Below are positions 1 to 64,000 of a DNA stretch of 64,000 nucleotides, one piece after another (the first letter of the stretch is position 1; every line of letters starts with the position of its first letter). The translations under genes were made by a program, and so were the position numbers. The notes beneath the pieces were generated by a model, which worked only from the letters and a program-made list of their open reading frames with translations, had not been told where the DNA came from and did no database searches. The DNA is from Pedobacter metabolipauper (GTDB lineage: Bacteria; Bacteroidota; Bacteroidia; Sphingobacteriales; Sphingobacteriaceae), in the NCBI RefSeq assembly GCF_004362715.1, contig NZ_SNYC01000003.1, forward strand, positions 249,601 to 313,600, in the 5' to 3' direction.

Positions 1-345
1 GATATTTAAATTGAGATCATTTATTTTCATTGTAATTGATCTTTTACCAAGGCTAAGCATAGGTTGATTTTGAATCATTTATAAAGACGGAGATATTTAA
101 ATTGAGATCATTTATTTTCATTGTAATTGATCTTTTTGTCCGGGCTATGCAGAGAATGATTTGAATCAATTAAAAAAGAAAAAAAAATTTAAATTGAGAT
201 CATTTATTTTCATTGTAATTGATCTTTTTGTCCGGGCTATGCAGAGAATGATTTTGAATCATTTATAAAGGCAGAGATATTTAAATTGAGATCATTTATT
301 TTCATTGTAATTTGATCTTTTATCAGGGCCAAACAAAGAATGATC
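1..345. repeat. AT-rich tandem repeat, four ~92-bp copies
   Basis: Copies start near 1, 92, 185 and 276. Each opens with the same ~32-nt AT block (GATATTTAAATTGAGATC and onward). That block holds an inverted repeat, AGATCA with TGATCT about 17 nt apart. A second short inverted repeat (AATGATT-TTG-AATCATT) is clear in copy 3 and weaker in copies 1 and 2; it is lost in copy 4. Copies 2 and 3 also share the linker TGTCCGGGCTATGCAGAG. Copy 1 begins at the first base, so the array probably continues to the left. It ends just past the stop codon of the minus-strand phosphoesterase gene. No reading frame is supported. Confidence 0.9.
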
Positions 346-352
346 CTGGTTA

Positions 353-988
353 TTATACCTGAATAACTTTTCCTGGTGTAATGGCATAAAAGCGGTCGCC
401 TTCTTCTGGCTTTAGCATCTTTAATCCTGTAAATACACTAAAGGCTGGTAATACTGAACAATGCTCGCCGAAATAGAAGCAGGGAAACTTTAATTGCTGC
501 TTTGCCTTTCCATAGATCGCCACACCTGGGTGTATATGGCCGGATATGTTGTAATACTCATCAAACACGGTGGGCTTATCATGTATAAACCGGAATGGTT
601 TACACAACAGTTCTTTTTGGTGTACCTCAATGTTTAAGTCCGCATAGTCTGAATTTTTAAGCGCATCATGATTGCCCTTAATCAGGATTACGCTTAATTC
701 AGGAAAGTTTTTTCTCCATACTGAAAAGGCGAGTGCATCACTGTTGATCTTGTTGTGAAACATGTCCCCGGTAACCAATAGTATTTTGGGTTTAAATTCT
801 TCCAGAAGGGAACTGAGCCGCTGCAGGTCTGTCGTGCCGACAGTATCCGGCACCTGGATGCCCGATTTTCTAAAATGTGCTGATTTGCCAATGTGAAGGT
901 CGCTGATGATCAGCATGTGTTCCCTTTCCCAGTAGATGGCCCTCTCTTTACTCAATACTAAACTTTCCCCGCTGCAATTAACGATCAT
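353..988 (-). CDS. pdeM: Ligase-associated DNA damage response phosphoesterase (PdeM-type)
   Basis: This 211-residue calcineurin-like metallophosphoesterase probably acts as a nuclease or phosphodiesterase in DNA repair. The metal-binding motifs are all visible in order: SDLHIG (D30, H32), GDMFHN (D75), GNHD (105-108) and GHIHPG (H151, H153). Its length fits the small PdeM family that accompanies a bacterial ATP-dependent ligase. It is the last gene of the minus-strand cassette nuclease-ligase-helicase-PdeM, 30 bp after the helicase stop codon. The family assignment rests on motifs and context together. The exact substrate is not known from sequence. Confidence 0.9.
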   Translation of the reverse strand: MIVNCSGESLVLSKERAIYWEREHMLIISDLHIGKSAHFRKSGIQVPDTVGTTDLQRLSSLLEEFKPKILLVTGDMFHNKINSDALAFSVWRKNFPELSVILIKGNHDALKNSDYADLNIEVHQKELLCKPFRFIHDKPTVFDEYYNISGHIHPGVAIYGKAKQQLKFPCFYFGEHCSVLPAFSVFTGLKMLKPEEGDRFYAITPGKVIQV

Positions 989-1018
989 TCTTCTTCCTGG
1001 TATTATTCTTTCTGGTAT

Positions 1019-3559
1019 TTATTCTTTTTGGTATTTATTCTTTTTGACGTTTCTTTTTTCTGCTTCAGCAGTCATTCTTTCAATTCTCTGGCTCAGTTCT
1101 TCTGAGCTTAAGGTATCCCTTAAACTATCTACCTTGATCGGAAAACAAAGCGGGGTATAACTTTGTGCTTTGACAATGATCACCTTACTGGCTTGAATCC
1201 GGTGCAGGGCAGCTGCTAACCTGGGCTCTTCTATCTGCTGGTAAAATGCTTCATCATATGCCTGGCGCAATAATAAGTTATGTTTGTCATAATCACTAAA
1301 AACGTTGAAAAATAATGCTGCTGACGATTGCAGGTGTTTATTGGCGATATACTTTCCTGGATAGCCTTGAAATACCAATCCAGAGATACAGGCTATGTCC
1401 CTGAATTTGCGTCGTGCCATTTCTGTGGCATTAATGCTCGCTACAATATCTTCCGACAGGTTTTTAGGGGTAAACAGGTCTTTAATATTTTCCTCGTCCA
1501 GTGGTATTTCCTGTTCACTGAGCAGCTCAAATCCATAATCATTCATGGCTATTGAAAAGCTGATCGGCTTGATGCGGCCTAGCCGGTAGGCAATTAATGA
1601 GGCCATAATTTCGTGCACCTGACGTCCTTCAAATGGATAGGCAAAGAAATGATATCCATCCCGGGTATGGATCAGTTCTATTAAAAATTCATCACTTTTG
1701 GGTACATGCGATACCTTGGCCTGGCGCTCAAATAAAGGAAATATGATATCCAGCTCTTCATCGTCATGCGCTTTGTCCAGCGTCTCATTGTATTTCTTTC
1801 TCAGGATGCTGCCCAGGTTTGCTGTTAATGAGATACGGCCACCCATCCAACTCGGACTGATTGCTTGTTTGAGCTTACTTTTTCTTACCAGTGCCATCAT
1901 ATCTTTGATCATGATAAATTCCAGAACCCTGCCTGCAAGCGTAAAGCTATTGCCCGGCTTAATGCGGGCAATGAATGATTCTTCTACCATCCCCACAAAT
2001 CCGCCACTGATGTATTTTACCTTAATCATTGCATCACTTACAATGGTTCCGATATGCAGGCGGTGACGCATCGCGATCTGCCGGCTCTCTACCTTCCATA
2101 GTCCGTCCACTTTTGTTACTTTACTAAACTCGTTATAGGCGGTTAGACTGTCGCCACCTGTAGTTATAAACTGCATGATCCAGTTCCATTCCTGCGGTAA
2201 GAGTTCTCTGAATGCATGGGTTTGTTTTACCTCAAAAAAGATCTTTTCATCATCAAACCCATCGCCTACGGCTAAAGTAACCAGGTATTGGATGAGGGTG
2301 TCGAATGCCATGACCACCGGTTCGCGGCTTTCTATATCCTGTGTTCTTGCGGCTTCTTTTATCGCTGCTGCCTCAACAAGTTCCAGTGCATGGGTAGGGA
2401 GGAAGTAGATCTTTGAAGTTTCGTAAGGGGAGTGACCGCTTCGGCCTGCACGCTGTAAAAATCGTGCAACGCCTTTTGGTGATCCAATTTGGACCACGGT
2501 ATCTACCGGCTTAAAATCTACACCCAGATCCAATGATGAGGTGCTTACCACTGCTTTAAGGGCCCCGGTATGTATGGAATCTTCAATCCAGTTTCTCAGT
2601 TCAAAATCTATGGATCCGTGGTGGATGGCGAGCAGACCCGCCAGGTTCCCATCTTTAGCCAGCAGGGTCTGGTACCACATTTCTGCCTGGCCGCGGGTAT
2701 TGGTAAATATCAGCGTCGTTTTACTTTTACGGATAATGGGTAATAGCTTGTCGGCTAATTTAAAACCTAAATGGCCTGCCCATGGCAGCATGTCGATATG
2801 ATCTGGTAATATAGATTTAATGACGATCTTCTTTTCGATATCGGATCTTATGATTGTTTTTAACAGATCTTCATAGGGCACCAGTACATCCATGGCTTGC
2901 TCCATATTGCCAATTGTTGCAGAAATGCCCCAGATCCTTAACAGGCGTTCCGGATTCTTTTCATTTATAAGCCCTTTGATCCGAGATATGGCCAGTTCAG
3001 TCATTACGCCACGCTTACTGCCCAGCAGTTCATGCCATTCGTCTGCAACGATACATTGCAGTTGTTCAAAATAATTAAAGGTGCTTTTTTGTGCGAGTAA
3101 AAGGTGAATGCTTTCGGGTGTAATGATCAGTACTTCCGGCATTTGCTTTTTTTGCTTTAACTTTTCATTTTGTGTAGTGTCGCCATTGCGTACGCCTACG
3201 TGCCAGTCTAATTCCAATTGTGCACAGACTTCTGTCATGGCTCGGGCAAGATCTTTGGCCAGAGAACGCAGCGGGGTGATCCAGATCAGTTTTAAACCTT
3301 CCGGTTTCTTCTTTTTTGAGCCTGTTGTTTTCTTTGCTGGTTTTATCTTTTCAAGGTCTGCCCTGGTATTCAGTTCGTCGATTATTACGGCCAAAAAGAT
3401 GGAAAATGTCTTGCCAAAGCCTGTTGGGGCATTTACCAAGCCGGAATATCCTTCTGCATAGTACTGCCAGGCATCGGTTTGAAATTTAAAAGGTTTCTTG
3501 CGGCTAAGCTTAAGCCATTTAATAACCTGTTTATATCCCTTGCTTGTTTCTATTCCCAT
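1019..3559 (-). CDS. Ligase-associated DEXH-box DNA helicase (Lhr-like)
   Basis: This 846-residue superfamily 2 helicase has Walker A PTGFGKT (45-51), the DExH box DEWH (173-176), motif III SAT (213-215) and motif VI QRAGRSGH (369-376). After the RecA-like domains comes a long C-terminal region like that of Lhr-type helicases. It carries the family name because it travels with the ligase, the beta-lactamase-fold nuclease and PdeM, as here. It probably unwinds or remodels DNA during end or gap repair. The gap to the upstream ligase gene is 48 bp, so cotranscription is likely. Confidence 0.93.
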   Translation of the reverse strand: MGIETSKGYKQVIKWLKLSRKKPFKFQTDAWQYYAEGYSGLVNAPTGFGKTFSIFLAVIIDELNTRADLEKIKPAKKTTGSKKKKPEGLKLIWITPLRSLAKDLARAMTEVCAQLELDWHVGVRNGDTTQNEKLKQKKQMPEVLIITPESIHLLLAQKSTFNYFEQLQCIVADEWHELLGSKRGVMTELAISRIKGLINEKNPERLLRIWGISATIGNMEQAMDVLVPYEDLLKTIIRSDIEKKIVIKSILPDHIDMLPWAGHLGFKLADKLLPIIRKSKTTLIFTNTRGQAEMWYQTLLAKDGNLAGLLAIHHGSIDFELRNWIEDSIHTGALKAVVSTSSLDLGVDFKPVDTVVQIGSPKGVARFLQRAGRSGHSPYETSKIYFLPTHALELVEAAAIKEAARTQDIESREPVVMAFDTLIQYLVTLAVGDGFDDEKIFFEVKQTHAFRELLPQEWNWIMQFITTGGDSLTAYNEFSKVTKVDGLWKVESRQIAMRHRLHIGTIVSDAMIKVKYISGGFVGMVEESFIARIKPGNSFTLAGRVLEFIMIKDMMALVRKSKLKQAISPSWMGGRISLTANLGSILRKKYNETLDKAHDDEELDIIFPLFERQAKVSHVPKSDEFLIELIHTRDGYHFFAYPFEGRQVHEIMASLIAYRLGRIKPISFSIAMNDYGFELLSEQEIPLDEENIKDLFTPKNLSEDIVASINATEMARRKFRDIACISGLVFQGYPGKYIANKHLQSSAALFFNVFSDYDKHNLLLRQAYDEAFYQQIEEPRLAAALHRIQASKVIIVKAQSYTPLCFPIKVDSLRDTLSSEELSQRIERMTAEAEKRNVKKNKYQKE

Positions 3560-3607
3560 ATTCAGCGTATTCCTATCCGGTTGTTAAAGCGTATCCCTGT
3601 AAGGTTA

Positions 3608-5200
3608 TTAAAAAGTAGATTGCAGCAATTGTCTCAAGTCGTCAAGCGTATTGATCTCATCGGCTTTTTTATCTTTCCTCCATCTTGCAATCCGTGGAAA
3701 CCTGAGTGCCAAACCTGCTTTATGTCTTTTGCTTTCTGCAATCCCTTCAAATGCAATTTCAAAAACCAATTCTGGTTTTACGGTACGTACCGGTCCGAAT
3801 TTCTCTACGGCATTCTTTTTTACAAATGCGTCTACTTCTTTAATTTCTTTATCTGTAAGTCCGGAATAAGCCTTGGCTATGGTAATCAGCTTTTCGCCAT
3901 CCCGTACGGCAAAAGTATAATCTGTAAAGAAATTGGCTCTTCTGCCGCTCCCTTTTTGCGCATAGATCATTACCGTATCTACCGTATAGGGATTAATCTT
4001 CCATTTCCACCAGTCGCCGCGCTTCCTGCCGGAATGGTACAGGGAGTCTAGCTTTTTTAACATAATGCCTTCACTGTTGATCTCTCTTGCACCCTGGCGG
4101 ATCTCTGCCAGTTGTTCCCAGTCGTTGAATTGAATGACTGGCGACAGGAGCACTACCTCATTGTTTTTAAGGCCTTCAATCACTTTTACCAGCAATGACC
4201 TTCGTAAGTTAAGCGGATCTTCTCTGAGATCACGTCCTCCGTGTTCCAGCAAATCATAGGTATAAAAGCCTATTGGTGCATCATTTAATTGTGATTTGTT
4301 GATGGTTTTACGGTTTAGCCGCTGCTGTAAAATGCTAAATGCCTGTACTTTTCCATCTTTTATGGATAAGATCTCTCCGTCCAGTACGGTACCATCCTCT
4401 AGTTCATTTAACAGGAAATGCAGTTCAGGGAATTGATCGGTTACCAGCTCTTCGCCGCGTGACCAGATGAAGAGTTCGCCATTTCGCTTTACGATCTGTC
4501 CGCGGATGCCATCCCATTTCCACTCTGCCTGCCATGCGGTAGCAGGCCCTAAACTTCCGGGTTCTGCTTCAAGTGCATAGGCCAGGCAAAAGGGGTATGG
4601 CCATGAATTGTCTGTATTTACATGGGCTCCGGCTATCAGGTCCAGATAACTGATCTCCGATGGCTGCCATTTACCCATAATGCTGTGCATGATCTTGCTG
4701 CTTTCGGTATCGCTTTGTTTGGCCAGGGCGTTAACCAGCATTTTATTGGAAACACCAATCCTGAAATTTCCCGAAATAAGTTTGTTGAATACAAAGCGTT
4801 CCTGAGTTTCCAGGCTATTCCAGGCATTTAGGATAAACTCTTTTTTAGCGTCGTCATCCTTTCCGTTAAGCAAAGCAAGGTCAATGATCCATTCATGCAG
4901 TTTGCGGTTGCTCAGATGCTCTGCAGGAGGTAATACAAGTGCAATGGTTTCACTGAGGTCGCCTACACTGTGGTAGCTCTCAGCGAAAAGCCAGTCGGGG
5001 ATGCCGCTTAGTTCGATAGCCCAGTGTTTGATTAGCGCAGTGGCCACCGGGCGCCTGGGTTTTTTACCGGTAAACATCGCAATGACATAGGGTTTGTCCA
5101 GATCATCTGCTTCATTAAAATAATCGACAAGGGCAGCGATCTTATCATTCGTCTTATTGCTCATTTCCAATTGCTGGATCAATTCTGTAAAGCGCCTCAA
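3608..5200 (-). CDS. ATP-dependent DNA ligase (repair cassette type)
   Basis: This 530-residue ligase seals DNA nicks using ATP. The adenylated lysine is K228 in EWKWDGIRG (motif I), followed by nucleotidyltransferase motifs such as the DGEIL segment and an OB-fold C-terminal part. Residues 1-200 form the helical DNA-binding domain seen in ligases with this cassette. The start codon overlaps the stop of the upstream nuclease gene by 4 bp (ATGA), which implies translational coupling. It is distinct from the replicative NAD-dependent LigA, which is not in this window. No Ku-like gene is nearby, so classical Ku-dependent end joining is not indicated. Confidence 0.93.
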   Translation of the reverse strand: MRRFTELIQQLEMSNKTNDKIAALVDYFNEADDLDKPYVIAMFTGKKPRRPVATALIKHWAIELSGIPDWLFAESYHSVGDLSETIALVLPPAEHLSNRKLHEWIIDLALLNGKDDDAKKEFILNAWNSLETQERFVFNKLISGNFRIGVSNKMLVNALAKQSDTESSKIMHSIMGKWQPSEISYLDLIAGAHVNTDNSWPYPFCLAYALEAEPGSLGPATAWQAEWKWDGIRGQIVKRNGELFIWSRGEELVTDQFPELHFLLNELEDGTVLDGEILSIKDGKVQAFSILQQRLNRKTINKSQLNDAPIGFYTYDLLEHGGRDLREDPLNLRRSLLVKVIEGLKNNEVVLLSPVIQFNDWEQLAEIRQGAREINSEGIMLKKLDSLYHSGRKRGDWWKWKINPYTVDTVMIYAQKGSGRRANFFTDYTFAVRDGEKLITIAKAYSGLTDKEIKEVDAFVKKNAVEKFGPVRTVKPELVFEIAFEGIAESKRHKAGLALRFPRIARWRKDKKADEINTLDDLRQLLQSTF

Positions 5201-6261
5201 GTGGTTTCCTCCTTATCGGTTATGTGACCCGGTACAACATTCCCTATACCATCTTGTACAACTTCTGCTTTTTCTTCTTCCTCTTCGTTTCCGTATTGTG
5301 TTTTTACCTCTTCCGAATCGATACCTATACTGTTCAGATACTTAGAAAATGTAGCGGTATAGCCATGTGTTACAAATACTTTTTCTGCTTCTGTGGCCTT
5401 GATGGCTGATAGCAAGCCGGGCCAATCGGCGTGATCGCTCAATGCAAAGCCGGCATCTGCACTTCTCCATCTCCTGCTGGCCCTTACCTGCATCCATCCG
5501 GAACATACGCCGGTAGCTGCCTGGGTTAGGTTTTTGATCCATCGTCCTTCTGCAAGGGCAGGGGGTACGATTACAATTCCTTTTTGTAATTGTTCCTTTT
5601 TCGTTTCTGGTGTAATGCGGATGGTTTCAGGAATTTTGACTCCGGCCCGGATAAAGCCTTCGTTGAGGTTCGCGATAGAATTGTGGACATAAATGTCACT
5701 ATATCCATCAAGGCCATTGATGAGCCTTTGTGCTTTTCCAAGGCTATATGCTACCAGTACGCTGGTTTTATTTTTATCATGATTGTCAGCGATCCAGTCT
5801 TTAATCTGCGAGAAGATCTTTTCCTGGGGTGCCCATTTATAAATGGGCAGGCCAAATGTACTTTCCGATACAAAGGTATGGCATTTTACAGGCTCAAATT
5901 CTGTGCTGATGCCATCGTATTCTACCTTATAATCACCAGAAACTACACAAACTTCCCCTTTGTATTCGAGCCTGACCTGTGCAGAACCAATGACATGCCC
6001 TGCGGGAAAAAGGCTGATCTGTACCCCGTTGATGGTAAGTGTTTTGCGATAAGGCAGGGTTTGGATGTTCAGATCTGCTCCAAGCCGCTGATCCAAGATG
6101 GGCTTGGTAAGGTCATGGCACAGATAGGCTTTGTTGCCCCATTTCACATGATCTGCATGGCCATGGGTAGTTACTGCTAAATTAACAGGCTGCCAGGGAT
6201 CAATATAAAAATCACCCTGTTTACAATAAATTCCTTTGCTGGTAAATTTGATCAGTGCCAT
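5197..6261 (-). CDS. Ligase-associated DNA nuclease, metallo-beta-lactamase/beta-CASP fold
   Basis: This 354-residue protein has the zinc-binding motif HGHADH (33-38) near its N-terminus, as in the exonucleases that form a cassette with bacterial ATP-dependent ligases. The later regions VVSGDYK and ALSDHADW are typical of SNM1/Artemis-like beta-CASP nucleases. It probably trims DNA ends before ligation. It is first in the operon and overlaps the ligase start by 4 bp. The C-terminus is acidic (a run of Glu near residues 325-332). The function is inferred from the fold and its partners. Confidence 0.92.
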   Translation of the reverse strand: MALIKFTSKGIYCKQGDFYIDPWQPVNLAVTTHGHADHVKWGNKAYLCHDLTKPILDQRLGADLNIQTLPYRKTLTINGVQISLFPAGHVIGSAQVRLEYKGEVCVVSGDYKVEYDGISTEFEPVKCHTFVSESTFGLPIYKWAPQEKIFSQIKDWIADNHDKNKTSVLVAYSLGKAQRLINGLDGYSDIYVHNSIANLNEGFIRAGVKIPETIRITPETKKEQLQKGIVIVPPALAEGRWIKNLTQAATGVCSGWMQVRASRRWRSADAGFALSDHADWPGLLSAIKATEAEKVFVTHGYTATFSKYLNSIGIDSEEVKTQYGNEEEEEKAEVVQDGIGNVVPGHITDKEETT

Positions 6262-6302
6262 GGATGATTAACACCATCCACGCACATAAAGTTTTGCGGA
6301 GA

Positions 6303-6734
6303 CTATCTTCGCATCAAATCTTTTAACCGAAGTAATCTCGACTCGTTTTTATTGAGATCATTGGTTACATCGTTCAGCAGGTCTTTTAAAAATTTATCGT
6401 TTGATATTTCTACCAGGGATGTAAAGATGCTGATGATCTTTGTTTTTTCTGCTTCAAAAAGTTTCTTTAAGCCTTTGGTAAAGGCCAGGCGGGTGTTGTT
6501 CTTTAAGGTATTACGAAGTTCAACATCATATTTGATCGCAATGTTGCCTGTTGTTAGAATGTATACAATGTCTGCAACTCCGATGGGCATTGAACTGAGT
6601 ACATAAGATTCATAGGTTACCTTGTTCCTGGTTGATGAGGTAAAGAAATCTTCTATTTCATTGTAAGTAGTCAGTACTGTTATTGTTCTCTCCAATTCCC
6701 CTAAAAGTTCATTGTAATACGCTTCGTAATCCAT
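6303..6734 (-). CDS. Unknown helical protein
   Basis: I do not recognise this protein (143 residues from the chosen start). It is rich in Leu, Lys, Glu and Asn, has no signal peptide or membrane segment, and looks entirely helical. A start at 6755 would lie inside the -7 promoter box (TACCTTTG read on the minus strand, 6760-6753). I therefore chose the ATG at 6734 (protein begins MDYEAYY). It lies 41 bp upstream of the DNA repair cassette on the same strand and might share its transcript, but nothing ties it to repair. Confidence 0.7.
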   Translation of the reverse strand: MDYEAYYNELLGELERTITVLTTYNEIEDFFTSSTRNKVTYESYVLSSMPIGVADIVYILTTGNIAIKYDVELRNTLKNNTRLAFTKGLKKLFEAEKTKIISIFTSLVEISNDKFLKDLLNDVTNDLNKNESRLLRLKDLMRR

Positions 6735-6752
6735 AATTATATTTTGTAATTG

Positions 6753-6760
6753 CAAAGGTA
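6753..6760 (-). promoter_or_regulatory. -7 promoter box TACCTTTG
   Basis: It matches the Bacteroidota -7 consensus TAnnTTTG on the minus strand, about 20 bp before the ATG at 6734. No clear -33 TTTG is seen. It may drive the unknown gene and perhaps the repair cassette behind it. Confidence 0.5.
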
Positions 6761-6850
6761 CGCTTAATAAAGCCTGTATTTGTTATTAATGATTTTAATA
6801 CTTCGGTATTGGTTAAATCTTTTCTATTTTTACCCGGACACGATGTTGAT

Positions 6851-9181
6851 ATGCTTTTTACCATTAGATTTATAGGGATACTTTTTTTTGTTATTGCAGG
6901 TTTTCAAGTTTCTCTGGCACAGGGTAAATTTATAATAAATGGCGTGGTTACGGATTCGGCAACCGGAGAAACCTTAATTGGTGCAAGCATTAAACTGACC
7001 GGTAAATCAACAAGCGGCTCTGTCAGCAATTCATATGGCTTTTACTCGTTGAGCACCGATCCTGGTAGTTATGAACTTTCTGTTAGCTTTGTTGGCTACA
7101 AGACAGTTAAGCAACCCATTGATGTTAATAAAGATGTCCGGATCAATTTTGTTCTGGAAGAAGATAACCGCCTTAATGAGGTTGTCATTTCTGCTGTAAA
7201 GCGAAATGAGAATGTAAGCAGTCCGCAGATGGGCCTTCAAAAGGTAAATGTCAGAGAAATTAACAATATTCCTGTGCTGCTTGGGGAGCGCGATGTGCTT
7301 AAGACGCTGCAGCTGCTTCCGGGAATAAAATCTGCCGGTGAAGGAAACAGCGGGTTTTATGTGCGTGGCGGCTCAACCGATCAGAACCTGATCCTGCTGG
7401 ATGAAGCCCCGGTTTATAACGCGTCGCATCTACTTGGCTTCTTCTCTACCTTTAATTCTGATGCAATAAAAGACTTAAGTGTTTATAAAGGGGGGATGCC
7501 TGCTCAGTATGGCGGCAGACTGGCTTCTGTGCTTGATATTAAGATGAACGATGGTAACCGTAAGGGCTTTACTGCCGAAGGGGGCATTGGCCTGATCTCA
7601 TCCAGGCTAAAAGTTGAAGGCCCAATTGTTAAAGATAAAGGTTCTTTTATGATCAGCGCCAGAAGAACCTATCTGGATGCATTTTTAAAGCTTTCCTCCG
7701 ATAGCTCCATCAATAGCAATACGCTGTTCTTTTACGATGTAAATGCCAAGGCCAATTATCAGATCGATGATAAAAATACCCTGTTCCTTTCGGGTTATTT
7801 TGGAAGGGATAAACTGGGGATCTCTGATTCATTTGGCTTTAACTGGGGAAATGCAACGGTTACCATGCGCTGGAACCATTTATACAGTAACCGCTTATTC
7901 TCAAATACCTCACTGATTTACAGCAATTATAATTATGTGATCCAGAACCTGATGGAAGAGAATAACTTCGAAGTGAACTCCGCTATTAAAGATTTTAACA
8001 TCAAACAGGATTTTGAATACAGCATCAGCAATTCTCATAATTTAAAGTTCGGCATCAATGCCATTCATCACACCATTGATCCCGGCAATCTTACCTCAAC
8101 AGCGGCATCAAGTGTTAATGAAACTGATTATGAGAACAGAAATGGTTTGGAGCTTGCTGCTTATATATCTGATGAGTGGACAGTTAATGAGAAGATGAAT
8201 GTTGTTTACGGACTCCGGCTAAGCAGTTTTTCTTTACTTGGCCCCGGAAATTTTAAAACTTATGATGCCGATGGGAATACGATCAATACCACTCCGTATG
8301 GTTCTGGCCGGTTTGTAAAGAACTATTTTAACCCTGAGCCACGTATCTCTGTCAGTTATCAGTTAACGGGTTCCAGTTCTATAAAGACTGCTTATACGCG
8401 GAATGTTCAAAACATTCACCTGATGTCCAATTCGACGTCTACATCACCAACTGATCTTTATATTATGAACAGCAATAATGTAAAGCCTGAAATTGCTGAT
8501 CAGTTTGCTGCGGGATATTTTAGAAATTTTAACGACGATAATTACGAGTTTTCTGCTGAGCTTTATTACAAATGGATGCAGAACCAAATTGAATACAGAA
8601 GCGGAACTGACCTTCGCGGAAATGGGAACGTTGAGGCTGACCTGCTGTATGGTGATGGCCGTGCGTATGGCATCGAACTTTTTATTAAAAAAAGATTTGG
8701 CAAGTTTAATGGCTGGGTTGGTTATACGCTGTCCCGTACTGAACGTAATTTTGATGCAATTAGCGAAGGACAATGGTTTTATGCAAAGCAAGACCGGACG
8801 CATGATCTTTCTGTTGTAGGAATCTATAAAGCCAGTGCACGGTGGACCTTCTCTTCTGTTTTTGTTTACAATACAGGAAATGCGGTTACCTATCCGAGTG
8901 GAAAATACCAGATCAACGGACGTACCGCTTTTTATTATTCTGAAAAGAATGGCTACCGTACGCCGGAGTACCACCGGTTGGATGTATCTGCAACACTTGA
9001 AGGAAAGCCCAATAAGAAATTCTATTCCAGCTGGTCTTTTGGGATCTATAATTTATACAACCGCCAAAACGCATTTTCCATAGATTTTAAGGATGATCCT
9101 GATGATGCTTCCAAAACCCAGGTTGTTCGTACTACCTTGTTTGGGATCATTCCTTCTGTAACCTGGAACTTTAAATTTTAA
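6851..9181 (+). CDS. TonB-dependent receptor with carboxypeptidase-like N-terminal domain
   Basis: This outer-membrane receptor imports an unknown ligand with energy from TonB/ExbBD. From the start at 6851 it has a signal peptide (MLFTIRFIGILFFVIAG, cleaved near residue 24). A carboxypeptidase-regulatory-like domain (about 25-110) and a plug (about 120-240, with FYVRGGSTDQNLILLDE) follow. The rest is a 22-strand type barrel ending in the aromatic residues WNFKF. An upstream in-frame ATG at 6809 would place 14 hydrophilic residues before the signal peptide and is less likely. The next gene, 3 bp downstream, is the DUF4249 lipoprotein that habitually accompanies this receptor type. Confidence 0.9.
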   Translation: MLFTIRFIGILFFVIAGFQVSLAQGKFIINGVVTDSATGETLIGASIKLTGKSTSGSVSNSYGFYSLSTDPGSYELSVSFVGYKTVKQPIDVNKDVRINFVLEEDNRLNEVVISAVKRNENVSSPQMGLQKVNVREINNIPVLLGERDVLKTLQLLPGIKSAGEGNSGFYVRGGSTDQNLILLDEAPVYNASHLLGFFSTFNSDAIKDLSVYKGGMPAQYGGRLASVLDIKMNDGNRKGFTAEGGIGLISSRLKVEGPIVKDKGSFMISARRTYLDAFLKLSSDSSINSNTLFFYDVNAKANYQIDDKNTLFLSGYFGRDKLGISDSFGFNWGNATVTMRWNHLYSNRLFSNTSLIYSNYNYVIQNLMEENNFEVNSAIKDFNIKQDFEYSISNSHNLKFGINAIHHTIDPGNLTSTAASSVNETDYENRNGLELAAYISDEWTVNEKMNVVYGLRLSSFSLLGPGNFKTYDADGNTINTTPYGSGRFVKNYFNPEPRISVSYQLTGSSSIKTAYTRNVQNIHLMSNSTSTSPTDLYIMNSNNVKPEIADQFAAGYFRNFNDDNYEFSAELYYKWMQNQIEYRSGTDLRGNGNVEADLLYGDGRAYGIELFIKKRFGKFNGWVGYTLSRTERNFDAISEGQWFYAKQDRTHDLSVVGIYKASARWTFSSVFVYNTGNAVTYPSGKYQINGRTAFYYSEKNGYRTPEYHRLDVSATLEGKPNKKFYSSWSFGIYNLYNRQNAFSIDFKDDPDDASKTQVVRTTLFGIIPSVTWNFKF

Positions 9182-9184
9182 CCC

Positions 9185-9976
9185 ATGAAATTAACCCATC
9201 GCTTATTTATAATGGCCGGCATACTCATGCTGATGTTTACCGGGTGTGAAAAGGTAATTGACCTCGAACTGGACAATGCGAAACCCCTGGTAGTGATTGA
9301 TGCGGGGGTAAGTGACCAGGTAGAAAACCAGATTGTAAGGGTATCGAGAACGTATAGCTTTACCGAACCTAATAAATTTAATGGGGTAGAAGGAGCAAAG
9401 GTTGTTCTAACAGGTGCTGGCAGTAATCCAATTACCTATACTGAGATATCTCCCGGAGTTTACAGAAGCACACGGTTTCGCGGCAGGCCTGGAATAAACT
9501 ACACACTAAATGTTACGGTGGATGATGTAACGTATACCGCAAGTTCGATAATGCCGGCTAAAGTTGTCCTGGATTCTTTAAGCTTTAGAGATTTTTCTTT
9601 TTTTGGTGAAACAAATACCTATGTAGCTGCTAATTTTATTGATCCAAAAGGCATTCAGAATCAATACCGGTACATTATGAAATTAAAGGATAAACTGGAA
9701 GAGGATGAGGTGAGTGACGACCGGTTTAACGATGGAAATAACGTAAGTAACGTAATTTTCTTCGAACTTGGAGACCTCGTTGCCGGCGATGTTGTTGAGG
9801 TTGAATTTCAATGTATTGACAGAAATGTATATACCTATTTTTACAGCCTTAACCGGAATTCTGGCGGTGGCGGGCCTCCTGTTGCCCCATCAAACCCGCC
9901 CTCAAATTTCAACAATGGTGCCCTGGGTATTTTTAGTGCATATACGTCAAATAAGAGAATGGCTGTAATTCAATAG
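9185..9976 (+). CDS. DUF4249 surface lipoprotein
   Basis: This 263-residue lipoprotein has a type II signal peptide with lipobox FTGC, so Cys21 is the likely lipidation site. The next residues (EKVIDLELDNAKPLVVIDA) match the DUF4249 family. These proteins are coded right after TonB-dependent receptors in Bacteroidota and are presumed accessory ligand-binding or capping proteins. The start is 3 bp after the receptor stop, so the two are one operon. A low-complexity Gly/Pro stretch (about 226-242) lies near the C-terminus. The ligand is unknown. Confidence 0.85.
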   Translation: MKLTHRLFIMAGILMLMFTGCEKVIDLELDNAKPLVVIDAGVSDQVENQIVRVSRTYSFTEPNKFNGVEGAKVVLTGAGSNPITYTEISPGVYRSTRFRGRPGINYTLNVTVDDVTYTASSIMPAKVVLDSLSFRDFSFFGETNTYVAANFIDPKGIQNQYRYIMKLKDKLEEDEVSDDRFNDGNNVSNVIFFELGDLVAGDVVEVEFQCIDRNVYTYFYSLNRNSGGGGPPVAPSNPPSNFNNGALGIFSAYTSNKRMAVIQ

Positions 9977-9982
9977 CTTTAT

Positions 9983-10852
9983 TTAGAAGCAGACTACGGA
10001 CCATTTTCGCTGCCATTCTGAGCCTGGTGCCAGTTCTATGATGCCTTCCTTGTTTTTAAGGTCCTGATTGTGATCGATGCCATCTGCAATTCCGCACCAG
10101 GGCTCTAAACATACAAAATCTGCATCTTTCGCTGCCCAGATGCCAAAGAAAGGAAACTGCTCAAACTGAAAGGTAAGCCCATGATTGTTCTTTGTGTTCT
10201 TTATAGAGATAAGATTGCTTTTTAAGTTTTTAAATACCAGCGCGTCCTCATAAAATAATTCATGTTTTAACGGTAAGGTTTTGTTGGTTAATTTTATAGT
10301 CATGGTTTCATTGTCGATCAGGTCGCCTTCAATCTTATGATAAACCAATTCATCATCTGTATTAAACTCCAGAAAGTAATCTGAATATTTAAGCTGTTCT
10401 GTGGCTGGAAGGGCAAATGCCGGATGTCCGCCAATGGAAAATAACAACCCATTGGTGTCATCTGGATTGGATACGGCATAGGTGCAGGTTAATGTGTTAT
10501 CTTTTAACGCATAACTGATTTTCAGGCTGAATTTAAATGGATAGATCTTTAGGGTTTCCGGAGTATGTCTAAAGGTAAAGCTGGCTTCAGTTGTGCTTAC
10601 CTGCGTCACCTGAAACTCATGATCCCTTGCAAAACCATGCCTGCTTAACTGGTACTTCTGATCTTCAAAATAATAGGTGTTATTTTTTAATCCCCCTACA
10701 ATGGGGAATAATACCGGGCTATGTTTAGCCCAAAAATCAGGATTACCATCCCATAGGTATTCTTTGTCATTCTGCTTGCTTTTTATACTTTGCAATTCTG
10801 CACCTTTTGATGCAAAAGATACTTTTAGATATTCATTTTCAAGGTTAATCAT
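9983..10852 (-). CDS. Aldose 1-epimerase (mutarotase) family protein
   Basis: This 289-residue cytoplasmic protein has the galactose-mutarotase fold: an early AELQSI segment, PVLFPIVGGLKN, SRHGFARD, the conserved GGHPAF (about 141-146) and CLEPWCGI near the end. It resembles the LacX/YihR-like branch rather than canonical GalM, so its sugar is uncertain. It is single and convergent with the DUF4249 gene, with stops 6 bp apart and no obvious terminator hairpin between them. Confidence 0.85.
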   Translation of the reverse strand: MINLENEYLKVSFASKGAELQSIKSKQNDKEYLWDGNPDFWAKHSPVLFPIVGGLKNNTYYFEDQKYQLSRHGFARDHEFQVTQVSTTEASFTFRHTPETLKIYPFKFSLKISYALKDNTLTCTYAVSNPDDTNGLLFSIGGHPAFALPATEQLKYSDYFLEFNTDDELVYHKIEGDLIDNETMTIKLTNKTLPLKHELFYEDALVFKNLKSNLISIKNTKNNHGLTFQFEQFPFFGIWAAKDADFVCLEPWCGIADGIDHNQDLKNKEGIIELAPGSEWQRKWSVVCF

Positions 10853-11018
10853 AGATGTGTGTTAAATTGCTAATGTAAATAAAATCAGATAAACGATTTA
10901 AATATCTTTTGCATAATTGTATTTTATTGTATAAGTTTATTATCTGTAAAATTTAGATAAAACACCTCTATTATTTATATTTCCGGGAACATTAATTTAC
11001 TTGTGCTGTATTTATCTG

Positions 11019-12995
11019 ATGGATCTTGAACAAAGACTTACTGCTGTAAATGGCTGGTTATTAAAGAAGCCAAAAGTTGCCGGCATTGTTGTTTTTTTGT
11101 TCTTTGTGCTGCTGATCGGTTTTATCAGCTATCAGCGGTACCGGATCCTAAAAGAGAATGCCCATAAAGAAATGAACAGTGTGTTAAATGTGATTGAGCA
11201 AAATATTGAACAATCGCTTAAAAACAGCTATACTGCGGCACTTACCCTTGCTTTAACCATTAACTACGATGGCGTTCCTGAAAATTTCAATGAAGTTGGC
11301 GCACAGCTGATTGATTCGAACTCAAACTTCCAGGCGGTACAGCTGGTACCAGACGGGATCATTAAATATGTTTATCCGGTTGCTGGGAACGAAAAGGCCA
11401 TAAACTACAATATTTTTAATGGATTTAAAGATAATGTTGTCCGGGCAAGGGAAGCCATTAAGTCGAGAAAAATGTACTTTCTTGGGCCTGATAAATTGCA
11501 GCAAGGCGGGATTGGCCTGGTTGGCAGGCTGCCGGTTTACCGAAAAAATAAATTCTGGGGATTTTCTGCTGTTGTAATTAAGCTGGATACTTTTCTAAAA
11601 AGTGCGGGCATTTATAATGCAAAGGATAACAATTACTTTTTTCAGTTTTCTAAGTTTAATGTGCTTACCCAAAAGGAAGAATTCTTTTTACCTGGAAATA
11701 CTGATTTTTCTGGTTATATGTACGAAACTGCTACTTTTCCGGACGGAAACTGGAGGCTTTACCTGGTTGCTGCAAACAGGTACGATACCTGGTACCAGAT
11801 CATTTCTCCTGCATTATTTGGGCTGCTTCTGGCAGTACTCTGCAGCTTGCTCCTGGTTCAGCTGTTAAGAAAAACATTGAAACTACAAATGCGTGTTCAT
11901 GACCAGGCTTCTGAACTACTGATCACTGAAAATAAATTTAAGACTATCTTTAATGAGGCCGCCATAGGTATTGCATTGGTACGATCTGACAATGGCCATT
12001 TTTTACAGGTCAATAAAAGGCTGGTTGATAGATTAGGCTATAGTGAAGAGGAGCTTTATGAGTTAAGTTTTCAATCGATCACCTATCCGGAGAGCATTTA
12101 TGCCGAACTCGATGGTCTGAAAGATCTGAGGTCTGGTTTGATTAATGAACTGAAAATTCAGACGCGATATATCCACAAGGACGGAAGCATTAAATGGGCT
12201 AATGTAGTAGAAACACCCCTGATAACGGGAGTGGGTAAGGCTGAAAGCCATATTCTGATCGTAGAAGATATTACGGAGCGTAAAGCATCTCAAAAGGATC
12301 TTAGTGATTCTTTTAATTTGTTAAACGAACAAAATAAGCGCCTGATGAATTTCTCTTATATCGTTTCGCACAATCTAAGATCCCATTCCAGTAACATTCA
12401 GGCCATCACCAATTTGATCGACATTTCGGAATCCGAAACAGAAAGGCTTGAAATGATCAAGCTTTTAAAGGTAGTGTCTGACTCCCTGAACGAGACCATG
12501 ATCAATTTAAACCAGGTAGTTAATATTCAAACGAATGTTAATATCGTTAGTGAACCATTAAATTTGAGGAAATACATTAATATTGCGGTATCTATCCTGA
12601 ATGATCAGGTTGTGCTAACGGATGCAGATATACGGAATCATGTTCCTGATCATGTCATTGTTAATTATAATCCAGCTTATCTCGAAAGCGTTCTTCTTAA
12701 TTTTATTTATAATGCGATACGTTACGCCCATCCGGATCGTTTTCCGATTATTGAACTGAGTACTTTTATAGAGAATGACCAGATTGTACTTCAAATTTCA
12801 GACAATGGAATTGGAATTGACCTGGACAGGTATGGAAATGAATTATTTGGCATGTATAAGACCTTTACAAGTAACCCGGACTCAAAGGGAGTAGGGTTAT
12901 TCATCTCAAAAAATCAGATCGATGCGATGGGCGGCAGTGTCACTGTAAAGAGTACATTAAACATAGGTACCATGTTTAACATCTATTTTAAGTAA
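11019..12995 (+). CDS. CHASE/PAS sensor histidine kinase
   Basis: This membrane-bound kinase (658 residues from the ATG at 11019) senses an unknown extracellular cue. An N-terminal transmembrane helix (about 20-40), an extracytoplasmic CHASE-like domain (about 60-240) and a second transmembrane helix (about 255-280) are followed by a PAS domain (about 300-420). Then come the phosphoacceptor box FSYIVSHNLRS with its His and an HATPase domain with N box (NFIYNAIRYA), G1 (DNGIGID) and G2 (KGVGLFI). The HisKA helix sequence is the divergent kind common in Bacteroidota. No response regulator gene adjoins it, so its partner is elsewhere. Confidence 0.9.
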   Translation: MDLEQRLTAVNGWLLKKPKVAGIVVFLFFVLLIGFISYQRYRILKENAHKEMNSVLNVIEQNIEQSLKNSYTAALTLALTINYDGVPENFNEVGAQLIDSNSNFQAVQLVPDGIIKYVYPVAGNEKAINYNIFNGFKDNVVRAREAIKSRKMYFLGPDKLQQGGIGLVGRLPVYRKNKFWGFSAVVIKLDTFLKSAGIYNAKDNNYFFQFSKFNVLTQKEEFFLPGNTDFSGYMYETATFPDGNWRLYLVAANRYDTWYQIISPALFGLLLAVLCSLLLVQLLRKTLKLQMRVHDQASELLITENKFKTIFNEAAIGIALVRSDNGHFLQVNKRLVDRLGYSEEELYELSFQSITYPESIYAELDGLKDLRSGLINELKIQTRYIHKDGSIKWANVVETPLITGVGKAESHILIVEDITERKASQKDLSDSFNLLNEQNKRLMNFSYIVSHNLRSHSSNIQAITNLIDISESETERLEMIKLLKVVSDSLNETMINLNQVVNIQTNVNIVSEPLNLRKYINIAVSILNDQVVLTDADIRNHVPDHVIVNYNPAYLESVLLNFIYNAIRYAHPDRFPIIELSTFIENDQIVLQISDNGIGIDLDRYGNELFGMYKTFTSNPDSKGVGLFISKNQIDAMGGSVTVKSTLNIGTMFNIYFK

Positions 12996-13008
12996 AACTG
13001 CTTCAGTT

Positions 13009-13998
13009 CTATGGATTCTTTTTAGCGGCCTCTGCTTCAGCTTTTGCTTTTTTCTTAAAGAAGCCCCTCAACAGGAAGTTACTTTGTAAAGCCTCTAAGT
13101 TTTCATCCAGCTTTTGGCTGCTTGTCTCCATGTTCTTCATGATCATTTTTACCTGTTCTGCTGTTTTTTGATCATTCAGCAATACACCTACCGCATTATC
13201 AGTCTGATTAAGCTTTGAAGATGCCTTATTCAGGTTTTCTGTAAGCATGGCTGCTGATCCTGCTGTCTTTTTTAATTCATCAACAGAAGCCTGCAATTTA
13301 GCAAATACAGCAGTATCGGTAAGAAGCTTGTCTGTAAGTCCGCCTTTCGTATTCAAGGTTTTTGAAAAAACATCCAGCTCTGCTGCCATCTTATTAGCAG
13401 ATGCGGTAGTACTTTTCAGGTTACTTACAATTGCTTTAAAGTCGTTCGCTATTTTTTCATCTGCCAGTAAAGCACCTGCAGTGCCTTTTCCTTCAACCAA
13501 TCCACGGGCTAATAATTTAAAGTCTGCGGTTACATCAACCAGGTTTTTATTGTTTACCTGGAAAGTTTTCATGATATCATCTGTAGACAGGGTGGTGTTT
13601 ACCTGCAGCTGGTCGCCATCTTCAACAAATGGAAACTTTGGGGTTCCGCCGGTGATCACAATGATCTTGTTTCCGATTAACCCGTCAGAGCTGATACTTG
13701 CTGCTGCGTTCTTATGGATGTATTTATGGGCTTCTTCTTCTATGTTCAGGAACACCTGTACTTGTGAAGTTCCATAAAACTGGATCTTTTTAATGGTACC
13801 GATCTTTACCCCTGAGAACCAAACGTTGTTACCTGTTTTTAATCCCTGGATATCGTTGAATACTACGCTCACAGAAAAGCTTTTTACAAAGGCTTTTTTC
13901 TGACTTCCTAAGGTGAAGACGCCGATAACGAATATCGCTAAACCAAGGAGAATAAATGCGCCAACTGTTATTTTACGGCGATTGTCTGATGCCTGCAT
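13009..13998 (-). CDS. MlaD-family (MCE domain) lipid transport substrate-binding protein
   Basis: This 329-residue protein has one N-terminal membrane anchor (about 10-30, FILLGLAIFVIGVFTLG) and then an MCE domain (about 38-115, with LKTGNNVWFSGVKIGTI). A long helical and coiled-coil region with a Lys/Ala-rich tail follows. MCE proteins pass phospholipids between membranes together with an MlaE permease and an MlaF ATPase, both encoded just upstream. It is the third gene of the operon, 5 bp after the ATPase gene. Whether transport is inward or outward cannot be told. Confidence 0.9.
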   Translation of the reverse strand: MQASDNRRKITVGAFILLGLAIFVIGVFTLGSQKKAFVKSFSVSVVFNDIQGLKTGNNVWFSGVKIGTIKKIQFYGTSQVQVFLNIEEEAHKYIHKNAAASISSDGLIGNKIIVITGGTPKFPFVEDGDQLQVNTTLSTDDIMKTFQVNNKNLVDVTADFKLLARGLVEGKGTAGALLADEKIANDFKAIVSNLKSTTASANKMAAELDVFSKTLNTKGGLTDKLLTDTAVFAKLQASVDELKKTAGSAAMLTENLNKASSKLNQTDNAVGVLLNDQKTAEQVKMIMKNMETSSQKLDENLEALQSNFLLRGFFKKKAKAEAEAAKKNP

Positions 13999-14003
13999 AA
14001 TTT

Positions 14004-14774
14004 CTATTGAATAAAATTGTAATCGTAAAATGGTTTTACCCGTTTATCACTGGTATTAAATACTTCTTCAAACGTACCCTGGCGTTCAAATTTGCCATCC
14101 AGTAACATGGCTACACGGTTTCCTACTGCTTTGGCGCAGGTTAGATCGTGGGTAATGATAATGGAACTGGTATGAAAACGGTCCTGTACTTCATTGATCA
14201 GGCTATTGATCTCCAAACAAGTGATTGGATCCAGACCGGCTGTTGGTTCATCATAAAGCATGATCTCTGGCCGGAGAATTAATGTACGTGCTATTCCAAT
14301 TCTTTTTCTTTGTCCGCCAGATAATTCTGAAGGCATTTGATTGATGGTCTGAAGCAGGCCTACTGCATCCAGCATTTCTTCTACGGCACTGTTTACTTCT
14401 CCTTTGGTCAGGTTTCTCTGATTCCTTACCAATGGAAACTCCAGATTTTCACGAATCGTCATACTGTCGTACAAGGCACTATTTTGAAAGGAGAACCCTA
14501 CTTTTAAACGGAGGTCCAGCAGGTCTTTATAAGTGATCTGGTCAACGATCTGATCAAGTACTTTAACCTCGCCCTGATCTGGCGTAAGCAAGCCAACTAC
14601 AATCTTAATAAGAACTGATTTTCCTGTTCCTGATTTTCCAAGCACAACCAGGTTTTCTCTTTTATAAAGATCAAGGTCTACACCCTTGAGCACGTGGTAG
14701 TTTCCGAAAGATTTAAATAATCCTTTAATTTCTATGACTTTTTCAGCTGTTGCTGTTGGTTTCTTTTGTTCCAT
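14004..14774 (-). CDS. MlaF-like ABC transporter ATPase
   Basis: This 256-residue nucleotide-binding subunit has Walker A GKSGTGKS (46-53), Q-loop FQNSA, signature LSGGQRKR (151-158), Walker B IMLYDEPTAGLDP and switch His in IITHD. Its sequence style (GLFKSFGNYHVLKGVDL) is that of the MlaF subfamily that powers MCE lipid transport. It sits between the permease (5 bp) and the MCE protein (5 bp) in one operon. Confidence 0.93.
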   Translation of the reverse strand: MEQKKPTATAEKVIEIKGLFKSFGNYHVLKGVDLDLYKRENLVVLGKSGTGKSVLIKIVVGLLTPDQGEVKVLDQIVDQITYKDLLDLRLKVGFSFQNSALYDSMTIRENLEFPLVRNQRNLTKGEVNSAVEEMLDAVGLLQTINQMPSELSGGQRKRIGIARTLILRPEIMLYDEPTAGLDPITCLEINSLINEVQDRFHTSSIIITHDLTCAKAVGNRVAMLLDGKFERQGTFEEVFNTSDKRVKPFYDYNFIQ

Positions 14775-14779
14775 AACGA

Positions 14780-15589
14780 TTATGTTCTAAATAAACCAAA
14801 AAACTGAACTGAAACTACTTCTTCAATAAATATGAGGAACATACCGATTACAACGGCTGAGTTTGCGGCTTTACCAACACCTTCTGTTCCTTTTGATGAA
14901 TTATATCCCTGGTAGCAGCCCACCATGCCAATGGTAAAGCCGAAAATTACAGCTTTAACGGTAGATGCTGTAATATCCAAAAAGGTAATGGATTCTAATG
15001 AGGACTGGAAAAAGGCTTTTGCACTTGTTCCTTCGCTCATGGATACGTTTAGCAGGGCACCCAGCATGCCTACCATTGCGGTATAGAACGTAAGAATGGG
15101 AATGGTAATTGTTGCGGCCAGCACGCGTGTGGTTACTAAAAACTTAAAAGGATTGGTGGCAGAAACCTCCATAGCATCAATTTGTTCTGTTACCCGCATG
15201 GAGCCAAGTTCGGCACCAATGCTGGAACCTACTTTTCCGGCTGCGATCAATGAGGTTAACAATGGGGCAAGGGTTCTAAGCAAAGCGATCCCTACGAGTG
15301 ATGGCAACCATGAGGTAGCGCCAAATTCTGCTAGTGAGGGTCTGGACTGTTTGGTAAATACCACCCCAGTGATAAAACCTGTTAAAGAGATGAGGGCTAA
15401 TGAGCGGTAACCAATGTCGTAACATTGTTTCATAAGCTCCTTACCTTCGTATGGAGGTAAAAAACCTTCTTTAAAAAAACGGCCTATAAATTGAAAAACA
15501 TCATATAATGTTAAAAACATCCTGGATAACTTACCCGGGCCTTTAACTGCATCCTCTAAAACTACCGGGCTTTCAGCTTTGTTTCCCAT
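14780..15589 (-). CDS. MlaE-family ABC transporter permease
   Basis: This 269-residue integral membrane protein has about five to six transmembrane helices and the MlaE hallmark segment ARVL/ELGSMRVTEQIDAMEV (about 125-145). It forms the inner-membrane channel of the lipid transporter with the two following genes. A ~35-residue cytoplasmic N-terminus precedes the first amphipathic helix. It is first in the operon. Confidence 0.93.
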   Translation of the reverse strand: MGNKAESPVVLEDAVKGPGKLSRMFLTLYDVFQFIGRFFKEGFLPPYEGKELMKQCYDIGYRSLALISLTGFITGVVFTKQSRPSLAEFGATSWLPSLVGIALLRTLAPLLTSLIAAGKVGSSIGAELGSMRVTEQIDAMEVSATNPFKFLVTTRVLAATITIPILTFYTAMVGMLGALLNVSMSEGTSAKAFFQSSLESITFLDITASTVKAVIFGFTIGMVGCYQGYNSSKGTEGVGKAANSAVVIGMFLIFIEEVVSVQFFGLFRT

Positions 15590-15697
15590 GTATATCCGTT
15601 ATCATATCCTTAATTTAGTAATTGCCCCCTAAAACCTGACAGCGATCTCTAGCTATCAAATTATGAGCCATGATTGCATGAAAACGCAATAATTTGA

Positions 15698-17857
15698 TTA
15701 TTTACCTCCAGGGGGACAATTTTTCTGTAAGAACTGAGTAAATGTCAGTGCCAAATGTTCTGATGTTCCTGTACCTTCATTAATTGAATGGGTTCTGTTT
15801 GGATAAGACATCAATTGGAATACTTTTCGGTTTTTTATTAATTCATTGATCAGCATTTCTGCGTTTTGATAATGCACATTATCGTCTCCAGTACCATGAA
15901 TATACAATAGATTGCCTTTTAAGAACTTTGCGTAGTTAATTGGTGATCCCTTAGTGTAAGCTTCAGTAGTTTTTAAGGGTGAGCCCATGTATCTTTCCTG
16001 GTAAATATTATCATAGGTAAGCTGATTTGCTACTGCGGCAATGGCGATACCTGTTTGATAAATATCCGGATATTGGAACAGCAGGTTTAATGTGGAAGAT
16101 CCGCCACCGCTCCATCCCCATACGGCGATGCGGTTTTTGTCTACAAAAGGCCAGGTAATGATCTTTTTAGCAGCCATAGCCTGATCACGGATGTTTAGTG
16201 TGCCAATCTTTTGGAAAATGCTTTTACGCCATTCTCTTCCTTTTGGTGTAGGGGTACCACGATTGTCAAGCGAAATATAAATATATCCGTCTTTAGCCAT
16301 GTCGCCGGTATAAAGCCTGTTTTGTTCCACTCCCCAGGTATCTGCTGCCGTTTGTCCCCATGGTTCTCCATATACATAGAAAACAACCGGATATTTTTTT
16401 GTCTGGTCAAAGTTGTCTGGCTTTTTCATCCATCCATCCATTTCTACACCATCTTCTGTTGTCACTTTGAAAAACTCTACCTTATTCTTCTGTGGTTTGA
16501 TCCTGCCAAGCTGGTTCGTTACACTTCCTTCCATCGTTAATGGGGTAAGGGTGGTAAACCGCATCCATTCTGTAAGCGGTGGAATCGTTGAACTTTGATA
16601 GGTATGCCTGGCGAAAAGACCATTTGGAGAAATGTCATAATCGTGGCTGCCCGGGAATATTGAAGAGGTTACCATTTCTAATTTTGCACCGCCACCCAGT
16701 TTGGTCTTGTATAAATATTTTTGGGTTGCATTAGAAGGGGAGGCCGTAAAATAAAGATATCCGGTTTTTTCATCGATCAGTAATTGCTGGATCACATCAT
16801 AATCTCCCTTAGTGATCAGCGTTTGTTTTTTTCCGTCTTTACTGATGCGGTATACATGGTTCCAGCCATCTTTATCACTTGTCCAGATAAACTCTTTACC
16901 TTCATTGATCCAATCCCAGCCTTTAGTTGGGTCTATCCAGGCTTTATCGGTTTCTGTCAGGATATTGCTGATTGCTCCGCTGAGGGCATTGGCTACATAT
17001 ATTTTACTTTGATTTTGCTCCCTGTTCAATTGCTGCAGGATCACCTCATTGGTATTTGGGATCCATTCCATTCTTGGGATATAGTTTTGAATTAAATCGC
17101 CTGGAATTTTTAGCCAGCTTGTTGCTGCTGTGGCAATGTTCACAATGCCTACTTTGCAGGAAGAGGGATTTTCTCCAACCTTTGGATATTCTACAGGAAT
17201 GGTAAACGGATAGATGGAATCTGTATTGTTGATCATCAGGAAGTTCTTTGTTTTTGCAGCATCCAATTGCCAATAGGCGATGGATTGTCCATCAGGGCTC
17301 CATCTGAAACCATCCCTGCAAAAGAACTCTTCTTCATATACCCAGTCAAAAGTACCATTGATCAACCTGTCTGTACCGTCTTTGGTTAACGCTTTACTGC
17401 TTTTATCATTCAGATCATCAACATAGATGTTGTTCTTGCTTACATAGGCTACTTTATTGCCATCTGGTGAGAATTTAGCGAACATCAGTGATGAGGCAGG
17501 TTTGCCTGCGCCAATTTTAATTACCTGATTAGACTTTAGGTCGGCCACATAATAGTCTCCGCGGGTTTCTTCACGCCACACCTTTTTACTATTGGTGTAT
17601 ATCAAAACTTTAGCACCATCTTCAGAGATCTCGAAGCTTTTGATGTTGGTATTTAGATTTGCAGATGCCAATAAACTGCGGCTTAATATAACCTTACGTT
17701 CATTTTTAGGTAGGGTAATGGATACGATCTCACCATTGCTTACCTGGTAATAAGAGGTGCCGTCCTTTGTCCACTTAACACCTTGTGCTCTGGCCTGGCT
17801 ATAAATACCAATAATTAAAATTAAGCTAAGCTTAACAAAGAGGGTTTTGATGTTCAT
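15698..17857 (-). CDS. Secreted S9 family prolyl peptidase, DPP-IV type
   Basis: This 719-residue serine peptidase has a signal peptide (about 1-24, ending ARAQ), an N-terminal beta-propeller (DPP-IV N domain, about 30-430) and an alpha/beta-hydrolase domain. The catalytic Ser lies in GWSGGG (about S583), the Asp in HGTGDD (about 658) and the His in NRTHS (about 690). DWVYEEEF in the propeller is the double-Glu motif that binds the peptide N-terminus in dipeptidyl peptidase IV, so removal of N-terminal dipeptides with proline is likely. It acts in the periplasm. The sulfatase gene upstream ends 3 bp before it. Confidence 0.92.
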   Translation of the reverse strand: MNIKTLFVKLSLILIIGIYSQARAQGVKWTKDGTSYYQVSNGEIVSITLPKNERKVILSRSLLASANLNTNIKSFEISEDGAKVLIYTNSKKVWREETRGDYYVADLKSNQVIKIGAGKPASSLMFAKFSPDGNKVAYVSKNNIYVDDLNDKSSKALTKDGTDRLINGTFDWVYEEEFFCRDGFRWSPDGQSIAYWQLDAAKTKNFLMINNTDSIYPFTIPVEYPKVGENPSSCKVGIVNIATAATSWLKIPGDLIQNYIPRMEWIPNTNEVILQQLNREQNQSKIYVANALSGAISNILTETDKAWIDPTKGWDWINEGKEFIWTSDKDGWNHVYRISKDGKKQTLITKGDYDVIQQLLIDEKTGYLYFTASPSNATQKYLYKTKLGGGAKLEMVTSSIFPGSHDYDISPNGLFARHTYQSSTIPPLTEWMRFTTLTPLTMEGSVTNQLGRIKPQKNKVEFFKVTTEDGVEMDGWMKKPDNFDQTKKYPVVFYVYGEPWGQTAADTWGVEQNRLYTGDMAKDGYIYISLDNRGTPTPKGREWRKSIFQKIGTLNIRDQAMAAKKIITWPFVDKNRIAVWGWSGGGSSTLNLLFQYPDIYQTGIAIAAVANQLTYDNIYQERYMGSPLKTTEAYTKGSPINYAKFLKGNLLYIHGTGDDNVHYQNAEMLINELIKNRKVFQLMSYPNRTHSINEGTGTSEHLALTFTQFLQKNCPPGGK

Positions 17858-17860
17858 TTT

Positions 17861-19723
17861 TTAAAGTTCTATAAATTTCTCATATACACTTTGGAGATAT
17901 GATTTTGCCTGGGTCAGTGTTTTTGAGGTTTGGGCCTCATCTTTTACATGACTATTGTACAGGATCATCTTTCCTACATTATCAAATGTAACACTTTGTT
18001 CGTTATTGATAAAGCCCATACCATTATCCCAGCTAAAAAAAGCAAATGGTTTAACATAAGGGTTAAGCAGGTTCTTGCTCCATATAAATTCTTTGTTACT
18101 GATATTTAACTGCGCTAAAAGTGTAGCTGCGATATCTGTCTGACTGCCAATGTTATTGAATTTTTTACCTTTAAATTCGTCTTTAATTACATCTCCATAA
18201 AACAGGAGCGGTACATGGTAACGTTGGGGAACATAAATATCATATATGTTCTTTGGGTACACATGACCATGATCTGCAATGAATATAAACAATGTGTTCT
18301 TATACCAGCTCTCTTTTTTTGCTGCATTAAGGTACGCATTTATACAGGAATCTGTATAATAGGCGGTACTTTTAAATTTTGCAATGTTATCTGACGTGCC
18401 AAATTTATACTGACCTGGCAGTGCAAACGGTTCATGGTTGGTGAGTGTCAGAATGGTGGAGAAAAAAGGTTGTTTTTCTGTTTTTATTTCCTGAAGCTGC
18501 CTTTTCAAGACTGCTCCATCAAATTGCCCCCAACTCGTTACCTGACCACCCTTGTAATCATTTTTATCAATTAGTTTTTGGTAGTCATGGCTCAATATAA
18601 ATGCTTTGTAATTATCAAACTCAGACTCTCCGCCATAGAAGAAGGAATTGTGGTATCCATTTTTATATAAAGATTGTGCGATGGATGGTAGTTTTTGGGT
18701 CTTTTCCGGCCATTTAACAATATTAACAGCAGCCAGGGTAGGGAATCCGGAAAGGGTAGCTATAAATCCTTTGTCTGTCCTGTTTCCGGAAGAATATATT
18801 TTACTGAAAAGAACCCCTTTACTGATCAGGCTATCAAATGATGGGGTGATGCCATTCTCATTACCGAGTGTTTTGGTTAAATCGGCGGTAAAGCTTTCCA
18901 CAATGAAAAGCACAATGTTTGGCCTTTCTGTGTTTAAAATGTGGATTGTTGTATCTTTTTTTACTGCATACAGGTCTTTAACCTGAAGCGCTGCTTGCTG
19001 CTTATCGAGATATAGGTAAGGATTTGACTTTGTTTTTTTTGCGGCAAGTACACTGGAGATCAGGTTCCATTCTGTATTTACTGCGGCATGATTTAGTATT
19101 TGCTCTTTAGAGAAATAAGCCATGCTCTGGTTAATTGGAGCACCATAAAAGCCACCGCGCATCATTAAAAAGGTTATTCCTATTAGCAGGATACTGATAA
19201 TCCCTCTAAACCATACCGGACTTTTTTCGAACTTTATATTTTTAAGTATGATGCGGTTTTGAAGGAAAAAGCCCATTGCCGCAATTAAAGCCAGTATAGA
19301 TATAGACAATGCAATGGGAGAGGATGCGCTTGATGCCAGTGCTTCGTTTGGTGTATAAATGGCAAAACCCAATGCTTTTGCGTTGATCTTACTGCCCCAT
19401 TCCCGGTAAATGTTGAAATTAACTACGGAGATGAGACTAAATAATACAATCAGAATTTTATTATATACCGGAAGCCAGTTCAGGTTTACAACTTTCCTGC
19501 CATTTAAAAGCCAGTAGATGTAACTGATCAGCGGAATGATCAGCAGGTAGGCGATCATAGATATATCCAGCAAAAGTGCATGGTAAAAAGTGGCCAGGAT
19601 CTCTGAATAGGAGATCCTGGCTATTTTGCTGGAATTAATGATTAAGAACAGGAACCGGTCAAGGAAGAAAAAAACAAGCCAGAACAGGATGAACCTGGCA
19701 AAGAAGAACGTGCTTTTTAACAT
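17861..19723 (-). CDS. Membrane-anchored sulfatase/LTA synthase family protein
   Basis: This 620-residue protein has about five N-terminal transmembrane helices (within about 1-190) followed by an extracytoplasmic alkaline-phosphatase-superfamily domain. The segment NIVLFIVESFTAD (nucleophile Thr near 275-280) and the metal ligands in IFIADHGH match LTA-synthase-like phosphoglycerol or phosphoethanolamine transferases. In a Gram-negative organism the acceptor is probably a surface glycan or lipid, not lipoteichoic acid. It is 9 bp from the upstream secreted protein gene and 3 bp from the downstream peptidase gene, so the three form an operon. Confidence 0.88.
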   Translation of the reverse strand: MLKSTFFFARFILFWLVFFFLDRFLFLIINSSKIARISYSEILATFYHALLLDISMIAYLLIIPLISYIYWLLNGRKVVNLNWLPVYNKILIVLFSLISVVNFNIYREWGSKINAKALGFAIYTPNEALASSASSPIALSISILALIAAMGFFLQNRIILKNIKFEKSPVWFRGIISILLIGITFLMMRGGFYGAPINQSMAYFSKEQILNHAAVNTEWNLISSVLAAKKTKSNPYLYLDKQQAALQVKDLYAVKKDTTIHILNTERPNIVLFIVESFTADLTKTLGNENGITPSFDSLISKGVLFSKIYSSGNRTDKGFIATLSGFPTLAAVNIVKWPEKTQKLPSIAQSLYKNGYHNSFFYGGESEFDNYKAFILSHDYQKLIDKNDYKGGQVTSWGQFDGAVLKRQLQEIKTEKQPFFSTILTLTNHEPFALPGQYKFGTSDNIAKFKSTAYYTDSCINAYLNAAKKESWYKNTLFIFIADHGHVYPKNIYDIYVPQRYHVPLLFYGDVIKDEFKGKKFNNIGSQTDIAATLLAQLNISNKEFIWSKNLLNPYVKPFAFFSWDNGMGFINNEQSVTFDNVGKMILYNSHVKDEAQTSKTLTQAKSYLQSVYEKFIEL

Positions 19724-19732
19724 GCCTGCAGC

Positions 19733-20413
19733 TTATTCTCCACCGTTTCTCATGGCTTCCATTTCTGCCATAGTTTTTAGTTCATAACCTTTAGGTACTT
19801 CTAAAGTAAATGGTCCTACCTTTTCTTCTTTAACACTTTTTAGCGTTAACACCGTTTTAATGCCTTCATTGATTGCGGTGTATTTTACAGGTGTTCCTTT
19901 AAGTTCAGCAAATTCAGGTGGAATTGCACCTGGTGAGAATTTAAGATCGGTACTTACCCAGATTTCATAGGCCGTTCCGTTATTGTCTTTGTAGGTATAT
20001 TTTTCCGTTTGGTAGCCTGCAATGGTTTGTTTTTCACCGGAAGCCTTAAGGTCAACAAGTTTCATATTACCGGATTGTTTTTCCAGGTCTGCTTTGTTCA
20101 TCTTTGTAGCAAACTGCTTTTGCATCATTGGTACATCGATCAGTAACAGCGCATTTTTTGCTGCTGCATCCGTAATTACTTTAACCATTGCCATTCCCAT
20201 GTCGATCTCAACTTTGGAAATGGTTCCGTTAAACTGAACCTTACTTTCTGAGGGCAATACAGAGACATCGATGGCTTTTTTCTGATCCTCTGTAAGTACA
20301 TACTCAATACCATAAGTAATGGTACCCTGTTCGATTACTTTTTGTGCTTTTGCGATTACAGCTGTGCCGATTAAGATAAGGGCTACTACACTGGTTTTGA
20401 TGGATTTAAACAT
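19733..20413 (-). CDS. Secreted protein of unknown function, DUF4412-like
   Basis: This 226-residue protein has a signal peptide (about 1-23, ending AKAQ) and no membrane segment after it. The body alternates short beta-like stretches (GTITYGIEYVL, KVQFNGTISKVEID) with a later YQTEKYTYKDNNG, a pattern seen in periplasmic DUF4412-type proteins. I cannot name a function. It leads a likely operon with the sulfatase (9 bp) and the peptidase. Confidence 0.75.
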   Translation of the reverse strand: MFKSIKTSVVALILIGTAVIAKAQKVIEQGTITYGIEYVLTEDQKKAIDVSVLPSESKVQFNGTISKVEIDMGMAMVKVITDAAAKNALLLIDVPMMQKQFATKMNKADLEKQSGNMKLVDLKASGEKQTIAGYQTEKYTYKDNNGTAYEIWVSTDLKFSPGAIPPEFAELKGTPVKYTAINEGIKTVLTLKSVKEEKVGPFTLEVPKGYELKTMAEMEAMRNGGE

Positions 20414-20480
20414 AGTTTTAATTTTTTAATTTTAATGGTACCGGTTTATTTAGCAATTGGCATAGGAAGGCAATTGTTCC

Positions 20481-21260
20481 CTACCAGGTAATTTTCTCTT
20501 TGTTAATGAATGAAGCTACCCCTCTTTTAAAGTCTTCGCTATCCCTTACCCGTGCATTGATCTGTACGGCAAGGGACAGGCTTTTCTCCAGCTGCGGATT
20601 TGTTGTTTGTCCGACGAGTTGTTTTGTAACCATTAACGAATTAGATGACGCTTCATTGCACAGTTTTAAAGCAAATTCCTGTACACTTTGACTAATTTCT
20701 TCTTTATCCGTTACAAAAGTGATCAACCCATATTCCAGGGCTTCCTGCGCTGTAAAAAGAGCACCGGTAAGCAGTATCTTTTTGGCAATCGTTTCGCTGG
20801 TCTTACGCAGCAGGAAACAAGATACAATTGCAGGTACGAAGCCAAGTTTTACTTCGGTATAACCATAGCTGGCCTCAGGTACTGAAAATATGATGTCGCA
20901 AATGGTGGCTAATCCGCATCCCCCGGCTATGGCATGACCTTCTACCTGGGCAATGACCACTTTTGGAAGATAATAGATTGTAGTAAATAATCGTTTAAGT
21001 CGCTCTGAATCGGCCAGATTCTCTTCGTAACTGTTTTGCTGCAGCTGCAGCAAGTAAGCCAAATCTGCACCTGCACTGAATGTGCCTCCAACAGCTTTCA
21101 ATACAATTACCTTTACTTCATCGTCTTCTGAAGCTTTAAGGAATGTTTCTGTTAATAGATCAACGAGGTCAGGATTTAACGCATTACGCTTTTCCGGCCT
21201 GTTTATAGCGATGGTTGCTATCCGCTGACTAACTGAATATAAAACCAAAGGTTCTGTCAT
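20481..21260 (-). CDS. Enoyl-CoA hydratase/isomerase family protein (methylglutaconyl-CoA hydratase-like)
   Basis: This 259-residue crotonase-fold enzyme acts on a CoA thioester. The oxyanion-hole segments are FSAGADLAYL (about 61-70) and EGHAIAGGCGLA (about 106-117). The likely catalytic Glu lies in YGYTEVKLGFVPA (about 133-145). That last motif resembles 3-methylglutaconyl-CoA hydratases of leucine breakdown, but the other genes of that pathway are not here. A perfect 14-bp palindrome (21266-21279) sits 5 bp before the start codon. Confidence 0.88.
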   Translation of the reverse strand: MTEPLVLYSVSQRIATIAINRPEKRNALNPDLVDLLTETFLKASEDDEVKVIVLKAVGGTFSAGADLAYLLQLQQNSYEENLADSERLKRLFTTIYYLPKVVIAQVEGHAIAGGCGLATICDIIFSVPEASYGYTEVKLGFVPAIVSCFLLRKTSETIAKKILLTGALFTAQEALEYGLITFVTDKEEISQSVQEFALKLCNEASSNSLMVTKQLVGQTTNPQLEKSLSLAVQINARVRDSEDFKRGVASFINKEKITW

Positions 21261-21265
21261 ACTAG

Positions 21266-21279
21266 TTGGTTTAAACCAA
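21266..21279. promoter_or_regulatory. Palindrome TTGGTTTAAACCAA
   Basis: This perfect 14-bp inverted repeat lies 5 bp upstream of the hydratase start codon. Its position suits a repressor operator acting on transcription or early translation. No regulator is identified. Confidence 0.4.
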
Positions 21280-21289
21280 ATCCATTTAT

Positions 21290-23335
21290 TTATTCGATCA
21301 AATATGCTTTATTTTTCTTTAAATCATAATTAAGAAGTTGAAATTTATCCATTCTAAATTTTAAAAAAGTAATGGTATTGCCTTTTAATGAAAAGAAGGA
21401 TGTGGTAGTATCCCGGTTTCCATTTATGAAAATTATCTTTTGTACATGGTCCCGGTCCAGTCCGGGTTTAATAAAATAATGGAATGCCTTTCCGTTTGGG
21501 TCGAGATCTGTCATTACTATTGCCCTTTCCGCATATATAAACGCAGTTGCATGATGCTTACGAAGATTGTAAATTATCATTTTTTTCTGCTTTAAGGCTG
21601 TAACCCACCCATAACTATGGATGGACTGGAGCATTAAAAAACACATTAGGGAAATATATAGGTGCATTTTCTTAAAGGATGATAACGCAGTTGCCAGTGT
21701 TGTTAATGCCATACATAGCAGCAACAGTTCTATTTTATTGAGCCAGATAGATGATAGGTTAGCGCCCGGGAGCGTAGAGATCCATTCCAACCCGCTGTTG
21801 GTAAAGTTAATCAGCCATTCAAATGCTGGGCCTAAAAATTCAAACTTACCCAACAGGATCAGGATGCCCAGATACATTAGCAGTGCTGTTGGCAGCATAA
21901 TAAACAGATTGCTAAGCAGGAAATATACCGGGAACTGATGAAAATAATACAGACTAAATGGAGTAGTGATCAATTGAGCGGCCAGTGATATCGCTGTGGC
22001 CGACCAAATCTTATTGATCCATTTATTTTTAATATAAACCCAGTTTTGAATTTTTGGCTGCAGATAGATCAGGCCAAGTACAGCGAGAAAGGACAATTGA
22101 AATCCAACATCCCAAATCAAAAATGGTTCATAAACCAGTAAGCAGAATGCAGAAAATGCGATTGTATTGTAACTGTTTGTCCTTCTTGAGCAGGTCTTAG
22201 CTATAATAAATACGGATAGCATTATGGCTGAGCGTAGAACAGATGGCGAAAATCCGGTTAGTAACGCATACATCCAGATCAATGCCAGGATCAAGAATGT
22301 TTTGATATACTTCATCAATTTACTGCGGTTTAAAAACTGTAATGCCCAGTTTATGATCAGGTAGATTAAACCTACATGCATTCCCGATACGGATAGCGCA
22401 TGTATGGTTCCTGTTTTAGAATAGATGCTTAATGTTTCTTGACTTAAATCTGCCCGGTATCCCAGGATCAGCGTTGAAGCCAGTGCAAAAGCATCATCTC
22501 CTTTTATGACCTTCCGGTAAAAGCTGACCTGCGCAGCCCTGGTCTTTAGTGCAAACGCTTTGATTATATTACCTGTGTTGCTCTTTGTTTTTACGAGCTG
22601 ATTCGGATAAAGGTATGCCTGGTGATCGATATGCTGTGCCGCCAGCCAGAACCTGTAATCGAATTCTGATGGATTAAATGGTGGATCTATTGTGTTTAAT
22701 TTTGATGGAATGACAAGTTGATCTCCATAGATCAGATTGATGGGCTGCCTGATGTTTGTCCTGACAGCAATTAAGATCGTTCCTGTTGCTGTATTTGTCG
22801 TGATCTTTAATAATTGATCATCTTCCTGAGAACGTTGAGAACCTTGAGAGCGTTGAAAACCTTGAGAGTGTTGAGAGCGTTGATCGAATTTAGCGTTTAT
22901 AGAATAATGATCAATTTGATTTTGCGTAGTGGATGGATAACTACACTGGTAAGCACAGATTACTTTTGCCTTAAACTTTAGAATATGACCTTTTAGCTGG
23001 GGTTCATCATCAACCATAACCTTTAAGTAGTTTGCTTTCTGGTGTTTATAATGATCTGCTGCTAAAGGTTGTTTATTGATCACACTACACAGACCACCAA
23101 GACTAAAAATGAAAAGGTATATGATCAGTCCGTTAATTCCTTTAAAACGGTAGGCCTTTAAACGCTTGTAAAAAATGTGCACGAATAATACAATGAGCAA
23201 CAGGAATGCACATATGCGATATAACCAGGTTATCTGTTCCAGATGATCTACCGGATAAAATAGAAAGATCCCCAGGGCGAAAGGCGCTAAGATCCTTACA
23301 AACACAAATTCTGATCTTGTATAATTAGGTCTCAA
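21290..23335 (-). CDS. comEC: ComEC/Rec2-family DNA uptake channel protein
   Basis: This 681-residue inner-membrane protein is related to the channel that passes single-stranded DNA into the cytoplasm in natural transformation. N-terminal membrane helices (about 12-100), an OB-like DUF4131 region (about 105-230) and the competence domain with ALSVSGMHVGL (about 313-323) and many helices are visible. The C-terminal metallo-beta-lactamase domain of long ComEC forms is absent and replaced by about 100 residues. A repeated (R/G/H)SQ stretch (about 153-170) interrupts the OB-like region. Its start overlaps the stop of the upstream HhH protein by 4 bp. Confidence 0.88.
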   Translation of the reverse strand: MRPNYTRSEFVFVRILAPFALGIFLFYPVDHLEQITWLYRICAFLLLIVLFVHIFYKRLKAYRFKGINGLIIYLFIFSLGGLCSVINKQPLAADHYKHQKANYLKVMVDDEPQLKGHILKFKAKVICAYQCSYPSTTQNQIDHYSINAKFDQRSQHSQGFQRSQGSQRSQEDDQLLKITTNTATGTILIAVRTNIRQPINLIYGDQLVIPSKLNTIDPPFNPSEFDYRFWLAAQHIDHQAYLYPNQLVKTKSNTGNIIKAFALKTRAAQVSFYRKVIKGDDAFALASTLILGYRADLSQETLSIYSKTGTIHALSVSGMHVGLIYLIINWALQFLNRSKLMKYIKTFLILALIWMYALLTGFSPSVLRSAIMLSVFIIAKTCSRRTNSYNTIAFSAFCLLVYEPFLIWDVGFQLSFLAVLGLIYLQPKIQNWVYIKNKWINKIWSATAISLAAQLITTPFSLYYFHQFPVYFLLSNLFIMLPTALLMYLGILILLGKFEFLGPAFEWLINFTNSGLEWISTLPGANLSSIWLNKIELLLLCMALTTLATALSSFKKMHLYISLMCFLMLQSIHSYGWVTALKQKKMIIYNLRKHHATAFIYAERAIVMTDLDPNGKAFHYFIKPGLDRDHVQKIIFINGNRDTTTSFFSLKGNTITFLKFRMDKFQLLNYDLKKNKAYLIE
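22826..22879. repeat. 9-bp coding minisatellite inside comEC
   Basis: Six consecutive 9-bp units of the form TTGAGAGCG (variants differ at one to three bases; the first begins CTGAGAACG) encode six tandem tripeptides of the form R/G/H-S-Q, one of them G-F-Q, on the minus strand. Because the unit is a multiple of three, copy-number change keeps the frame. Confidence 0.9.
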
Positions 23336-25362
23336 AGCTGATAGCGTATTTGAAAATTAACTGCTGATTTTTTATTTCCTTTAATCTCGTCCAGCCCCGA
23401 ACCAATGCTTGCTACATCACTGTATAGGTAGATCCCGTATCTTGTCCACAAGTCGATTTGCTTGTTTAACCGGTATCTTAGATTTATAAAGGTTCTGATG
23501 CCTTTTCCACTATAAATTCCTGAGCTTGCCCCATATAGCACGTTATCCTCATACGCATAAATTCTGCTGTTATACGATGGCGTTGCAAAGCAGGCTATCC
23601 GCATATTGGCAGATAATTTTGCAGACATCGGCTTATAATTTATATCAGAATAGATTAAGCACCCAATTTCATTTCTTAATTTACCTTTTTGATATTCAGA
23701 AAGTTCCAGTCGCTGCTGAAAGTTAAACTTCTTATCTAATTTCCAGTTGCATTCTATTCTTGCAGTTTGTTTTTTGACTTGTTCAAGCTGGCTGTCATCA
23801 TCTGCATTCTGTTGTTTGATCTCTTTTTTATAACACAGAATAAGTTTGAAGGTCTTTGTTGGTGTATAGGCTATCTGACCCAGGGTTTCATAACCGGAAG
23901 AGGGGGAGTCTATACGGTATTTTAACCAGGGAAATTTAAAATAATCACAATATATTGAATAAGTCCACCTCTTGCTGGCTGCATAATTTAGCCCCATATA
24001 CCAGCCTCTTTCGTTATTGATTTCCGAACCTTCACCAATTCCATTGCTGTAGAAATTGTGATAATCCTTTGCATAATTTCGGTAGAGCATTATCATTGAC
24101 ATGGTTTTCGATAAACTGATCATTGCAGCATTGACTACAGCCCATCCGCTGGTAAGACTGTGGGCTGCTTCTGCATAGAGATACATGTTTCTGTACGTAT
24201 AATTATAATGAATTCCTCCGTTTGTGAGCCGGTTACCGGTAAAACCATATCGGTTATATGCTTGTGTTCCTGTGATAAATTCATGCTGATACCTTGTGTG
24301 ATATCCAATTAAACCAATTTGGAGGTTATTCTTTGTGTATTGAACTGCAACTCCATAGATTAGCTGTTTCAGGGTTTTTTGGTTCTTCAATTCATTTTGA
24401 GTCCGGTGTAATCCGCTTAAAGTAATATTCTGTAGCGTTGGGTTGTGATCTTCCGTATAGGTTAAACTGGCATCCAGTTTTCTGAATGAAATAAAGGAGG
24501 TGTAATTTATGCTATTGGATATGGCTATTGTAGCTGCAGCACCTCTAAAGAAAGAAACTTCGTTGGCAGAGCTATACGGCTTTATTCCGCCGTCTTTGGC
24601 TGCAACACTGGTCACATCTGAACCTTTCCCGAATGCAAAGCCCGACCATAAAGTTAATCCTTGTCCAAATTGCAGCGAATAATCCCCTAGAATGAGCTTT
24701 TCAATCTTCCCGATATGACCAATCCCTATGTTGCCGGATATATGATCTGCACCTGTTTTTTGTGATAAAAGATATTCTCCTGCATCTTTTTCAGCAATTA
24801 GGGTTGCTGATAAGGTATTAGAAAAAGAGTACTTGTATTTAAATAATAGTTTCTCTGGAGTACCCTGGTATTTGCTTCCTGGTAAGTTTGTGAACCCTTT
24901 CTGCGTTTCCAATATTCGTCCGTACCTAAATATAAGATCATGATTTCCTTTTATAAATAGTTCTTCAGGCTGCTTTCCGGATAGTTCTGAAGGTATTTTA
25001 AGTGTAACGAACGGCAATAATCGTTTGATCGTTTCTGAGTCAAAACCTTCAATACCCTGAAGCTCCAAAAGATCCAGTAGCTTTCCATTGGTTGTGAGGT
25101 GGTTGAATAAATTGCTGATCTGTAACGCAGATAGAAATATCAGATCATTCAATTCCTGCCTGTTTGTTTTATTGAGGTTAATTGGGTTTTTTATATGATA
25201 ATTAAGCCGTTCTGCGATTTCAGAAAGGTCGTAATCTTCCGGCAAGGACTCTGCAATTGCTTCAATGAGCTCTTTTACGAATACATCTTCTTCCTGTGCC
25301 CTGGCTTTTAGAAACAGGAACATCATGATCAGGAGGATTGCTATAATTTTAGTGTTTGGCAT
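23332..25362 (-). CDS. Helix-hairpin-helix plus outer-membrane barrel protein
   Basis: This 676-residue protein has a signal peptide (about 1-22, ending ARAQ). A short helical region with NLNKTNRQELNDLIFLSALQ follows (from about 57, ComEA-like helix-hairpin-helix), then a second copy-like stretch LLDLLELQGIEGFDSETIKRLL (about 93-114). The remaining 550 residues are Tyr/Ser/Asn-rich strands typical of an outer-membrane beta-barrel. HhH motifs bind DNA without sequence specificity. Linkage by a 4-bp overlap to comEC suggests a joint role in DNA uptake, which is inference. Confidence 0.82.
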   Translation of the reverse strand: MPNTKIIAILLIMMFLFLKARAQEEDVFVKELIEAIAESLPEDYDLSEIAERLNYHIKNPINLNKTNRQELNDLIFLSALQISNLFNHLTTNGKLLDLLELQGIEGFDSETIKRLLPFVTLKIPSELSGKQPEELFIKGNHDLIFRYGRILETQKGFTNLPGSKYQGTPEKLLFKYKYSFSNTLSATLIAEKDAGEYLLSQKTGADHISGNIGIGHIGKIEKLILGDYSLQFGQGLTLWSGFAFGKGSDVTSVAAKDGGIKPYSSANEVSFFRGAAATIAISNSINYTSFISFRKLDASLTYTEDHNPTLQNITLSGLHRTQNELKNQKTLKQLIYGVAVQYTKNNLQIGLIGYHTRYQHEFITGTQAYNRYGFTGNRLTNGGIHYNYTYRNMYLYAEAAHSLTSGWAVVNAAMISLSKTMSMIMLYRNYAKDYHNFYSNGIGEGSEINNERGWYMGLNYAASKRWTYSIYCDYFKFPWLKYRIDSPSSGYETLGQIAYTPTKTFKLILCYKKEIKQQNADDDSQLEQVKKQTARIECNWKLDKKFNFQQRLELSEYQKGKLRNEIGCLIYSDINYKPMSAKLSANMRIACFATPSYNSRIYAYEDNVLYGASSGIYSGKGIRTFINLRYRLNKQIDLWTRYGIYLYSDVASIGSGLDEIKGNKKSAVNFQIRYQL

Positions 25363-25605
25363 AAATCAGCCAAATCACCAGAATTTATTTTAGATGAACC
25401 AAGTATTATCCGGTTAAGTTGAAATATTTTTTTGCGCTTAGAGTACGGGTGTTTGTAGGTGTGTTATTGGTTTAAACGGAAATTCGCTATATAAAAATTT
25501 TAGAATTGCTTTTTGACGCTGTAATGGGCATAATTACTAAGCCTACCATAATAACAATTGAAATTGGTAAGAAAGACAGCAGGAGTGACACAGACCTTTT
25601 GAAAG

Positions 25606-25941
25606 TTAGATCTCGTCATTAAGCTTCAGTAAGAAGTCTTTTAGTTTTTCTAAAGAGGCAATGATCTTTTGGTTTTCTTTGACTTCTCCACTATTATTCT
25701 TTAAATGTTCTTTAGCTCCTTTTAAGGTAAAACCCTTGTCATCTACCAGGTGAAAGATGATCTTTAAATTGTCAATATCCTCTGGGGTAAATAAGCGGTT
25801 TCCCTTTTTGTTTTTCTTAGGCTGCAGTACATCAAACTCCTTTTCATAAAATCGGATCTGCGATGCATTTACGCCAAACATTTCGGTTACCTCACCCATT
25901 GTATAATACATCTTATTGATTTCCCGTTCCTTATAAGGCAT
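25606..25941 (-). CDS. MerR-family transcriptional regulator
   Basis: This 111-residue DNA-binding protein has an N-terminal winged helix: YYTMGEVTEMFGV, SQIRFYEKEF and NRLFTPEDIDNLK (about 12-62). A helical dimerisation segment follows, and there is no ligand domain or Cys cluster, so its signal is unknown. It is divergent from alaS and the two share a mirror-image promoter region (25989-26037). The -7 box TAAGTTTG on the minus strand lies about 48 bp before the start codon. Confidence 0.88.
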   Translation of the reverse strand: MPYKEREINKMYYTMGEVTEMFGVNASQIRFYEKEFDVLQPKKNKKGNRLFTPEDIDNLKIIFHLVDDKGFTLKGAKEHLKNNSGEVKENQKIIASLEKLKDFLLKLNDEI

Positions 25942-25988
25942 ATTTTGGTATTGATTATTAGTGGTTTATAGCTTTTATTTAAAGTAGT

Positions 25989-26037
25989 CAAACTTAGATA
26001 AAATTGTTTATAAATAAGGCAAAAATATCTAAGTTTG
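25989..26037. promoter_or_regulatory. Divergent mirror-image promoters of merR and alaS
   Basis: A perfect 12-bp inverted repeat, CAAACTTAGATA (25989-26000) and TATCTAAGTTTG (26026-26037), has a 25-bp spacer. Each arm contains TAAGTTTG, a match to the -7 box TAnnTTTG, reading outward to merR (minus) and alaS (plus). The alaS start is about 23 bp downstream of its box. Confidence 0.7.
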
Positions 26038-26059
26038 TTCACCATAAATAAAGAGAAGG

Positions 26060-28756
26060 ATGACAGCTAAGGAAATAAGACAGGCGTACTTAAAATTTTT
26101 CGAATCAAAACAACATCACATTGTTTCATCTGCACCAATTGTAGTTAAAAACGATCCGACACTGATGTTTACCAACGCCGGAATGAACCAGTTTAAAGAC
26201 CTGTTCTTAGGTGAGGCGCCGATAAAATATCCAAGAGTTACAGATACCCAGCGGTGTCTGCGTGTTTCCGGGAAACACAATGACCTGGAAGAGGTTGGTA
26301 TTGATACCTACCACCACACCATGTTTGAGATGCTTGGTAACTGGAGTTTTGGCGACTATTTTAAAAAAGAAGCCATTGCATGGAGCTGGGAGCTGCTTAC
26401 GGAAGTTTATAAAATTCCTAAAGATAAATTATATGTATCCATTTTTGAAGGCGATGATAAAGAAGGGCTGCCTAAGGATACTGAAGCTTACGAGTTGTGG
26501 AAGCAGTATGTTCCTGAGGAGCGCATCATCCTGGGAAATAAAAAAGACAATTTTTGGGAAATGGGTGATACCGGTCCCTGCGGACCATGTTCTGAGATCC
26601 ATGTAGATTGCAGACCGGATGATGAGCGTAAGGCCGTTGAAGGTAAATCACTGGTTAATGCCGATCATCCACAGGTTATTGAGATCTGGAACAATGTTTT
26701 TATGCAGTTTAACAGGCTAAAGGACGGTTCGTTACAACCTCTGCCTGCTCAGCATGTTGATACCGGGATGGGTTTTGAACGGTTGGTTCGCGTACTTCAG
26801 GGTAAATCATCCAATTATGACACCGATGTTTTTCAACCGCTGATCCAATTTATTGCAAACCATGCAGGTATCGTTTATGGTACCGATGAAAAAACAGATA
26901 TCGCCATGCGTGTTATGGCCGATCATATCCGCGCAATTTCATTTGTTATTGCTGATGGTCAGCTTCCGTCTAACAATAAGGCTGGTTATGTAATTCGACG
27001 CATTCTTCGTCGCGCAGTCCGTTATGCCTATACTTTCCTTAATTTAAAAGAGCCTTTTCTAAACCAATTGGTGCCTGTATTGGCTGAACAGTTTAAAGGT
27101 GTTTTTGAAGAACTGGTTTTACAGCAGGATTTTGTACAGAAAGTTGTTCTGGAAGAAGAGGTTTCTTTTCTCCGCACCTTAGCAACCGGTATTCAGCGCT
27201 TTGATCATTATACCAGGAAACAGGGTGAATTGCTTATGGCCGAAAATGCCATTGAACTGGAGAAATCATTTGAAGATGCATGGGTACACAGTATCCTAAA
27301 AGATCAAATGGTGATTTCCGGTGAGTTTGCATTTGAACTGCAGGATACTTATGGGTTTCCGATTGATTTAACAGAACTTATGGCCAGAGAACAACGCTGG
27401 TCTGTGGATATGGAAGAATACGGCCGTGAACTGCTTAAACAAAAGGAACGTTCGCGTGCTGCTACTGCTATTGATACGGGCGACTGGGTAATTGTGAATG
27501 GCAACCTTGAGGTTGAGTTTGTTGGTTATGATGATTTTGAAGCCGAAACTGAAATTGTTAAATACCGTAAGGTTAGTGCTAAAGGTAAGGAACAGTACCA
27601 GATCGTTTTAAGCAAAACCCCGTTCTATGCGGAAAGCGGTGGTCAGGTTGGTGATACTGGCAGGCTGGAAGATCACAGCCGGCTCTTCTTTGTTGACATT
27701 ACGGATACCAAGAAAGAGAATGGTGTTATTGTGCATTATGCTGATACCTTGCCTGAAGATCTGGATGGTAGTTTCTGGGCGGTGATCGATGAAGATAAAC
27801 GTTTATTGTCTCAGGATAATCATACCGCTACGCACTTATTACATGCGGCCTTAAAAAAGGTTTTAGGTACTCATGTAAACCAGAAAGGCTCAATGGTGAA
27901 CCCAGACTATCTCCGTTTTGACTTTTCACATTTTGAAAAGATCAGTGAAGAGGACCTGGCTAAAATTGAGCACCTGGTTAATCAAAAAGTAAGAGAAAAT
28001 ATTCCATTAAAGGAACAACGTTATGTTCCTTATGATCAGGCCATTTCAAGTGGTGTGACCGCGTTGTTTGGTGAGAAATACGGCGACCTGGTACGGATCG
28101 TTACGTTTGATGATCATTATTCTAAAGAGCTTTGTGGTGGTACCCATGTACAGGCTACCGGACAGATCGGTTACTTTAAGATCATTTCTGAAAGCGGTGT
28201 GGCTGCTGGGGTAAGGCGTATTGAGGCAATAACGGCTGATAAGGCCGAAGCCTTTGTTTTATCTCAGAATAGAGAACTTAACGAGTTGAGGTCTCTGCTA
28301 AAAGGCAATAAAGATCTAACCGCTGCAGTAAGCGCACTGATTGAAGAAAATAACAAGCTTAAGAAAGAGGCTGATAAAGCGGTAACTGAGCAGTCTGCAA
28401 ATCTGAAGCATGAGATTGTTCATCACCTTAAAACCATTAATGGTGTGAACCTGATCGCTACGCATGTTGACCTGCCAAACGCTGATGCGGTTAAGAATCT
28501 TGCTTTTGCAGTTAAAGATCTGGTTGATGACTTGTTTCTTGTGTTTACTACGTTGATTGACGATAAACCTGGTATCACCGTGATGCTGTCAGAAAACCTG
28601 GTTAAAGATAAAGGATTAAATGCATCAAATATTGTTCGCGAATTGGCAAAGGATATACAAGGTGGCGGAGGCGGTCAGCCTTTCTATGCTACTGCTGGTG
28701 GTAAGAATAAAGAAGGGCTGTCTGCTGTGTTGTTGAAGGCTGAGGAAATGTTGTAA
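26060..28756 (+). CDS. alaS: Alanyl-tRNA synthetase
   Basis: This 898-residue class II synthetase charges tRNA-Ala. The N-terminal catalytic domain begins TAKEIRQAYLKFFESKQHH and has motif 2 around FEMLGNWSFGDYFK. The editing domain has zinc-type ligands H588xxxH592 (HTATH) and C692xxxH696 (CGGTH). The C-terminal DHHA1 domain has the Gly-rich GGGGGQP. All parts are complete and the length is normal. It is transcribed from the plus-strand arm of the mirrored promoter. A structured hairpin begins 4 nt after its stop codon. Confidence 0.98.
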   Translation: MTAKEIRQAYLKFFESKQHHIVSSAPIVVKNDPTLMFTNAGMNQFKDLFLGEAPIKYPRVTDTQRCLRVSGKHNDLEEVGIDTYHHTMFEMLGNWSFGDYFKKEAIAWSWELLTEVYKIPKDKLYVSIFEGDDKEGLPKDTEAYELWKQYVPEERIILGNKKDNFWEMGDTGPCGPCSEIHVDCRPDDERKAVEGKSLVNADHPQVIEIWNNVFMQFNRLKDGSLQPLPAQHVDTGMGFERLVRVLQGKSSNYDTDVFQPLIQFIANHAGIVYGTDEKTDIAMRVMADHIRAISFVIADGQLPSNNKAGYVIRRILRRAVRYAYTFLNLKEPFLNQLVPVLAEQFKGVFEELVLQQDFVQKVVLEEEVSFLRTLATGIQRFDHYTRKQGELLMAENAIELEKSFEDAWVHSILKDQMVISGEFAFELQDTYGFPIDLTELMAREQRWSVDMEEYGRELLKQKERSRAATAIDTGDWVIVNGNLEVEFVGYDDFEAETEIVKYRKVSAKGKEQYQIVLSKTPFYAESGGQVGDTGRLEDHSRLFFVDITDTKKENGVIVHYADTLPEDLDGSFWAVIDEDKRLLSQDNHTATHLLHAALKKVLGTHVNQKGSMVNPDYLRFDFSHFEKISEEDLAKIEHLVNQKVRENIPLKEQRYVPYDQAISSGVTALFGEKYGDLVRIVTFDDHYSKELCGGTHVQATGQIGYFKIISESGVAAGVRRIEAITADKAEAFVLSQNRELNELRSLLKGNKDLTAAVSALIEENNKLKKEADKAVTEQSANLKHEIVHHLKTINGVNLIATHVDLPNADAVKNLAFAVKDLVDDLFLVFTTLIDDKPGITVMLSENLVKDKGLNASNIVRELAKDIQGGGGGQPFYATAGGKNKEGLSAVLLKAEEML

Positions 28757-28759
28757 TTG

Positions 28760-28847
28760 ACAAAAAAAGCGTTCTCTTCGAAGGCGGCATTAATTCCGAT
28801 GAAGAATCGGAAAGAACGCTATGCCTTCTCTGAGAAGCTATTTTTGT
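28760..28847 (+). ncRNA. Structured hairpin element, copy 1 (after alaS)
   Basis: Nested pairing from outside in: 28760-28770 with 28837-28847 (10 of 11 pairs); TTCTC 28772-28776 with GAGAA 28832-28836; GAAGGC 28780-28785 with GCCTTC 28823-28828; TTCCGAT 28794-28800 with ATCGGAA 28806-28812 around loop GAAGA. Bases 28787-28821 are identical to 41779-41813 in copy 2, while the outer arms differ yet remain paired. An alternative 8-bp pairing (28768-28775 with 28813-28820) exists only in this copy. It could be a 3'-UTR structure or an independent RNA, and the strand is assumed from alaS. Confidence 0.65.
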
Positions 28848-28895
28848 TCCTTAAAATTTAGTAGCAGGGTAAGGAGGTGATTAGGAGATCATTTT

Positions 28896-29157
28896 TAGAT
28901 GGTTAGTTAGCTTGTTTAGAGGCTATTTTCTAGATGATTAGTTAGCCTTGTTGATTGGTTATTCTTTAGGTGATTAGTTAGCTTGTTTAGAGGCTATTCT
29001 TTAGATGGTTAATTAGATTGTTCTTTTAGGTGATTAGTTAGCTTGTTTAGAGGCTATTCTTTAGATGGTTAATTAGATTGTTCTTTAGGTTATTAGTTAG
29101 CCTTGTTGATTGGTTATTCTTTAGGTGATTAGTCAGATTATTTTTAGCAGGATTAGG
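28896..29157. repeat. T/G-rich degenerate tandem array, downstream of alaS
   Basis: Nine units begin with TAGRTGRTTAGTTAG or close variants at 28896, 28931, 28967, 29002, 29027, 29062, 29086, 29122 and 29145. Spacing is 35 or 36 bp, or a shorter 23-25 bp. A 60-bp double unit is repeated almost exactly at 28967-29026 and 29027-29085. The plus strand is nearly free of C. No reading frame is supported. Confidence 0.85.
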
Positions 29158-29166
29158 ATATAATTA

Positions 29167-29217
29167 AAAAACCGTTAAGGTTGCAGTTTCGTTGGAACGG
29201 CAAACCTTAACGGTTTT
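29167..29217. terminator. Bidirectional terminator between alaS and DoxX gene
   Basis: The 15-bp perfect arms AAAACCGTTAAGGTT (29167-29181) and AACCTTAACGGTTTT (29203-29217) are flanked by A and T runs. They end plus-strand transcripts from the alaS side and minus-strand transcripts of the DoxX gene would start beyond it. Confidence 0.85.
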
Positions 29218-29244
29218 GTTTTTTGATAGATAGTTTTATGGTTA

Positions 29245-29682
29245 TTATGCAGCGAGTTTCTTTTCGTTTTCAATAGATAGGATGCCGTCACCTTCGATAA
29301 GGAAAGTGATCAGTCCAATTAGAACGACGCTGGATAACCAGAATTCTGAATAGGGGCTTAAAACGTTTCCAGGAAGATTTACGAAGAAAACAGCTGCGAT
29401 AAGAATTGGCAGGTTGAGCAAACATACAAAGCGGGTATTGGTGCCTAAAGTAATGAACAGTCCGCCGAGGATGTGAAGCACAATGATGAGGTGAGCGATC
29501 AGGCTGATGGATACTGCTAAGCCCAATCCGGCATTTTCCATGAGATTTGTGAAAGCATGAAGATTTGAGGCGAAATTAATGCCTTTCCAAATGAGTATTA
29601 GCCCCAATAGCATTCTGAAATAATCGAGCCATTTTGGGTGATGATGATCCCCCCAGTTCTGAATTTTTGTGAGTAACTTCAT
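29245..29682 (-). CDS. DoxX-family membrane protein
   Basis: This 145-residue inner-membrane protein has about four transmembrane helices (about 18-38, 52-75, 80-98, 108-130). The N-terminal HHPKWLDYFRMLLGLILIWKG and the central LIAHLIIVLHILGGLFITLG fit the DoxX/DoxD superfamily. Many members support redox or respiratory functions, but none can be assigned here. It is a single gene and convergent with alaS. Confidence 0.8.
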   Translation of the reverse strand: MKLLTKIQNWGDHHHPKWLDYFRMLLGLILIWKGINFASNLHAFTNLMENAGLGLAVSISLIAHLIIVLHILGGLFITLGTNTRFVCLLNLPILIAAVFFVNLPGNVLSPYSEFWLSSVVLIGLITFLIEGDGILSIENEKKLAA

Positions 29683-30033
29683 AGTATTTTATATTTGGTC
29701 TAATAAATTTACGAAAAATACTTTGGTATTTCAATACTGATTTTGTGATTATATATTGCTGGCTAATGAGCTTTTTCGGATTGAATTGAAAGTTCTTTAA
29801 TGATTATTTGATTTGTGTAATATTTAATATAAAGTCTATTAAAGTAGTAGACTTTATTATCTTTGCAGCCTAGATAACAATTTTGTGAGTGTAGTCAATT
29901 ATTTGATAATATATGGTTTAAAGTGTATATTAGACACACAAAATGTTAACGTTTATAGGGATCGTTAGCGCTCTCCTTGATTTTTTTAGGCTGTTAATTA
30001 ATGAAAGTGGGAACTTTCATTTGGGGATGTAGA
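29683..30033 (+). promoter_or_regulatory. Promoter and long leader of the ECF sigma gene
   Basis: This 351-bp region has no gene. A -7 box TATCTTTG (29858-29865) is preceded directly by a perfect 8-bp inverted repeat, AAAGTCTA (29831-29838) and TAGACTTT (29848-29855), a candidate operator over the -33 region. If used, it gives the sigma gene a leader of about 160 nt that includes a GTGT/ACAC hairpin near 29930-29940. Confidence 0.5.
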
Positions 30034-30621
30034 ATGAGTAGAAGTCTTCTTATAAGTGATGATGATCTTCTTTCTTTATTTAAGGAAGGGGATAGGGATG
30101 CATTTAAAATGATTTACGAGCGTTATTGGCAATTGCTTTTTGTTTCTGCCTGTAAAGTTCTTAAAGATGAAGATGAAGCGAAGGATGTGGTTCAGGAAGT
30201 TTTTATGTCTTTCCTGAATAGAGGGAAAGACATTGAGATAAATTCGAGCATCTCTGTTTATTTATATTCTGCAGTTCGTTATAAGGTATTCGATTATCTA
30301 AGCAGACAAAAAGTAAGGGATAATCATAAGGAATCGGTCATTAATTACGTGTCTCAAGTTAGTTACTCCACAGATAGAACGCTTATAGAGAAAGAAATCA
30401 TCGCCGAAATTGAAAAGGAGATTAAAAATTTACCTGAAAAGATGCGTGAGGTGTTCGAGTTGAGTAGAAAAGATGAACTTTCTTATAAACAAATCGCTGA
30501 AACATTAAATATTTCTGATAAAACTGTGAAAAAGCAGATCAGCAATGCGATAAAGCTATTAAAACCTAAGTTTACGAATTACTATTCTTTGGTATTTGTA
30601 ATTTGTTTTAAGTTTTTTTAA
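30034..30621 (+). CDS. ECF RNA polymerase sigma factor (FecI-like)
   Basis: This 195-residue sigma factor has region 2 (DAFKMIYERYWQLLFVSACKVLKDEDEAKDVVQ, shown in part) and region 4 with helix-turn-helix LSYKQIAETLNISDKTVKKQI (from about 150). It belongs to the Bacteroidota sigma-70 group that controls SusC/SusD loci together with a FecR anti-sigma protein, encoded 81 bp downstream. I chose the ATG at 30034; the in-frame ATG at 30001 would add 11 unlikely residues. It probably activates the uptake locus 30.7-41.7 kb once the receptor binds ligand. Confidence 0.92.
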   Translation: MSRSLLISDDDLLSLFKEGDRDAFKMIYERYWQLLFVSACKVLKDEDEAKDVVQEVFMSFLNRGKDIEINSSISVYLYSAVRYKVFDYLSRQKVRDNHKESVINYVSQVSYSTDRTLIEKEIIAEIEKEIKNLPEKMREVFELSRKDELSYKQIAETLNISDKTVKKQISNAIKLLKPKFTNYYSLVFVICFKFF

Positions 30622-30702
30622 TTTATTTCATTTTTATCTACTACCAAAGGTTCTTTTGGCCGACATATATAAAAGCGAATTCAGCTTTTGTAAAAAACCA
30701 GG

Positions 30703-31689
30703 ATGAAAAACACTTTCTCTAAAGATCTTTTTGATAAATACATTAAAGGAAATTGTACTGCCGAAGAAAAGGCAATAGTTGAAGCCTGGTATCTTAGTGA
30801 GTTAAAAAATAGCACATATACTCCTTCTGCAGAACGGATCGAACTGCTTAAAAATGAAGTTTGGAATAATTTAGATCCTGATGCCGCAAAAGAGTCTCCC
30901 AGGTCGATAGCTCCATTGGTAAAGTGGTTCTCTTACGCCGCTTCATTTATTGTTGCCATACTGTTTGTATATCTGTATCAGGTACGGTCGCCAAAAACTG
31001 TGGTTACACAGCAACATATCGCGAAAGCTAATATTTTGTCTGCTTCTAAAAGTGAGAATAGCATGATGAAATTGTCAGATGGCAGTATCGTGATCCTCGG
31101 TAAGGGAAGCAGGCTCATCTTGTCAGATGCATTCAACAAATCTGATTCCAGAGACGTACAACTAATCGGTAAGGCATTCTTTGACATTAAGCACAATGAA
31201 GCCAAGCCTTTTATTATACACTCCGGTTCTATCAAGACAACTGTTCTGGGTACCTCATTTGATATTGATGCCGATCCGAAAAAAAATAAGGTAACGGTAA
31301 ATGTAATACGCGGGAAGGTTAGGGTAGAAGACCTTGACAGCCATCAGCTGGGAGTTTTGACCCGGAATATGCAGATCACCTATGATGATGATGCAAATAA
31401 AGCCATATTAAGATCCATTGATGCAGTAAAGGAATTGTCCTGGAATAAAAGAGAAGATCTTGTATTTAATGACAATTCACTAGCAGATGCCAAAGCACTT
31501 TTACAAGAACGTTTCGGGGTAAAAATAATCGTAAATGATGAAGATCTTAACAATCAGAAGTTTACAGGGTCAATGGGAGCAGAGGAAGAATTAAACCATT
31601 TTCTGGAAAGTATCTGCTACCTGATCAATGCTAAATACACCATCAACAACAAAACAAAAGAAGTATCAATTAAACCATTAAACCAATAG
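30703..31689 (+). CDS. FecR-family anti-sigma factor
   Basis: This 328-residue protein has a short cytoplasmic N-terminal part, FDKYIKGNCTAEEKAIVEAWY (about 10-30), that holds the sigma factor. One transmembrane helix follows (about 73-93, FSYAASFIVAILFVYLY), then a periplasmic FecR domain with LSDGSIVILGKGSRL (about 124-138). A C-terminal DUF4974-like domain (about 245-325) ends it. It relays the receptor's ligand signal to the ECF sigma factor upstream. Confidence 0.93.
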   Translation: MKNTFSKDLFDKYIKGNCTAEEKAIVEAWYLSELKNSTYTPSAERIELLKNEVWNNLDPDAAKESPRSIAPLVKWFSYAASFIVAILFVYLYQVRSPKTVVTQQHIAKANILSASKSENSMMKLSDGSIVILGKGSRLILSDAFNKSDSRDVQLIGKAFFDIKHNEAKPFIIHSGSIKTTVLGTSFDIDADPKKNKVTVNVIRGKVRVEDLDSHQLGVLTRNMQITYDDDANKAILRSIDAVKELSWNKREDLVFNDNSLADAKALLQERFGVKIIVNDEDLNNQKFTGSMGAEEELNHFLESICYLINAKYTINNKTKEVSIKPLNQ

Positions 31690-31737
31690 ACAAATGAAGA
31701 AACTTTACCCAAACCAGAAAAATTCAACGTAAAAAAA

Positions 31738-31785
31738 GGTAAGGAGATTAATTAATATTACGAGTATTAAGTAATCCACCTTACC
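31738..31785 (+). promoter_or_regulatory. Leader hairpin before susC
   Basis: GGTAAGG (31738-31744) pairs with CCTTACC (31779-31785), and inside it GATTA (31746-31750) pairs with TAATC (31772-31776). It lies in the 177-bp gap between fecR and susC. There is no T run, so it is more likely a leader or processing structure than a terminator. Confidence 0.5.
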
Positions 31786-31866
31786 TCCGGGCAACTCATT
31801 TAGAATGAGTGCTCTTTCATGTAATTCCAAGCAACGAGTTTAGTAATCACATTAAAAAACTAAAAT

Positions 31867-34800
31867 ATGAATTTTTCTGCAGAAGCAGCAAGAAACGGAG
31901 ATTCTATTTTCCGGAAATACCACCACTTCTTAATTTACTGTATGCGAATAACCTTACTTATCTGCTTCGTAACAACCCTCTCACTCCAAGTTGTTTTCGC
32001 TACGGCAGCAAATGGACAAGGTATGGCGAATGTTAACGTAAGCATTGAATTGGATAATGAAGATCTGATAAGCGCCATTAAAAAAATAGAGAACAGCACC
32101 AACTTTCGTTTTCTATACAAGCCAGCCGATGTTAAAGACATCAATCATCTTAATTTAAATTTGAGATCAGTTAGTGTTGAAGGTCTAATGAAACAGCTGT
32201 TAGCCGGATCATCGCTTACCTTTAAGCAGATTGATGACCGCATTCTGATCACTAAGAATGCAAATTTGACCAGAAAGCAGATTGCTGCCAGTACCGGATC
32301 ATTAGTTGTTGCGGATACCATTATTAGTGGTACTGTATTCGATGCGAAAACAAAAGATCGCATTACCGGTGCTACCATATTGCAAAAGAACACCAAGAAT
32401 ATGGTGCTTACTGATGGCAGAGGTAATTTTAGAATTTCGTCTTCTTTGGGTTCTGTATTATTGATCAGTTACATTGGTTATGAAACACAAGAGGTTACCA
32501 TTACCCAAAAAGTATTGGAGATCAGATTGTCTGAATCTGCTCAATCTCTTAAAGGGGTAGTTGTTACCGGTATCTTTGCGCAGTCCAAATCTACATTTAC
32601 AGGAGCCGCAAGAACGTTCAATGGTGAGGAGCTTTCTAAAGTATCAAATAACAATGTACTTACTGCATTAAAATCTCTTGACCCATCCTTTCAGATGCCT
32701 GAGAATCTTAATTTAGGTTCTAATCCAAACGTGTTGCCTGATGTGGTTTTGCGTGGGGGGAATACGCTTGTTGATACACGGCAGGCAACTGCTACGGCTG
32801 ATCCGTTTAATTATCAGAGTGCTCCCAATGCGCCGCTTTTTATTCTGGATGGTTTTGAAACTTCACTCCAGCGGATAAATGACCTGGATATGAATCGGAT
32901 TGCGAGTGTAACGATCCTTAAAGATGCAGGTGCAACAGCGATCTATGGATCCAGAGGTGCAAATGGAGTTATTGTTATTGAACAGGTTAGACCTGTTGAA
33001 GGTAAACTTAGGTTTACTTATAATGCGAGTACAGTAATTGAAGCACCGGATATTACTGGCTATGATTTGTTGAATGCCCAGGAGAAATTTGATCTGGAAG
33101 ATCGTTCAGGTGTTTTTAGTAATACGTTTAATACCACTCAAAATGCGCTGGACCTGGTTCGGTCGAATCGTTTGGCAGCTGTTAAAAGTGGTGTAAATAC
33201 CCATTGGATCTCTAAACCATTGCGTACTGGAATTGGGCAGAAGCATAATATTTATGCGGAAGGCGGGGCAGACGCCGTTACTTATGGATTAAACCTGACC
33301 TATGATCAAAAATCTGGAGTAATGAAAGGTTCTGACCGTACTACTACTACAGGCAATTCATTCATCTCTTACCGTCTTAAAAACTTTCAGTTCAGGAATG
33401 ATCTGACTTTGTCATTTAATAAGGCAAATAATTCACCTTATGGTTCATTCAGGCAGTATACACAATTGAATCCGTATTGGAATCCTTATGATGCCAATGG
33501 AGACCTGAAGGTTTACCTCGAAGAAGTTATTGATCCGCAAACCGGTCTGAGAGTAGGTCCTAATTTAACCGATTATTATAATAACTTAAATGGTTATGTT
33601 GGCAGACCCGTAAATCCGTTGTATAATGCCTCGCTAAATATTAAAGATCAAACCACTTACAAACGGATCAGCAATAACTTTGAAACCAGATGGCAGGCAA
33701 AAGAATGGCTTCGTTTAACAGGTAGATTATCTTATACACAACAATCTGATGAATCGGATATATTCTTACCTGCTCAGCACAGTTCATTTGCAAATATAAC
33801 CACTTTTGAGAAAGGATCTTACACAAAAGGTTACGGTGAAACGCAACGTATAGAGGGTTTCTTTACCGGAGAGGCAAATAAAAACTTTGGTAAACATTTT
33901 GTTTCCGGTTCAGCAACCTTTAACGTTCAGGAGAATTCTTACAACAACCAGTCATTCCGGGTGGTTGGATTCTCTAATCCAAACCTTGATGAACTGGTAT
34001 TGGGAAATCAATACCCTGCCAATACAAGACCGGCTGGTTCAGAAAGTGTTTCCAGGTCTATTGGTACATTGGCACGTGTGGCTTATGCCTATGATAATCG
34101 TTACTTATTTGATGCAACCTATCGTTTGGATGGATCTTCCTTGTTTGGATCAGACAAGCGTTTTGCACCATTCTGGTCATTGGGAGCAGGTTGGAATTTA
34201 CATAATGAAGAATTTTTAAAAGATAATAGTGCGGTAAATGAATTAAAATTGCGCTATACCATTGGTACCACAGGATCTCAAAGCTTTGAAAGCTATAAAG
34301 GAATCACAACGAGTTTGTATTATACGGACCGTGATTATCGTGGCGTAATTGCTTCTTATTTATTGGGGTATGGAAATAGCGCATTGGCATGGCAAAAAAC
34401 GTTAAAGAATAACGTTGGCCTTGATTTTACGCTGTTTAACAGATTCTCTGTAACTGCCAATTATTTTGCAGATCGTACCAAAGGTAGTATCGCTTTCATT
34501 TCAAGCGCACCATCTTCTGGTTTCCCTGGATACTATGATAACATGGGCGATGTTGTAAATAAGGGTTATGAAGTTTATGCACGTTATAATTTAATTGCAA
34601 AGCCTGCCAACCGTAATAACTGGTCTGTGTTTACGAATCTGGCACACGTAACGAATAAGATTGAGAAAATATCCTCTACTATCCGGGCACTTAATAACCG
34701 TGCAAATACGTCACTGTCAGCAACGCCACTTCCACGTTATGCTGAAGGACAATCTGTAAATGTAATCTGGGGAGTACAGTCACTGGGTATTGACCCGGCT

Positions 34801-35358
34801 TCTGGTAACGAATTGTTTAGAAAACGCGATGGTAGTATCACTACTACTTATGATCCGGCAGACCAGGTTATTATTGGTGATGCTACTCCTAAGTTTAGAG
34901 GTAATATTGGAACCAATCTGGAAATTGATGGTATAGGGTTCAATATTTACCTGGCCTTTAATGTTGGTGGTGATACTTATAACCAGACTTTAGTAGACCG
35001 GGTTGAAAATGTAAATGTAAATCAGTACAACGTAGACAGAAGAGTTGCTGAAAGCCGCTGGCAAAAACCAGGTGATGTTTCCCTTTATCGTGCTATCGTA
35101 AACTATGCGGGTACAACAAGTCCTCCAATCACGTATGTGACCTCAAGATTTGTACAGAAAAATAATTTTATAGCCGGCGAAAGTGCATCACTATATTACC
35201 GTTTTTCCAATCAGCTGAATAAGCGTTTAGGACTGCAAAATACAAAAGTGACATTATTTACCAGTGATGTATTCAGATTAGCAAGTATTAAACGGGAACG
35301 CGGTTTAGATTACCCATTTAGCCGTAGCTACACGATACAATTACAGACAACTTTTTAA
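31867..35358 (+). CDS. SusC/RagA-family TonB-dependent outer-membrane transporter with STN domain
   Basis: This 1163-residue transporter imports a nutrient with its SusD partner. A signal sequence is followed by an STN domain (about 58-130, IELDNEDLISAIKKIE), which contacts FecR for signalling. Next come a carboxypeptidase-like domain (about 145-225), a TonB plug (about 235-375, with FILDGFET and the SusC signature AIYGSRGANGVIVI) and the barrel, ending in TIQLQTTF. The long pre-signal N-terminus is common in this family. The next gene, susD, starts 24 bp later. The substrate cannot be read from sequence. Confidence 0.95.
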   Translation: MNFSAEAARNGDSIFRKYHHFLIYCMRITLLICFVTTLSLQVVFATAANGQGMANVNVSIELDNEDLISAIKKIENSTNFRFLYKPADVKDINHLNLNLRSVSVEGLMKQLLAGSSLTFKQIDDRILITKNANLTRKQIAASTGSLVVADTIISGTVFDAKTKDRITGATILQKNTKNMVLTDGRGNFRISSSLGSVLLISYIGYETQEVTITQKVLEIRLSESAQSLKGVVVTGIFAQSKSTFTGAARTFNGEELSKVSNNNVLTALKSLDPSFQMPENLNLGSNPNVLPDVVLRGGNTLVDTRQATATADPFNYQSAPNAPLFILDGFETSLQRINDLDMNRIASVTILKDAGATAIYGSRGANGVIVIEQVRPVEGKLRFTYNASTVIEAPDITGYDLLNAQEKFDLEDRSGVFSNTFNTTQNALDLVRSNRLAAVKSGVNTHWISKPLRTGIGQKHNIYAEGGADAVTYGLNLTYDQKSGVMKGSDRTTTTGNSFISYRLKNFQFRNDLTLSFNKANNSPYGSFRQYTQLNPYWNPYDANGDLKVYLEEVIDPQTGLRVGPNLTDYYNNLNGYVGRPVNPLYNASLNIKDQTTYKRISNNFETRWQAKEWLRLTGRLSYTQQSDESDIFLPAQHSSFANITTFEKGSYTKGYGETQRIEGFFTGEANKNFGKHFVSGSATFNVQENSYNNQSFRVVGFSNPNLDELVLGNQYPANTRPAGSESVSRSIGTLARVAYAYDNRYLFDATYRLDGSSLFGSDKRFAPFWSLGAGWNLHNEEFLKDNSAVNELKLRYTIGTTGSQSFESYKGITTSLYYTDRDYRGVIASYLLGYGNSALAWQKTLKNNVGLDFTLFNRFSVTANYFADRTKGSIAFISSAPSSGFPGYYDNMGDVVNKGYEVYARYNLIAKPANRNNWSVFTNLAHVTNKIEKISSTIRALNNRANTSLSATPLPRYAEGQSVNVIWGVQSLGIDPASGNELFRKRDGSITTTYDPADQVIIGDATPKFRGNIGTNLEIDGIGFNIYLAFNVGGDTYNQTLVDRVENVNVNQYNVDRRVAESRWQKPGDVSLYRAIVNYAGTTSPPITYVTSRFVQKNNFIAGESASLYYRFSNQLNKRLGLQNTKVTLFTSDVFRLASIKRERGLDYPFSRSYTIQLQTTF

Positions 35359-35382
35359 TTGACCATATTAATTTAAGATCAT

Positions 35383-36855
35383 ATGAAACACATAAAACAA
35401 CTTTTTCCAGCATACATATTTGGTTTGCTGTTGTTGTTTTCCTCTTGCAATAAATGGCTGGATGTAACACCGAAAACGCAGGTAAAAGAGGAAGCCCAAT
35501 TTAGTGGCAAACAAGGATTTATTGATGCTTTATTCGGTATTTATCAAAATTCTGCCCGCCAGACAGGATACGGAAGAAATCTTACTTATGGATTGCTGGA
35601 TATTTTAGCTCAACGCTATGAAAATAAGTCTATTGCCAGTACTTTATATGCTAAGTTGTCAACCTATCAATATACTGACAGTGAAGTTCAAGCAGTTGTT
35701 GATGCTGTTTTCACAAATTCTTACGGCAGTATTGCACAAACAAATTATGTGCTTAAGAATGTGGACAATGGCATTTTGGATGAAACAAGCCGCCGCATTG
35801 TAAAAGGCGAATCTCTTGGAATGCGCGCATTTTTGCATTTTGACCTGATCCGTCTTTTCTCTGATATCTATGCCAGCGGTGCAAATGCTTCCACCCCTTC
35901 CATTGCCTATTTAAGAGAATTTACGGTAACTTCAAATGCCAGGGTATCTTTGGGTGCTGCACTTGATCTTTGTGAAGCTGATCTGAAAGCTGCAGAAGAA
36001 TTATTATCTGTTAATCAGAATATAGACCTTATTCCTGACAACCAGGGTAGTACAAATGCCGATCTTTTTCTTCAATACCGTCAAAATCACTTAAATTATT
36101 GGGCAGTTAAAGCTACACTAGCAAGACTTTATCAATTTAAAGGTGACAAGGTTAATGCTTTAAAATACGCTACAGAAGTAATCAACAGTCAGAAGTTTAA
36201 ATTTGTTAATCAAAGTACTTTAATTGTTGATCCTGTACAGGTAACTTCTGATCTTACATTCAGCACTGAGCATATCTTTTCTATCTACGTGTCTGACATA
36301 AAATTGGCTGCTGATGATGTGTTTAAAAATACAGTAGCTGCTGGAGAATCAACCGATCTATGGTCTACAAGAACTTCTCTAAATGCTGTATACCAACCAA
36401 CATTAGCAAACCATGCTTCTGATATACGTTCTACTACAGCTTCTAAAAGCTTATGGAATGTAGTATCCGAGAACATCATCTACACCAAAAAGTACTGGAA
36501 TGAAAATGCCGCCAACGTAAAACAACGTTTAATTCCTGTAATTAAACTGGCAGAGATGTATTATATCGCTGCAGAATCGTCAGCAACATTAGAAGATGGT
36601 ACCCGGTATTTAAATGTGGTAAGAACCAATAGGCTGATTCCTGAAATTCCTGTGCCTGCCAGCAGTGCAGCATTGGATACTGAAATTTTGTTGGAATACC
36701 GTAAGGAGTTCTATGCAGAAGGCCAGTTGTGGTTTTATTATAAGCTTAAGAATCTGGCCACCATTCCCAACGGAACAGCTACGGTTACGATGAGTAAAGC
36801 AAAGTATATTTTTCCATTACCTAATACGGAATTAGAGTTTGGATCATCCAATTAA
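35383..36855 (+). CDS. RagB/SusD-family nutrient-binding lipoprotein
   Basis: This 490-residue surface lipoprotein has lipobox FSSC (Cys22) followed by NKWLDVTPK, typical of SusD proteins. The TPR-like helical architecture shows in repeated ALRFEADLIRLF-type segments (GMRAFLHFDLIRLF, about 147-160) and the conserved C-terminal RKEFYAEGQLWFYYKL. It caps the SusC barrel and captures ligand. It is in the same operon, 24 bp downstream of susC. Confidence 0.95.
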   Translation: MKHIKQLFPAYIFGLLLLFSSCNKWLDVTPKTQVKEEAQFSGKQGFIDALFGIYQNSARQTGYGRNLTYGLLDILAQRYENKSIASTLYAKLSTYQYTDSEVQAVVDAVFTNSYGSIAQTNYVLKNVDNGILDETSRRIVKGESLGMRAFLHFDLIRLFSDIYASGANASTPSIAYLREFTVTSNARVSLGAALDLCEADLKAAEELLSVNQNIDLIPDNQGSTNADLFLQYRQNHLNYWAVKATLARLYQFKGDKVNALKYATEVINSQKFKFVNQSTLIVDPVQVTSDLTFSTEHIFSIYVSDIKLAADDVFKNTVAAGESTDLWSTRTSLNAVYQPTLANHASDIRSTTASKSLWNVVSENIIYTKKYWNENAANVKQRLIPVIKLAEMYYIAAESSATLEDGTRYLNVVRTNRLIPEIPVPASSAALDTEILLEYRKEFYAEGQLWFYYKLKNLATIPNGTATVTMSKAKYIFPLPNTELEFGSSN

Positions 36856-36865
36856 TTTTAAACCT

Positions 36866-37561
36866 ATGATTATGAAATTGATTATAAAAAAAGGCCTTTT
36901 GATGTTGGCAGCCGGGTTGCTGTTTGCATCTTGTACCAAAGATAAAGATCTGTTGTTTAATGAGCCTACTGCTATTTATGTAGTAGCGCTTCCAGATAGT
37001 GTAGATTTTTCATTTGCTACCACGCCAACCAGTGTTATTTCTGATACCCTCTTTATGACTTACCGGATCATCGGAAATGCAGCTCCGCAAGATCGCACCA
37101 TAAATCTGGTTGCAAGGGATGGCGCCACTGCAAAAGCCGGTTATCATTACAAACTGGGTCCAGCGGTTGTAAAAGCTGGTGAGTTTGCCGCTGAAGTTCC
37201 TGTATATGTTTATCGTAAAGCCGGCCTTAAAGACAGCACAGTACAGGTAATATTTGATATTAAAGAAAATGCAGATTTTAAAACGGGTTTTCCTACCAGG
37301 TTGCGGTATAAGTTAACGCTTACTGATATCCTTCAAAAACCATCCAATTGGGAAACCACCTGGAAAACTTATTTTGGAGAATATTCTGAGGTTAAATTCA
37401 GGTTCCTGCTTTCTGTTACCGGCAGAACGGTTTGGACTGGCGCTGTATATCCCGGAGACTCCCGTTTCTTAGCTGGAAGAGCTAGAAATGCATTGTTAGA
37501 ATACAATCAAACCTATGGTGCGCTGATTGATGAAAACGGTGTTGAAGTATCTTTCCCTTAA
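36866..37561 (+). CDS. DUF4843 lipoprotein
   Basis: This lipoprotein has a lipobox FASC and about 231 residues from the ATG at 36866; an in-frame ATG at 36872 is equally possible. The frame is open from 36839, but that start would overlap susD and precede the signal peptide. The body looks like an immunoglobulin-type beta domain (about 40-150, ending in RLRYKLTLTDIL) followed by a segment starting at PSNWETTWKTYFGEYSEVK. DUF4843 proteins are standard members of SusCD loci with a PKD-like lipoprotein. They are presumed surface-exposed accessory binders. Confidence 0.85.
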   Translation: MIMKLIIKKGLLMLAAGLLFASCTKDKDLLFNEPTAIYVVALPDSVDFSFATTPTSVISDTLFMTYRIIGNAAPQDRTINLVARDGATAKAGYHYKLGPAVVKAGEFAAEVPVYVYRKAGLKDSTVQVIFDIKENADFKTGFPTRLRYKLTLTDILQKPSNWETTWKTYFGEYSEVKFRFLLSVTGRTVWTGAVYPGDSRFLAGRARNALLEYNQTYGALIDENGVEVSFP

Positions 37562-37597
37562 TTATTTATTCTTTAATTATTATATAGTACTAAGAAG

Positions 37598-39151
37598 ATG
37601 AATTTTAAAAATAATAAAATATTAAGTGCCTTATTGCTGTTGACATTGACGTATACAACAGGCTGCTATAAGGACAAAAGCAATGATGGGCTAACCCCGA
37701 TCAATACTGTACAAATAACAGATCCATTAACAGCTGGTACAGTTACCGTTTTTCAGGGTGATGTTTTAAGGTTAAAGCCAACACTTACCTTAAGTATGAC
37801 TGAAAAAATGGATAAGCTGGAATTTTCATGGTTGGTTTATAATAGCAACGGACAAATCAGTTTAGCTTCTCCCAGAGCCGTAATTTCTAATCAATATGAG
37901 TTAAATTATCTAATCCAGGGAGAGCCATTTATATTGGGTGAACCTTACATTGTGCGTTTAGCAGTTAAGGATACAGAGACCGGTGTGATCTCCTATATCA
38001 ATTATAAAGTTTCTATAGGTAATAAATATGGAACTGGATGGCTTGTTTTAGAAGATAAGGCTGGTAATGGAGACTTGTCGTTTATTTTCCCGGATAGCAC
38101 TGTTGAACATCAAATTTATTCAAGCAGAAATACAGCCCCGTTGGTTGGTCCTAAAAAATTAGAACTTACACCATTTGTCATCACTGATGGAATATCTGAT
38201 GTTGGAAAGAGACTATATATTCTGGCTGAAACCGGAAGTCAGGAGTATAACTATCTGACCATGGTTAAGAAATTTGATTACGGATTTGAGTTCTATATTG
38301 CGCCAACCATTCAGAAACCTACTGTTATGACCTGGTTAAGTACCACTTCTGGAAGTACAAGGTCTGCAAATATTGGTATCGTGATCAACAATGGCAAAGC
38401 GCATTCGAATCTTGTAGGTGGTTTTCCCGGTACTAAGAAATGGGGTGATATTGCGTTGACCCCTCAGGGGACTACCAACTACTCATTGGCACCTTATGCC
38501 GTTGGTGGTCCTGGCGTTGCAGCAATGATCTATGACAATACTTCAAAACGCTTTTATAATATTATCGCGTTTAGCAATACACCTGGGGCAGGATCTCTTA
38601 CTGCGTTCCCAGCTATTGCAAATACACCCGGACAATTTGATCTGAACAATGTTGGTAAGACCATGATATTTCAGGATTCTTCTGATGTGGTACATACCTA
38701 CAACTCAGTGATGAAAGGTGACGATAATCTGCCGTATTTATATCGCTATAAAACGGCAAATACCTCTACAGCTACACCTAACTTGTCGATTAGCAATATT
38801 CAGATGAACGCTCCTGGTATTTTAAACTACACTGCTGCAGCCAGCTCTACTAATACCGGCCATATCTATTACAGTAATGCCAATGTAATCTCGAGATATG
38901 AGGTTGGTTCTAATTCCATTGTTGAAACATATACTTTCCCCGCCGGTGAAAACGTGACCGCCATAAAATATGCGAAGTACAATTTTAATGACAAAGAAGC
39001 CGTTAAGAGAGCAAGATTAGTTGTTGGTACATGGAATGGTACTGAGGGTAAACTCTATTATTTTGCACTCAGTCAAACCGGTAGCATTGGTTCATATACC
39101 AAACAATTTACTGGTTTTGGAAAGATTGTAGATCTTGCCTACAAATACTAA
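37598..39151 (+). CDS. PKD-like family lipoprotein
   Basis: This 517-residue lipoprotein has lipobox TTGC (Cys23). An N-terminal immunoglobulin-like domain (about 35-145, with EFSWLVYNSNG and IVRLAVKDTETG) precedes a C-terminal region of repeated strands that may be a beta-propeller (about 150-517). It follows DUF4843 in the operon by 36 bp, the usual order for this family. It is probably a surface protein that helps bind the ligand of the SusCD pair. Confidence 0.82.
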   Translation: MNFKNNKILSALLLLTLTYTTGCYKDKSNDGLTPINTVQITDPLTAGTVTVFQGDVLRLKPTLTLSMTEKMDKLEFSWLVYNSNGQISLASPRAVISNQYELNYLIQGEPFILGEPYIVRLAVKDTETGVISYINYKVSIGNKYGTGWLVLEDKAGNGDLSFIFPDSTVEHQIYSSRNTAPLVGPKKLELTPFVITDGISDVGKRLYILAETGSQEYNYLTMVKKFDYGFEFYIAPTIQKPTVMTWLSTTSGSTRSANIGIVINNGKAHSNLVGGFPGTKKWGDIALTPQGTTNYSLAPYAVGGPGVAAMIYDNTSKRFYNIIAFSNTPGAGSLTAFPAIANTPGQFDLNNVGKTMIFQDSSDVVHTYNSVMKGDDNLPYLYRYKTANTSTATPNLSISNIQMNAPGILNYTAAASSTNTGHIYYSNANVISRYEVGSNSIVETYTFPAGENVTAIKYAKYNFNDKEAVKRARLVVGTWNGTEGKLYYFALSQTGSIGSYTKQFTGFGKIVDLAYKY

Positions 39152-39180
39152 TTATAAAAATACCCCTCATCATAAACATC

Positions 39181-40314
39181 ATGCAAATGCAAATACAAAA
39201 GATTAAAAGCAGACTTTACAAAAAAGCATGCCTTACCGTATTAAGCCCGTTCCTGATTATTGGAATGGCTTCAGCGCAGAAATCGGGAACTTATGAAGTT
39301 ACCGGTAAGCTGGACGGGCTTGGCAATGAAATGGTTTACCTGACTGGTGATTACGACGGTAAGAAACTTGCCGACTCCGTTCTCGCTGCTAATGGTGCAT
39401 TTACCTTTAAAGGTACTACTCCAGGTGCTCTTTTTTATGGTTTACGCTTTGGTAAAAATAAATACATGGCTTTACCGCTGGATGTGAACGAGAAGGTTCA
39501 GATCACCGGTAATATTAATAATTTAGCCGCTGCAGATGTTAAAGGGGCAAAAATGCTTCCTGTGTGGAAAGAATGGACCAAAGGATGGGGTGCTATAACT
39601 GCCCGTGCTGGTCAGCTTTATCAGATTCTTGACAGTGTGAATAAAGTTGGAAAAGATGGCGACAGATCTTATGCTGATGCTGAATTTAAAAAGCTGGATC
39701 AGCGCCTTGTAGATTCTGTAGAATCTTTCGTGAAAAAACATCCTGAATCCCCGGTTTCTGCCTATGTAATTATTGATCGCTTTATCAATTATCCAAACCC
39801 TGAAAAAGCTGCAAGCACGTATGCCGCATTAGCTCCCGCTGCTAAGAATTCTATTTATGGTAAACAACTGGGCGAATCATTAAGAATTAGCGCTAAAACC
39901 GGTATTGGCATGAAGCCAGATTTCACCTTGCCAGACAGAGATGGGAAGCCTTTAAAACTTTCTTCTTTAAAAGGTAAAGTGGTATTGGTTGATTTCTGGG
40001 CAAGCTGGTGTGGTCCCTGCCGTAAAGAAAATCCAAACCTGGTAAAAGCATACGCAAAATACCATGATAAAGGATTTGAAATTGTTGGCGTTTCATTAGA
40101 TGATAAAAAGGAAAACTGGTTAAAGGCTATCGATGCCGACAAGTTAACCTGGCTTCATGCTTCTGATCTTAAAGGGTGGAAAAGTGACCTGGCTGCTGAA
40201 TATGGTATTAAATCTATTCCAGCGAGTTTCCTTGTTGATGCAGACGGAAAGATCATTGCCAAAAGTCTTCGCGGTGAAGACCTGGAGAAAAAACTGGCAT
40301 CCATATTTAAATAA
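39181..40314 (+). CDS. TlpA-family thiol-disulfide reductase with DUF4369 domain
   Basis: This 377-residue periplasmic protein has a signal sequence ending near SAQ (about residue 31), a DUF4369 beta domain (about 37-125), a helical linker and a C-terminal thioredoxin fold. The active site is WCGPC (C277 and C280). The cis-Pro loop is SIPASFLVD. It probably keeps cysteines of exported proteins or of the imported ligand reduced. It follows the PKD-like gene by 29 bp and ends at a strong terminator. Confidence 0.92.
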   Translation: MQMQIQKIKSRLYKKACLTVLSPFLIIGMASAQKSGTYEVTGKLDGLGNEMVYLTGDYDGKKLADSVLAANGAFTFKGTTPGALFYGLRFGKNKYMALPLDVNEKVQITGNINNLAAADVKGAKMLPVWKEWTKGWGAITARAGQLYQILDSVNKVGKDGDRSYADAEFKKLDQRLVDSVESFVKKHPESPVSAYVIIDRFINYPNPEKAASTYAALAPAAKNSIYGKQLGESLRISAKTGIGMKPDFTLPDRDGKPLKLSSLKGKVVLVDFWASWCGPCRKENPNLVKAYAKYHDKGFEIVGVSLDDKKENWLKAIDADKLTWLHASDLKGWKSDLAAEYGIKSIPASFLVDADGKIIAKSLRGEDLEKKLASIFK

Positions 40315-40331
40315 ACGAAATTACTGTTCCA

Positions 40332-40379
40332 AAGTACACGCCCCCAAAAAGTTAATTGCTATTTGGGGGTTTTGTACTT
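40332..40379 (+). terminator. Terminator after TlpA gene
   Basis: CCCCCAAA (from 40341) pairs with TTTGGGGG (40362-40369), followed by TTTTG. An outer AAGTAC (40332-40337) with GTACTT (40374-40379) extends the stem. It closes the SusCD operon part. Confidence 0.85.
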
Positions 40380-40410
40380 AATATGGTGTCCTTTTTAATT
40401 CCTCAATTTA

Positions 40411-40467
40411 TAATTGCTCCGGTAATTAAAACATTAACTGTAATTGCTGCGGCAATTGAAAAATTAA
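40411..40467 (+). repeat. Two 27-bp direct repeats next to a start codon
   Basis: TAATTGCTCCGGTAATTAAA and its continuation (40411-40437) and TAATTGCTGCGGCAATTGAA and its continuation (40441-40467) are 30 bp apart. Each contains an inverted repeat (AATTGC with GCAATT in the second). They end 5 bp before the next gene's ATG, so they may be a tandem operator. Confidence 0.6.
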
Positions 40468-40471
40468 TCCT

Positions 40472-41740
40472 ATGAAATACCTAAAGTCCTTATTTTTAAT
40501 ATTCGTCATTCTTTCTGTTCAGCAGATCAATGCACAAACGGCTAAATCTGCCGATCCACTAAAAGCCCATATGGACAGCTTACAAAAGGGTGTAGAGAAT
40601 GAGAAAGATCCTGCCAAAAAGGAAGTTCTAGCCCTTGCTTTCATTAAAAAATTATCTGGAGAAACAAAAGAAGGTATTGCTATTCGGGATAATATCAATT
40701 TGAATGTGGCGATGGCTTATGCGAATGCAAAGAATCCGGATAAAGCATTGGCCTACGCCAGCAGCTTTGAAACTACAAGCTGGGTGGGCGAGGGGCGCTC
40801 AAGGGTTGCCCTGGCACTCATCAGGAATGGCTTAATAGATCCGGCCGGCCTGTTGCTTAAAAAAGCAATAGAATCTACTGAACCTTTTTTAAAGGTTGAG
40901 CGGACTACTGATTATGGCAAATTTGCCGCCGCCTCTGGATACCGGTATTATTGTACCGACTATGCTGATGTACTTTTCCGTCAGGGTAAATATGAAGAGG
41001 CCCTAAAGTTTATTAAAATTGCACATGCCGCTTTTCCGGAGACAAAAGGTTCTGTAAATGCTATCTATGCCCAGACTTTGGTAAAACTGAACAGGTATCC
41101 AGAAGCTTTTACCCTTATAGATGAAGCCGTAAAGCGCGGGCAGGCAACAACGGCTATAAAAGGATTGATGAAAGAAGTGTATGTTAAAGCCAAAGGTTCT
41201 GAATCAGGTTATGCAGCTTATGAAGCAGATGTTAAAAAACTGTTTGCCGAACAAACAAAAGCCCAGCTGGCTAAACAGATGTTTAAAGAAACTGCACCAA
41301 CCTTTTCCTTAAAAGACCTTGATGGTCATACCGTTTCTACCGAATCACTAAAAGGTAAAACCGTTGTTCTTGATTTTTGGGCTACCTGGTGCGGTCCTTG
41401 TAAAGCCTCTTTTCCTGCTATGGCGATGGCAGTAAAGCGTTATGAAAGTGATACTACCGTTAAATTCCTGTTCATACACACTATGGAATATAGTGATCAG
41501 GCTACAGAAGAAGCAAGAAGCTATATTAAATCAACAAAATATCCTTTTCAGGTACTTATGGATCTTAAAGAAAAAGGCGTAAAAGGAAATAAGGTTGTTG
41601 ACAGCTTTAAAACATCTATGATCCCTGCAAAATATGTGATCGATAAGAATGGTAATCTGCGTTTTAGAATGATCGGTTACCATGAAGGGGATGATGCAAC
41701 ACTGGAACAGATTACGGCAATGATTGAATTGGTCAAGTAA
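40472..41740 (+). CDS. TlpA-like thioredoxin with helical repeat domain
   Basis: This 422-residue periplasmic protein has a signal peptide (about 1-22, ending NAQ). A helical TPR-like region (about 30-260, with AMAYANAKNPDKALAYASS and VLFRQGKYEEALKFIK) precedes a thioredoxin domain with WCGPC (C307 and C310). The fold after the active site includes MIPAKYVIDKNGNLRFR. It is downstream of the SusCD locus but behind a terminator, so it may have its own promoter. A structured hairpin starts 7 nt after its stop. Confidence 0.87.
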   Translation: MKYLKSLFLIFVILSVQQINAQTAKSADPLKAHMDSLQKGVENEKDPAKKEVLALAFIKKLSGETKEGIAIRDNINLNVAMAYANAKNPDKALAYASSFETTSWVGEGRSRVALALIRNGLIDPAGLLLKKAIESTEPFLKVERTTDYGKFAAASGYRYYCTDYADVLFRQGKYEEALKFIKIAHAAFPETKGSVNAIYAQTLVKLNRYPEAFTLIDEAVKRGQATTAIKGLMKEVYVKAKGSESGYAAYEADVKKLFAEQTKAQLAKQMFKETAPTFSLKDLDGHTVSTESLKGKTVVLDFWATWCGPCKASFPAMAMAVKRYESDTTVKFLFIHTMEYSDQATEEARSYIKSTKYPFQVLMDLKEKGVKGNKVVDSFKTSMIPAKYVIDKNGNLRFRMIGYHEGDDATLEQITAMIELVK

Positions 41741-41746
41741 TTAATT

Positions 41747-41843
41747 ATAAGCAAATAAAGCATTTCTCTTCTCAGGCTGCATTAATTCCGATGAAGAATC
41801 GGAAAGAACGCTAGGCCTGCTCTGAGAAGCTGTATTTGCTTAT
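41747..41843 (+). ncRNA. Structured hairpin element, copy 2 (after thioredoxin gene)
   Basis: Nested pairing: ATAAGCAAATA (41747-41757) with TATTTGCTTAT (41833-41843), 11 perfect pairs; CTTCTC (41768-41773) with GAGAAG (41824-41829); AGGC (41774-41777) with GCCT (41815-41818), or CAGGC with GCCTG; TTCCGAT (41786-41792) with ATCGGAA (41798-41804), loop GAAGA. The 35-nt core 41779-41813 is identical to copy 1. The arms differ from copy 1 but keep pairing. Confidence 0.65.
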
Positions 41844-41879
41844 CAAATTCTTACATTGTTAGGAGGATAGTTAAAAGCT

Positions 41880-42066
41880 GATTTATGATGGATTATTAGG
41901 TTCATGGTGGATTGTCAGTGTATGATTATTAGTGCGTGATTATGGTGGGGTGTTAGTGCGTGATTATGATGGATTATTAGTTCATGATGGATGTTAAGTT
42001 CATGATTATGTTGGATTGTTAGTGTATAGTTATGATGTATTATTAGTTCATAATTTATATGGAGCA
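41880..42066. repeat. T/G-rich degenerate tandem array, downstream of thioredoxin gene
   Basis: It is built of variants of GATTATGATGGATTATTAG and TTCATGATGGATTGTTAGTG, with irregular 18-26 bp spacing, again nearly lacking C on the plus strand. It occupies the same place relative to hairpin copy 2 as the array at 28896 does to copy 1. From 42067 to the next ATG (42217) I see nothing distinct. Confidence 0.75.
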
Positions 42067-42216
42067 TTGTTATTCTGAAATTTGATCGGATCCTTTTTGT
42101 CGATTAGTAAACAGCTTCTGTCGTTTTATTTTTGTTCTTGGTAGTTGGGTGGCTTTTCGGTATGATCTGCGGCATGTGGTTTGAATTATCCTTGACAGAT
42201 AACAAACACACATATT

Positions 42217-42720
42217 ATGAAAAGAATCATTTTAGCTGTTATTTTTGGAGTAGCTTCATTAAGCAGCATCAGTACTAAAGCTCAGATTAATTTGAGTATC
42301 AATATTGGTTCACAACCACAATGGGGACCATCAGGTTATGACCACGTGGAATATTACTATCTGCCAGACATCGAAGCTTATTATAATGTTCCTGCCAAAC
42401 AGTATTATTACCAGGATAATGGCAGGTGGATCCACACCAGCAGCTTGCCGGCAAGATACAGGAGTTATGATTTGTACAGAGGTTATAAAGTAGTGATGAA
42501 TTCCCCTAAACCTTACTTATCTCATAACAATAATGTTAAGCAGTATAGTAAATATAAAGGCAACAATGGTAAACAAATTGCGATCCGTGACAGCAAGAAG
42601 AATAGCAATGACAGAAATCACAGCAGCTATGCAAATGGAAGAGCGCAAAGACCAGAGGTTAAAAGGAATGATGACAGAAACTCAGGTAATAATAATCAAA
42701 AAGGTAACCGTAGGGGATAG
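42217..42720 (+). CDS. Secreted Tyr-rich protein with basic disordered tail (paralogue A)
   Basis: I do not recognise a function. It has 167 residues with a signal peptide (about 1-22, ending TKAQ). A compact Tyr/Pro-rich region then begins INLSINIGSQPQWGP and includes GYDHVEYYYLPD (about 23-105). The Asn/Lys/Arg/Ser-rich tail (about 106-167) is probably disordered. The first region is closely shared with the protein encoded at 43236-43754 on the other strand. It is probably periplasmic or surface associated. It is followed by a terminator. Confidence 0.85.
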   Translation: MKRIILAVIFGVASLSSISTKAQINLSINIGSQPQWGPSGYDHVEYYYLPDIEAYYNVPAKQYYYQDNGRWIHTSSLPARYRSYDLYRGYKVVMNSPKPYLSHNNNVKQYSKYKGNNGKQIAIRDSKKNSNDRNHSSYANGRAQRPEVKRNDDRNSGNNNQKGNRRG

Positions 42721-42746
42721 TTAAGACATATCAACTAAGTTATATT

Positions 42747-42776
42747 AAGCAGGTGCTGGAAGGTGCCTGCTTTTTT
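42747..42776 (+). terminator. Terminator after paralogue A
   Basis: AAGCAGG (42747-42753) pairs with CCTGCTT (42766-42772) within a longer imperfect stem, followed by six T. Confidence 0.85.
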
Positions 42777-42827
42777 ATTGGTAATTTATCAGCTGGTTTT
42801 ATTGGTGAGCTTTTTGTTATGAGTCAA

Positions 42828-42962
42828 TTATTTAAAAACCCAGTAGCCCAATGCCAACCAGATCAATCCCTTGATCAAAAAGAATAAAAATCCCCAAACT
42901 CCAATTCTTTTCAACCATTTTAACACGGCAGTTTTTTTATCAGGTGAAGGTTTCGTTTCCAT
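42828..42962 (-). CDS. Small membrane protein (44 residues)
   Basis: A complete short frame reads METKPSPDKKTAVLKWLKR, then a hydrophobic segment (about 21-43: IGVWGFLFFLIKGLIWLALG) and ends YWVFK. It has a charged amphipathic N-terminus and one transmembrane helix, a layout expected of a real small membrane protein. The ATG at 42962 lies between the two secreted paralogues. Similar tiny proteins occur in Bacteroidota, but I assign no function. Confidence 0.6.
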   Translation of the reverse strand: METKPSPDKKTAVLKWLKRIGVWGFLFFLIKGLIWLALGYWVFK

Positions 42963-43118
42963 AATACGTTATAAAAAATGATTTTACAGCTATAGCAAAA
43001 ATAGGTAATTTGTAGATTAGTTGTTGGTTGTGATTAGGAAATTATTGATGGCGTATTCAAACACGATTTCGCAATAGCTCCCCCAGTGGAATTCAATTGA
43101 TGGAGCCAGCCTAAACTT

Positions 43119-43156
43119 AAACGGTGCTTTCGGATATCAATCCAAAAGCACCGTTT
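43119..43156 (-). terminator. Hairpin downstream of paralogue B
   Basis: AAACGGTGCTTT (43119-43130) pairs with AAAGCACCGTTT (43145-43156), and GGAT with ATCC inside. It is 80 bp past the stop of the minus-strand gene at 43236. The T run is weak, so transcript protection is also possible. Confidence 0.65.
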
Positions 43157-43235
43157 AAATCAACTGATATTAAGAAGTACATCTAAGTTTAACTTATCTT
43201 ATATAACGCTGTTAATCATGATCTGACTGATTAGA

Positions 43236-43754
43236 TTAACCACGTCCTCTTCTTCCGTCATTTCTATTGTTATGGTTATTTCTTCTGTGGTTGCGACCAT
43301 CATCTTTTTTTCTGTAGCTGCGGTTGTCGTTATTTCTATAGTTCTGGTTGTGAGATCTGTAAACTTTTTGTTTAACCGAATAATGCCGCCTGTCGCCATT
43401 CCAGTTGTGCCCGGCATTGTATTTTGCCTTATAGATATGGTGGCTTGCATATGGCCTTGGCTCGTTGATTACATATTTGCGACCTGAATGCAGGTTATAG
43501 CTGCGGTATCTGGATGGCAGGTTTCGGGCATGTACCCAACGGTTGCCACTGTAATAAATGAATTTTTTAGTCGGCACATAGTAATAACTTTCTACATCCG
43601 GCAGGTAATAATAATCTACATGGTCGTAACCCCGTGGTCCCCATTGTGGTTGAGAACCAATATTAATGCTCACATTGATCTGAGCTTTGGCAGGAACAGT
43701 TAAGGCCGTTGTTGCTGCAAATCCCAGCATGCCTAATAAAACTAGCTTTCTCAT
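43236..43754 (-). CDS. Secreted Tyr-rich protein with basic disordered tail (paralogue B)
   Basis: This 172-residue protein has a signal peptide (about 1-24, ending AKAQ). The folded region INVSINIGSQPQWGPRGYDH onward is about two-thirds identical by eye to paralogue A at 42217-42720. The tail (about 115-172) is rich in Asn, Arg, His and Asp (for example HNQNYRNNDNRSYRKKDD). Function is unknown; the tail could bind metal or a polyanion. The two copies point toward each other on opposite strands, suggesting an inverted duplication. Confidence 0.85.
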   Translation of the reverse strand: MRKLVLLGMLGFAATTALTVPAKAQINVSINIGSQPQWGPRGYDHVDYYYLPDVESYYYVPTKKFIYYSGNRWVHARNLPSRYRSYNLHSGRKYVINEPRPYASHHIYKAKYNAGHNWNGDRRHYSVKQKVYRSHNQNYRNNDNRSYRKKDDGRNHRRNNHNNRNDGRRGRG

Positions 43755-43911
43755 TTTGTATGAATTAAGGTTTCAAATGGTTATGGAACAAGCAAGGCTG
43801 CGTTTCATAACGTTAATTATTGTGTGTGTAATATTAAATTCAAACTTGGTGCCATAACTATAATTGTAGCCCCAACGCAGTATTAATAACGCACAAATGG
43901 TTATGTTTGTA

Positions 43912-43919
43912 TTTCAAAT
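43912..43919 (+). promoter_or_regulatory. -7 promoter box TATGTTTG before gatB
   Basis: It matches TAnnTTTG, 33 bp before the gatB ATG. No clear -33 box. Confidence 0.45.
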
Positions 43920-43951
43920 ACATGTTTAATAAAGTTAACCACTGACTATAA

Positions 43952-45415
43952 ATGAGTACGAAAGCTCCAATTTCTCCATCAGAATTCGAATTGGTATCTG
44001 GTTTAGAAATCCACGTACAATTAAATACACAGACAAAAATATTCTCTGCAGACAGTGCCGCATTTGGTGCAAAGCCTAATGAACACATCTCTGCTGTAAG
44101 CCTTGCCCTACCCGGTGCATTGCCTAAATTAAATAAACAAGTAGTAGCCAAAGCGGTGAAAATGGGGCTGGCTTTAAACTGTACCATTAACCAGGTTAAC
44201 TACTTTGACCGTAAAAATTATTTCTACGCAGATCTGCCTAAGGGATATCAGATTACGCAAGATAATAAGCCGATTTGCCAAAATGGATACCTGGTAGTTA
44301 CCCTGGCAAACGGACAAGAGAAACGAATTGGTATCAACAGGATCCACCTGGAAGAAGATGCCGGCAAAAGCCTGCACGATCAGGATGATAAGTTCTCGTA
44401 TGTAGATTTAAACAGGGCAGGGGTTCCTTTAATTGAAATTGTTACTGAGCCTGACATCCGCAGTTCTGAAGAAGCCTCTGCATTGCTGATTGCAATGAGA
44501 AAGCTGGTACGCCACCTGGATGTAAGTGATGGAAATATGGAAGAAGGCAGCCTTCGTTGTGATGCCAATATATCCATTCGTGAACACGGAACTACCGTGT
44601 TTGGTACCCGCTGTGAAGTAAAGAACCTAAATTCCATTCGCAATGTGCGCAGGGCGATGGATTTTGAATTTAACCGTCAGGCAGCTGTAATTACAGCAGG
44701 AGGAAAGATCATACAAAGTACATTGAATTTTGATGCCGATCAGGGCAGTACATCGCCAATGCGAAGTAAAGAAGAGGCCAATGACTACCGTTATTTCCCG
44801 GATCCTGATCTGCCGCCGATACATATATCTGATGAATGGCTGGCTCAAATCAAGTCGGAAATGCCTGCCTTGCCCGAGGAGATTGCTAAGCAGCTGGTTG
44901 ATAAATTAGGCATCAATGCGTCTGAAGCATCGATGCTTGCTGATGATGCAGACCTGCTTCACTATTTTAACCAGGCCTTACCAGCGGTAACCAATCAGAA
45001 AAGTTTGGTAAACTGGCTCACAGGCTCTATAAGGGCCTTATTAAACGAACAGGAAATTATCATTTCGGCTTTTGAAGTTAGTCCGAAGCAATTGGCAGAT
45101 ATAATTAACCTGGTTGATGGTAAAAAGATTACCCAGCAGATCGCATTGCAGCAGCTCCTGCCAGCCATACAAAAAGCACCGGGTGCAGGCGTTAATCAAT
45201 TGGCAGCGGAACTAAATCTGTTAATTGAAGAAAATGGCGATAGTCTTAGTACATTTGTAGATGAGGTATTAACCAAATATGATGCCCAGGTACAGGCCTA
45301 TAAAAAAGGGAAAAAGGGTGTGTTGGGGCTCTTTGTAGGTGAAGTAATGAAGCTGGCAAAGGGTAAAGCAGACCCGCAGAAAATAAACGAACTGCTGCAG
45401 GAAAAATTAAAGTAA
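43952..45415 (+). CDS. gatB: Aspartyl/glutamyl-tRNA amidotransferase subunit B
   Basis: This 487-residue subunit of GatCAB binds misacylated Glu-tRNA-Gln or Asp-tRNA-Asn and phosphorylates the acyl group before amidation. The diagnostic segments are FELVSGLEIHVQLNT (about 10-24), LALPGALPKLN, FDRKNYFYADLPKGYQIT (about 84-101), DLNRAGVPLIEIVTEPD (about 150-166) and the C-terminal YqeY-like tail (about 330-487). Length is normal. gatA and gatC are not in the window, which is usual for this phylum. Confidence 0.97.
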   Translation: MSTKAPISPSEFELVSGLEIHVQLNTQTKIFSADSAAFGAKPNEHISAVSLALPGALPKLNKQVVAKAVKMGLALNCTINQVNYFDRKNYFYADLPKGYQITQDNKPICQNGYLVVTLANGQEKRIGINRIHLEEDAGKSLHDQDDKFSYVDLNRAGVPLIEIVTEPDIRSSEEASALLIAMRKLVRHLDVSDGNMEEGSLRCDANISIREHGTTVFGTRCEVKNLNSIRNVRRAMDFEFNRQAAVITAGGKIIQSTLNFDADQGSTSPMRSKEEANDYRYFPDPDLPPIHISDEWLAQIKSEMPALPEEIAKQLVDKLGINASEASMLADDADLLHYFNQALPAVTNQKSLVNWLTGSIRALLNEQEIIISAFEVSPKQLADIINLVDGKKITQQIALQQLLPAIQKAPGAGVNQLAAELNLLIEENGDSLSTFVDEVLTKYDAQVQAYKKGKKGVLGLFVGEVMKLAKGKADPQKINELLQEKLK

Positions 45416-45441
45416 TAAACAAAATATTAAATACCAGCCCT

Positions 45442-46560
45442 ATGAAAACGATAGTAAAAAATATAGGTTATATACTGATACTGGGTATCGCTTTAACCGC
45501 ATGCGGCGACAAGAGTAAGTTTACCATCAACGGACAATTTACCAATGCTGTGCCACAAGGTAAAGTTTACTTGTTTGACATACAAAAGGAGAGTGCTGTT
45601 GCAATAGACTCTACCGTATTTTCTGAGAAAGGAGAATTCACTTTTTCTCACAGTACTCCAGGAGTAGACTTTTTCAGGATTTCTTCTGGAAATCATGAAT
45701 ATATGATCATTGCCAAAAATGGAGATGTAATTAAGATAACGGCAGATCTTAGTGATAAGAATCTTGCTTACAATATCTCTGGTGCTATGGAAGCAGATAA
45801 ACTTCAGGAGTTTAACACAACCAGGCATCAATATATCAGCCGCATGTCTGCAATACAGGCTCAGTTTGAAGAGACCGTAGCCGCACAACCGGATAAAAGA
45901 GAGATGATCCGCCAGCAGGTTGAACCAAAATATATCGAAGAACTACAGGGCTTAAATCAAAGCACTTTAAAGTTTGCCCAGGATAATCCACAGTCGCTTG
46001 CAGGTTTCTATGCCATCAATTTGCTAAACCCTGCTGAGTATGAAAATGAAATGGTAGCCTATTCAGATCAGATTAAAAGTTCTTTTAATGACAATAAGAT
46101 GGTTACAGAATTTTTAAAGAGAATGTCGGCTTTAAAATCCCTGCAGCCAGGACATGCTGCGCCAGATTTTACGAGTACCAGTATCGATGGCAAGTCTGTC
46201 AAGCTTTCAGATTTTAAGGGTAAGTATGTATTACTCGATTTTTGGGCATCCTGGTGTGCACCTTGCAGACAAGAGAACCCCAATATTGTTAAGGCTTACC
46301 AAACGTTCAAAGACAAGAACTTTACCGTATTGGGCGTATCACTGGATAAAGACCCGGTAGCCTGGAAAAAAGCGGTGGAAGCAGATCAGTTAACCTGGAA
46401 CCATGTGAGTGAGCTTAAAGATTTTGAAGGATCAACCGTAAAATTATATCAGATACAAAGTATTCCTGCATCATTCCTTATTGATCCAACAGGTAAAATC
46501 GTTGCTAAAGGGCTGCGTGGAGCAGCACTGGACGAGTTTTTAAATAAAACTTTACGATAA
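45442..46560 (+). CDS. TlpA-family lipoprotein, DUF4369 plus thioredoxin
   Basis: This 372-residue protein has lipobox LTAC (Cys21). A DUF4369 domain (about 26-115, FTINGQFTNAVPQGKVYLFD), a helical linker and a thioredoxin domain with WCAPC (C272 and C275) follow. The cis-Pro loop is SIPASFLID. It is the same architecture as the protein at 39181-40314, but lipid-anchored and with Ala in place of Gly in the active site. It starts 26 bp after gatB and may be cotranscribed. Its role is periplasmic disulfide reduction. Confidence 0.92.
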   Translation: MKTIVKNIGYILILGIALTACGDKSKFTINGQFTNAVPQGKVYLFDIQKESAVAIDSTVFSEKGEFTFSHSTPGVDFFRISSGNHEYMIIAKNGDVIKITADLSDKNLAYNISGAMEADKLQEFNTTRHQYISRMSAIQAQFEETVAAQPDKREMIRQQVEPKYIEELQGLNQSTLKFAQDNPQSLAGFYAINLLNPAEYENEMVAYSDQIKSSFNDNKMVTEFLKRMSALKSLQPGHAAPDFTSTSIDGKSVKLSDFKGKYVLLDFWASWCAPCRQENPNIVKAYQTFKDKNFTVLGVSLDKDPVAWKKAVEADQLTWNHVSELKDFEGSTVKLYQIQSIPASFLIDPTGKIVAKGLRGAALDEFLNKTLR

Positions 46561-46590
46561 CCCTAATTCCATGTTAATACTCTTTACGGT

Positions 46591-46647
46591 GTTAACAATT
46601 TGTTAACGTGGTTTTAACGCTATATTATAATTGATTACCTAATTTCG
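46591..46647 (+). promoter_or_regulatory. Pho-box-like triple direct repeat and -7 box
   Basis: TTAAC occurs at 46592, 46603 and 46614, exactly 11 bp apart (7-mers GTTAACA, GTTAACG, TTTAACG). A -7-like box TAATTTCG follows at 46640-46647, so the repeats would cover the -33 region. The downstream gene encodes a PhoB/OmpR-type regulator, so autoregulation is plausible. Confidence 0.55.
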
Positions 46648-46665
46648 TAACAAATAATTAAAGCT

Positions 46666-47355
46666 ATGAGTACCGTAAAACAGAAGATACTAATTGTAGA
46701 TGATGAACCAGATATTTTAGAGTTAATCGAGTATAACTTAAAAAAAGAAGGTTACCAGGTTTTCTTAGCCAATAATGGTCAGGAAGGAATTACACTTGCT
46801 AAAAAGGTTCACCCGGATCTGATCATTCTTGATATCATGATGCCTAAGATGGATGGAATTGAAGCATGCCGTTTAATGCGTGCCATTCCGGAATTTAAAA
46901 ATACATTCATGGTTTTCTTAACTGCACGCAGTGAAGAATATTCTGAAATAGCTGGTTTTAATGTGGGTGCAGACGATTACATCGCTAAACCAATTAAGCC
47001 AAGAGCTTTGGTAAGCAGGATCAATGCCATACTCCGTAGAAATTCAAGTGCAGATGAGGTTTCAGATAACAAGGTAGAAATTGGCGATCTGGTTATTGAC
47101 AGGGAGGCTTACCTGGTTTATCAGGGTGGACAAAAAGTAGTGCTGGCAAAGAAAGAATTTGAGTTGCTGTATCTTTTAGCGTCTAAACCAGGTAAAGTAT
47201 ATACCAGGGAATCTATTCTAAAGAACATCTGGGAAGACTCAGTAGTAGTAACTAACCGTACTATTGATGTTCACATCCGCAAGCTTCGTGAGAAGCTGGG
47301 AGAGACCTATGTGGCCACGGTAAAAGGAGTAGGCTATAAATTTGAACTTTCATAA
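46666..47355 (+). CDS. PhoB/OmpR-type response regulator
   Basis: This 229-residue regulator has a receiver domain with DDE (12-14), phospho-acceptor D56 in LIILDIMMP, T86 and K108. The C-terminal winged helix (about 130-229) holds LAKKEFELLYLLASKPGKV and RTIDVHIRKLREKLG. It is close to PhoB-like regulators of Bacteroidota. No histidine kinase gene adjoins. The 11-bp direct repeats upstream fit the DNA-binding mode of this family, which binds tandem half-sites on one face of the helix. Confidence 0.9.
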   Translation: MSTVKQKILIVDDEPDILELIEYNLKKEGYQVFLANNGQEGITLAKKVHPDLIILDIMMPKMDGIEACRLMRAIPEFKNTFMVFLTARSEEYSEIAGFNVGADDYIAKPIKPRALVSRINAILRRNSSADEVSDNKVEIGDLVIDREAYLVYQGGQKVVLAKKEFELLYLLASKPGKVYTRESILKNIWEDSVVVTNRTIDVHIRKLREKLGETYVATVKGVGYKFELS

Positions 47356-47375
47356 AGTTTTTTTGTGCAAAATTT

Positions 47376-47387
47376 TATCTAAGTTTG
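47376..47387 (+). promoter_or_regulatory. -7 promoter box (TATCTAAGTTTG)
   Basis: It contains TAAGTTTG at 47380-47387 and is identical over 12 bp to the alaS promoter arm (26026-26037). The start codon of the next gene is 20 bp downstream, so it has a very short leader. Confidence 0.6.
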
Positions 47388-47406
47388 CACGAGAAAACAC
47401 ATCATA

Positions 47407-48129
47407 TTGAAATATCCTTCTTTTAAAGACCTTATTCTATTCGAAAATGACGATTATATCGTTGTAAATAAACCACCCTTTGTTGCTTCTCTGGATGAAC
47501 GGGGTGGTTCTGGTGAAGTAAATATCCTGCGTCTGGCAAAACAATACAGTGATGACGCACAAGTATGTCACCGGTTGGATAAGGAAACCTCCGGTGCTAT
47601 TATTATAGCCAAAACTCCTGATGCCTATCGTTCTGTTGCCATGCAGTTTGAAAAACGAAAGGTAAATAAGATATATCATGCTGTTGTTGATGGTCAGTTT
47701 ACGTTTAAAGAACTGTTCATTGATCTTCCAATCTTAAATGATGGTAATAAAAATGTAACCATCGATAGGAAAGAGGGTAAACGTGCAGAAACCATTTTTA
47801 ACTCCATTAAGAATTACAGGCATTATACCCTGGTTGAATGCAAGCCAATTACCGGACGCATGCACCAGATCCGGATTCATTTGGCCACACAGCGTGCTGC
47901 CATTGCTGGTGATGACATGTACAGAGGTAAGCCGGTATATTTATCCAGTATAAAAAAAGGGTACCGTATCGCTAAGGATGATGAAGAACAGCCGATCATG
48001 AAACGTTTTGCACTGCATGCCCGGTTTGTAACTTTTAAAGGTCTCGATGGACAGGATATCTTTATTGATGCACCTTACCCAAAAGATTTTGCTACGCTGA
48101 TAAAATTGCTGGACAAATTCGACGCTTAA
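47407..48129 (+). CDS. RluA-family pseudouridine synthase, TTG start
   Basis: This 240-residue enzyme isomerises uridine to pseudouridine in RNA, probably rRNA. The catalytic Asp lies in HRLDKETSG (about 57-65), and the RluA core includes ITGRMHQIRIHL and GDDMYRG. There is no N-terminal S4 domain. No ATG lies in frame between the promoter box and the conserved residues ENDDYIVVNKPP, so the TTG at 47407 is the likely start. The target base cannot be predicted. Confidence 0.9.
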   Translation: MKYPSFKDLILFENDDYIVVNKPPFVASLDERGGSGEVNILRLAKQYSDDAQVCHRLDKETSGAIIIAKTPDAYRSVAMQFEKRKVNKIYHAVVDGQFTFKELFIDLPILNDGNKNVTIDRKEGKRAETIFNSIKNYRHYTLVECKPITGRMHQIRIHLATQRAAIAGDDMYRGKPVYLSSIKKGYRIAKDDEEQPIMKRFALHARFVTFKGLDGQDIFIDAPYPKDFATLIKLLDKFDA

Positions 48130-48152
48130 AAATCCATAAACTCTTAAGATAT

Positions 48153-48190
48153 AATAAAGCCGCTATACATATTTGTAAAGCGGCTTTATT
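48153..48190. terminator. Bidirectional terminator
   Basis: AATAAAGCCGCT (48153-48164) pairs with AGCGGCTTTATT (48179-48190), followed by T-rich sequence on both strands. It separates the convergent pseudouridine synthase and NtrC-type genes. Confidence 0.88.
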
Positions 48191-48226
48191 ATTTTTATAA
48201 CCAGCAGGCTAATATCTTATTTATTC

Positions 48227-49633
48227 CTATTCAACGGTTCTTTTTAATCCAAACTTTTCAATTTTACTGTATAAATGACTGCGTTGAATGTCAATATCAT
48301 CAGCAGTTTTAGACACATTCCAGCCATTTTTCTCCAGTTTAAATTTGATGAATTCACGTTCCGCATGATCCTTATAATCCTGGAAATTAGTGAATTTGTC
48401 GTAATTTACAACCGGACCTGAAGAGGCAGGGATAGTTCCGTTACTGGCTGTTGAAGCGCCAATGTTGGTACCCCCGCCAGGGTTTGCAAATGCCGTAACA
48501 TCATGTTCTGTGATTACTTTATCACTTAAAATGATCAAACGTTCAATCATATTGTGAAGTTCACGAACATTACCGGTCCATGGCAGGTTTTGTAAAGCGA
48601 TCATTCCATCGGGACTGATCTTTTTAACAGGCATACCATAATCCTTACAAATATCTTCGAGGAAGTTTTGGGCAATTTCAGGAATATCTTCAATGCGTTC
48701 CCTTAAGTGGGGAACGTGAATATTAATTACATTCAACCTGTGGTATAAGTCCATCCTGAAGTTACCGTCTTCGATTTCCTTCATCAGGTCTTTATTTGTT
48801 GCTGCAAGAACACGAACATTTACTTCCAGTTCCTTCTCACCGCCAACACGGCTAATTTTATGCTCTTGTAATGCACGCAATACCTTTGCCTGTGCAGAAA
48901 GGCTCATATCGCCAATTTCATCCAGAAATAACGTTCCGCCATTAGCCAGTTCAAATTTACCGATCCGTTGTTTAACAGCAGAAGTAAATGACCCTTTCTC
49001 ATGACCAAAAAGTTCACTTTCGATCAGTTCAGAAGGGATTGCGGCACAGTTTACTTCAATAAGCGGGCTTTCAGCGCGATTAGATTTTTCATGTAACCAG
49101 CGGGCAACCAATTCTTTACCACTACCATTTGCACCAGTAATCAATACACGGGCTTCAGTAGGGGCAACACGTTCAATGGTTTCTTTGATTTTATTTATGG
49201 TTTCAGAGTTTCCAAGTATTTCCCTGGTTTTGCTGGCTTTTCTCTTTAATACTTTAGTTTCGGTAACGAGTGTACCTCTGTCCAGCGCATTTCTAACCGT
49301 AATTAACAGGCGGTTTAGATCCGGCGGTTTAGATATAAAATCAAAGGCGCCTTTTTTACTGGCTTCAATAGCAGTTTCTACCGTTCCATGCCCGGAAATC
49401 ATAATGAATGGAAGATCAGGGCTATACGCAAGGGCTTGCTCAAGCACTTCCATACCATCCATCTTATTCATTTTAATATCGCAAAGAACAAGATCAAACT
49501 TTTTCTTCCTGATGAGTTCTAAGCCATCAATTCCATTGTCAATATCGTCAACCTCATAATTTTCATATTCTAAGATTTCACGTAAAGTGCTTCTTATTGC
49601 TCTTTCATCGTCAATTATTAACAATTTCGCCAT
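48227..49633 (-). CDS. NtrC-type sigma-54-dependent response regulator
   Basis: This 468-residue regulator has a receiver domain (D52 in LVLCDIKM), an AAA+ ATPase with Walker A GANGSGKE (167-174) and Walker B LFLDEIGD (235-242), and a C-terminal Fis-type helix-turn-helix (DDIDIQRSHLYSKIEKFGL). The sigma-54 contact loop reads GSFTSA (214-219) instead of the classical GAFTGA. I chose the ATG at 49633 (protein MAKLLIIDDE). A longer frame to 49735 would run into the RNase P RNA and adds no receiver residues. No kinase gene adjoins. Confidence 0.93.
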   Translation of the reverse strand: MAKLLIIDDERAIRSTLREILEYENYEVDDIDNGIDGLELIRKKKFDLVLCDIKMNKMDGMEVLEQALAYSPDLPFIMISGHGTVETAIEASKKGAFDFISKPPDLNRLLITVRNALDRGTLVTETKVLKRKASKTREILGNSETINKIKETIERVAPTEARVLITGANGSGKELVARWLHEKSNRAESPLIEVNCAAIPSELIESELFGHEKGSFTSAVKQRIGKFELANGGTLFLDEIGDMSLSAQAKVLRALQEHKISRVGGEKELEVNVRVLAATNKDLMKEIEDGNFRMDLYHRLNVINIHVPHLRERIEDIPEIAQNFLEDICKDYGMPVKKISPDGMIALQNLPWTGNVRELHNMIERLIILSDKVITEHDVTAFANPGGGTNIGASTASNGTIPASSGPVVNYDKFTNFQDYKDHAEREFIKFKLEKNGWNVSKTADDIDIQRSHLYSKIEKFGLKRTVE

Positions 49634-49730
49634 AGGTAATGCTTCAATTTTTATTAAGGATGCTAATATATTACTTTTCTCACGTAATACGAATATGCCC
49701 CGGATTTCCCGAAGCAAAGATATAAAAAAA

Positions 49731-50101
49731 TGCAAGCCTGTAAGCCGGGTTCTGTAATGTTAATAAATCAACATCTTCTATCATTAATCCAGTATAAATG
49801 TTGCCATTTATCTCTAACGACCTACCCACTAACATCGAACGAGCAGCCCTACATGCGTTAGCCTATTTGGTCTTTCAACTCCCGGGGTTTACCAGTTCTC
49901 CGGTCGCCCGGAAAAATCGTGAGCTCTTACCTCACGTTTTCAACCTTACCTGTGCTTAAAAGCCATCGGCGGTATGCTTTCTGCGGCACTTTCCATAACC
50001 TGGGCATTCATTCCCAGGCCTCTTCCCGTTAGGAAGCGGGATGCTCTGTGTTGCCCGGACTTTCCTCTCCGATTAAATCGCAGCGATAGAACGGCTTGCA
50101 T
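49731..50101 (-). ncRNA. rnpB: RNase P RNA, bacterial class A
   Basis: This RNA subunit of RNase P cleaves 5' leaders from tRNA precursors. On the minus strand it begins TGCAAGCC and ends GGCTTGCA, forming helix P1. The universal 5' region GAGGAAAGTCCGGGC, the GGTAAGG motif and the 3' region with the GGCTTAC segment are all present. Length is about 371 nt. It lies between the NtrC-type gene and the next plus-strand gene. End positions may be off by a few bases. Confidence 0.95.
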
Positions 50102-50277
50102 TTTGTGCAAATGTAGGATAAATAAGCAAAAGTTGCTTTATTTTGATGGTTTAACAAATAAACAGTGATCTAACTGGCTTTAAAAATTATATTTTATTCT
50201 ATAAGTAACCTTAAGTCAATAATTTTCAATATGTTTAATTTAATGTTCTTCAAATTTTATATTCGATCTCAATAGTT

Positions 50278-51537
50278 ATGTCTGGTAAAAAAAGGGTAAA
50301 CCGAAAAAATACGGTACTGAATGATACCAAAGTACAATACGAACATTTTAAGCATGGTATAAAAGTAATATGCGATTCCTGGGTGGATGCCGATTTTTAT
50401 AAGCTGTTTCCAGAACTTGCTTTACTTGAAATGTTTGGCTCACAATACCGGACTTTAAAAATAATAAAAGCAGGGAACGATGTTCCTGATCATTTGTTTC
50501 AATCTTTTAAAAATGCACTGGAACAGTTATTAAATGGTGCTGGTTTTCCAGATGAAGAAGGTCAGTTATTACCGCTTAAGAGTATATTAAAGCACGGCTT
50601 AAGCCTGATGTACTACGTAGAAGACTTAAGTCCGGATGCATTTCCTGCAGCTGCAGAGATTAAAGAAAAGCTAAAAGACTATGAGTTTTACTCTGAAAAC
50701 TATTGTACGATCTACAATTTGCTGGAAGGTTCATTTCTTTTTGCCAATATTGAAGTCAGCAATTTTGAAAAAGGTATTTTATGGGCAGAACATGCGCCAA
50801 TGACGGATGATGAATCTTATACCCGTGAAGACCATGAAATTGTGGTTCATTATAAAAAGATACTGCCCCTAAAAATCAATTGCGATGAACATACACGCGG
50901 GGCTTTGCCTGTTGGCTGGGCCTTTAGTTCACTTCATTTTACTGAAGTGATGAAGCGGCCATCTGATATTGGATTGAAGGATATGGGGAGTGACGAGCCT
51001 GCACCTGTTTACATACAGAGCCATGCACTGTGGCAACTGGCAAACCGGCTGGATCAGCCCGCTGGTCTGATGCACTACCTGGTATTTGATGCACTTACGC
51101 GCAATGTTAAATATACCGTTAGGCACGATGGGAAAACATTGGTAGAATTTAGGCTGGTGGATAAGAAAGCGAGGTATTTGTTAATCTGTATGACCGGCGG
51201 TAAGATGCTGATCCAAACCTTTCTATTTTTAACCAATGACGGCTGTCCGGAAGGAAACCGGTTCAATGAAATTGTACGGCTCACCAAAGCAGAAAAAAAC
51301 GAATATTTGCTGGATACACTTAATGGTATAAATTCTATAAAGCCTGAAGATCTTAAGCGGATTGCACACATATTTCATGATTCCGGATGTGAATCCCTGC
51401 TCAGTTTACGTGAGGCCAGACCGCTGGCACAGCATCCAATCGGAGATCGGGACTCAACCAGGCTTGAAAATCATATCAATTATTTGAAGAGTATAAAAGT
51501 CAATAATATGCATAAACGAAATAACCGGGATCAGTAA
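50278..51537 (+). CDS. Protein of unknown function (419 residues)
   Basis: I do not recognise a family. It is a soluble protein without signal peptide or membrane helices. The basic start MSGKKRVNRKNT is followed by an alpha/beta-looking N-terminal part (about 15-140). The central region (about 145-330) contains WAEHAPMTDDESYTREDHE and GALPVGWAFSSLHF. A basic C-terminal tail (about 395-419) is rich in Asn, Lys and Arg. A -7-like TATATTCG lies about 25 bp before the start. It ends at a clear terminator (51590) and shares no operon with its neighbours. Confidence 0.8.
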   Translation: MSGKKRVNRKNTVLNDTKVQYEHFKHGIKVICDSWVDADFYKLFPELALLEMFGSQYRTLKIIKAGNDVPDHLFQSFKNALEQLLNGAGFPDEEGQLLPLKSILKHGLSLMYYVEDLSPDAFPAAAEIKEKLKDYEFYSENYCTIYNLLEGSFLFANIEVSNFEKGILWAEHAPMTDDESYTREDHEIVVHYKKILPLKINCDEHTRGALPVGWAFSSLHFTEVMKRPSDIGLKDMGSDEPAPVYIQSHALWQLANRLDQPAGLMHYLVFDALTRNVKYTVRHDGKTLVEFRLVDKKARYLLICMTGGKMLIQTFLFLTNDGCPEGNRFNEIVRLTKAEKNEYLLDTLNGINSIKPEDLKRIAHIFHDSGCESLLSLREARPLAQHPIGDRDSTRLENHINYLKSIKVNNMHKRNNRDQ

Positions 51538-51589
51538 TTTATCCTGAATATAATACACTATAAATAGATTTCATTTGCAAATAATTATC

Positions 51590-51622
51590 AATGATTTGGA
51601 TTAGCTTCCAAATCATTTTTTA
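51590..51622 (+). terminator. Terminator after unknown 419-residue gene
   Basis: AATGATTTGGA (51590-51600) pairs perfectly with TCCAAATCATT (51607-51617), followed by a run of T. Confidence 0.85.
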
Positions 51623-51732
51623 TTTATATAATCTATTGATTTTCAAGTCAAAACAAAGTTTTTTTAATTATAAAAAGAAGGTATATCTTTAGTGTATGAC
51701 TAAGATTTATCTGTTTTATTAACATTAAGAAA

Positions 51733-52365
51733 ATGAAAAAAAGAACACCTAAACCCTGTAAAATCAATGGGCCTGTAATTCAAACTTTGAATGAGCTGGA
51801 TATGTCTGCTACCTATTCTTATGCCCATTATTTAAGGTGGAGATTTGAAGAGCGTGTAGAGCTAATCCGGGGTAAGGTTTTTAAGATGGCTGAGCCGGCT
51901 ACTTTACACCAGCAAATATCCTGGGAAATTGGCGGGGCATTTTATAATTATTTAAAAGGGAAAATAGGTAAGGCATACGCTGCCCCATTTGACGTGCGTT
52001 TTCCGAAAGGATCTCATGCCAACAAAGATATATTTACAGTGGTACAACCAGATCTGTGTATAATATGTGATGTACATAAAATTGATCATAAAGGATGTAT
52101 TGGAGCACCGGATGTAGTGGTAGAGATCCTGTCTCCTGGAAATAACAATAAGGAACTGGCCATTAAATATGGGCTTTACGAAGAATTTAAAGTAAAGGAA
52201 TATTGGATTGCAGATCCCCGGGATCAATCTATTTTAAAGTATACATTAAATGAAAATGGACATTTTACCGGGGGAGAATATTATATCCGGAATGATAAGC
52301 TAAGATCAGATCTGCTTCCTGGTTTTTGTTTACCGGTAAGCGATGTTTTTGCATTAAAAAATTAA
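51733..52365 (+). CDS. Uma2-family (DUF820) PD-(D/E)XK nuclease-like protein 1
   Basis: This 210-residue protein has the restriction-endonuclease-like fold of Uma2/DUF820. Candidate catalytic residues are D in VVQPDLCIICD, E in VVVEILSPG and the following EYWIADP region. Family members are predicted nucleases, often linked to mobile elements in cyanobacteria, but their role is unproven. It is 4 bp upstream of a close paralogue. A -7-like TATCTTTA lies near 51688. Confidence 0.82.
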   Translation: MKKRTPKPCKINGPVIQTLNELDMSATYSYAHYLRWRFEERVELIRGKVFKMAEPATLHQQISWEIGGAFYNYLKGKIGKAYAAPFDVRFPKGSHANKDIFTVVQPDLCIICDVHKIDHKGCIGAPDVVVEILSPGNNNKELAIKYGLYEEFKVKEYWIADPRDQSILKYTLNENGHFTGGEYYIRNDKLRSDLLPGFCLPVSDVFALKN

Positions 52366-52369
52366 GGAT

Positions 52370-53017
52370 ATGAAAAAAGAAAAGAATAATAAGAAAAGAT
52401 CTGACCGTTACCAGGTGAAAGAAACAGTACTCCATTCATTAAATGAGATAGATGCGTCTAAAAGTTATTCTTATGCCGCATATTTAAGCTGGCAATTTGA
52501 GGAGCGGGTAGAGTTGATCAGAGGTAAGATCTATGAAATGTGTGCCCCAACAATGGATCATCAGGATGTAGCCGGAAACCTTTTTGTTAAACTGTCCGTG
52601 TTTTTAGAACAAAAGCAATGTAAAGCATATATCGCACCATGTGATGTCCGTTTTCCAACCGGATCTACCAAAGATAAAGATATTTATACCGTATTGCAGC
52701 CTGATCTGTTTGTTCTTTGTGATAAGACCAAAAGAGAACCACTTGGATGTATTGGTGCACCCGATCTGGTTGCAGAGGTACTTTCCCGCGGTAGCAGCAG
52801 TAAAGACAGAAAGCTTAAGTTTGATATATACCAGGAATTTGGAGTTCGGGAATACTGGGTTATCAATCCATTTAAAAGAACCCTGGTTAAGTATGTACTT
52901 CAAAAGGATGGGCTTTATGATGCAGGTACGGAGCTTTTGGCAGATGGCCTTTTAACTTCATCGGTATTACCGGGTTTTATGGTCTCTCTAAGGGAGGTGT
53001 TTAACTTTTGGAATTAA
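52370..53017 (+). CDS. Uma2-family (DUF820) PD-(D/E)XK nuclease-like protein 2
   Basis: This 215-residue tandem paralogue of the preceding protein shares FEERVELIRGK, APxDVRFPxGS and QPDL. The usual LSP after the catalytic Glu reads EVLSRG here, so the Pro is replaced by Arg. The other expected acidic residues are present, so it may still be active. Tandem duplication is the simplest origin. It is followed by about 160 bp without a gene. Confidence 0.82.
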   Translation: MKKEKNNKKRSDRYQVKETVLHSLNEIDASKSYSYAAYLSWQFEERVELIRGKIYEMCAPTMDHQDVAGNLFVKLSVFLEQKQCKAYIAPCDVRFPTGSTKDKDIYTVLQPDLFVLCDKTKREPLGCIGAPDLVAEVLSRGSSSKDRKLKFDIYQEFGVREYWVINPFKRTLVKYVLQKDGLYDAGTELLADGLLTSSVLPGFMVSLREVFNFWN

Positions 53018-53179
53018 GTACGATCCGGTATCTTATCGTTCTGAAATATGTACGCCATATAAATAGATACCATTTACTTGTATGCTGCTGAAATACATCT
53101 TATGTTTACAATCGTGCGCTGACCAGGAATAATGGCTGGCGTTTCATTATAGCATATGTAAGGTAGTAAAAAATGAGTT

Positions 53180-53893
53180 ATGAGTTTTTTAACAGCAGAG
53201 TGGAGAAAACTTGCGATCGTAAATTATGCGATCGACAAAGATATATTGATGCCATATTTACCAGTAGGAACAGTACTTGATCTATGGAATGGGACTTGTT
53301 ATGTCAGTTTAATCGGTTTTCTGTTTAAGGCAACAAAACTATTGGGTGTTTCAATTCCGTTCCATTCTAATTTTGAAGAGGTAAACCTGCGTTTCTATGT
53401 AAAGTATAAAGATGGTGAAAACTGGAAAAGAGGAGTAGTCTTTATCAAGGAAATTGTACCAAAATTTGCACTGTCCTTCGTTGCCAATACCATGTACCGT
53501 GAGAATTATGAAGCAATGCCTATGACACACAATTGGTCTGATGCAGGTGGAGCATTAACGGTGGAGTATGGGTGGAGATATAAAAAGAATTGGCAATCCT
53601 TTAGTGTAAGATCAGAAAATGTGCCAACAGAAATTGAAGCTGGGAGTGAGGCAGAATTTATTACAGAGCACTATTGGGGATATACAGCATATAATACACT
53701 TAAAACGTATGAGTATGAGGTAAAACATCCTAAATGGCAGCAGTATAAAGTAAATGGTTATCAGCTTTCTGTTGATTTTGGACTTACTTATGGAGATAAT
53801 TTCAAGTTCTTAAATCAGGAAACCCCGGTATCTGTCATGTTAGCAGAAGGCTCAGCAATTTCGGTTGAAAAGAAAAATGTAATTCATTGCTAA
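53180..53893 (+). CDS. YqjF/DUF2071-family protein
   Basis: This 237-residue cytoplasmic protein matches the YqjF family: early TAEWRKLAIVNYAIDKDIL, then PYLPVGTVLDLWNGTCYVSLIGFLF (about 24-48) and HYWGYTAYN (about 161-169) near the middle to late part. The family has a lipocalin/acetoacetate decarboxylase-like fold, and its ligand or reaction is unknown. It is a single gene, with a candidate small RNA downstream. Confidence 0.83.
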   Translation: MSFLTAEWRKLAIVNYAIDKDILMPYLPVGTVLDLWNGTCYVSLIGFLFKATKLLGVSIPFHSNFEEVNLRFYVKYKDGENWKRGVVFIKEIVPKFALSFVANTMYRENYEAMPMTHNWSDAGGALTVEYGWRYKKNWQSFSVRSENVPTEIEAGSEAEFITEHYWGYTAYNTLKTYEYEVKHPKWQQYKVNGYQLSVDFGLTYGDNFKFLNQETPVSVMLAEGSAISVEKKNVIHC

Positions 53894-54020
53894 CCTCATG
53901 CTGCATCTTTTCTTTGTCACAATAAAAATGTATAATGCTTTCAGTAATCGGATCCGGATCTTTCTAAAAAGTATGCAGCGAATAAAAGCTAAAAATATAG
54001 GTTCAAAATCCATAGCTTAT

Positions 54021-54153
54021 TTATTTTCGTTTATTTGTGTAAGAGCGCAACTGAGGAAATATTGAGTTGGGAGATGTGAGAAATACACATAGTGAGTTTT
54101 GGGAAAAATGTGGAGGAATGTAACCCGGGAACTAAAGTTTCCGGGTTTTTTTT
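54021..54153 (+). ncRNA. Candidate small RNA 1
   Basis: This region of the 480-bp gap ends in a strong intrinsic terminator: AACCCGG (54122-54128) with CCGGGTT (54141-54147), then eight T. Upstream is purine-rich unstructured sequence with no reading frame. A closely similar layout occurs at 60214-60352. The 5' end is set only by the shared TATTTTC block near 54022 and is uncertain. The rest of the gap (54154-54372) shows nothing clear. Confidence 0.4.
54122..54153 (+). terminator. Intrinsic terminator
   Basis: Stem AACCCGG/CCGGGTT, extended by GAACT/AGTTT, followed by eight T. It is 230 bp past the YqjF-like gene, and no gene ends directly before it. Confidence 0.85.
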
Positions 54154-54372
54154 ATATTTACAGAGCAGGTATCGCTAACTACTAAATCAGATTCACATAC
54201 TTTAAACATCCAAAGTCCTTTAAGAAACTTGCAATCCTTTGTATCAAATGGCACTATTGCGTCTTATTTTTGCCATAAATTTATTTTGTCTTGTTTTTTC
54301 ATGTTTCCTCTGGCCATATTTGCCAAATTCGGGATGAGTGTTTCGTCTAACCAGTAAAGAACAAAAACTAGA

Positions 54373-57300
54373 ATGATCAAAAGTTTAAGCAAAATACTTT
54401 TCTCTACCCGTACAATGGGTACCCTGTTATTAATCTATGCACTTTCAATGGCAGTGGCAACATTTGTAGAGAATGATTATGGAACAACAGTAGCCAAAGC
54501 ATTAATTTATAACTGCTGGTGGTTTGAGTGTGTAATGCTGCTCCTGGTTTTAAACTTTATTGGAAACATCAAAAGATATCAGCTTATCAAGCTAAAAAAG
54601 CTTCCATTACTGGTATTTCACCTTGCCTTTATCATCATATTTATTGGTGGATATATTACAAGATATATAAGCTATGAAGGCTCTATGCATATCCGTGAAG
54701 GAGAATTTAGCAATGAGGTCATTTCAGATGCTACATTTTTCAAAGTACAGATTGGTAAAGACGATCGGGCACTGGCTTATGATGATGTACCGGCATTATT
54801 AATTTCTAACCGCGTTCCAGCTTACTTAAAGCCATTTAAAAAAACCTTTGTATCCGAATATGACTATAACGGAACACGCGTTAAAATGAAGGTTGTCGAT
54901 TTTTATGCCAGGGCACAAGATTCATTGGTGCGTGAACCATCCGGCAAACCGACCCTACACCTCGTAGTGTTGGAAAATGGGAAAAGGGTCAATAAATTCA
55001 TCCAGTCTGGAAGTGTGCAGCTCATTCAGAATATGCTGTTTACTTACAATAAACAAACTACAGGAGCAATCAATATTGACGACTCAAATGGGTCACTTCA
55101 AATGGTTTCACCCTACCAGGGAGATTACATGGTAATGGCAACACAGCAAAAAATACCTGTGGCAGAAAATATTGCACAGCCTTTTAACTTAAGAAGCCTG
55201 TATACCATTGCCGGCCTGGCCTTTGTGGTTCCGGAGATGCCGCTAACTGGCCGGATCATTTATTTTGAAGGAAATAAGAACACACATGAACATGATCCGG
55301 ATCTGGTTAAAGTAGAAATTACCACATCAGGTGTTACAGACACGGTTTCATTTTACGGTGGAAAGGGAATGACCAACTTTCAGCACCAGAGTGAAATCGG
55401 AGGATTAAGAATATCTCTTGCATATGGATCAAAAATATATAAGACCCCATTTGATCTTAAGCTGGTCGACTTTAAAATGGAGAAATATCCAGGCAGTACG
55501 AGTCCGGCAGCTTATTCATCTGATGTGATGATCATGGATGCCGGAACAGAAACACCCTATAAAATATTTATGAACCATGTACTGGACCGCTCAGGTTACA
55601 GGTTTTTTCAAGCCAGTTTTGATGAAGATGAAAAAGGGACGGTGCTCTCTGTTAATCACGACAGTTGGGGAACAAATGTTACCTATGTGGGTTATACCTT
55701 TCTGTTTCTTGGTATGTTTGTTACACTATTCTGGAAAGGAACACACTTTTCCAAATTAAATGAACAGCTTAAAGCCCTGTCCAAATCAAAAACACTAATC
55801 CTTCTATTTTTGCTGTTTCCTGTCAGTGCCGCATTCAGTCAGAAGATCGATATGCACGGAAAAGAAGGTGCGGAACATACCCACCAGCATGAACCTGCAG
55901 AAGATCATGCACATGATCATGGGGCGCCCGAAGTAAATATGGCAGAACTTCAGCAATTCCTAATGGCTAAAAACGTAGATGCAGCAGGGTTTGCTGCTTC
56001 TATTCAGATCAATATTGATCATGCCGACCGTTTCGGACATTTATTAGTTCAAAATATAGACGGACGGATTGAGCCTGTTAATACCATGGCACTTGAGATC
56101 TTAAGGAAATTGCATCGTAAAGACAAGTTCTATTCACTCAATGCAAACCAGTTTTTCCTGTCTATATCTACACAGCCATTTAATTGGTTCAATGTTCCGC
56201 TGATTAAGGTTGGAGCCAAAGGCGGACCAGGATTGCTTAAGGCAGTAAAGGGAAATGAAGCAGGGTATACATCCATGATCAACTTGTTGAAACTGGATAC
56301 AGATGGTTCATTGGTATTCGTATTAAAGGAGGACTACTTAAAAGCATTTTCTAAGAAACCAGCAGAGCAGGATAGCTACGATAAAGATGTGATCGATCTT
56401 AATGATAGGCTGCAAGCAATGCAGCAGCTGGTAGATGGGCAGTATTTACGTATTCTTCCCGTAGCCGGTGATGTTAACAATACGTGGATTGCAATGCCTT
56501 CACTTCCTGCAGACAGCAACCTGACCATGCCCAATCCGGTAGCACGATACTTTAAAAGTATTCAGGGTGCACAACAATCTGGGAACTGGACAGCTGCAGA
56601 TCAGGAACTAAACAGTATAAAAGACCTGCAAATAAAATACAGTAAAGATGTAATCCCATCTGATGCGAAGATCAGCTGGGAAATCAGCTACAATTCATGG
56701 AACATATTCTTGAATTTAATGATCACTTATGCCCTTTTAGGTGCTGTGATCCTTGCACTGGCATTTTTTAAATTATTTAAGAACTCGAAGTTATTAGACC
56801 GGCTGGTTACTTCATTGCTGGTGCTGATCAGCATTGCTGCAGCGCTTCAGGCCATAGGACTGGGTGTAAGGTGGTACATTTCCGGACATGAGCCATGGAG
56901 TAATGGCTATGAGGCCGTATTGTTCATTAGCTGGATCGGTGTATTGTCTGGTTTACTGATGTACAGGAACAGCAATGCCTTTATACCAGCAGCCGGATGT
57001 TTAATTGCGGTCATCCTGATGGGCTTTGCACATGGAGGTTCACAAATGAACCCTCAAATAACACCATTGGTGCCTGTGTTAAAATCTTACTGGCTAATGA
57101 TCCATGTGGCTATCATCACCTCAAGCTATGGTTTTTTTGGCTTAAGCGCGTTAATTGGAATGGTGGTATTGGTGCTTTATTGTATTGATGGAAACAAGAT
57201 TCATGCTAAGGTAAAGGCATCCATAACTGAGCTGACCATTGTAAATGAAATGTCTTTAACGGTTGGCTTGTTTTTGCTAACCATAGGTACATTTTTAGGA

Positions 57301-57630
57301 GGTATCTGGGCCAATGAAAGCTGGGGGCGTTATTGGAGCTGGGATCCAAAAGAAACCTGGGCATTTATTTCAGTGATCATCTATGCATTTGTGATGCACG
57401 TTCGTTTAATTCCAAATTTAAAAAGCAAGTACCTGTTTAACCTGTTGTCGTTGTTAAGCTTTTCAACCATAATCATGACTTATTTTGGTGTAAACTATTA
57501 CCTCACCGGATTGCATTCTTATGCACAGGGTGATCCGGTGCCTGTTCCATCCTGGGTATATGTAACGGTTGCTGTTATCTTTGTGCTGGCAGTTGTTTCT
57601 TACAGACGTTACAAGCTTAGAAATAAATAA
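54373..57630 (+). CDS. ResB-CcsA fusion for cytochrome c maturation (system II)
   Basis: This 1085-residue inner-membrane protein exports haem and attaches it to apocytochrome c. The ResB half has membrane helices (about 10-30, 48-65, 72-95), a large periplasmic domain (about 100-435) and a helix near 440-460. A His-rich stretch (about 494-520, HQHEPAEDHAHDHG) follows. The CcsA half (about 775-1085) has eight or so helices and the haem-handling WWD motif (WGRYWSWDPKETW, about 984-995). Full length and a fused state are common in Bacteroidota. It is single, with its own terminator. Confidence 0.93.
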   Translation: MIKSLSKILFSTRTMGTLLLIYALSMAVATFVENDYGTTVAKALIYNCWWFECVMLLLVLNFIGNIKRYQLIKLKKLPLLVFHLAFIIIFIGGYITRYISYEGSMHIREGEFSNEVISDATFFKVQIGKDDRALAYDDVPALLISNRVPAYLKPFKKTFVSEYDYNGTRVKMKVVDFYARAQDSLVREPSGKPTLHLVVLENGKRVNKFIQSGSVQLIQNMLFTYNKQTTGAINIDDSNGSLQMVSPYQGDYMVMATQQKIPVAENIAQPFNLRSLYTIAGLAFVVPEMPLTGRIIYFEGNKNTHEHDPDLVKVEITTSGVTDTVSFYGGKGMTNFQHQSEIGGLRISLAYGSKIYKTPFDLKLVDFKMEKYPGSTSPAAYSSDVMIMDAGTETPYKIFMNHVLDRSGYRFFQASFDEDEKGTVLSVNHDSWGTNVTYVGYTFLFLGMFVTLFWKGTHFSKLNEQLKALSKSKTLILLFLLFPVSAAFSQKIDMHGKEGAEHTHQHEPAEDHAHDHGAPEVNMAELQQFLMAKNVDAAGFAASIQINIDHADRFGHLLVQNIDGRIEPVNTMALEILRKLHRKDKFYSLNANQFFLSISTQPFNWFNVPLIKVGAKGGPGLLKAVKGNEAGYTSMINLLKLDTDGSLVFVLKEDYLKAFSKKPAEQDSYDKDVIDLNDRLQAMQQLVDGQYLRILPVAGDVNNTWIAMPSLPADSNLTMPNPVARYFKSIQGAQQSGNWTAADQELNSIKDLQIKYSKDVIPSDAKISWEISYNSWNIFLNLMITYALLGAVILALAFFKLFKNSKLLDRLVTSLLVLISIAAALQAIGLGVRWYISGHEPWSNGYEAVLFISWIGVLSGLLMYRNSNAFIPAAGCLIAVILMGFAHGGSQMNPQITPLVPVLKSYWLMIHVAIITSSYGFFGLSALIGMVVLVLYCIDGNKIHAKVKASITELTIVNEMSLTVGLFLLTIGTFLGGIWANESWGRYWSWDPKETWAFISVIIYAFVMHVRLIPNLKSKYLFNLLSLLSFSTIIMTYFGVNYYLTGLHSYAQGDPVPVPSWVYVTVAVIFVLAVVSYRRYKLRNK

Positions 57631-57638
57631 CCATATAA

Positions 57639-57672
57639 ATTAAAGAGCGGGAATCAGATCCCGCTCTTTAAT
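57639..57672. terminator. Bidirectional terminator
   Basis: ATTAAAGAGCGGGA (57639-57652) pairs perfectly with TCCCGCTCTTTAAT (57659-57672). It separates the convergent cytochrome c maturation gene and the SRPBCC gene. Confidence 0.9.
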
Positions 57673-57730
57673 TCTCAGATTTGATATAAGATTTGAGAAT
57701 ATTTATAGAATAAAAGAAGTGCTTTACAAC

Positions 57731-58465
57731 TTAAGCAGTTAAACCAGCATACAATTTAAAATCTTCTGCTTCTGCATACGCTTTAAAGTTTTGAATGTCT
57801 TCCCGGATCATTTTCTCAAACAATCCATTAAATAAAGAAGTAATTCCTCTTCCTACACTACCCGCAGGAGGGAAGTAGTCAATCTCAATATGAAGTTCTG
57901 TTCCGGTACCATTTAAGGTATCTCTAAATTCAACCTTTCCGGCATTATCAACCATAGAGCCTTCAACAGATTGCCAGCCAATATAAGAACCTTCATCTTC
58001 CCTGGTAATTTCAGCATTCCATTTCAGGTCAACCAGATTACCCGGTGTGTTTGCAACCCAATGCGATTCTGTATCACTGATTTCGGAAATGCTTTTTAAG
58101 TGGGTCATAAATTTAGGAAGGTTTGAAAGGTTTCTCCAGAATTCATAAACCTTTTCCCGTGGTGCATTAACGACAATATCTTCGGTAATATTAATCGCTT
58201 CAGGATCGGTTGTGTCTTTTCCGAGCTGCGTATAGATCGGACACACACCAGTTGCGCCGCGATAAATTAAAAGGCCACCTGCAGCAGCCCCTTGTAAACC
58301 TAGAAAAGGATGTTTAATCAGGTTCTTCAGACTTTTATATAACAGGTAAGATCCGGCAACAACAGATAAAGCACGCTCTCCCTGGTCAATATTTTCCTTT
58401 CCTGTTTTGTTAATGCTCAGCTCTTTTAAGCCGCCAATAATTTTTGTTGTCAATTCGTTGTTCAT
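57731..58465 (-). CDS. SRPBCC-family protein with N-terminal membrane hairpin
   Basis: This 244-residue protein has a YgaP/DUF2892-like membrane segment (about 28-72, with LSVVAGSYLLYKSL and GLQGAAAGGLLIYRGATGVCP). A START-like ligand-binding domain (about 92-230) starts at ITEDIVVNAPREKVYEFWRN, as in polyketide cyclase/dehydrase family proteins. It probably binds a lipid or hydrophobic molecule at the membrane. It is a single gene that diverges from the ECF sigma gene at 58708, with a 242-bp shared upstream region. This protein type is often stress-induced, but that is not shown here. Confidence 0.85.
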   Translation of the reverse strand: MNNELTTKIIGGLKELSINKTGKENIDQGERALSVVAGSYLLYKSLKNLIKHPFLGLQGAAAGGLLIYRGATGVCPIYTQLGKDTTDPEAINITEDIVVNAPREKVYEFWRNLSNLPKFMTHLKSISEISDTESHWVANTPGNLVDLKWNAEITREDEGSYIGWQSVEGSMVDNAGKVEFRDTLNGTGTELHIEIDYFPPAGSVGRGITSLFNGLFEKMIREDIQNFKAYAEAEDFKLYAGLTA

Positions 58466-58707
58466 GTTGTTGTTTTTCTAAAGAGCAAAGCTCCGGGTAA
58501 GGCAATAGATGTTTTTAGCAGTATATCCTAAATGGAAATGTTGCTGACTACTTAACAACGATTAGCCTTTCTGGTTTTTACGTATTGAAATTAGGGTATA
58601 TCACCAGTCATTTTGCGTTAAATACAAGCAGGTTCTGGTATGCATATTGCAATTGATTGATTACGAAAAACAATTGAACTATTTACCATAATATTGATCA
58701 TCTACCT

Positions 58708-59232
58708 ATGACTAACATTACATTAAACACGGAGATCTGCAGCCACAGATCATGTTTAGAAGCCTTTGCGCTTAAATTTACCAATGATGTTGAAAATGCC
58801 AATGATCTGGTACAGGATACCATCATTAAAGCAATCCGTTACCATTCTTTATACAAAGAGGGAACAAATTTAAAAGGGTGGTTGTATACCATAATGAAAA
58901 ATACGTTTATTAATGACTATCGTAAAAATGTACGTAGAAATACAGTGGTAGAAATTTCTGAAGATCTGTCTTCTTATCAGCTTCATAATAGTGCATCAAA
59001 CAACCTTGGTGAAAATAAATTCATGATGGACGATATTCAAAAAGCACTAAGTAAAGTGCAGCCTGAATATTCAATTCCATTTCTAAGATATTTTGAAGGA
59101 TATAAATACCATGAAATTGCTGAAGAAATGAACATTCCGTTAGGTACCGTAAAAACGCGGATCCATGTAGCAAGGCAGGTATTAAAAAGCCATTTAAAAA
59201 TGTACAGTAAAGATTTTAGAAAAACTGCATAA
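58708..59232 (+). CDS. ECF RNA polymerase sigma factor (RpoE-like)
   Basis: This 174-residue sigma factor has region 2 (NDVENANDLVQDTIIKAI, about 28-45; NLKGWLYTIMKNTFINDYR, about 54-72) and region 4 (FEGYKYHEIAEEMNIPLG, about 131-148). No anti-sigma gene is next to it, so it may be an orphan or act in the general stress response; its divergent neighbour could be a target. The start has no Shine-Dalgarno site. Confidence 0.9.
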   Translation: MTNITLNTEICSHRSCLEAFALKFTNDVENANDLVQDTIIKAIRYHSLYKEGTNLKGWLYTIMKNTFINDYRKNVRRNTVVEISEDLSSYQLHNSASNNLGENKFMMDDIQKALSKVQPEYSIPFLRYFEGYKYHEIAEEMNIPLGTVKTRIHVARQVLKSHLKMYSKDFRKTA

Positions 59233-59250
59233 AGAAAAGCGGGAGTTTTA

Positions 59251-59943
59251 TTATTTATTCAATACATAATCAAACGGAAGTGTCTGACTAAAATCTGTCG
59301 CATACCAACGATCCGGATGCCCCGCATATTTAACAAAATCATATACCGTGATCAGTGGCAGCTGTATATTACCAAGATTTTGATTTTTATCATTAAACGC
59401 AGACACCATTGCTGTAACACGTGTTACTTCTTCCATGTCTGGATTATCCTGCCTTAGAACTGCGTAGTAGCATTTGCCAATTCGAATATGCGCATGATGG
59501 GCTTTCAAAAGATTAACCAGCTCATCGCTATGGTGATCTTCTAATGCTTCCTGCGCCTGTTTGTCCGTAGGAAAATCTTTTGCAGGATCTAATTTTGTAA
59601 AATCTGTTCTCCTGAGCAATGCCATTTCCTCTTTTACGCCATCAGGAATATAATCACCCCTCTGAATACTCGCGGCCCACATGATGGTATCCAAAGGCAT
59701 TAAAGGTGGAGGTATTTCTACTATATTTTGAGCATCTGCAATAGCAGCCTGTTCAGCAGGTGTTAGTTCTGCATCGTGACGTGTTGTAAATACCGAAGTA
59801 GTCAGATACCATAAATCCCTTAGGTGCATTGGAATATGTTGAAATCCAAGCCAGTTTGCAAAAGCCAAAAGAAGAAGTAGAAATATGGAACAGCCAATGA
59901 TAGTTTTTTTGAATCGCTGAAAGAAAGAGCGCTTTTTTGTCAT
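59251..59943 (-). CDS. Membrane-anchored protein of unknown function
   Basis: I do not recognise a family (230 residues from the ATG at 59943, protein MTKKRSFFQR). An upstream start at 59973 would add 10 residues. It has one N-terminal transmembrane helix (about 15-35, IIGCSIFLLLLLAFANWLG) and then an extracytoplasmic domain without lipobox. There are several His-rich stretches (DHHSDE, KAHHAHIRIG) and a C-terminal part PLITVYDFVKYAGHPDRWYA. It converges on the ECF sigma gene, 18 bp apart. Confidence 0.75.
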   Translation of the reverse strand: MTKKRSFFQRFKKTIIGCSIFLLLLLAFANWLGFQHIPMHLRDLWYLTTSVFTTRHDAELTPAEQAAIADAQNIVEIPPPLMPLDTIMWAASIQRGDYIPDGVKEEMALLRRTDFTKLDPAKDFPTDKQAQEALEDHHSDELVNLLKAHHAHIRIGKCYYAVLRQDNPDMEEVTRVTAMVSAFNDKNQNLGNIQLPLITVYDFVKYAGHPDRWYATDFSQTLPFDYVLNK

Positions 59944-60213
59944 AAAGGAATATCTAAAATTACGTAGATGCAATTTTTATGCCTTAATCAAATTGTTGTT
60001 GGTTAAAATGGTTTTTATTACTGTCTTTTCTAGGATGTATGGAGAACATCTAATTCATATCTAAAAGAAAGAATTGGATATTCCAAAAGAACATCTGGGT
60101 GTAATACCATAATTGATTACTAATACATGATCCCCTGAAAAGGGTTTAAAATGGGTTAAGAAAACCCGGATGTCATTTAAAAGTAAACGATGGATGAAGC
60201 CACATCTGTTTAG

Positions 60214-60352
60214 TATTTTCTTTCGTTAATTAAACAGAAGCGAGGGAGAAGGGTTTGAATTTGTGAGGTTGAGTGAGGTAGATAACACAGATGGGACGGA
60301 TTGAGTGAGGAAGGATGAACCCAGGAGCTGTAAAGGATCCTGGGTTTTTTTT
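60214..60352 (+). ncRNA. Candidate small RNA 2
   Basis: It lies in the 400-bp gap between two minus-strand genes and reads on the plus strand. A TATTTTC block (60214) is followed by AGCGAGGGAG-type purine-rich sequence. It ends in a terminator with AACCCAGGA (60318-60326) and TCCTGGGTT (60338-60346) and a T run. Layout, length (about 139 against 133 nt) and tail sequence resemble candidate 1. No reading frame is supported. The rest of the gap holds nothing clear. Confidence 0.4.
60318..60352 (+). terminator. Intrinsic terminator
   Basis: A 9-bp perfect stem followed by eight T. Only the candidate small RNA precedes it on this strand. Confidence 0.85.
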
Positions 60353-60370
60353 ATTACTTAAAAATTGATC

Positions 60371-60583
60371 TTATGATTTTTTAGAAGTCGATAAAAGGAT
60401 CACTCCGCCAATCAAAAAGATTCCGCCGGCATAAGGCGGCCAGTTTACAGATTTCTCTTTGTCTGCTGAAATTTGTATCGGTCCGGCATCAACTATTTTT
60501 TCTTGTTTTGTATACGTAAATCCGGTCCAGATGAGCATTGCCGCTCCAATAACTATCAATATAATCCCCAATGGTCTTTTCAT
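60371..60583 (-). CDS. Small DUF3185-like membrane protein
   Basis: This 70-residue protein has two transmembrane helices (about 5-24, PLGIILIVIGAAMLIWTGF, and 50-66, YAGGIFLIGGVILLS) joined by a polar loop with ADKEKSVNWPP. The layout and the GIILIVIGAAMLIW start match DUF3185. Function is unknown. It diverges from the serine hydrolase gene. Confidence 0.75.
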   Translation of the reverse strand: MKRPLGIILIVIGAAMLIWTGFTYTKQEKIVDAGPIQISADKEKSVNWPPYAGGIFLIGGVILLSTSKKS

Positions 60584-60644
60584 AATTCCATAACAATTAA
60601 ATGGTAGTTTAGTTCATTATAATTAATGCAGAGTTTTAAAGCGG

Positions 60645-60696
60645 TACCGGGCATTTTGTTCGTTTGCGAACGTTACGTTCGGTTCCGGTATTTTTT
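60645..60696 (+). promoter_or_regulatory. Terminator-like structure with alternative hairpins
   Basis: TACCGG (60645-60650) pairs with CCGGTA (60685-60690), followed by a T run. Inside, CGAAC (60667-60671) can pair with GTTCG (60658-60662) or, as CGAACG, with CGTTCG (60676-60681), so the two hairpins exclude each other. It is 150 bp upstream of the serine hydrolase start and could attenuate it. Confidence 0.4.
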
Positions 60697-60846
60697 ACCC
60701 GGTCTTATGTTCAGCTAAATAAAGTGTTATTTTTATAAAATCAGTCTTTTTAGTCTGTTAAACTGCGATTTTAGACAAATAAAGTAAAAAAATATTTATG
60801 GCACAATTGGTGTTTAGCTGTTCCTGCATTTAAAGAAATAAGAAGA

Positions 60847-62268
60847 ATGAAAAAAATATACCAGATTCTGTACGTGATATTTATGCTTACAGGATGGTTT
60901 ATTTCTGCCCCGGCACAAGATAACCGTCAAATTGCTGATGAAATTACAGATTCCATCATATCCCGATATAACCGCAATGATTATAAAGGAATCTACCAGT
61001 TGGCCGATACCGCATTTTCCAATCACATTACCTTTGCACAACTGGACGGGTTTTTACGTACCAACCGTAACTCTGGAGATATTCTAAAAACCATATTCTT
61101 GTCAGAAACGAATGGTAAATTCAGCTACCTGCTTCAAGGTCAAAGCAGGGATATGAAAATGAGTTTGCAGGTAACTCCGGCTAAAAAATTTACTGGCTTT
61201 GGTTTGCTGAACGTAATACCGGAACTGCTGGACAAGCCAATACAAGTTAAAACCGATAATCCATTATTAACACCACTTCAGCGTTCTGTGGATAGTATAG
61301 CCAGGGCATACTTTCGCAATCCAAATGCCCGGAGCCTGAGTATAGGCTTAATTAAAAATGGACAACGTTATGTTTTTAATTATGGTGAGGTCAAAAAAGG
61401 AACAGGAGTACTTCCTTCATCCCAAACTACATACGAGATCGGGTCCATCACGAAAACCTTTACCGGAACGTTGCTTGCACAAGCTATAATTGAGAAGAAA
61501 GTCTCATTAAATGATGACATCCGTAAATACCTGCCAGGTAAATACCCTAATCTAAGCTTTAATGGTAAACCACTTACTTTACAAGATCTTGCTAATCATA
61601 CATCGGGCTTACCCGGACTTCCGGATGATATGGGTAATCAGGTGCCGTTTAACCCGCTCAATCCCGAACATAACTATTCTTCAGCACAGTTTGAAGCCGC
61701 ACTCCAGCGCGTAAAAATTGAAATCCTGCCTGGCTCTAAATACAATTACTCCAATTGGGGAGTTGCCTTATTGGGGAACATTCTGGAAGGTATATTTAAG
61801 CAATCTTATGCCAGCCTGATTAAAAAATACATCACCAAACCGTTCGGGATGAAAGATACCAGGTATAACCAAACGGCACTCCAAAGCGTGCAAACAGCTG
61901 TTCCTTATGGAGAAAATGGTCTGGAAGTGCCTTTTCAGGAAGAAGGGGTAATTGGGCCAGCCGGTGGTATCCATGCCAGTATGAACGATATGCTTAACTA
62001 TCTCGATCAGCAAATTAAAGAAACCTACCCGGCTGTTAAACTAAGTCATCAACCCACTGCCGGTAACGTTGGGCTCTGCTGGGGTATAAGAAATGTAAAT
62101 GGGTTACGTGATATTCAACACAATGGAAGCACCATAGGCTCTTTATCACACATCTCTGCCTTTCTTGAACTGGGCAGCGGATGTGTCATCCTAAGTAACC
62201 AAAAGTCTAACCTGAATCCGGTAATCAGCAGCATTCAGAAAATTGTAATGAGAAAGGACTTATTTTAA
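60847..62268 (+). CDS. Secreted serine hydrolase, beta-lactamase/penicillin-binding (class C) fold
   Basis: This 473-residue enzyme has a signal peptide (about 1-24, ending PAQ). An N-terminal NTF2-like DUF3887-type domain (about 28-125) precedes the beta-lactamase-related domain. The catalytic Ser200-x-x-Lys203 lies in GSITK, the Tyr301-Ser-Asn303 in NYSNWG and the third box in HNGSTIG. It probably hydrolyses a peptide or ester, or edits peptidoglycan, and is not necessarily a resistance enzyme. It converges on the next gene with stops 7 bp apart. Confidence 0.9.
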   Translation: MKKIYQILYVIFMLTGWFISAPAQDNRQIADEITDSIISRYNRNDYKGIYQLADTAFSNHITFAQLDGFLRTNRNSGDILKTIFLSETNGKFSYLLQGQSRDMKMSLQVTPAKKFTGFGLLNVIPELLDKPIQVKTDNPLLTPLQRSVDSIARAYFRNPNARSLSIGLIKNGQRYVFNYGEVKKGTGVLPSSQTTYEIGSITKTFTGTLLAQAIIEKKVSLNDDIRKYLPGKYPNLSFNGKPLTLQDLANHTSGLPGLPDDMGNQVPFNPLNPEHNYSSAQFEAALQRVKIEILPGSKYNYSNWGVALLGNILEGIFKQSYASLIKKYITKPFGMKDTRYNQTALQSVQTAVPYGENGLEVPFQEEGVIGPAGGIHASMNDMLNYLDQQIKETYPAVKLSHQPTAGNVGLCWGIRNVNGLRDIQHNGSTIGSLSHISAFLELGSGCVILSNQKSNLNPVISSIQKIVMRKDLF

Positions 62269-62275
62269 CAATCAA

Positions 62276-63397
62276 CTATTTTATCCACCACTTTGAAGTT
62301 GGCATAATACTGTCTAAAACAACCTGTTCTCCAATCTTTGGAGTAATCACTTTGATATTTAAGACTTCTGCTTCTTTAATGACCCGGTTTATAGACTCGT
62401 CCCAGGCATGTGTAGCCAGCGAGAATTTCCCCCAGTGTACTGGAAGCAGAACTTTGGCTTTAAGATCAACGGCCGCTTTTGCCGTTTCTTCAGGCATCAT
62501 GTGAATATTGGCCCAGAATGCATTGTACTGACCATCTTCTAAAATTGCAAGATCAAAAGGTCCATAAGTATCACCTATTTTCGCAAAGTGTTTGTCATAG
62601 CCGGAATCACCACCCAAATAGATCGAATATCCCTTAGTTCTAAAAATGAAAGAAGACCACAGTGTTTTATTGCGGATGATGCCACGGCCAGAAAAATGTC
62701 TTGCCGGAGCCGCAGTAAATTCAGTATCGGCATTAATAGCCGTACTTTCCCACCAGTCGAGTTCTTTTATTTGATCAGCAGGAACACCCCAGTATTCCAG
62801 GTGCGCACCCACACCCAATGAGGTTACAAATACACCAACTTTATCCTTTAACTTTTTTATAGTTTCATAATCCAGGTGATCGTAATGGTCATGTGTAATT
62901 AACAGCACATCAATCCGTGGCATATCTTCAACCTTATACACATCAGCACCATCAAAGGCCTTAGTTCCAGCATAACTAACCGGAGAGGTACGACCGCTAA
63001 AAACAGGATCTACCAAAATATTAAGGCCGTTAACCTGGATCAGGTAGGAGGAATGGCCAAACCAGGTAATCTCTGGCTTTAAAGCAGGCTGCAGTTTTAG
63101 ATCACGTTTAACAGAAGGTAAGGTATAATCCGGGGTCTTACGCTCATGTGTAGCGAATAGAAAGTCCGCCATAACCCCGAAAAAAGTACCGCCTCCGGTA
63201 AATGTCGGGGTTTCGGATTGGTTCTGAAATGCGCCGTCAATGTATTGAGGAGACTTTTTAATCCGTTCCAGCCTTAATCCCGAAGGGGCTTTACCAAAAG
63301 AGGCTTGCTGTAAAAATAAAAATACTACTAAAGCCAGTACCCCAAGTATTACCGAAATTGTTATCATCGTTCGTTTAAGTATTCTTTTTAATCTCAT
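62276..63397 (-). CDS. Metallo-beta-lactamase-fold hydrolase (UlaG/NAPE-PLD-like)
   Basis: This 373-residue zinc hydrolase has one N-terminal membrane anchor (about 12-30), so it is likely tethered outside the cytoplasm. Its motif is HDHYDH (169-174), with later ligands in GGDSGYD and PVHWGKF. Context and length fit the branch that includes N-acyl-phosphatidylethanolamine phospholipase D and UlaG. The substrate is unknown. A -7 box TACTTTTG lies 35 bp before the start. Confidence 0.88.
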   Translation of the reverse strand: MRLKRILKRTMITISVILGVLALVVFLFLQQASFGKAPSGLRLERIKKSPQYIDGAFQNQSETPTFTGGGTFFGVMADFLFATHERKTPDYTLPSVKRDLKLQPALKPEITWFGHSSYLIQVNGLNILVDPVFSGRTSPVSYAGTKAFDGADVYKVEDMPRIDVLLITHDHYDHLDYETIKKLKDKVGVFVTSLGVGAHLEYWGVPADQIKELDWWESTAINADTEFTAAPARHFSGRGIIRNKTLWSSFIFRTKGYSIYLGGDSGYDKHFAKIGDTYGPFDLAILEDGQYNAFWANIHMMPEETAKAAVDLKAKVLLPVHWGKFSLATHAWDESINRVIKEAEVLNIKVITPKIGEQVVLDSIMPTSKWWIK

Positions 63398-63909
63398 TTT
63401 ATAACCGTTGATCTTCTACAGCTGATGGGTTCAAAAGTACACTTAATTTCATTACTTCGCTTTGTTATAAAGCCCTCGTTTATTTGCTGAAAAGACCATT
63501 GTCAATAGGATTTATGATAATGGCAGATATTGGTCTGCTTAACATCGCCCTGAGCATGAAAGGCCAATGGCTTTCTATACCTGATAAAGGAATATTATTG
63601 ATGCAGCAATAGCACTGATCGGACTGTATAATATAATAGTTACCAGGAACAGTTGATTAAATGGTATTTCTAAAAATGGCCGTTTGATGATAATTATAAA
63701 CCAAAGTATAAATACCTGTGTTTAAAGTATAAATACGGTTTTATTCAACGATTTTGATTATACCTTGCAATAAGTCAGTACATTAGCCCTTGGCGATTAG
63801 GGCGTCAGAATTCATAGGTTAAGTTGGCATCATCTGTGTATAGTAATTGGTATACCTGATGGTTAAATAGCGCTCCATCTATCAAGCAGGATTAGAGGGG
63901 CAGAACATA
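63398..63909. other. Intergenic region, one promoter box
   Basis: The only supported site is a minus-strand -7 box TACTTTTG (63439-63432) for the hydrolase. A short frame at 63513-63611 (32 residues, MIMADIGLLN...) lacks support. I see no other gene, repeat or hairpin. Confidence 0.5.
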
Positions 63910-64000
63910 ATGAATTTCATCAAACTATTTTATAAAGAATTATCAGGTAAAACAGAAACAAATTTAATGCAGGCACGAATCTTTCACCGGATTTGTATAA
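63910..64000 (+). CDS. Start of a gene cut by the window edge
   Basis: An ATG opens a frame without stop up to the last base, 30 codons (MNFIKLFYKELSGKTETN, then LMQARIFHRICI). A short polar start followed by FHRIC entering a hydrophobic run suggests the first membrane helix of a membrane protein, possibly a sensor kinase. Too little is visible to name it. Confidence 0.4.
   Translation, partial: MNFIKLFYKELSGKTETNLMQARIFHRICI

Follow-up and report, generated by a model that had tools for sequence, protein, structure and literature searches.

The window, a 64,000-nucleotide stretch of the Pedobacter metabolipauper genome, carries two long hairpins. One follows alaS, and the other follows a gene for a protein that combines TPR repeats with an AhpC/TSA (thioredoxin-fold) domain (Table 1). 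Folding energies are -38.0 kcal/mol for copy 1 and -40.8 for copy 2, values equalled by none of 200 shuffles of each sequence. The apical 19-mer occurs twice in the window when up to three mismatches are allowed, against an expectation of 0.01.

Table 1. Window hairpins, their shared parts and their host genes
Feature	Position in window	Strand	Evidence
Hairpin copy 1, behind alaS	28759-28848 (model match 28753-28853)	+	Fold z -5.8; R1 match 111.1 bits, R1 seed
Hairpin copy 2, behind the TPR/AhpC-TSA gene	41747-41843 (model match 41744-41845)	+	Fold z -6.2; R1 match 101.3 bits, R1 seed
Copy 1 core, 35 nt, same as copy 2 core	28787-28821	+	Exact match
Copy 1 apical hairpin, GAAGA loop	28794-28812	+	Exact match
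Copy 2 core, 35 nt, same as copy 1 core	41779-41813	+	Exact match
Copy 2 apical hairpin	41786-41804	+	Exact match
alaS, host gene of copy 1	26060-28756, stop TAA 28754-28756	+	ORF; Pfam tRNA-synt_2c, tRNA_SAD, DHHA1
TPR + AhpC/TSA (thioredoxin-fold) protein gene, host of copy 2	40472-41740, stop TAA 41738-41740	+	ORF; Pfam AhpC-TSA, Redoxin, TPR

The original prediction described twin hairpins with a common 35-nt core, a GAAGA loop and stem arms that differ between the copies. The core is indeed letter for letter the same in both. The arms GAAGGC/GCCTTC and CAGGC/GCCTG and the GAAGA loop are all present, and the outer arms, though unlike between the copies, each pair with their own partner. 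Both hairpins start right after a stop codon, as had been proposed, but the distance given, 4 to 7 nt, needs correcting: the stems begin 2 nt (copy 1) and 6 nt (copy 2) downstream.

On the + strand, the spacers behind both copies are very poor in C (7.6% in 28851-29244 and 8.9% in 41846-42216), and both contain minisatellites. A similar spacer follows a third copy in the same genome (L006). The window also opens with a 92-nt tandem repeat of 3.5 copies (1-321).

A Pedobacter hairpin family with a covarying structure

The genome from which the window comes (G000) measures 5.25 Mb and is 99.9% complete. BLAST located about 20 further places in it. A covariance model, R1, was built from 24 seed copies, with L053 kept out of the seeds. 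R1 recovers 23 copies in this genome from 26 scored candidates, and the window copies are two of these 23.

Across the genus, R1 matches 57 of 145 Pedobacter genomes at E up to 1e-3. At least six matches are found in 37 of these genomes, and one to four, several of them weak, in the remaining 20. All 28 scored candidates matched in nine genomes, so the counts there are lower bounds. We also searched 151 genomes of the family, from 25 genera, at E up to 1e-4. Besides the window's own genome, this gave only one match, the sole one outside the genus, and it is marginal (32 bits; the genome it comes from is 7% contaminated). The element is likely confined to the genus Pedobacter, as far as the search extended. 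Within it, a Pedobacter nyackensis contig (L091) holds two full copies, one equal in score to a copy in genome G026. Related genomes do, then, contain further copies, and their arms change yet still pair, in keeping with what had been read from two copies.

In total, 171 distinct copies were gathered by BLAST and model score, a route that under-represents weak copies. Orthologues in related genomes are counted separately in this set, and genes are ORF calls made by script, not annotation. Near-contiguous tandem copies, 2 to 3 nt apart, occur at L211 (2927-3221) and L145 (1497-1696).

No named RNA family had been thought to fit the hairpins, and this holds, as no Rfam entry matches the element. 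At the gathering score, Rfam matched only RNase P in the window (class A, 49725-50102, - strand). Ten element loci searched at E up to 1 gave only two sub-threshold matches, caiA and mir-2545. Nor did the open-access literature, most of it represented without full texts, yield a description of the family. The exact 35-mer has no occurrence in named genomes, and plasmid and phage records gave no match with blastn in its 'distant' mode. In viral contigs, a 31-mer gave no stretches and the 19-mer gave two, rejected by eye because their surroundings are unlike the element.

The 19-mer is found in 32 stretches of named genomes, 26 of them in Pedobacter. Most of these were rejected as element copies, since by eye they belong to another repeat with AGTCCCGC...CGGGTTTAG surroundings, for which the R1 score is low or missing. 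This distinct Pedobacter repeat has the apical 19-mer of the window element, TTCCGATGAAGAATCGGAA, and is present at L037, L038, L060, L064, L067, L084 and other loci.

The element is a folded unit of about 90 to 100 nt with several internal loops. Outermost is an A-rich/T-rich stem, followed by a short stem with a bulge, which reads ACC/GGT in most copies. Further inwards come TTCTC/GAGAA, an internal loop and a GGC/GCC stem. The inner stem exists in at least two states, of the GCATT/AACGC and GGAAT/ATTCC types. The apical stem varies among copies, and its loop is GAAGA, GAAAA or GAAGG in 138 of 171. A pseudoknot formed by the inner arms was weighed by eye alone and set aside. The identical core reported at the outset is thus a property of the two window copies and not of the family, in which the core of other copies varies with compensation.

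We assessed covariation in an alignment, A2, of 97 copies that are not R1 seeds (place lists were compared), fitted to the model. Standard pairs make up 94.2% of 2776 cells, against 77.4% after shuffling. Double changes affect 27 of 30 pairs. Doubly changed cells number 391, against 92.5 in shuffled alignments and 42 to 72 in slid ones. The covariation score reaches 0.391, compared with 0.114. In a MAFFT alignment of the 24 seeds, the measures lie above all shuffles with one exception: 25 of 500 shuffles reached the observed number of pair types. These data establish both the family and its covarying structure.

Parts of the element differ in how they are shared. Over the apical 28 nt, similarity is 0.66 within genomes and 0.54 between them (139 copies, 16 genomes). 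The outer arms of the same copies are as alike within genomes as between them (0.55 and 0.55; 0.59 and 0.59). Genome labels for this comparison were assigned by hand from listings, covering 139 of the 171 copies. Since the apical core is alike within genomes and the arms are not, the core appears to be the unit shared or spread within a species, while the arms vary by locus.

Orientation at stop codons and conservation of orthologous copies

The element's most telling property is its sense position at stop codons, seen behind a wide range of genes in dozens of species. A sense stop codon lies within 20 nt of the stem in 107 of 171 copies, whereas an antisense stop lies within 20 nt on the other side in only 3. 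The distance from the stop is at most 15 nt in 98 copies. In 31 copies the stop codon ends at one fixed place within the 5' arm, usually as the TAA of AAAATAACC. Such a bias in orientation at gene stops suggests that the strand that matters is the transcribed one.

Neighbouring copies are also ordered. Among neighbours no more than 700 nt apart, 34 opposed pairs are turned towards each other and none away; nine more neighbours are in tandem. Many facing pairs represent two convergent genes with one copy each; in others the second copy is antisense. Of the 171 copies, 48 lie elsewhere than at a sense gene end; for 20 of them, a partner in inverted orientation lies no more than 400 nt away.

Many loci are orthologous in three relatives (G103, G130 and G121). 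At the compared loci the element changes slowly: mean identity is 0.95 in the element, 0.89 in about 215 nt upstream, mostly coding, and 0.61 in 120 nt downstream. These means were computed by hand from 10 valid comparisons of 12, at six loci; the two excluded comparisons, both of L319, are cut by a contig end. At one locus in two species (L338 and L339), the inner core states differ inside similar outer arms.

Occupancy of a given gene end is less constant. Among 28 genomes, only the window's own has a sense copy at alaS. In several relatives the alaS slot holds an ordinary terminator by eye, and a strict scan calls one in 7 of 28. G103 and G121 have the element at the stop of the convergent gene that follows alaS. 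In the near relative G130 (L227), an unrelated palindrome of GTCATCCTGAA type lies directly behind the same stop, by eye. Presence differs between lineages, yet copies in place are well conserved; positions are therefore gained and lost, while the copies themselves change slowly.

Folded strand, gene ends and mobility

Selection on the transcribed RNA alone would be expected to leave more G.U than A.C in the arms. The 123 sense gene-end copies hold 36 G.U and 89 A.C, with a bootstrap share of G.U of 0.22 to 0.36. Scored without preference, 78 terminator hairpins from the fetched loci gave 21 G.U and 5 A.C (Fisher p 2e-6 versus the element). A neutral arm-to-arm comparison of 154 copies gave 9 G.U and 20 A.C (p 3e-4), although one inherited subfamily state accounts for several of these A.C cells, so the A.C excess is not to be pressed. 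What can safely be said is that the element's arms do not favour wobble pairs. Transcription of both strands between convergent genes is not supported as the cause, because co-directional copies show the same pattern as convergent ones (11 to 23, against 25 to 63).

Covariation had been put forward as the mark of a selected structure. The compensatory changes bear this out, but the pattern is not the one typical of RNA, as wobble is not favoured. From this pattern, either complementarity of the arms seems to be maintained at the DNA level, or what folds is DNA or the opposite strand. Template switching is described as homogenising the arms of inverted repeats in the accessible text of PMC8604942. 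The strand bias favours RNA or one DNA strand, and the absent wobble preference argues for a DNA-level influence on the arms.

Base composition is skewed at the ends of the element in the 123 sense gene-end copies: 99 have at least 6 A in the best 8-nt window at the 5' end, and 86 have a T-rich 3' base with 6 or more T in 8 nt. This T-rich arm forms part of the stem. A pattern scan for terminators does not call the element itself (no site in either window region), and no other terminator-like site was found between either window copy and the next gene. With no other such site behind the window genes, the simplest role to propose is that the element ends the mRNA or shields it. A separate canonical terminator stands behind 20 of 123 gene ends with the element and behind 6 of 81 without it (p 0.085). 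Because the scan does not call the element and separate terminators are at least as frequent at element ends, termination alone is insufficient.

It is improbable that the element is no more than a repeated intrinsic terminator that has a conserved core, a DNA or RNA hairpin with an A- and T-rich base standing in for ordinary terminators. The base composition fits this account, and so do the ordinary terminators in the alaS slot of several relatives. Simple replacement is not supported, however, since separate terminators are no rarer behind copies. A symmetric terminator, moreover, needs neither a strand bias of 107 to 3 nor a conserved loop and core, and the wobble pattern differs from that of terminators.

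The reading we prefer, and to which we give about an even chance, is of a dispersed, now selected, mostly sense-oriented element that would act as a putative transcribed 3'-end hairpin at both the stop codon and the mRNA end. Copies would be transcribed together with their host genes. With its A-rich/T-rich base, the hairpin could terminate transcription or hold off 3' exonucleases. Placement within 15 nt of the stop may let it act on terminating ribosomes, by analogy with what has been reported for E. coli REPs. The arms would be held complementary partly through a DNA-level process, for example template switching between them, a step proposed because wobble is not favoured. The conserved inner core may bind a factor. 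We hold more tentatively a bolder picture, in which the palindrome is stop-anchored and strand-aware and spreads without a RAYT. Copies would be deposited at gene ends in the sense orientation, and some would bring the stop codon with them; DNA copying from arm to arm would keep the stem paired, and the apical core would be homogenised in each species. Each copy would then be a strongly selected gene-end module.

The main rival is possible, though we think it rather doubtful. It makes the element a non-autonomous mobile hairpin, MITE- or REP-like, moved by an enzyme that would recognise its folded single-stranded DNA form. The bias to stop codons would come from harm elsewhere or from gene-end targeting, and RNA effects would be a by-product. 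This would account for dispersed copies, some of them tandem or locally clustered, and for gain and loss between lineages, as with the sense copy at alaS. It would also suit an apical hairpin that is more alike within genomes than between them while the arms are not, and arms in which wobble is not favoured. Orthologous copies, however, change less than their flanks, unlike freely decaying inserts. The compared loci gave no precise insertion sites. No transposase to match the element was found, and RAYT, the most plausible class, shows no link to it.

That last point rests on a search for Y1 transposases. One candidate reading makes the element the REP of a RAYT of subclass 2.6. The accessible text of PMC6006769 describes subclass 2.6 genes in Bacteroidetes flanked by atypical hairpins that recur at other places in the genomes. 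Of 99 Pedobacter genomes, 57 have Y1_Tnp matches, and the element has the REP-like trait of many dispersed intergenic palindromes, often in opposed pairs (23 copies in G000; 34 pairs less than 700 nt apart in fetched loci). The window's own genome, however, has no PF01797 match at E up to 0.001, in a search whose control was positive in 5 of 14 genomes. By a hand tally of 99 genomes, the gene is present in 1 of 26 with at least six element matches, and there interrupted by a stop, against 56 of the 73 others (Fisher p 3e-11, an optimistic value because the genomes are related, which inflates the contrast). At E up to 1, R1 matched nothing in any of the 16 Y1_Tnp loci fetched. With no RAYT in G000, near-exclusion across the genus and no copy of the element flanking Y1_Tnp genes, we rejected mobilisation by a RAYT and consider it very improbable. 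The Pedobacter Y1_Tnp loci (L346-L361) have palindromes of their own, which vary from gene to gene, for example of CCGGATTACAAATCCGG or ACTCGTTAGAAACGAG types, and by eye are mostly not the element.

The element among known systems

Dispersed palindromes are usually seen as passengers of transposases or as loose 3' structures. Here, Pedobacter has a large palindrome family that is strongly sense-oriented at stops, conserved in place and not linked to a RAYT. The family offers a natural system for asking whether stop-proximal hairpins affect terminating ribosomes outside E. coli and how mRNA 3' ends arise in Bacteroidota. It also poses the question of whether covariation without wobble betrays a constraint on DNA instead of RNA. 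Such covariation is a caution for RNA discovery based on covariation.

Integron attC sites are folded sites that stand after each gene's stop codon in cassette arrays, sense-oriented and with a variable terminal hairpin. The element likewise is a sense-oriented folded site behind a stop with a variable terminal hairpin, but its copies are single and dispersed and form no cassette arrays. None of 18 carrier genomes has an integron integrase (TIGR02249) above the cut-off; sub-threshold matches to tyrosine recombinases appear in all 18 carriers and in 13 of 14 control genomes. An attC identity was rejected on the integrase result and because no invariant boxes of attC type are visible by eye.

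Two structured RNAs described in the accessible text of PMC2864571 invite comparison. The Pedo-repair motif (RF01715) is, like the element, a structured RNA candidate of Pedobacter, but it has no match in the window, nor in ten element loci at E up to 1. The L17 downstream element is a conserved RNA structure in a potential 3' UTR. It shares with the Pedobacter element a conserved structure behind a gene, but it belongs to a single gene and has many G-U pairs, whereas the Pedobacter element follows many genes and does not favour G-U. The hairpins of RAYT subclass 2.6, as far as PMC6006769 was accessible, resemble the element in being atypical and dispersed in Bacteroidota genomes. They differ in their bond to a transposase gene, which is absent from the window's genome, nearly exclusive of the element in the genus, and without a copy of it at all 16 loci.

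E. coli REPs offer a further parallel. The accessible part of PMC12306157, citing its reference 17, states that REPs less than 16 nt from a stop codon were reported to reduce translation and that those farther away were not. Both REPs of this kind and the element are dispersed palindromes placed shortly after stop codons. In the same source, 446 of 4,072 predicted REPs lie this close to a stop (15 nt at most), against 98 of 171 sampled element copies. The two differ in build as well: a REP spans 20-40 nt (PMC3733652, in the text accessible), whereas the Pedobacter element spans about 90 to 100 nt with several internal loops and is not RAYT-linked.
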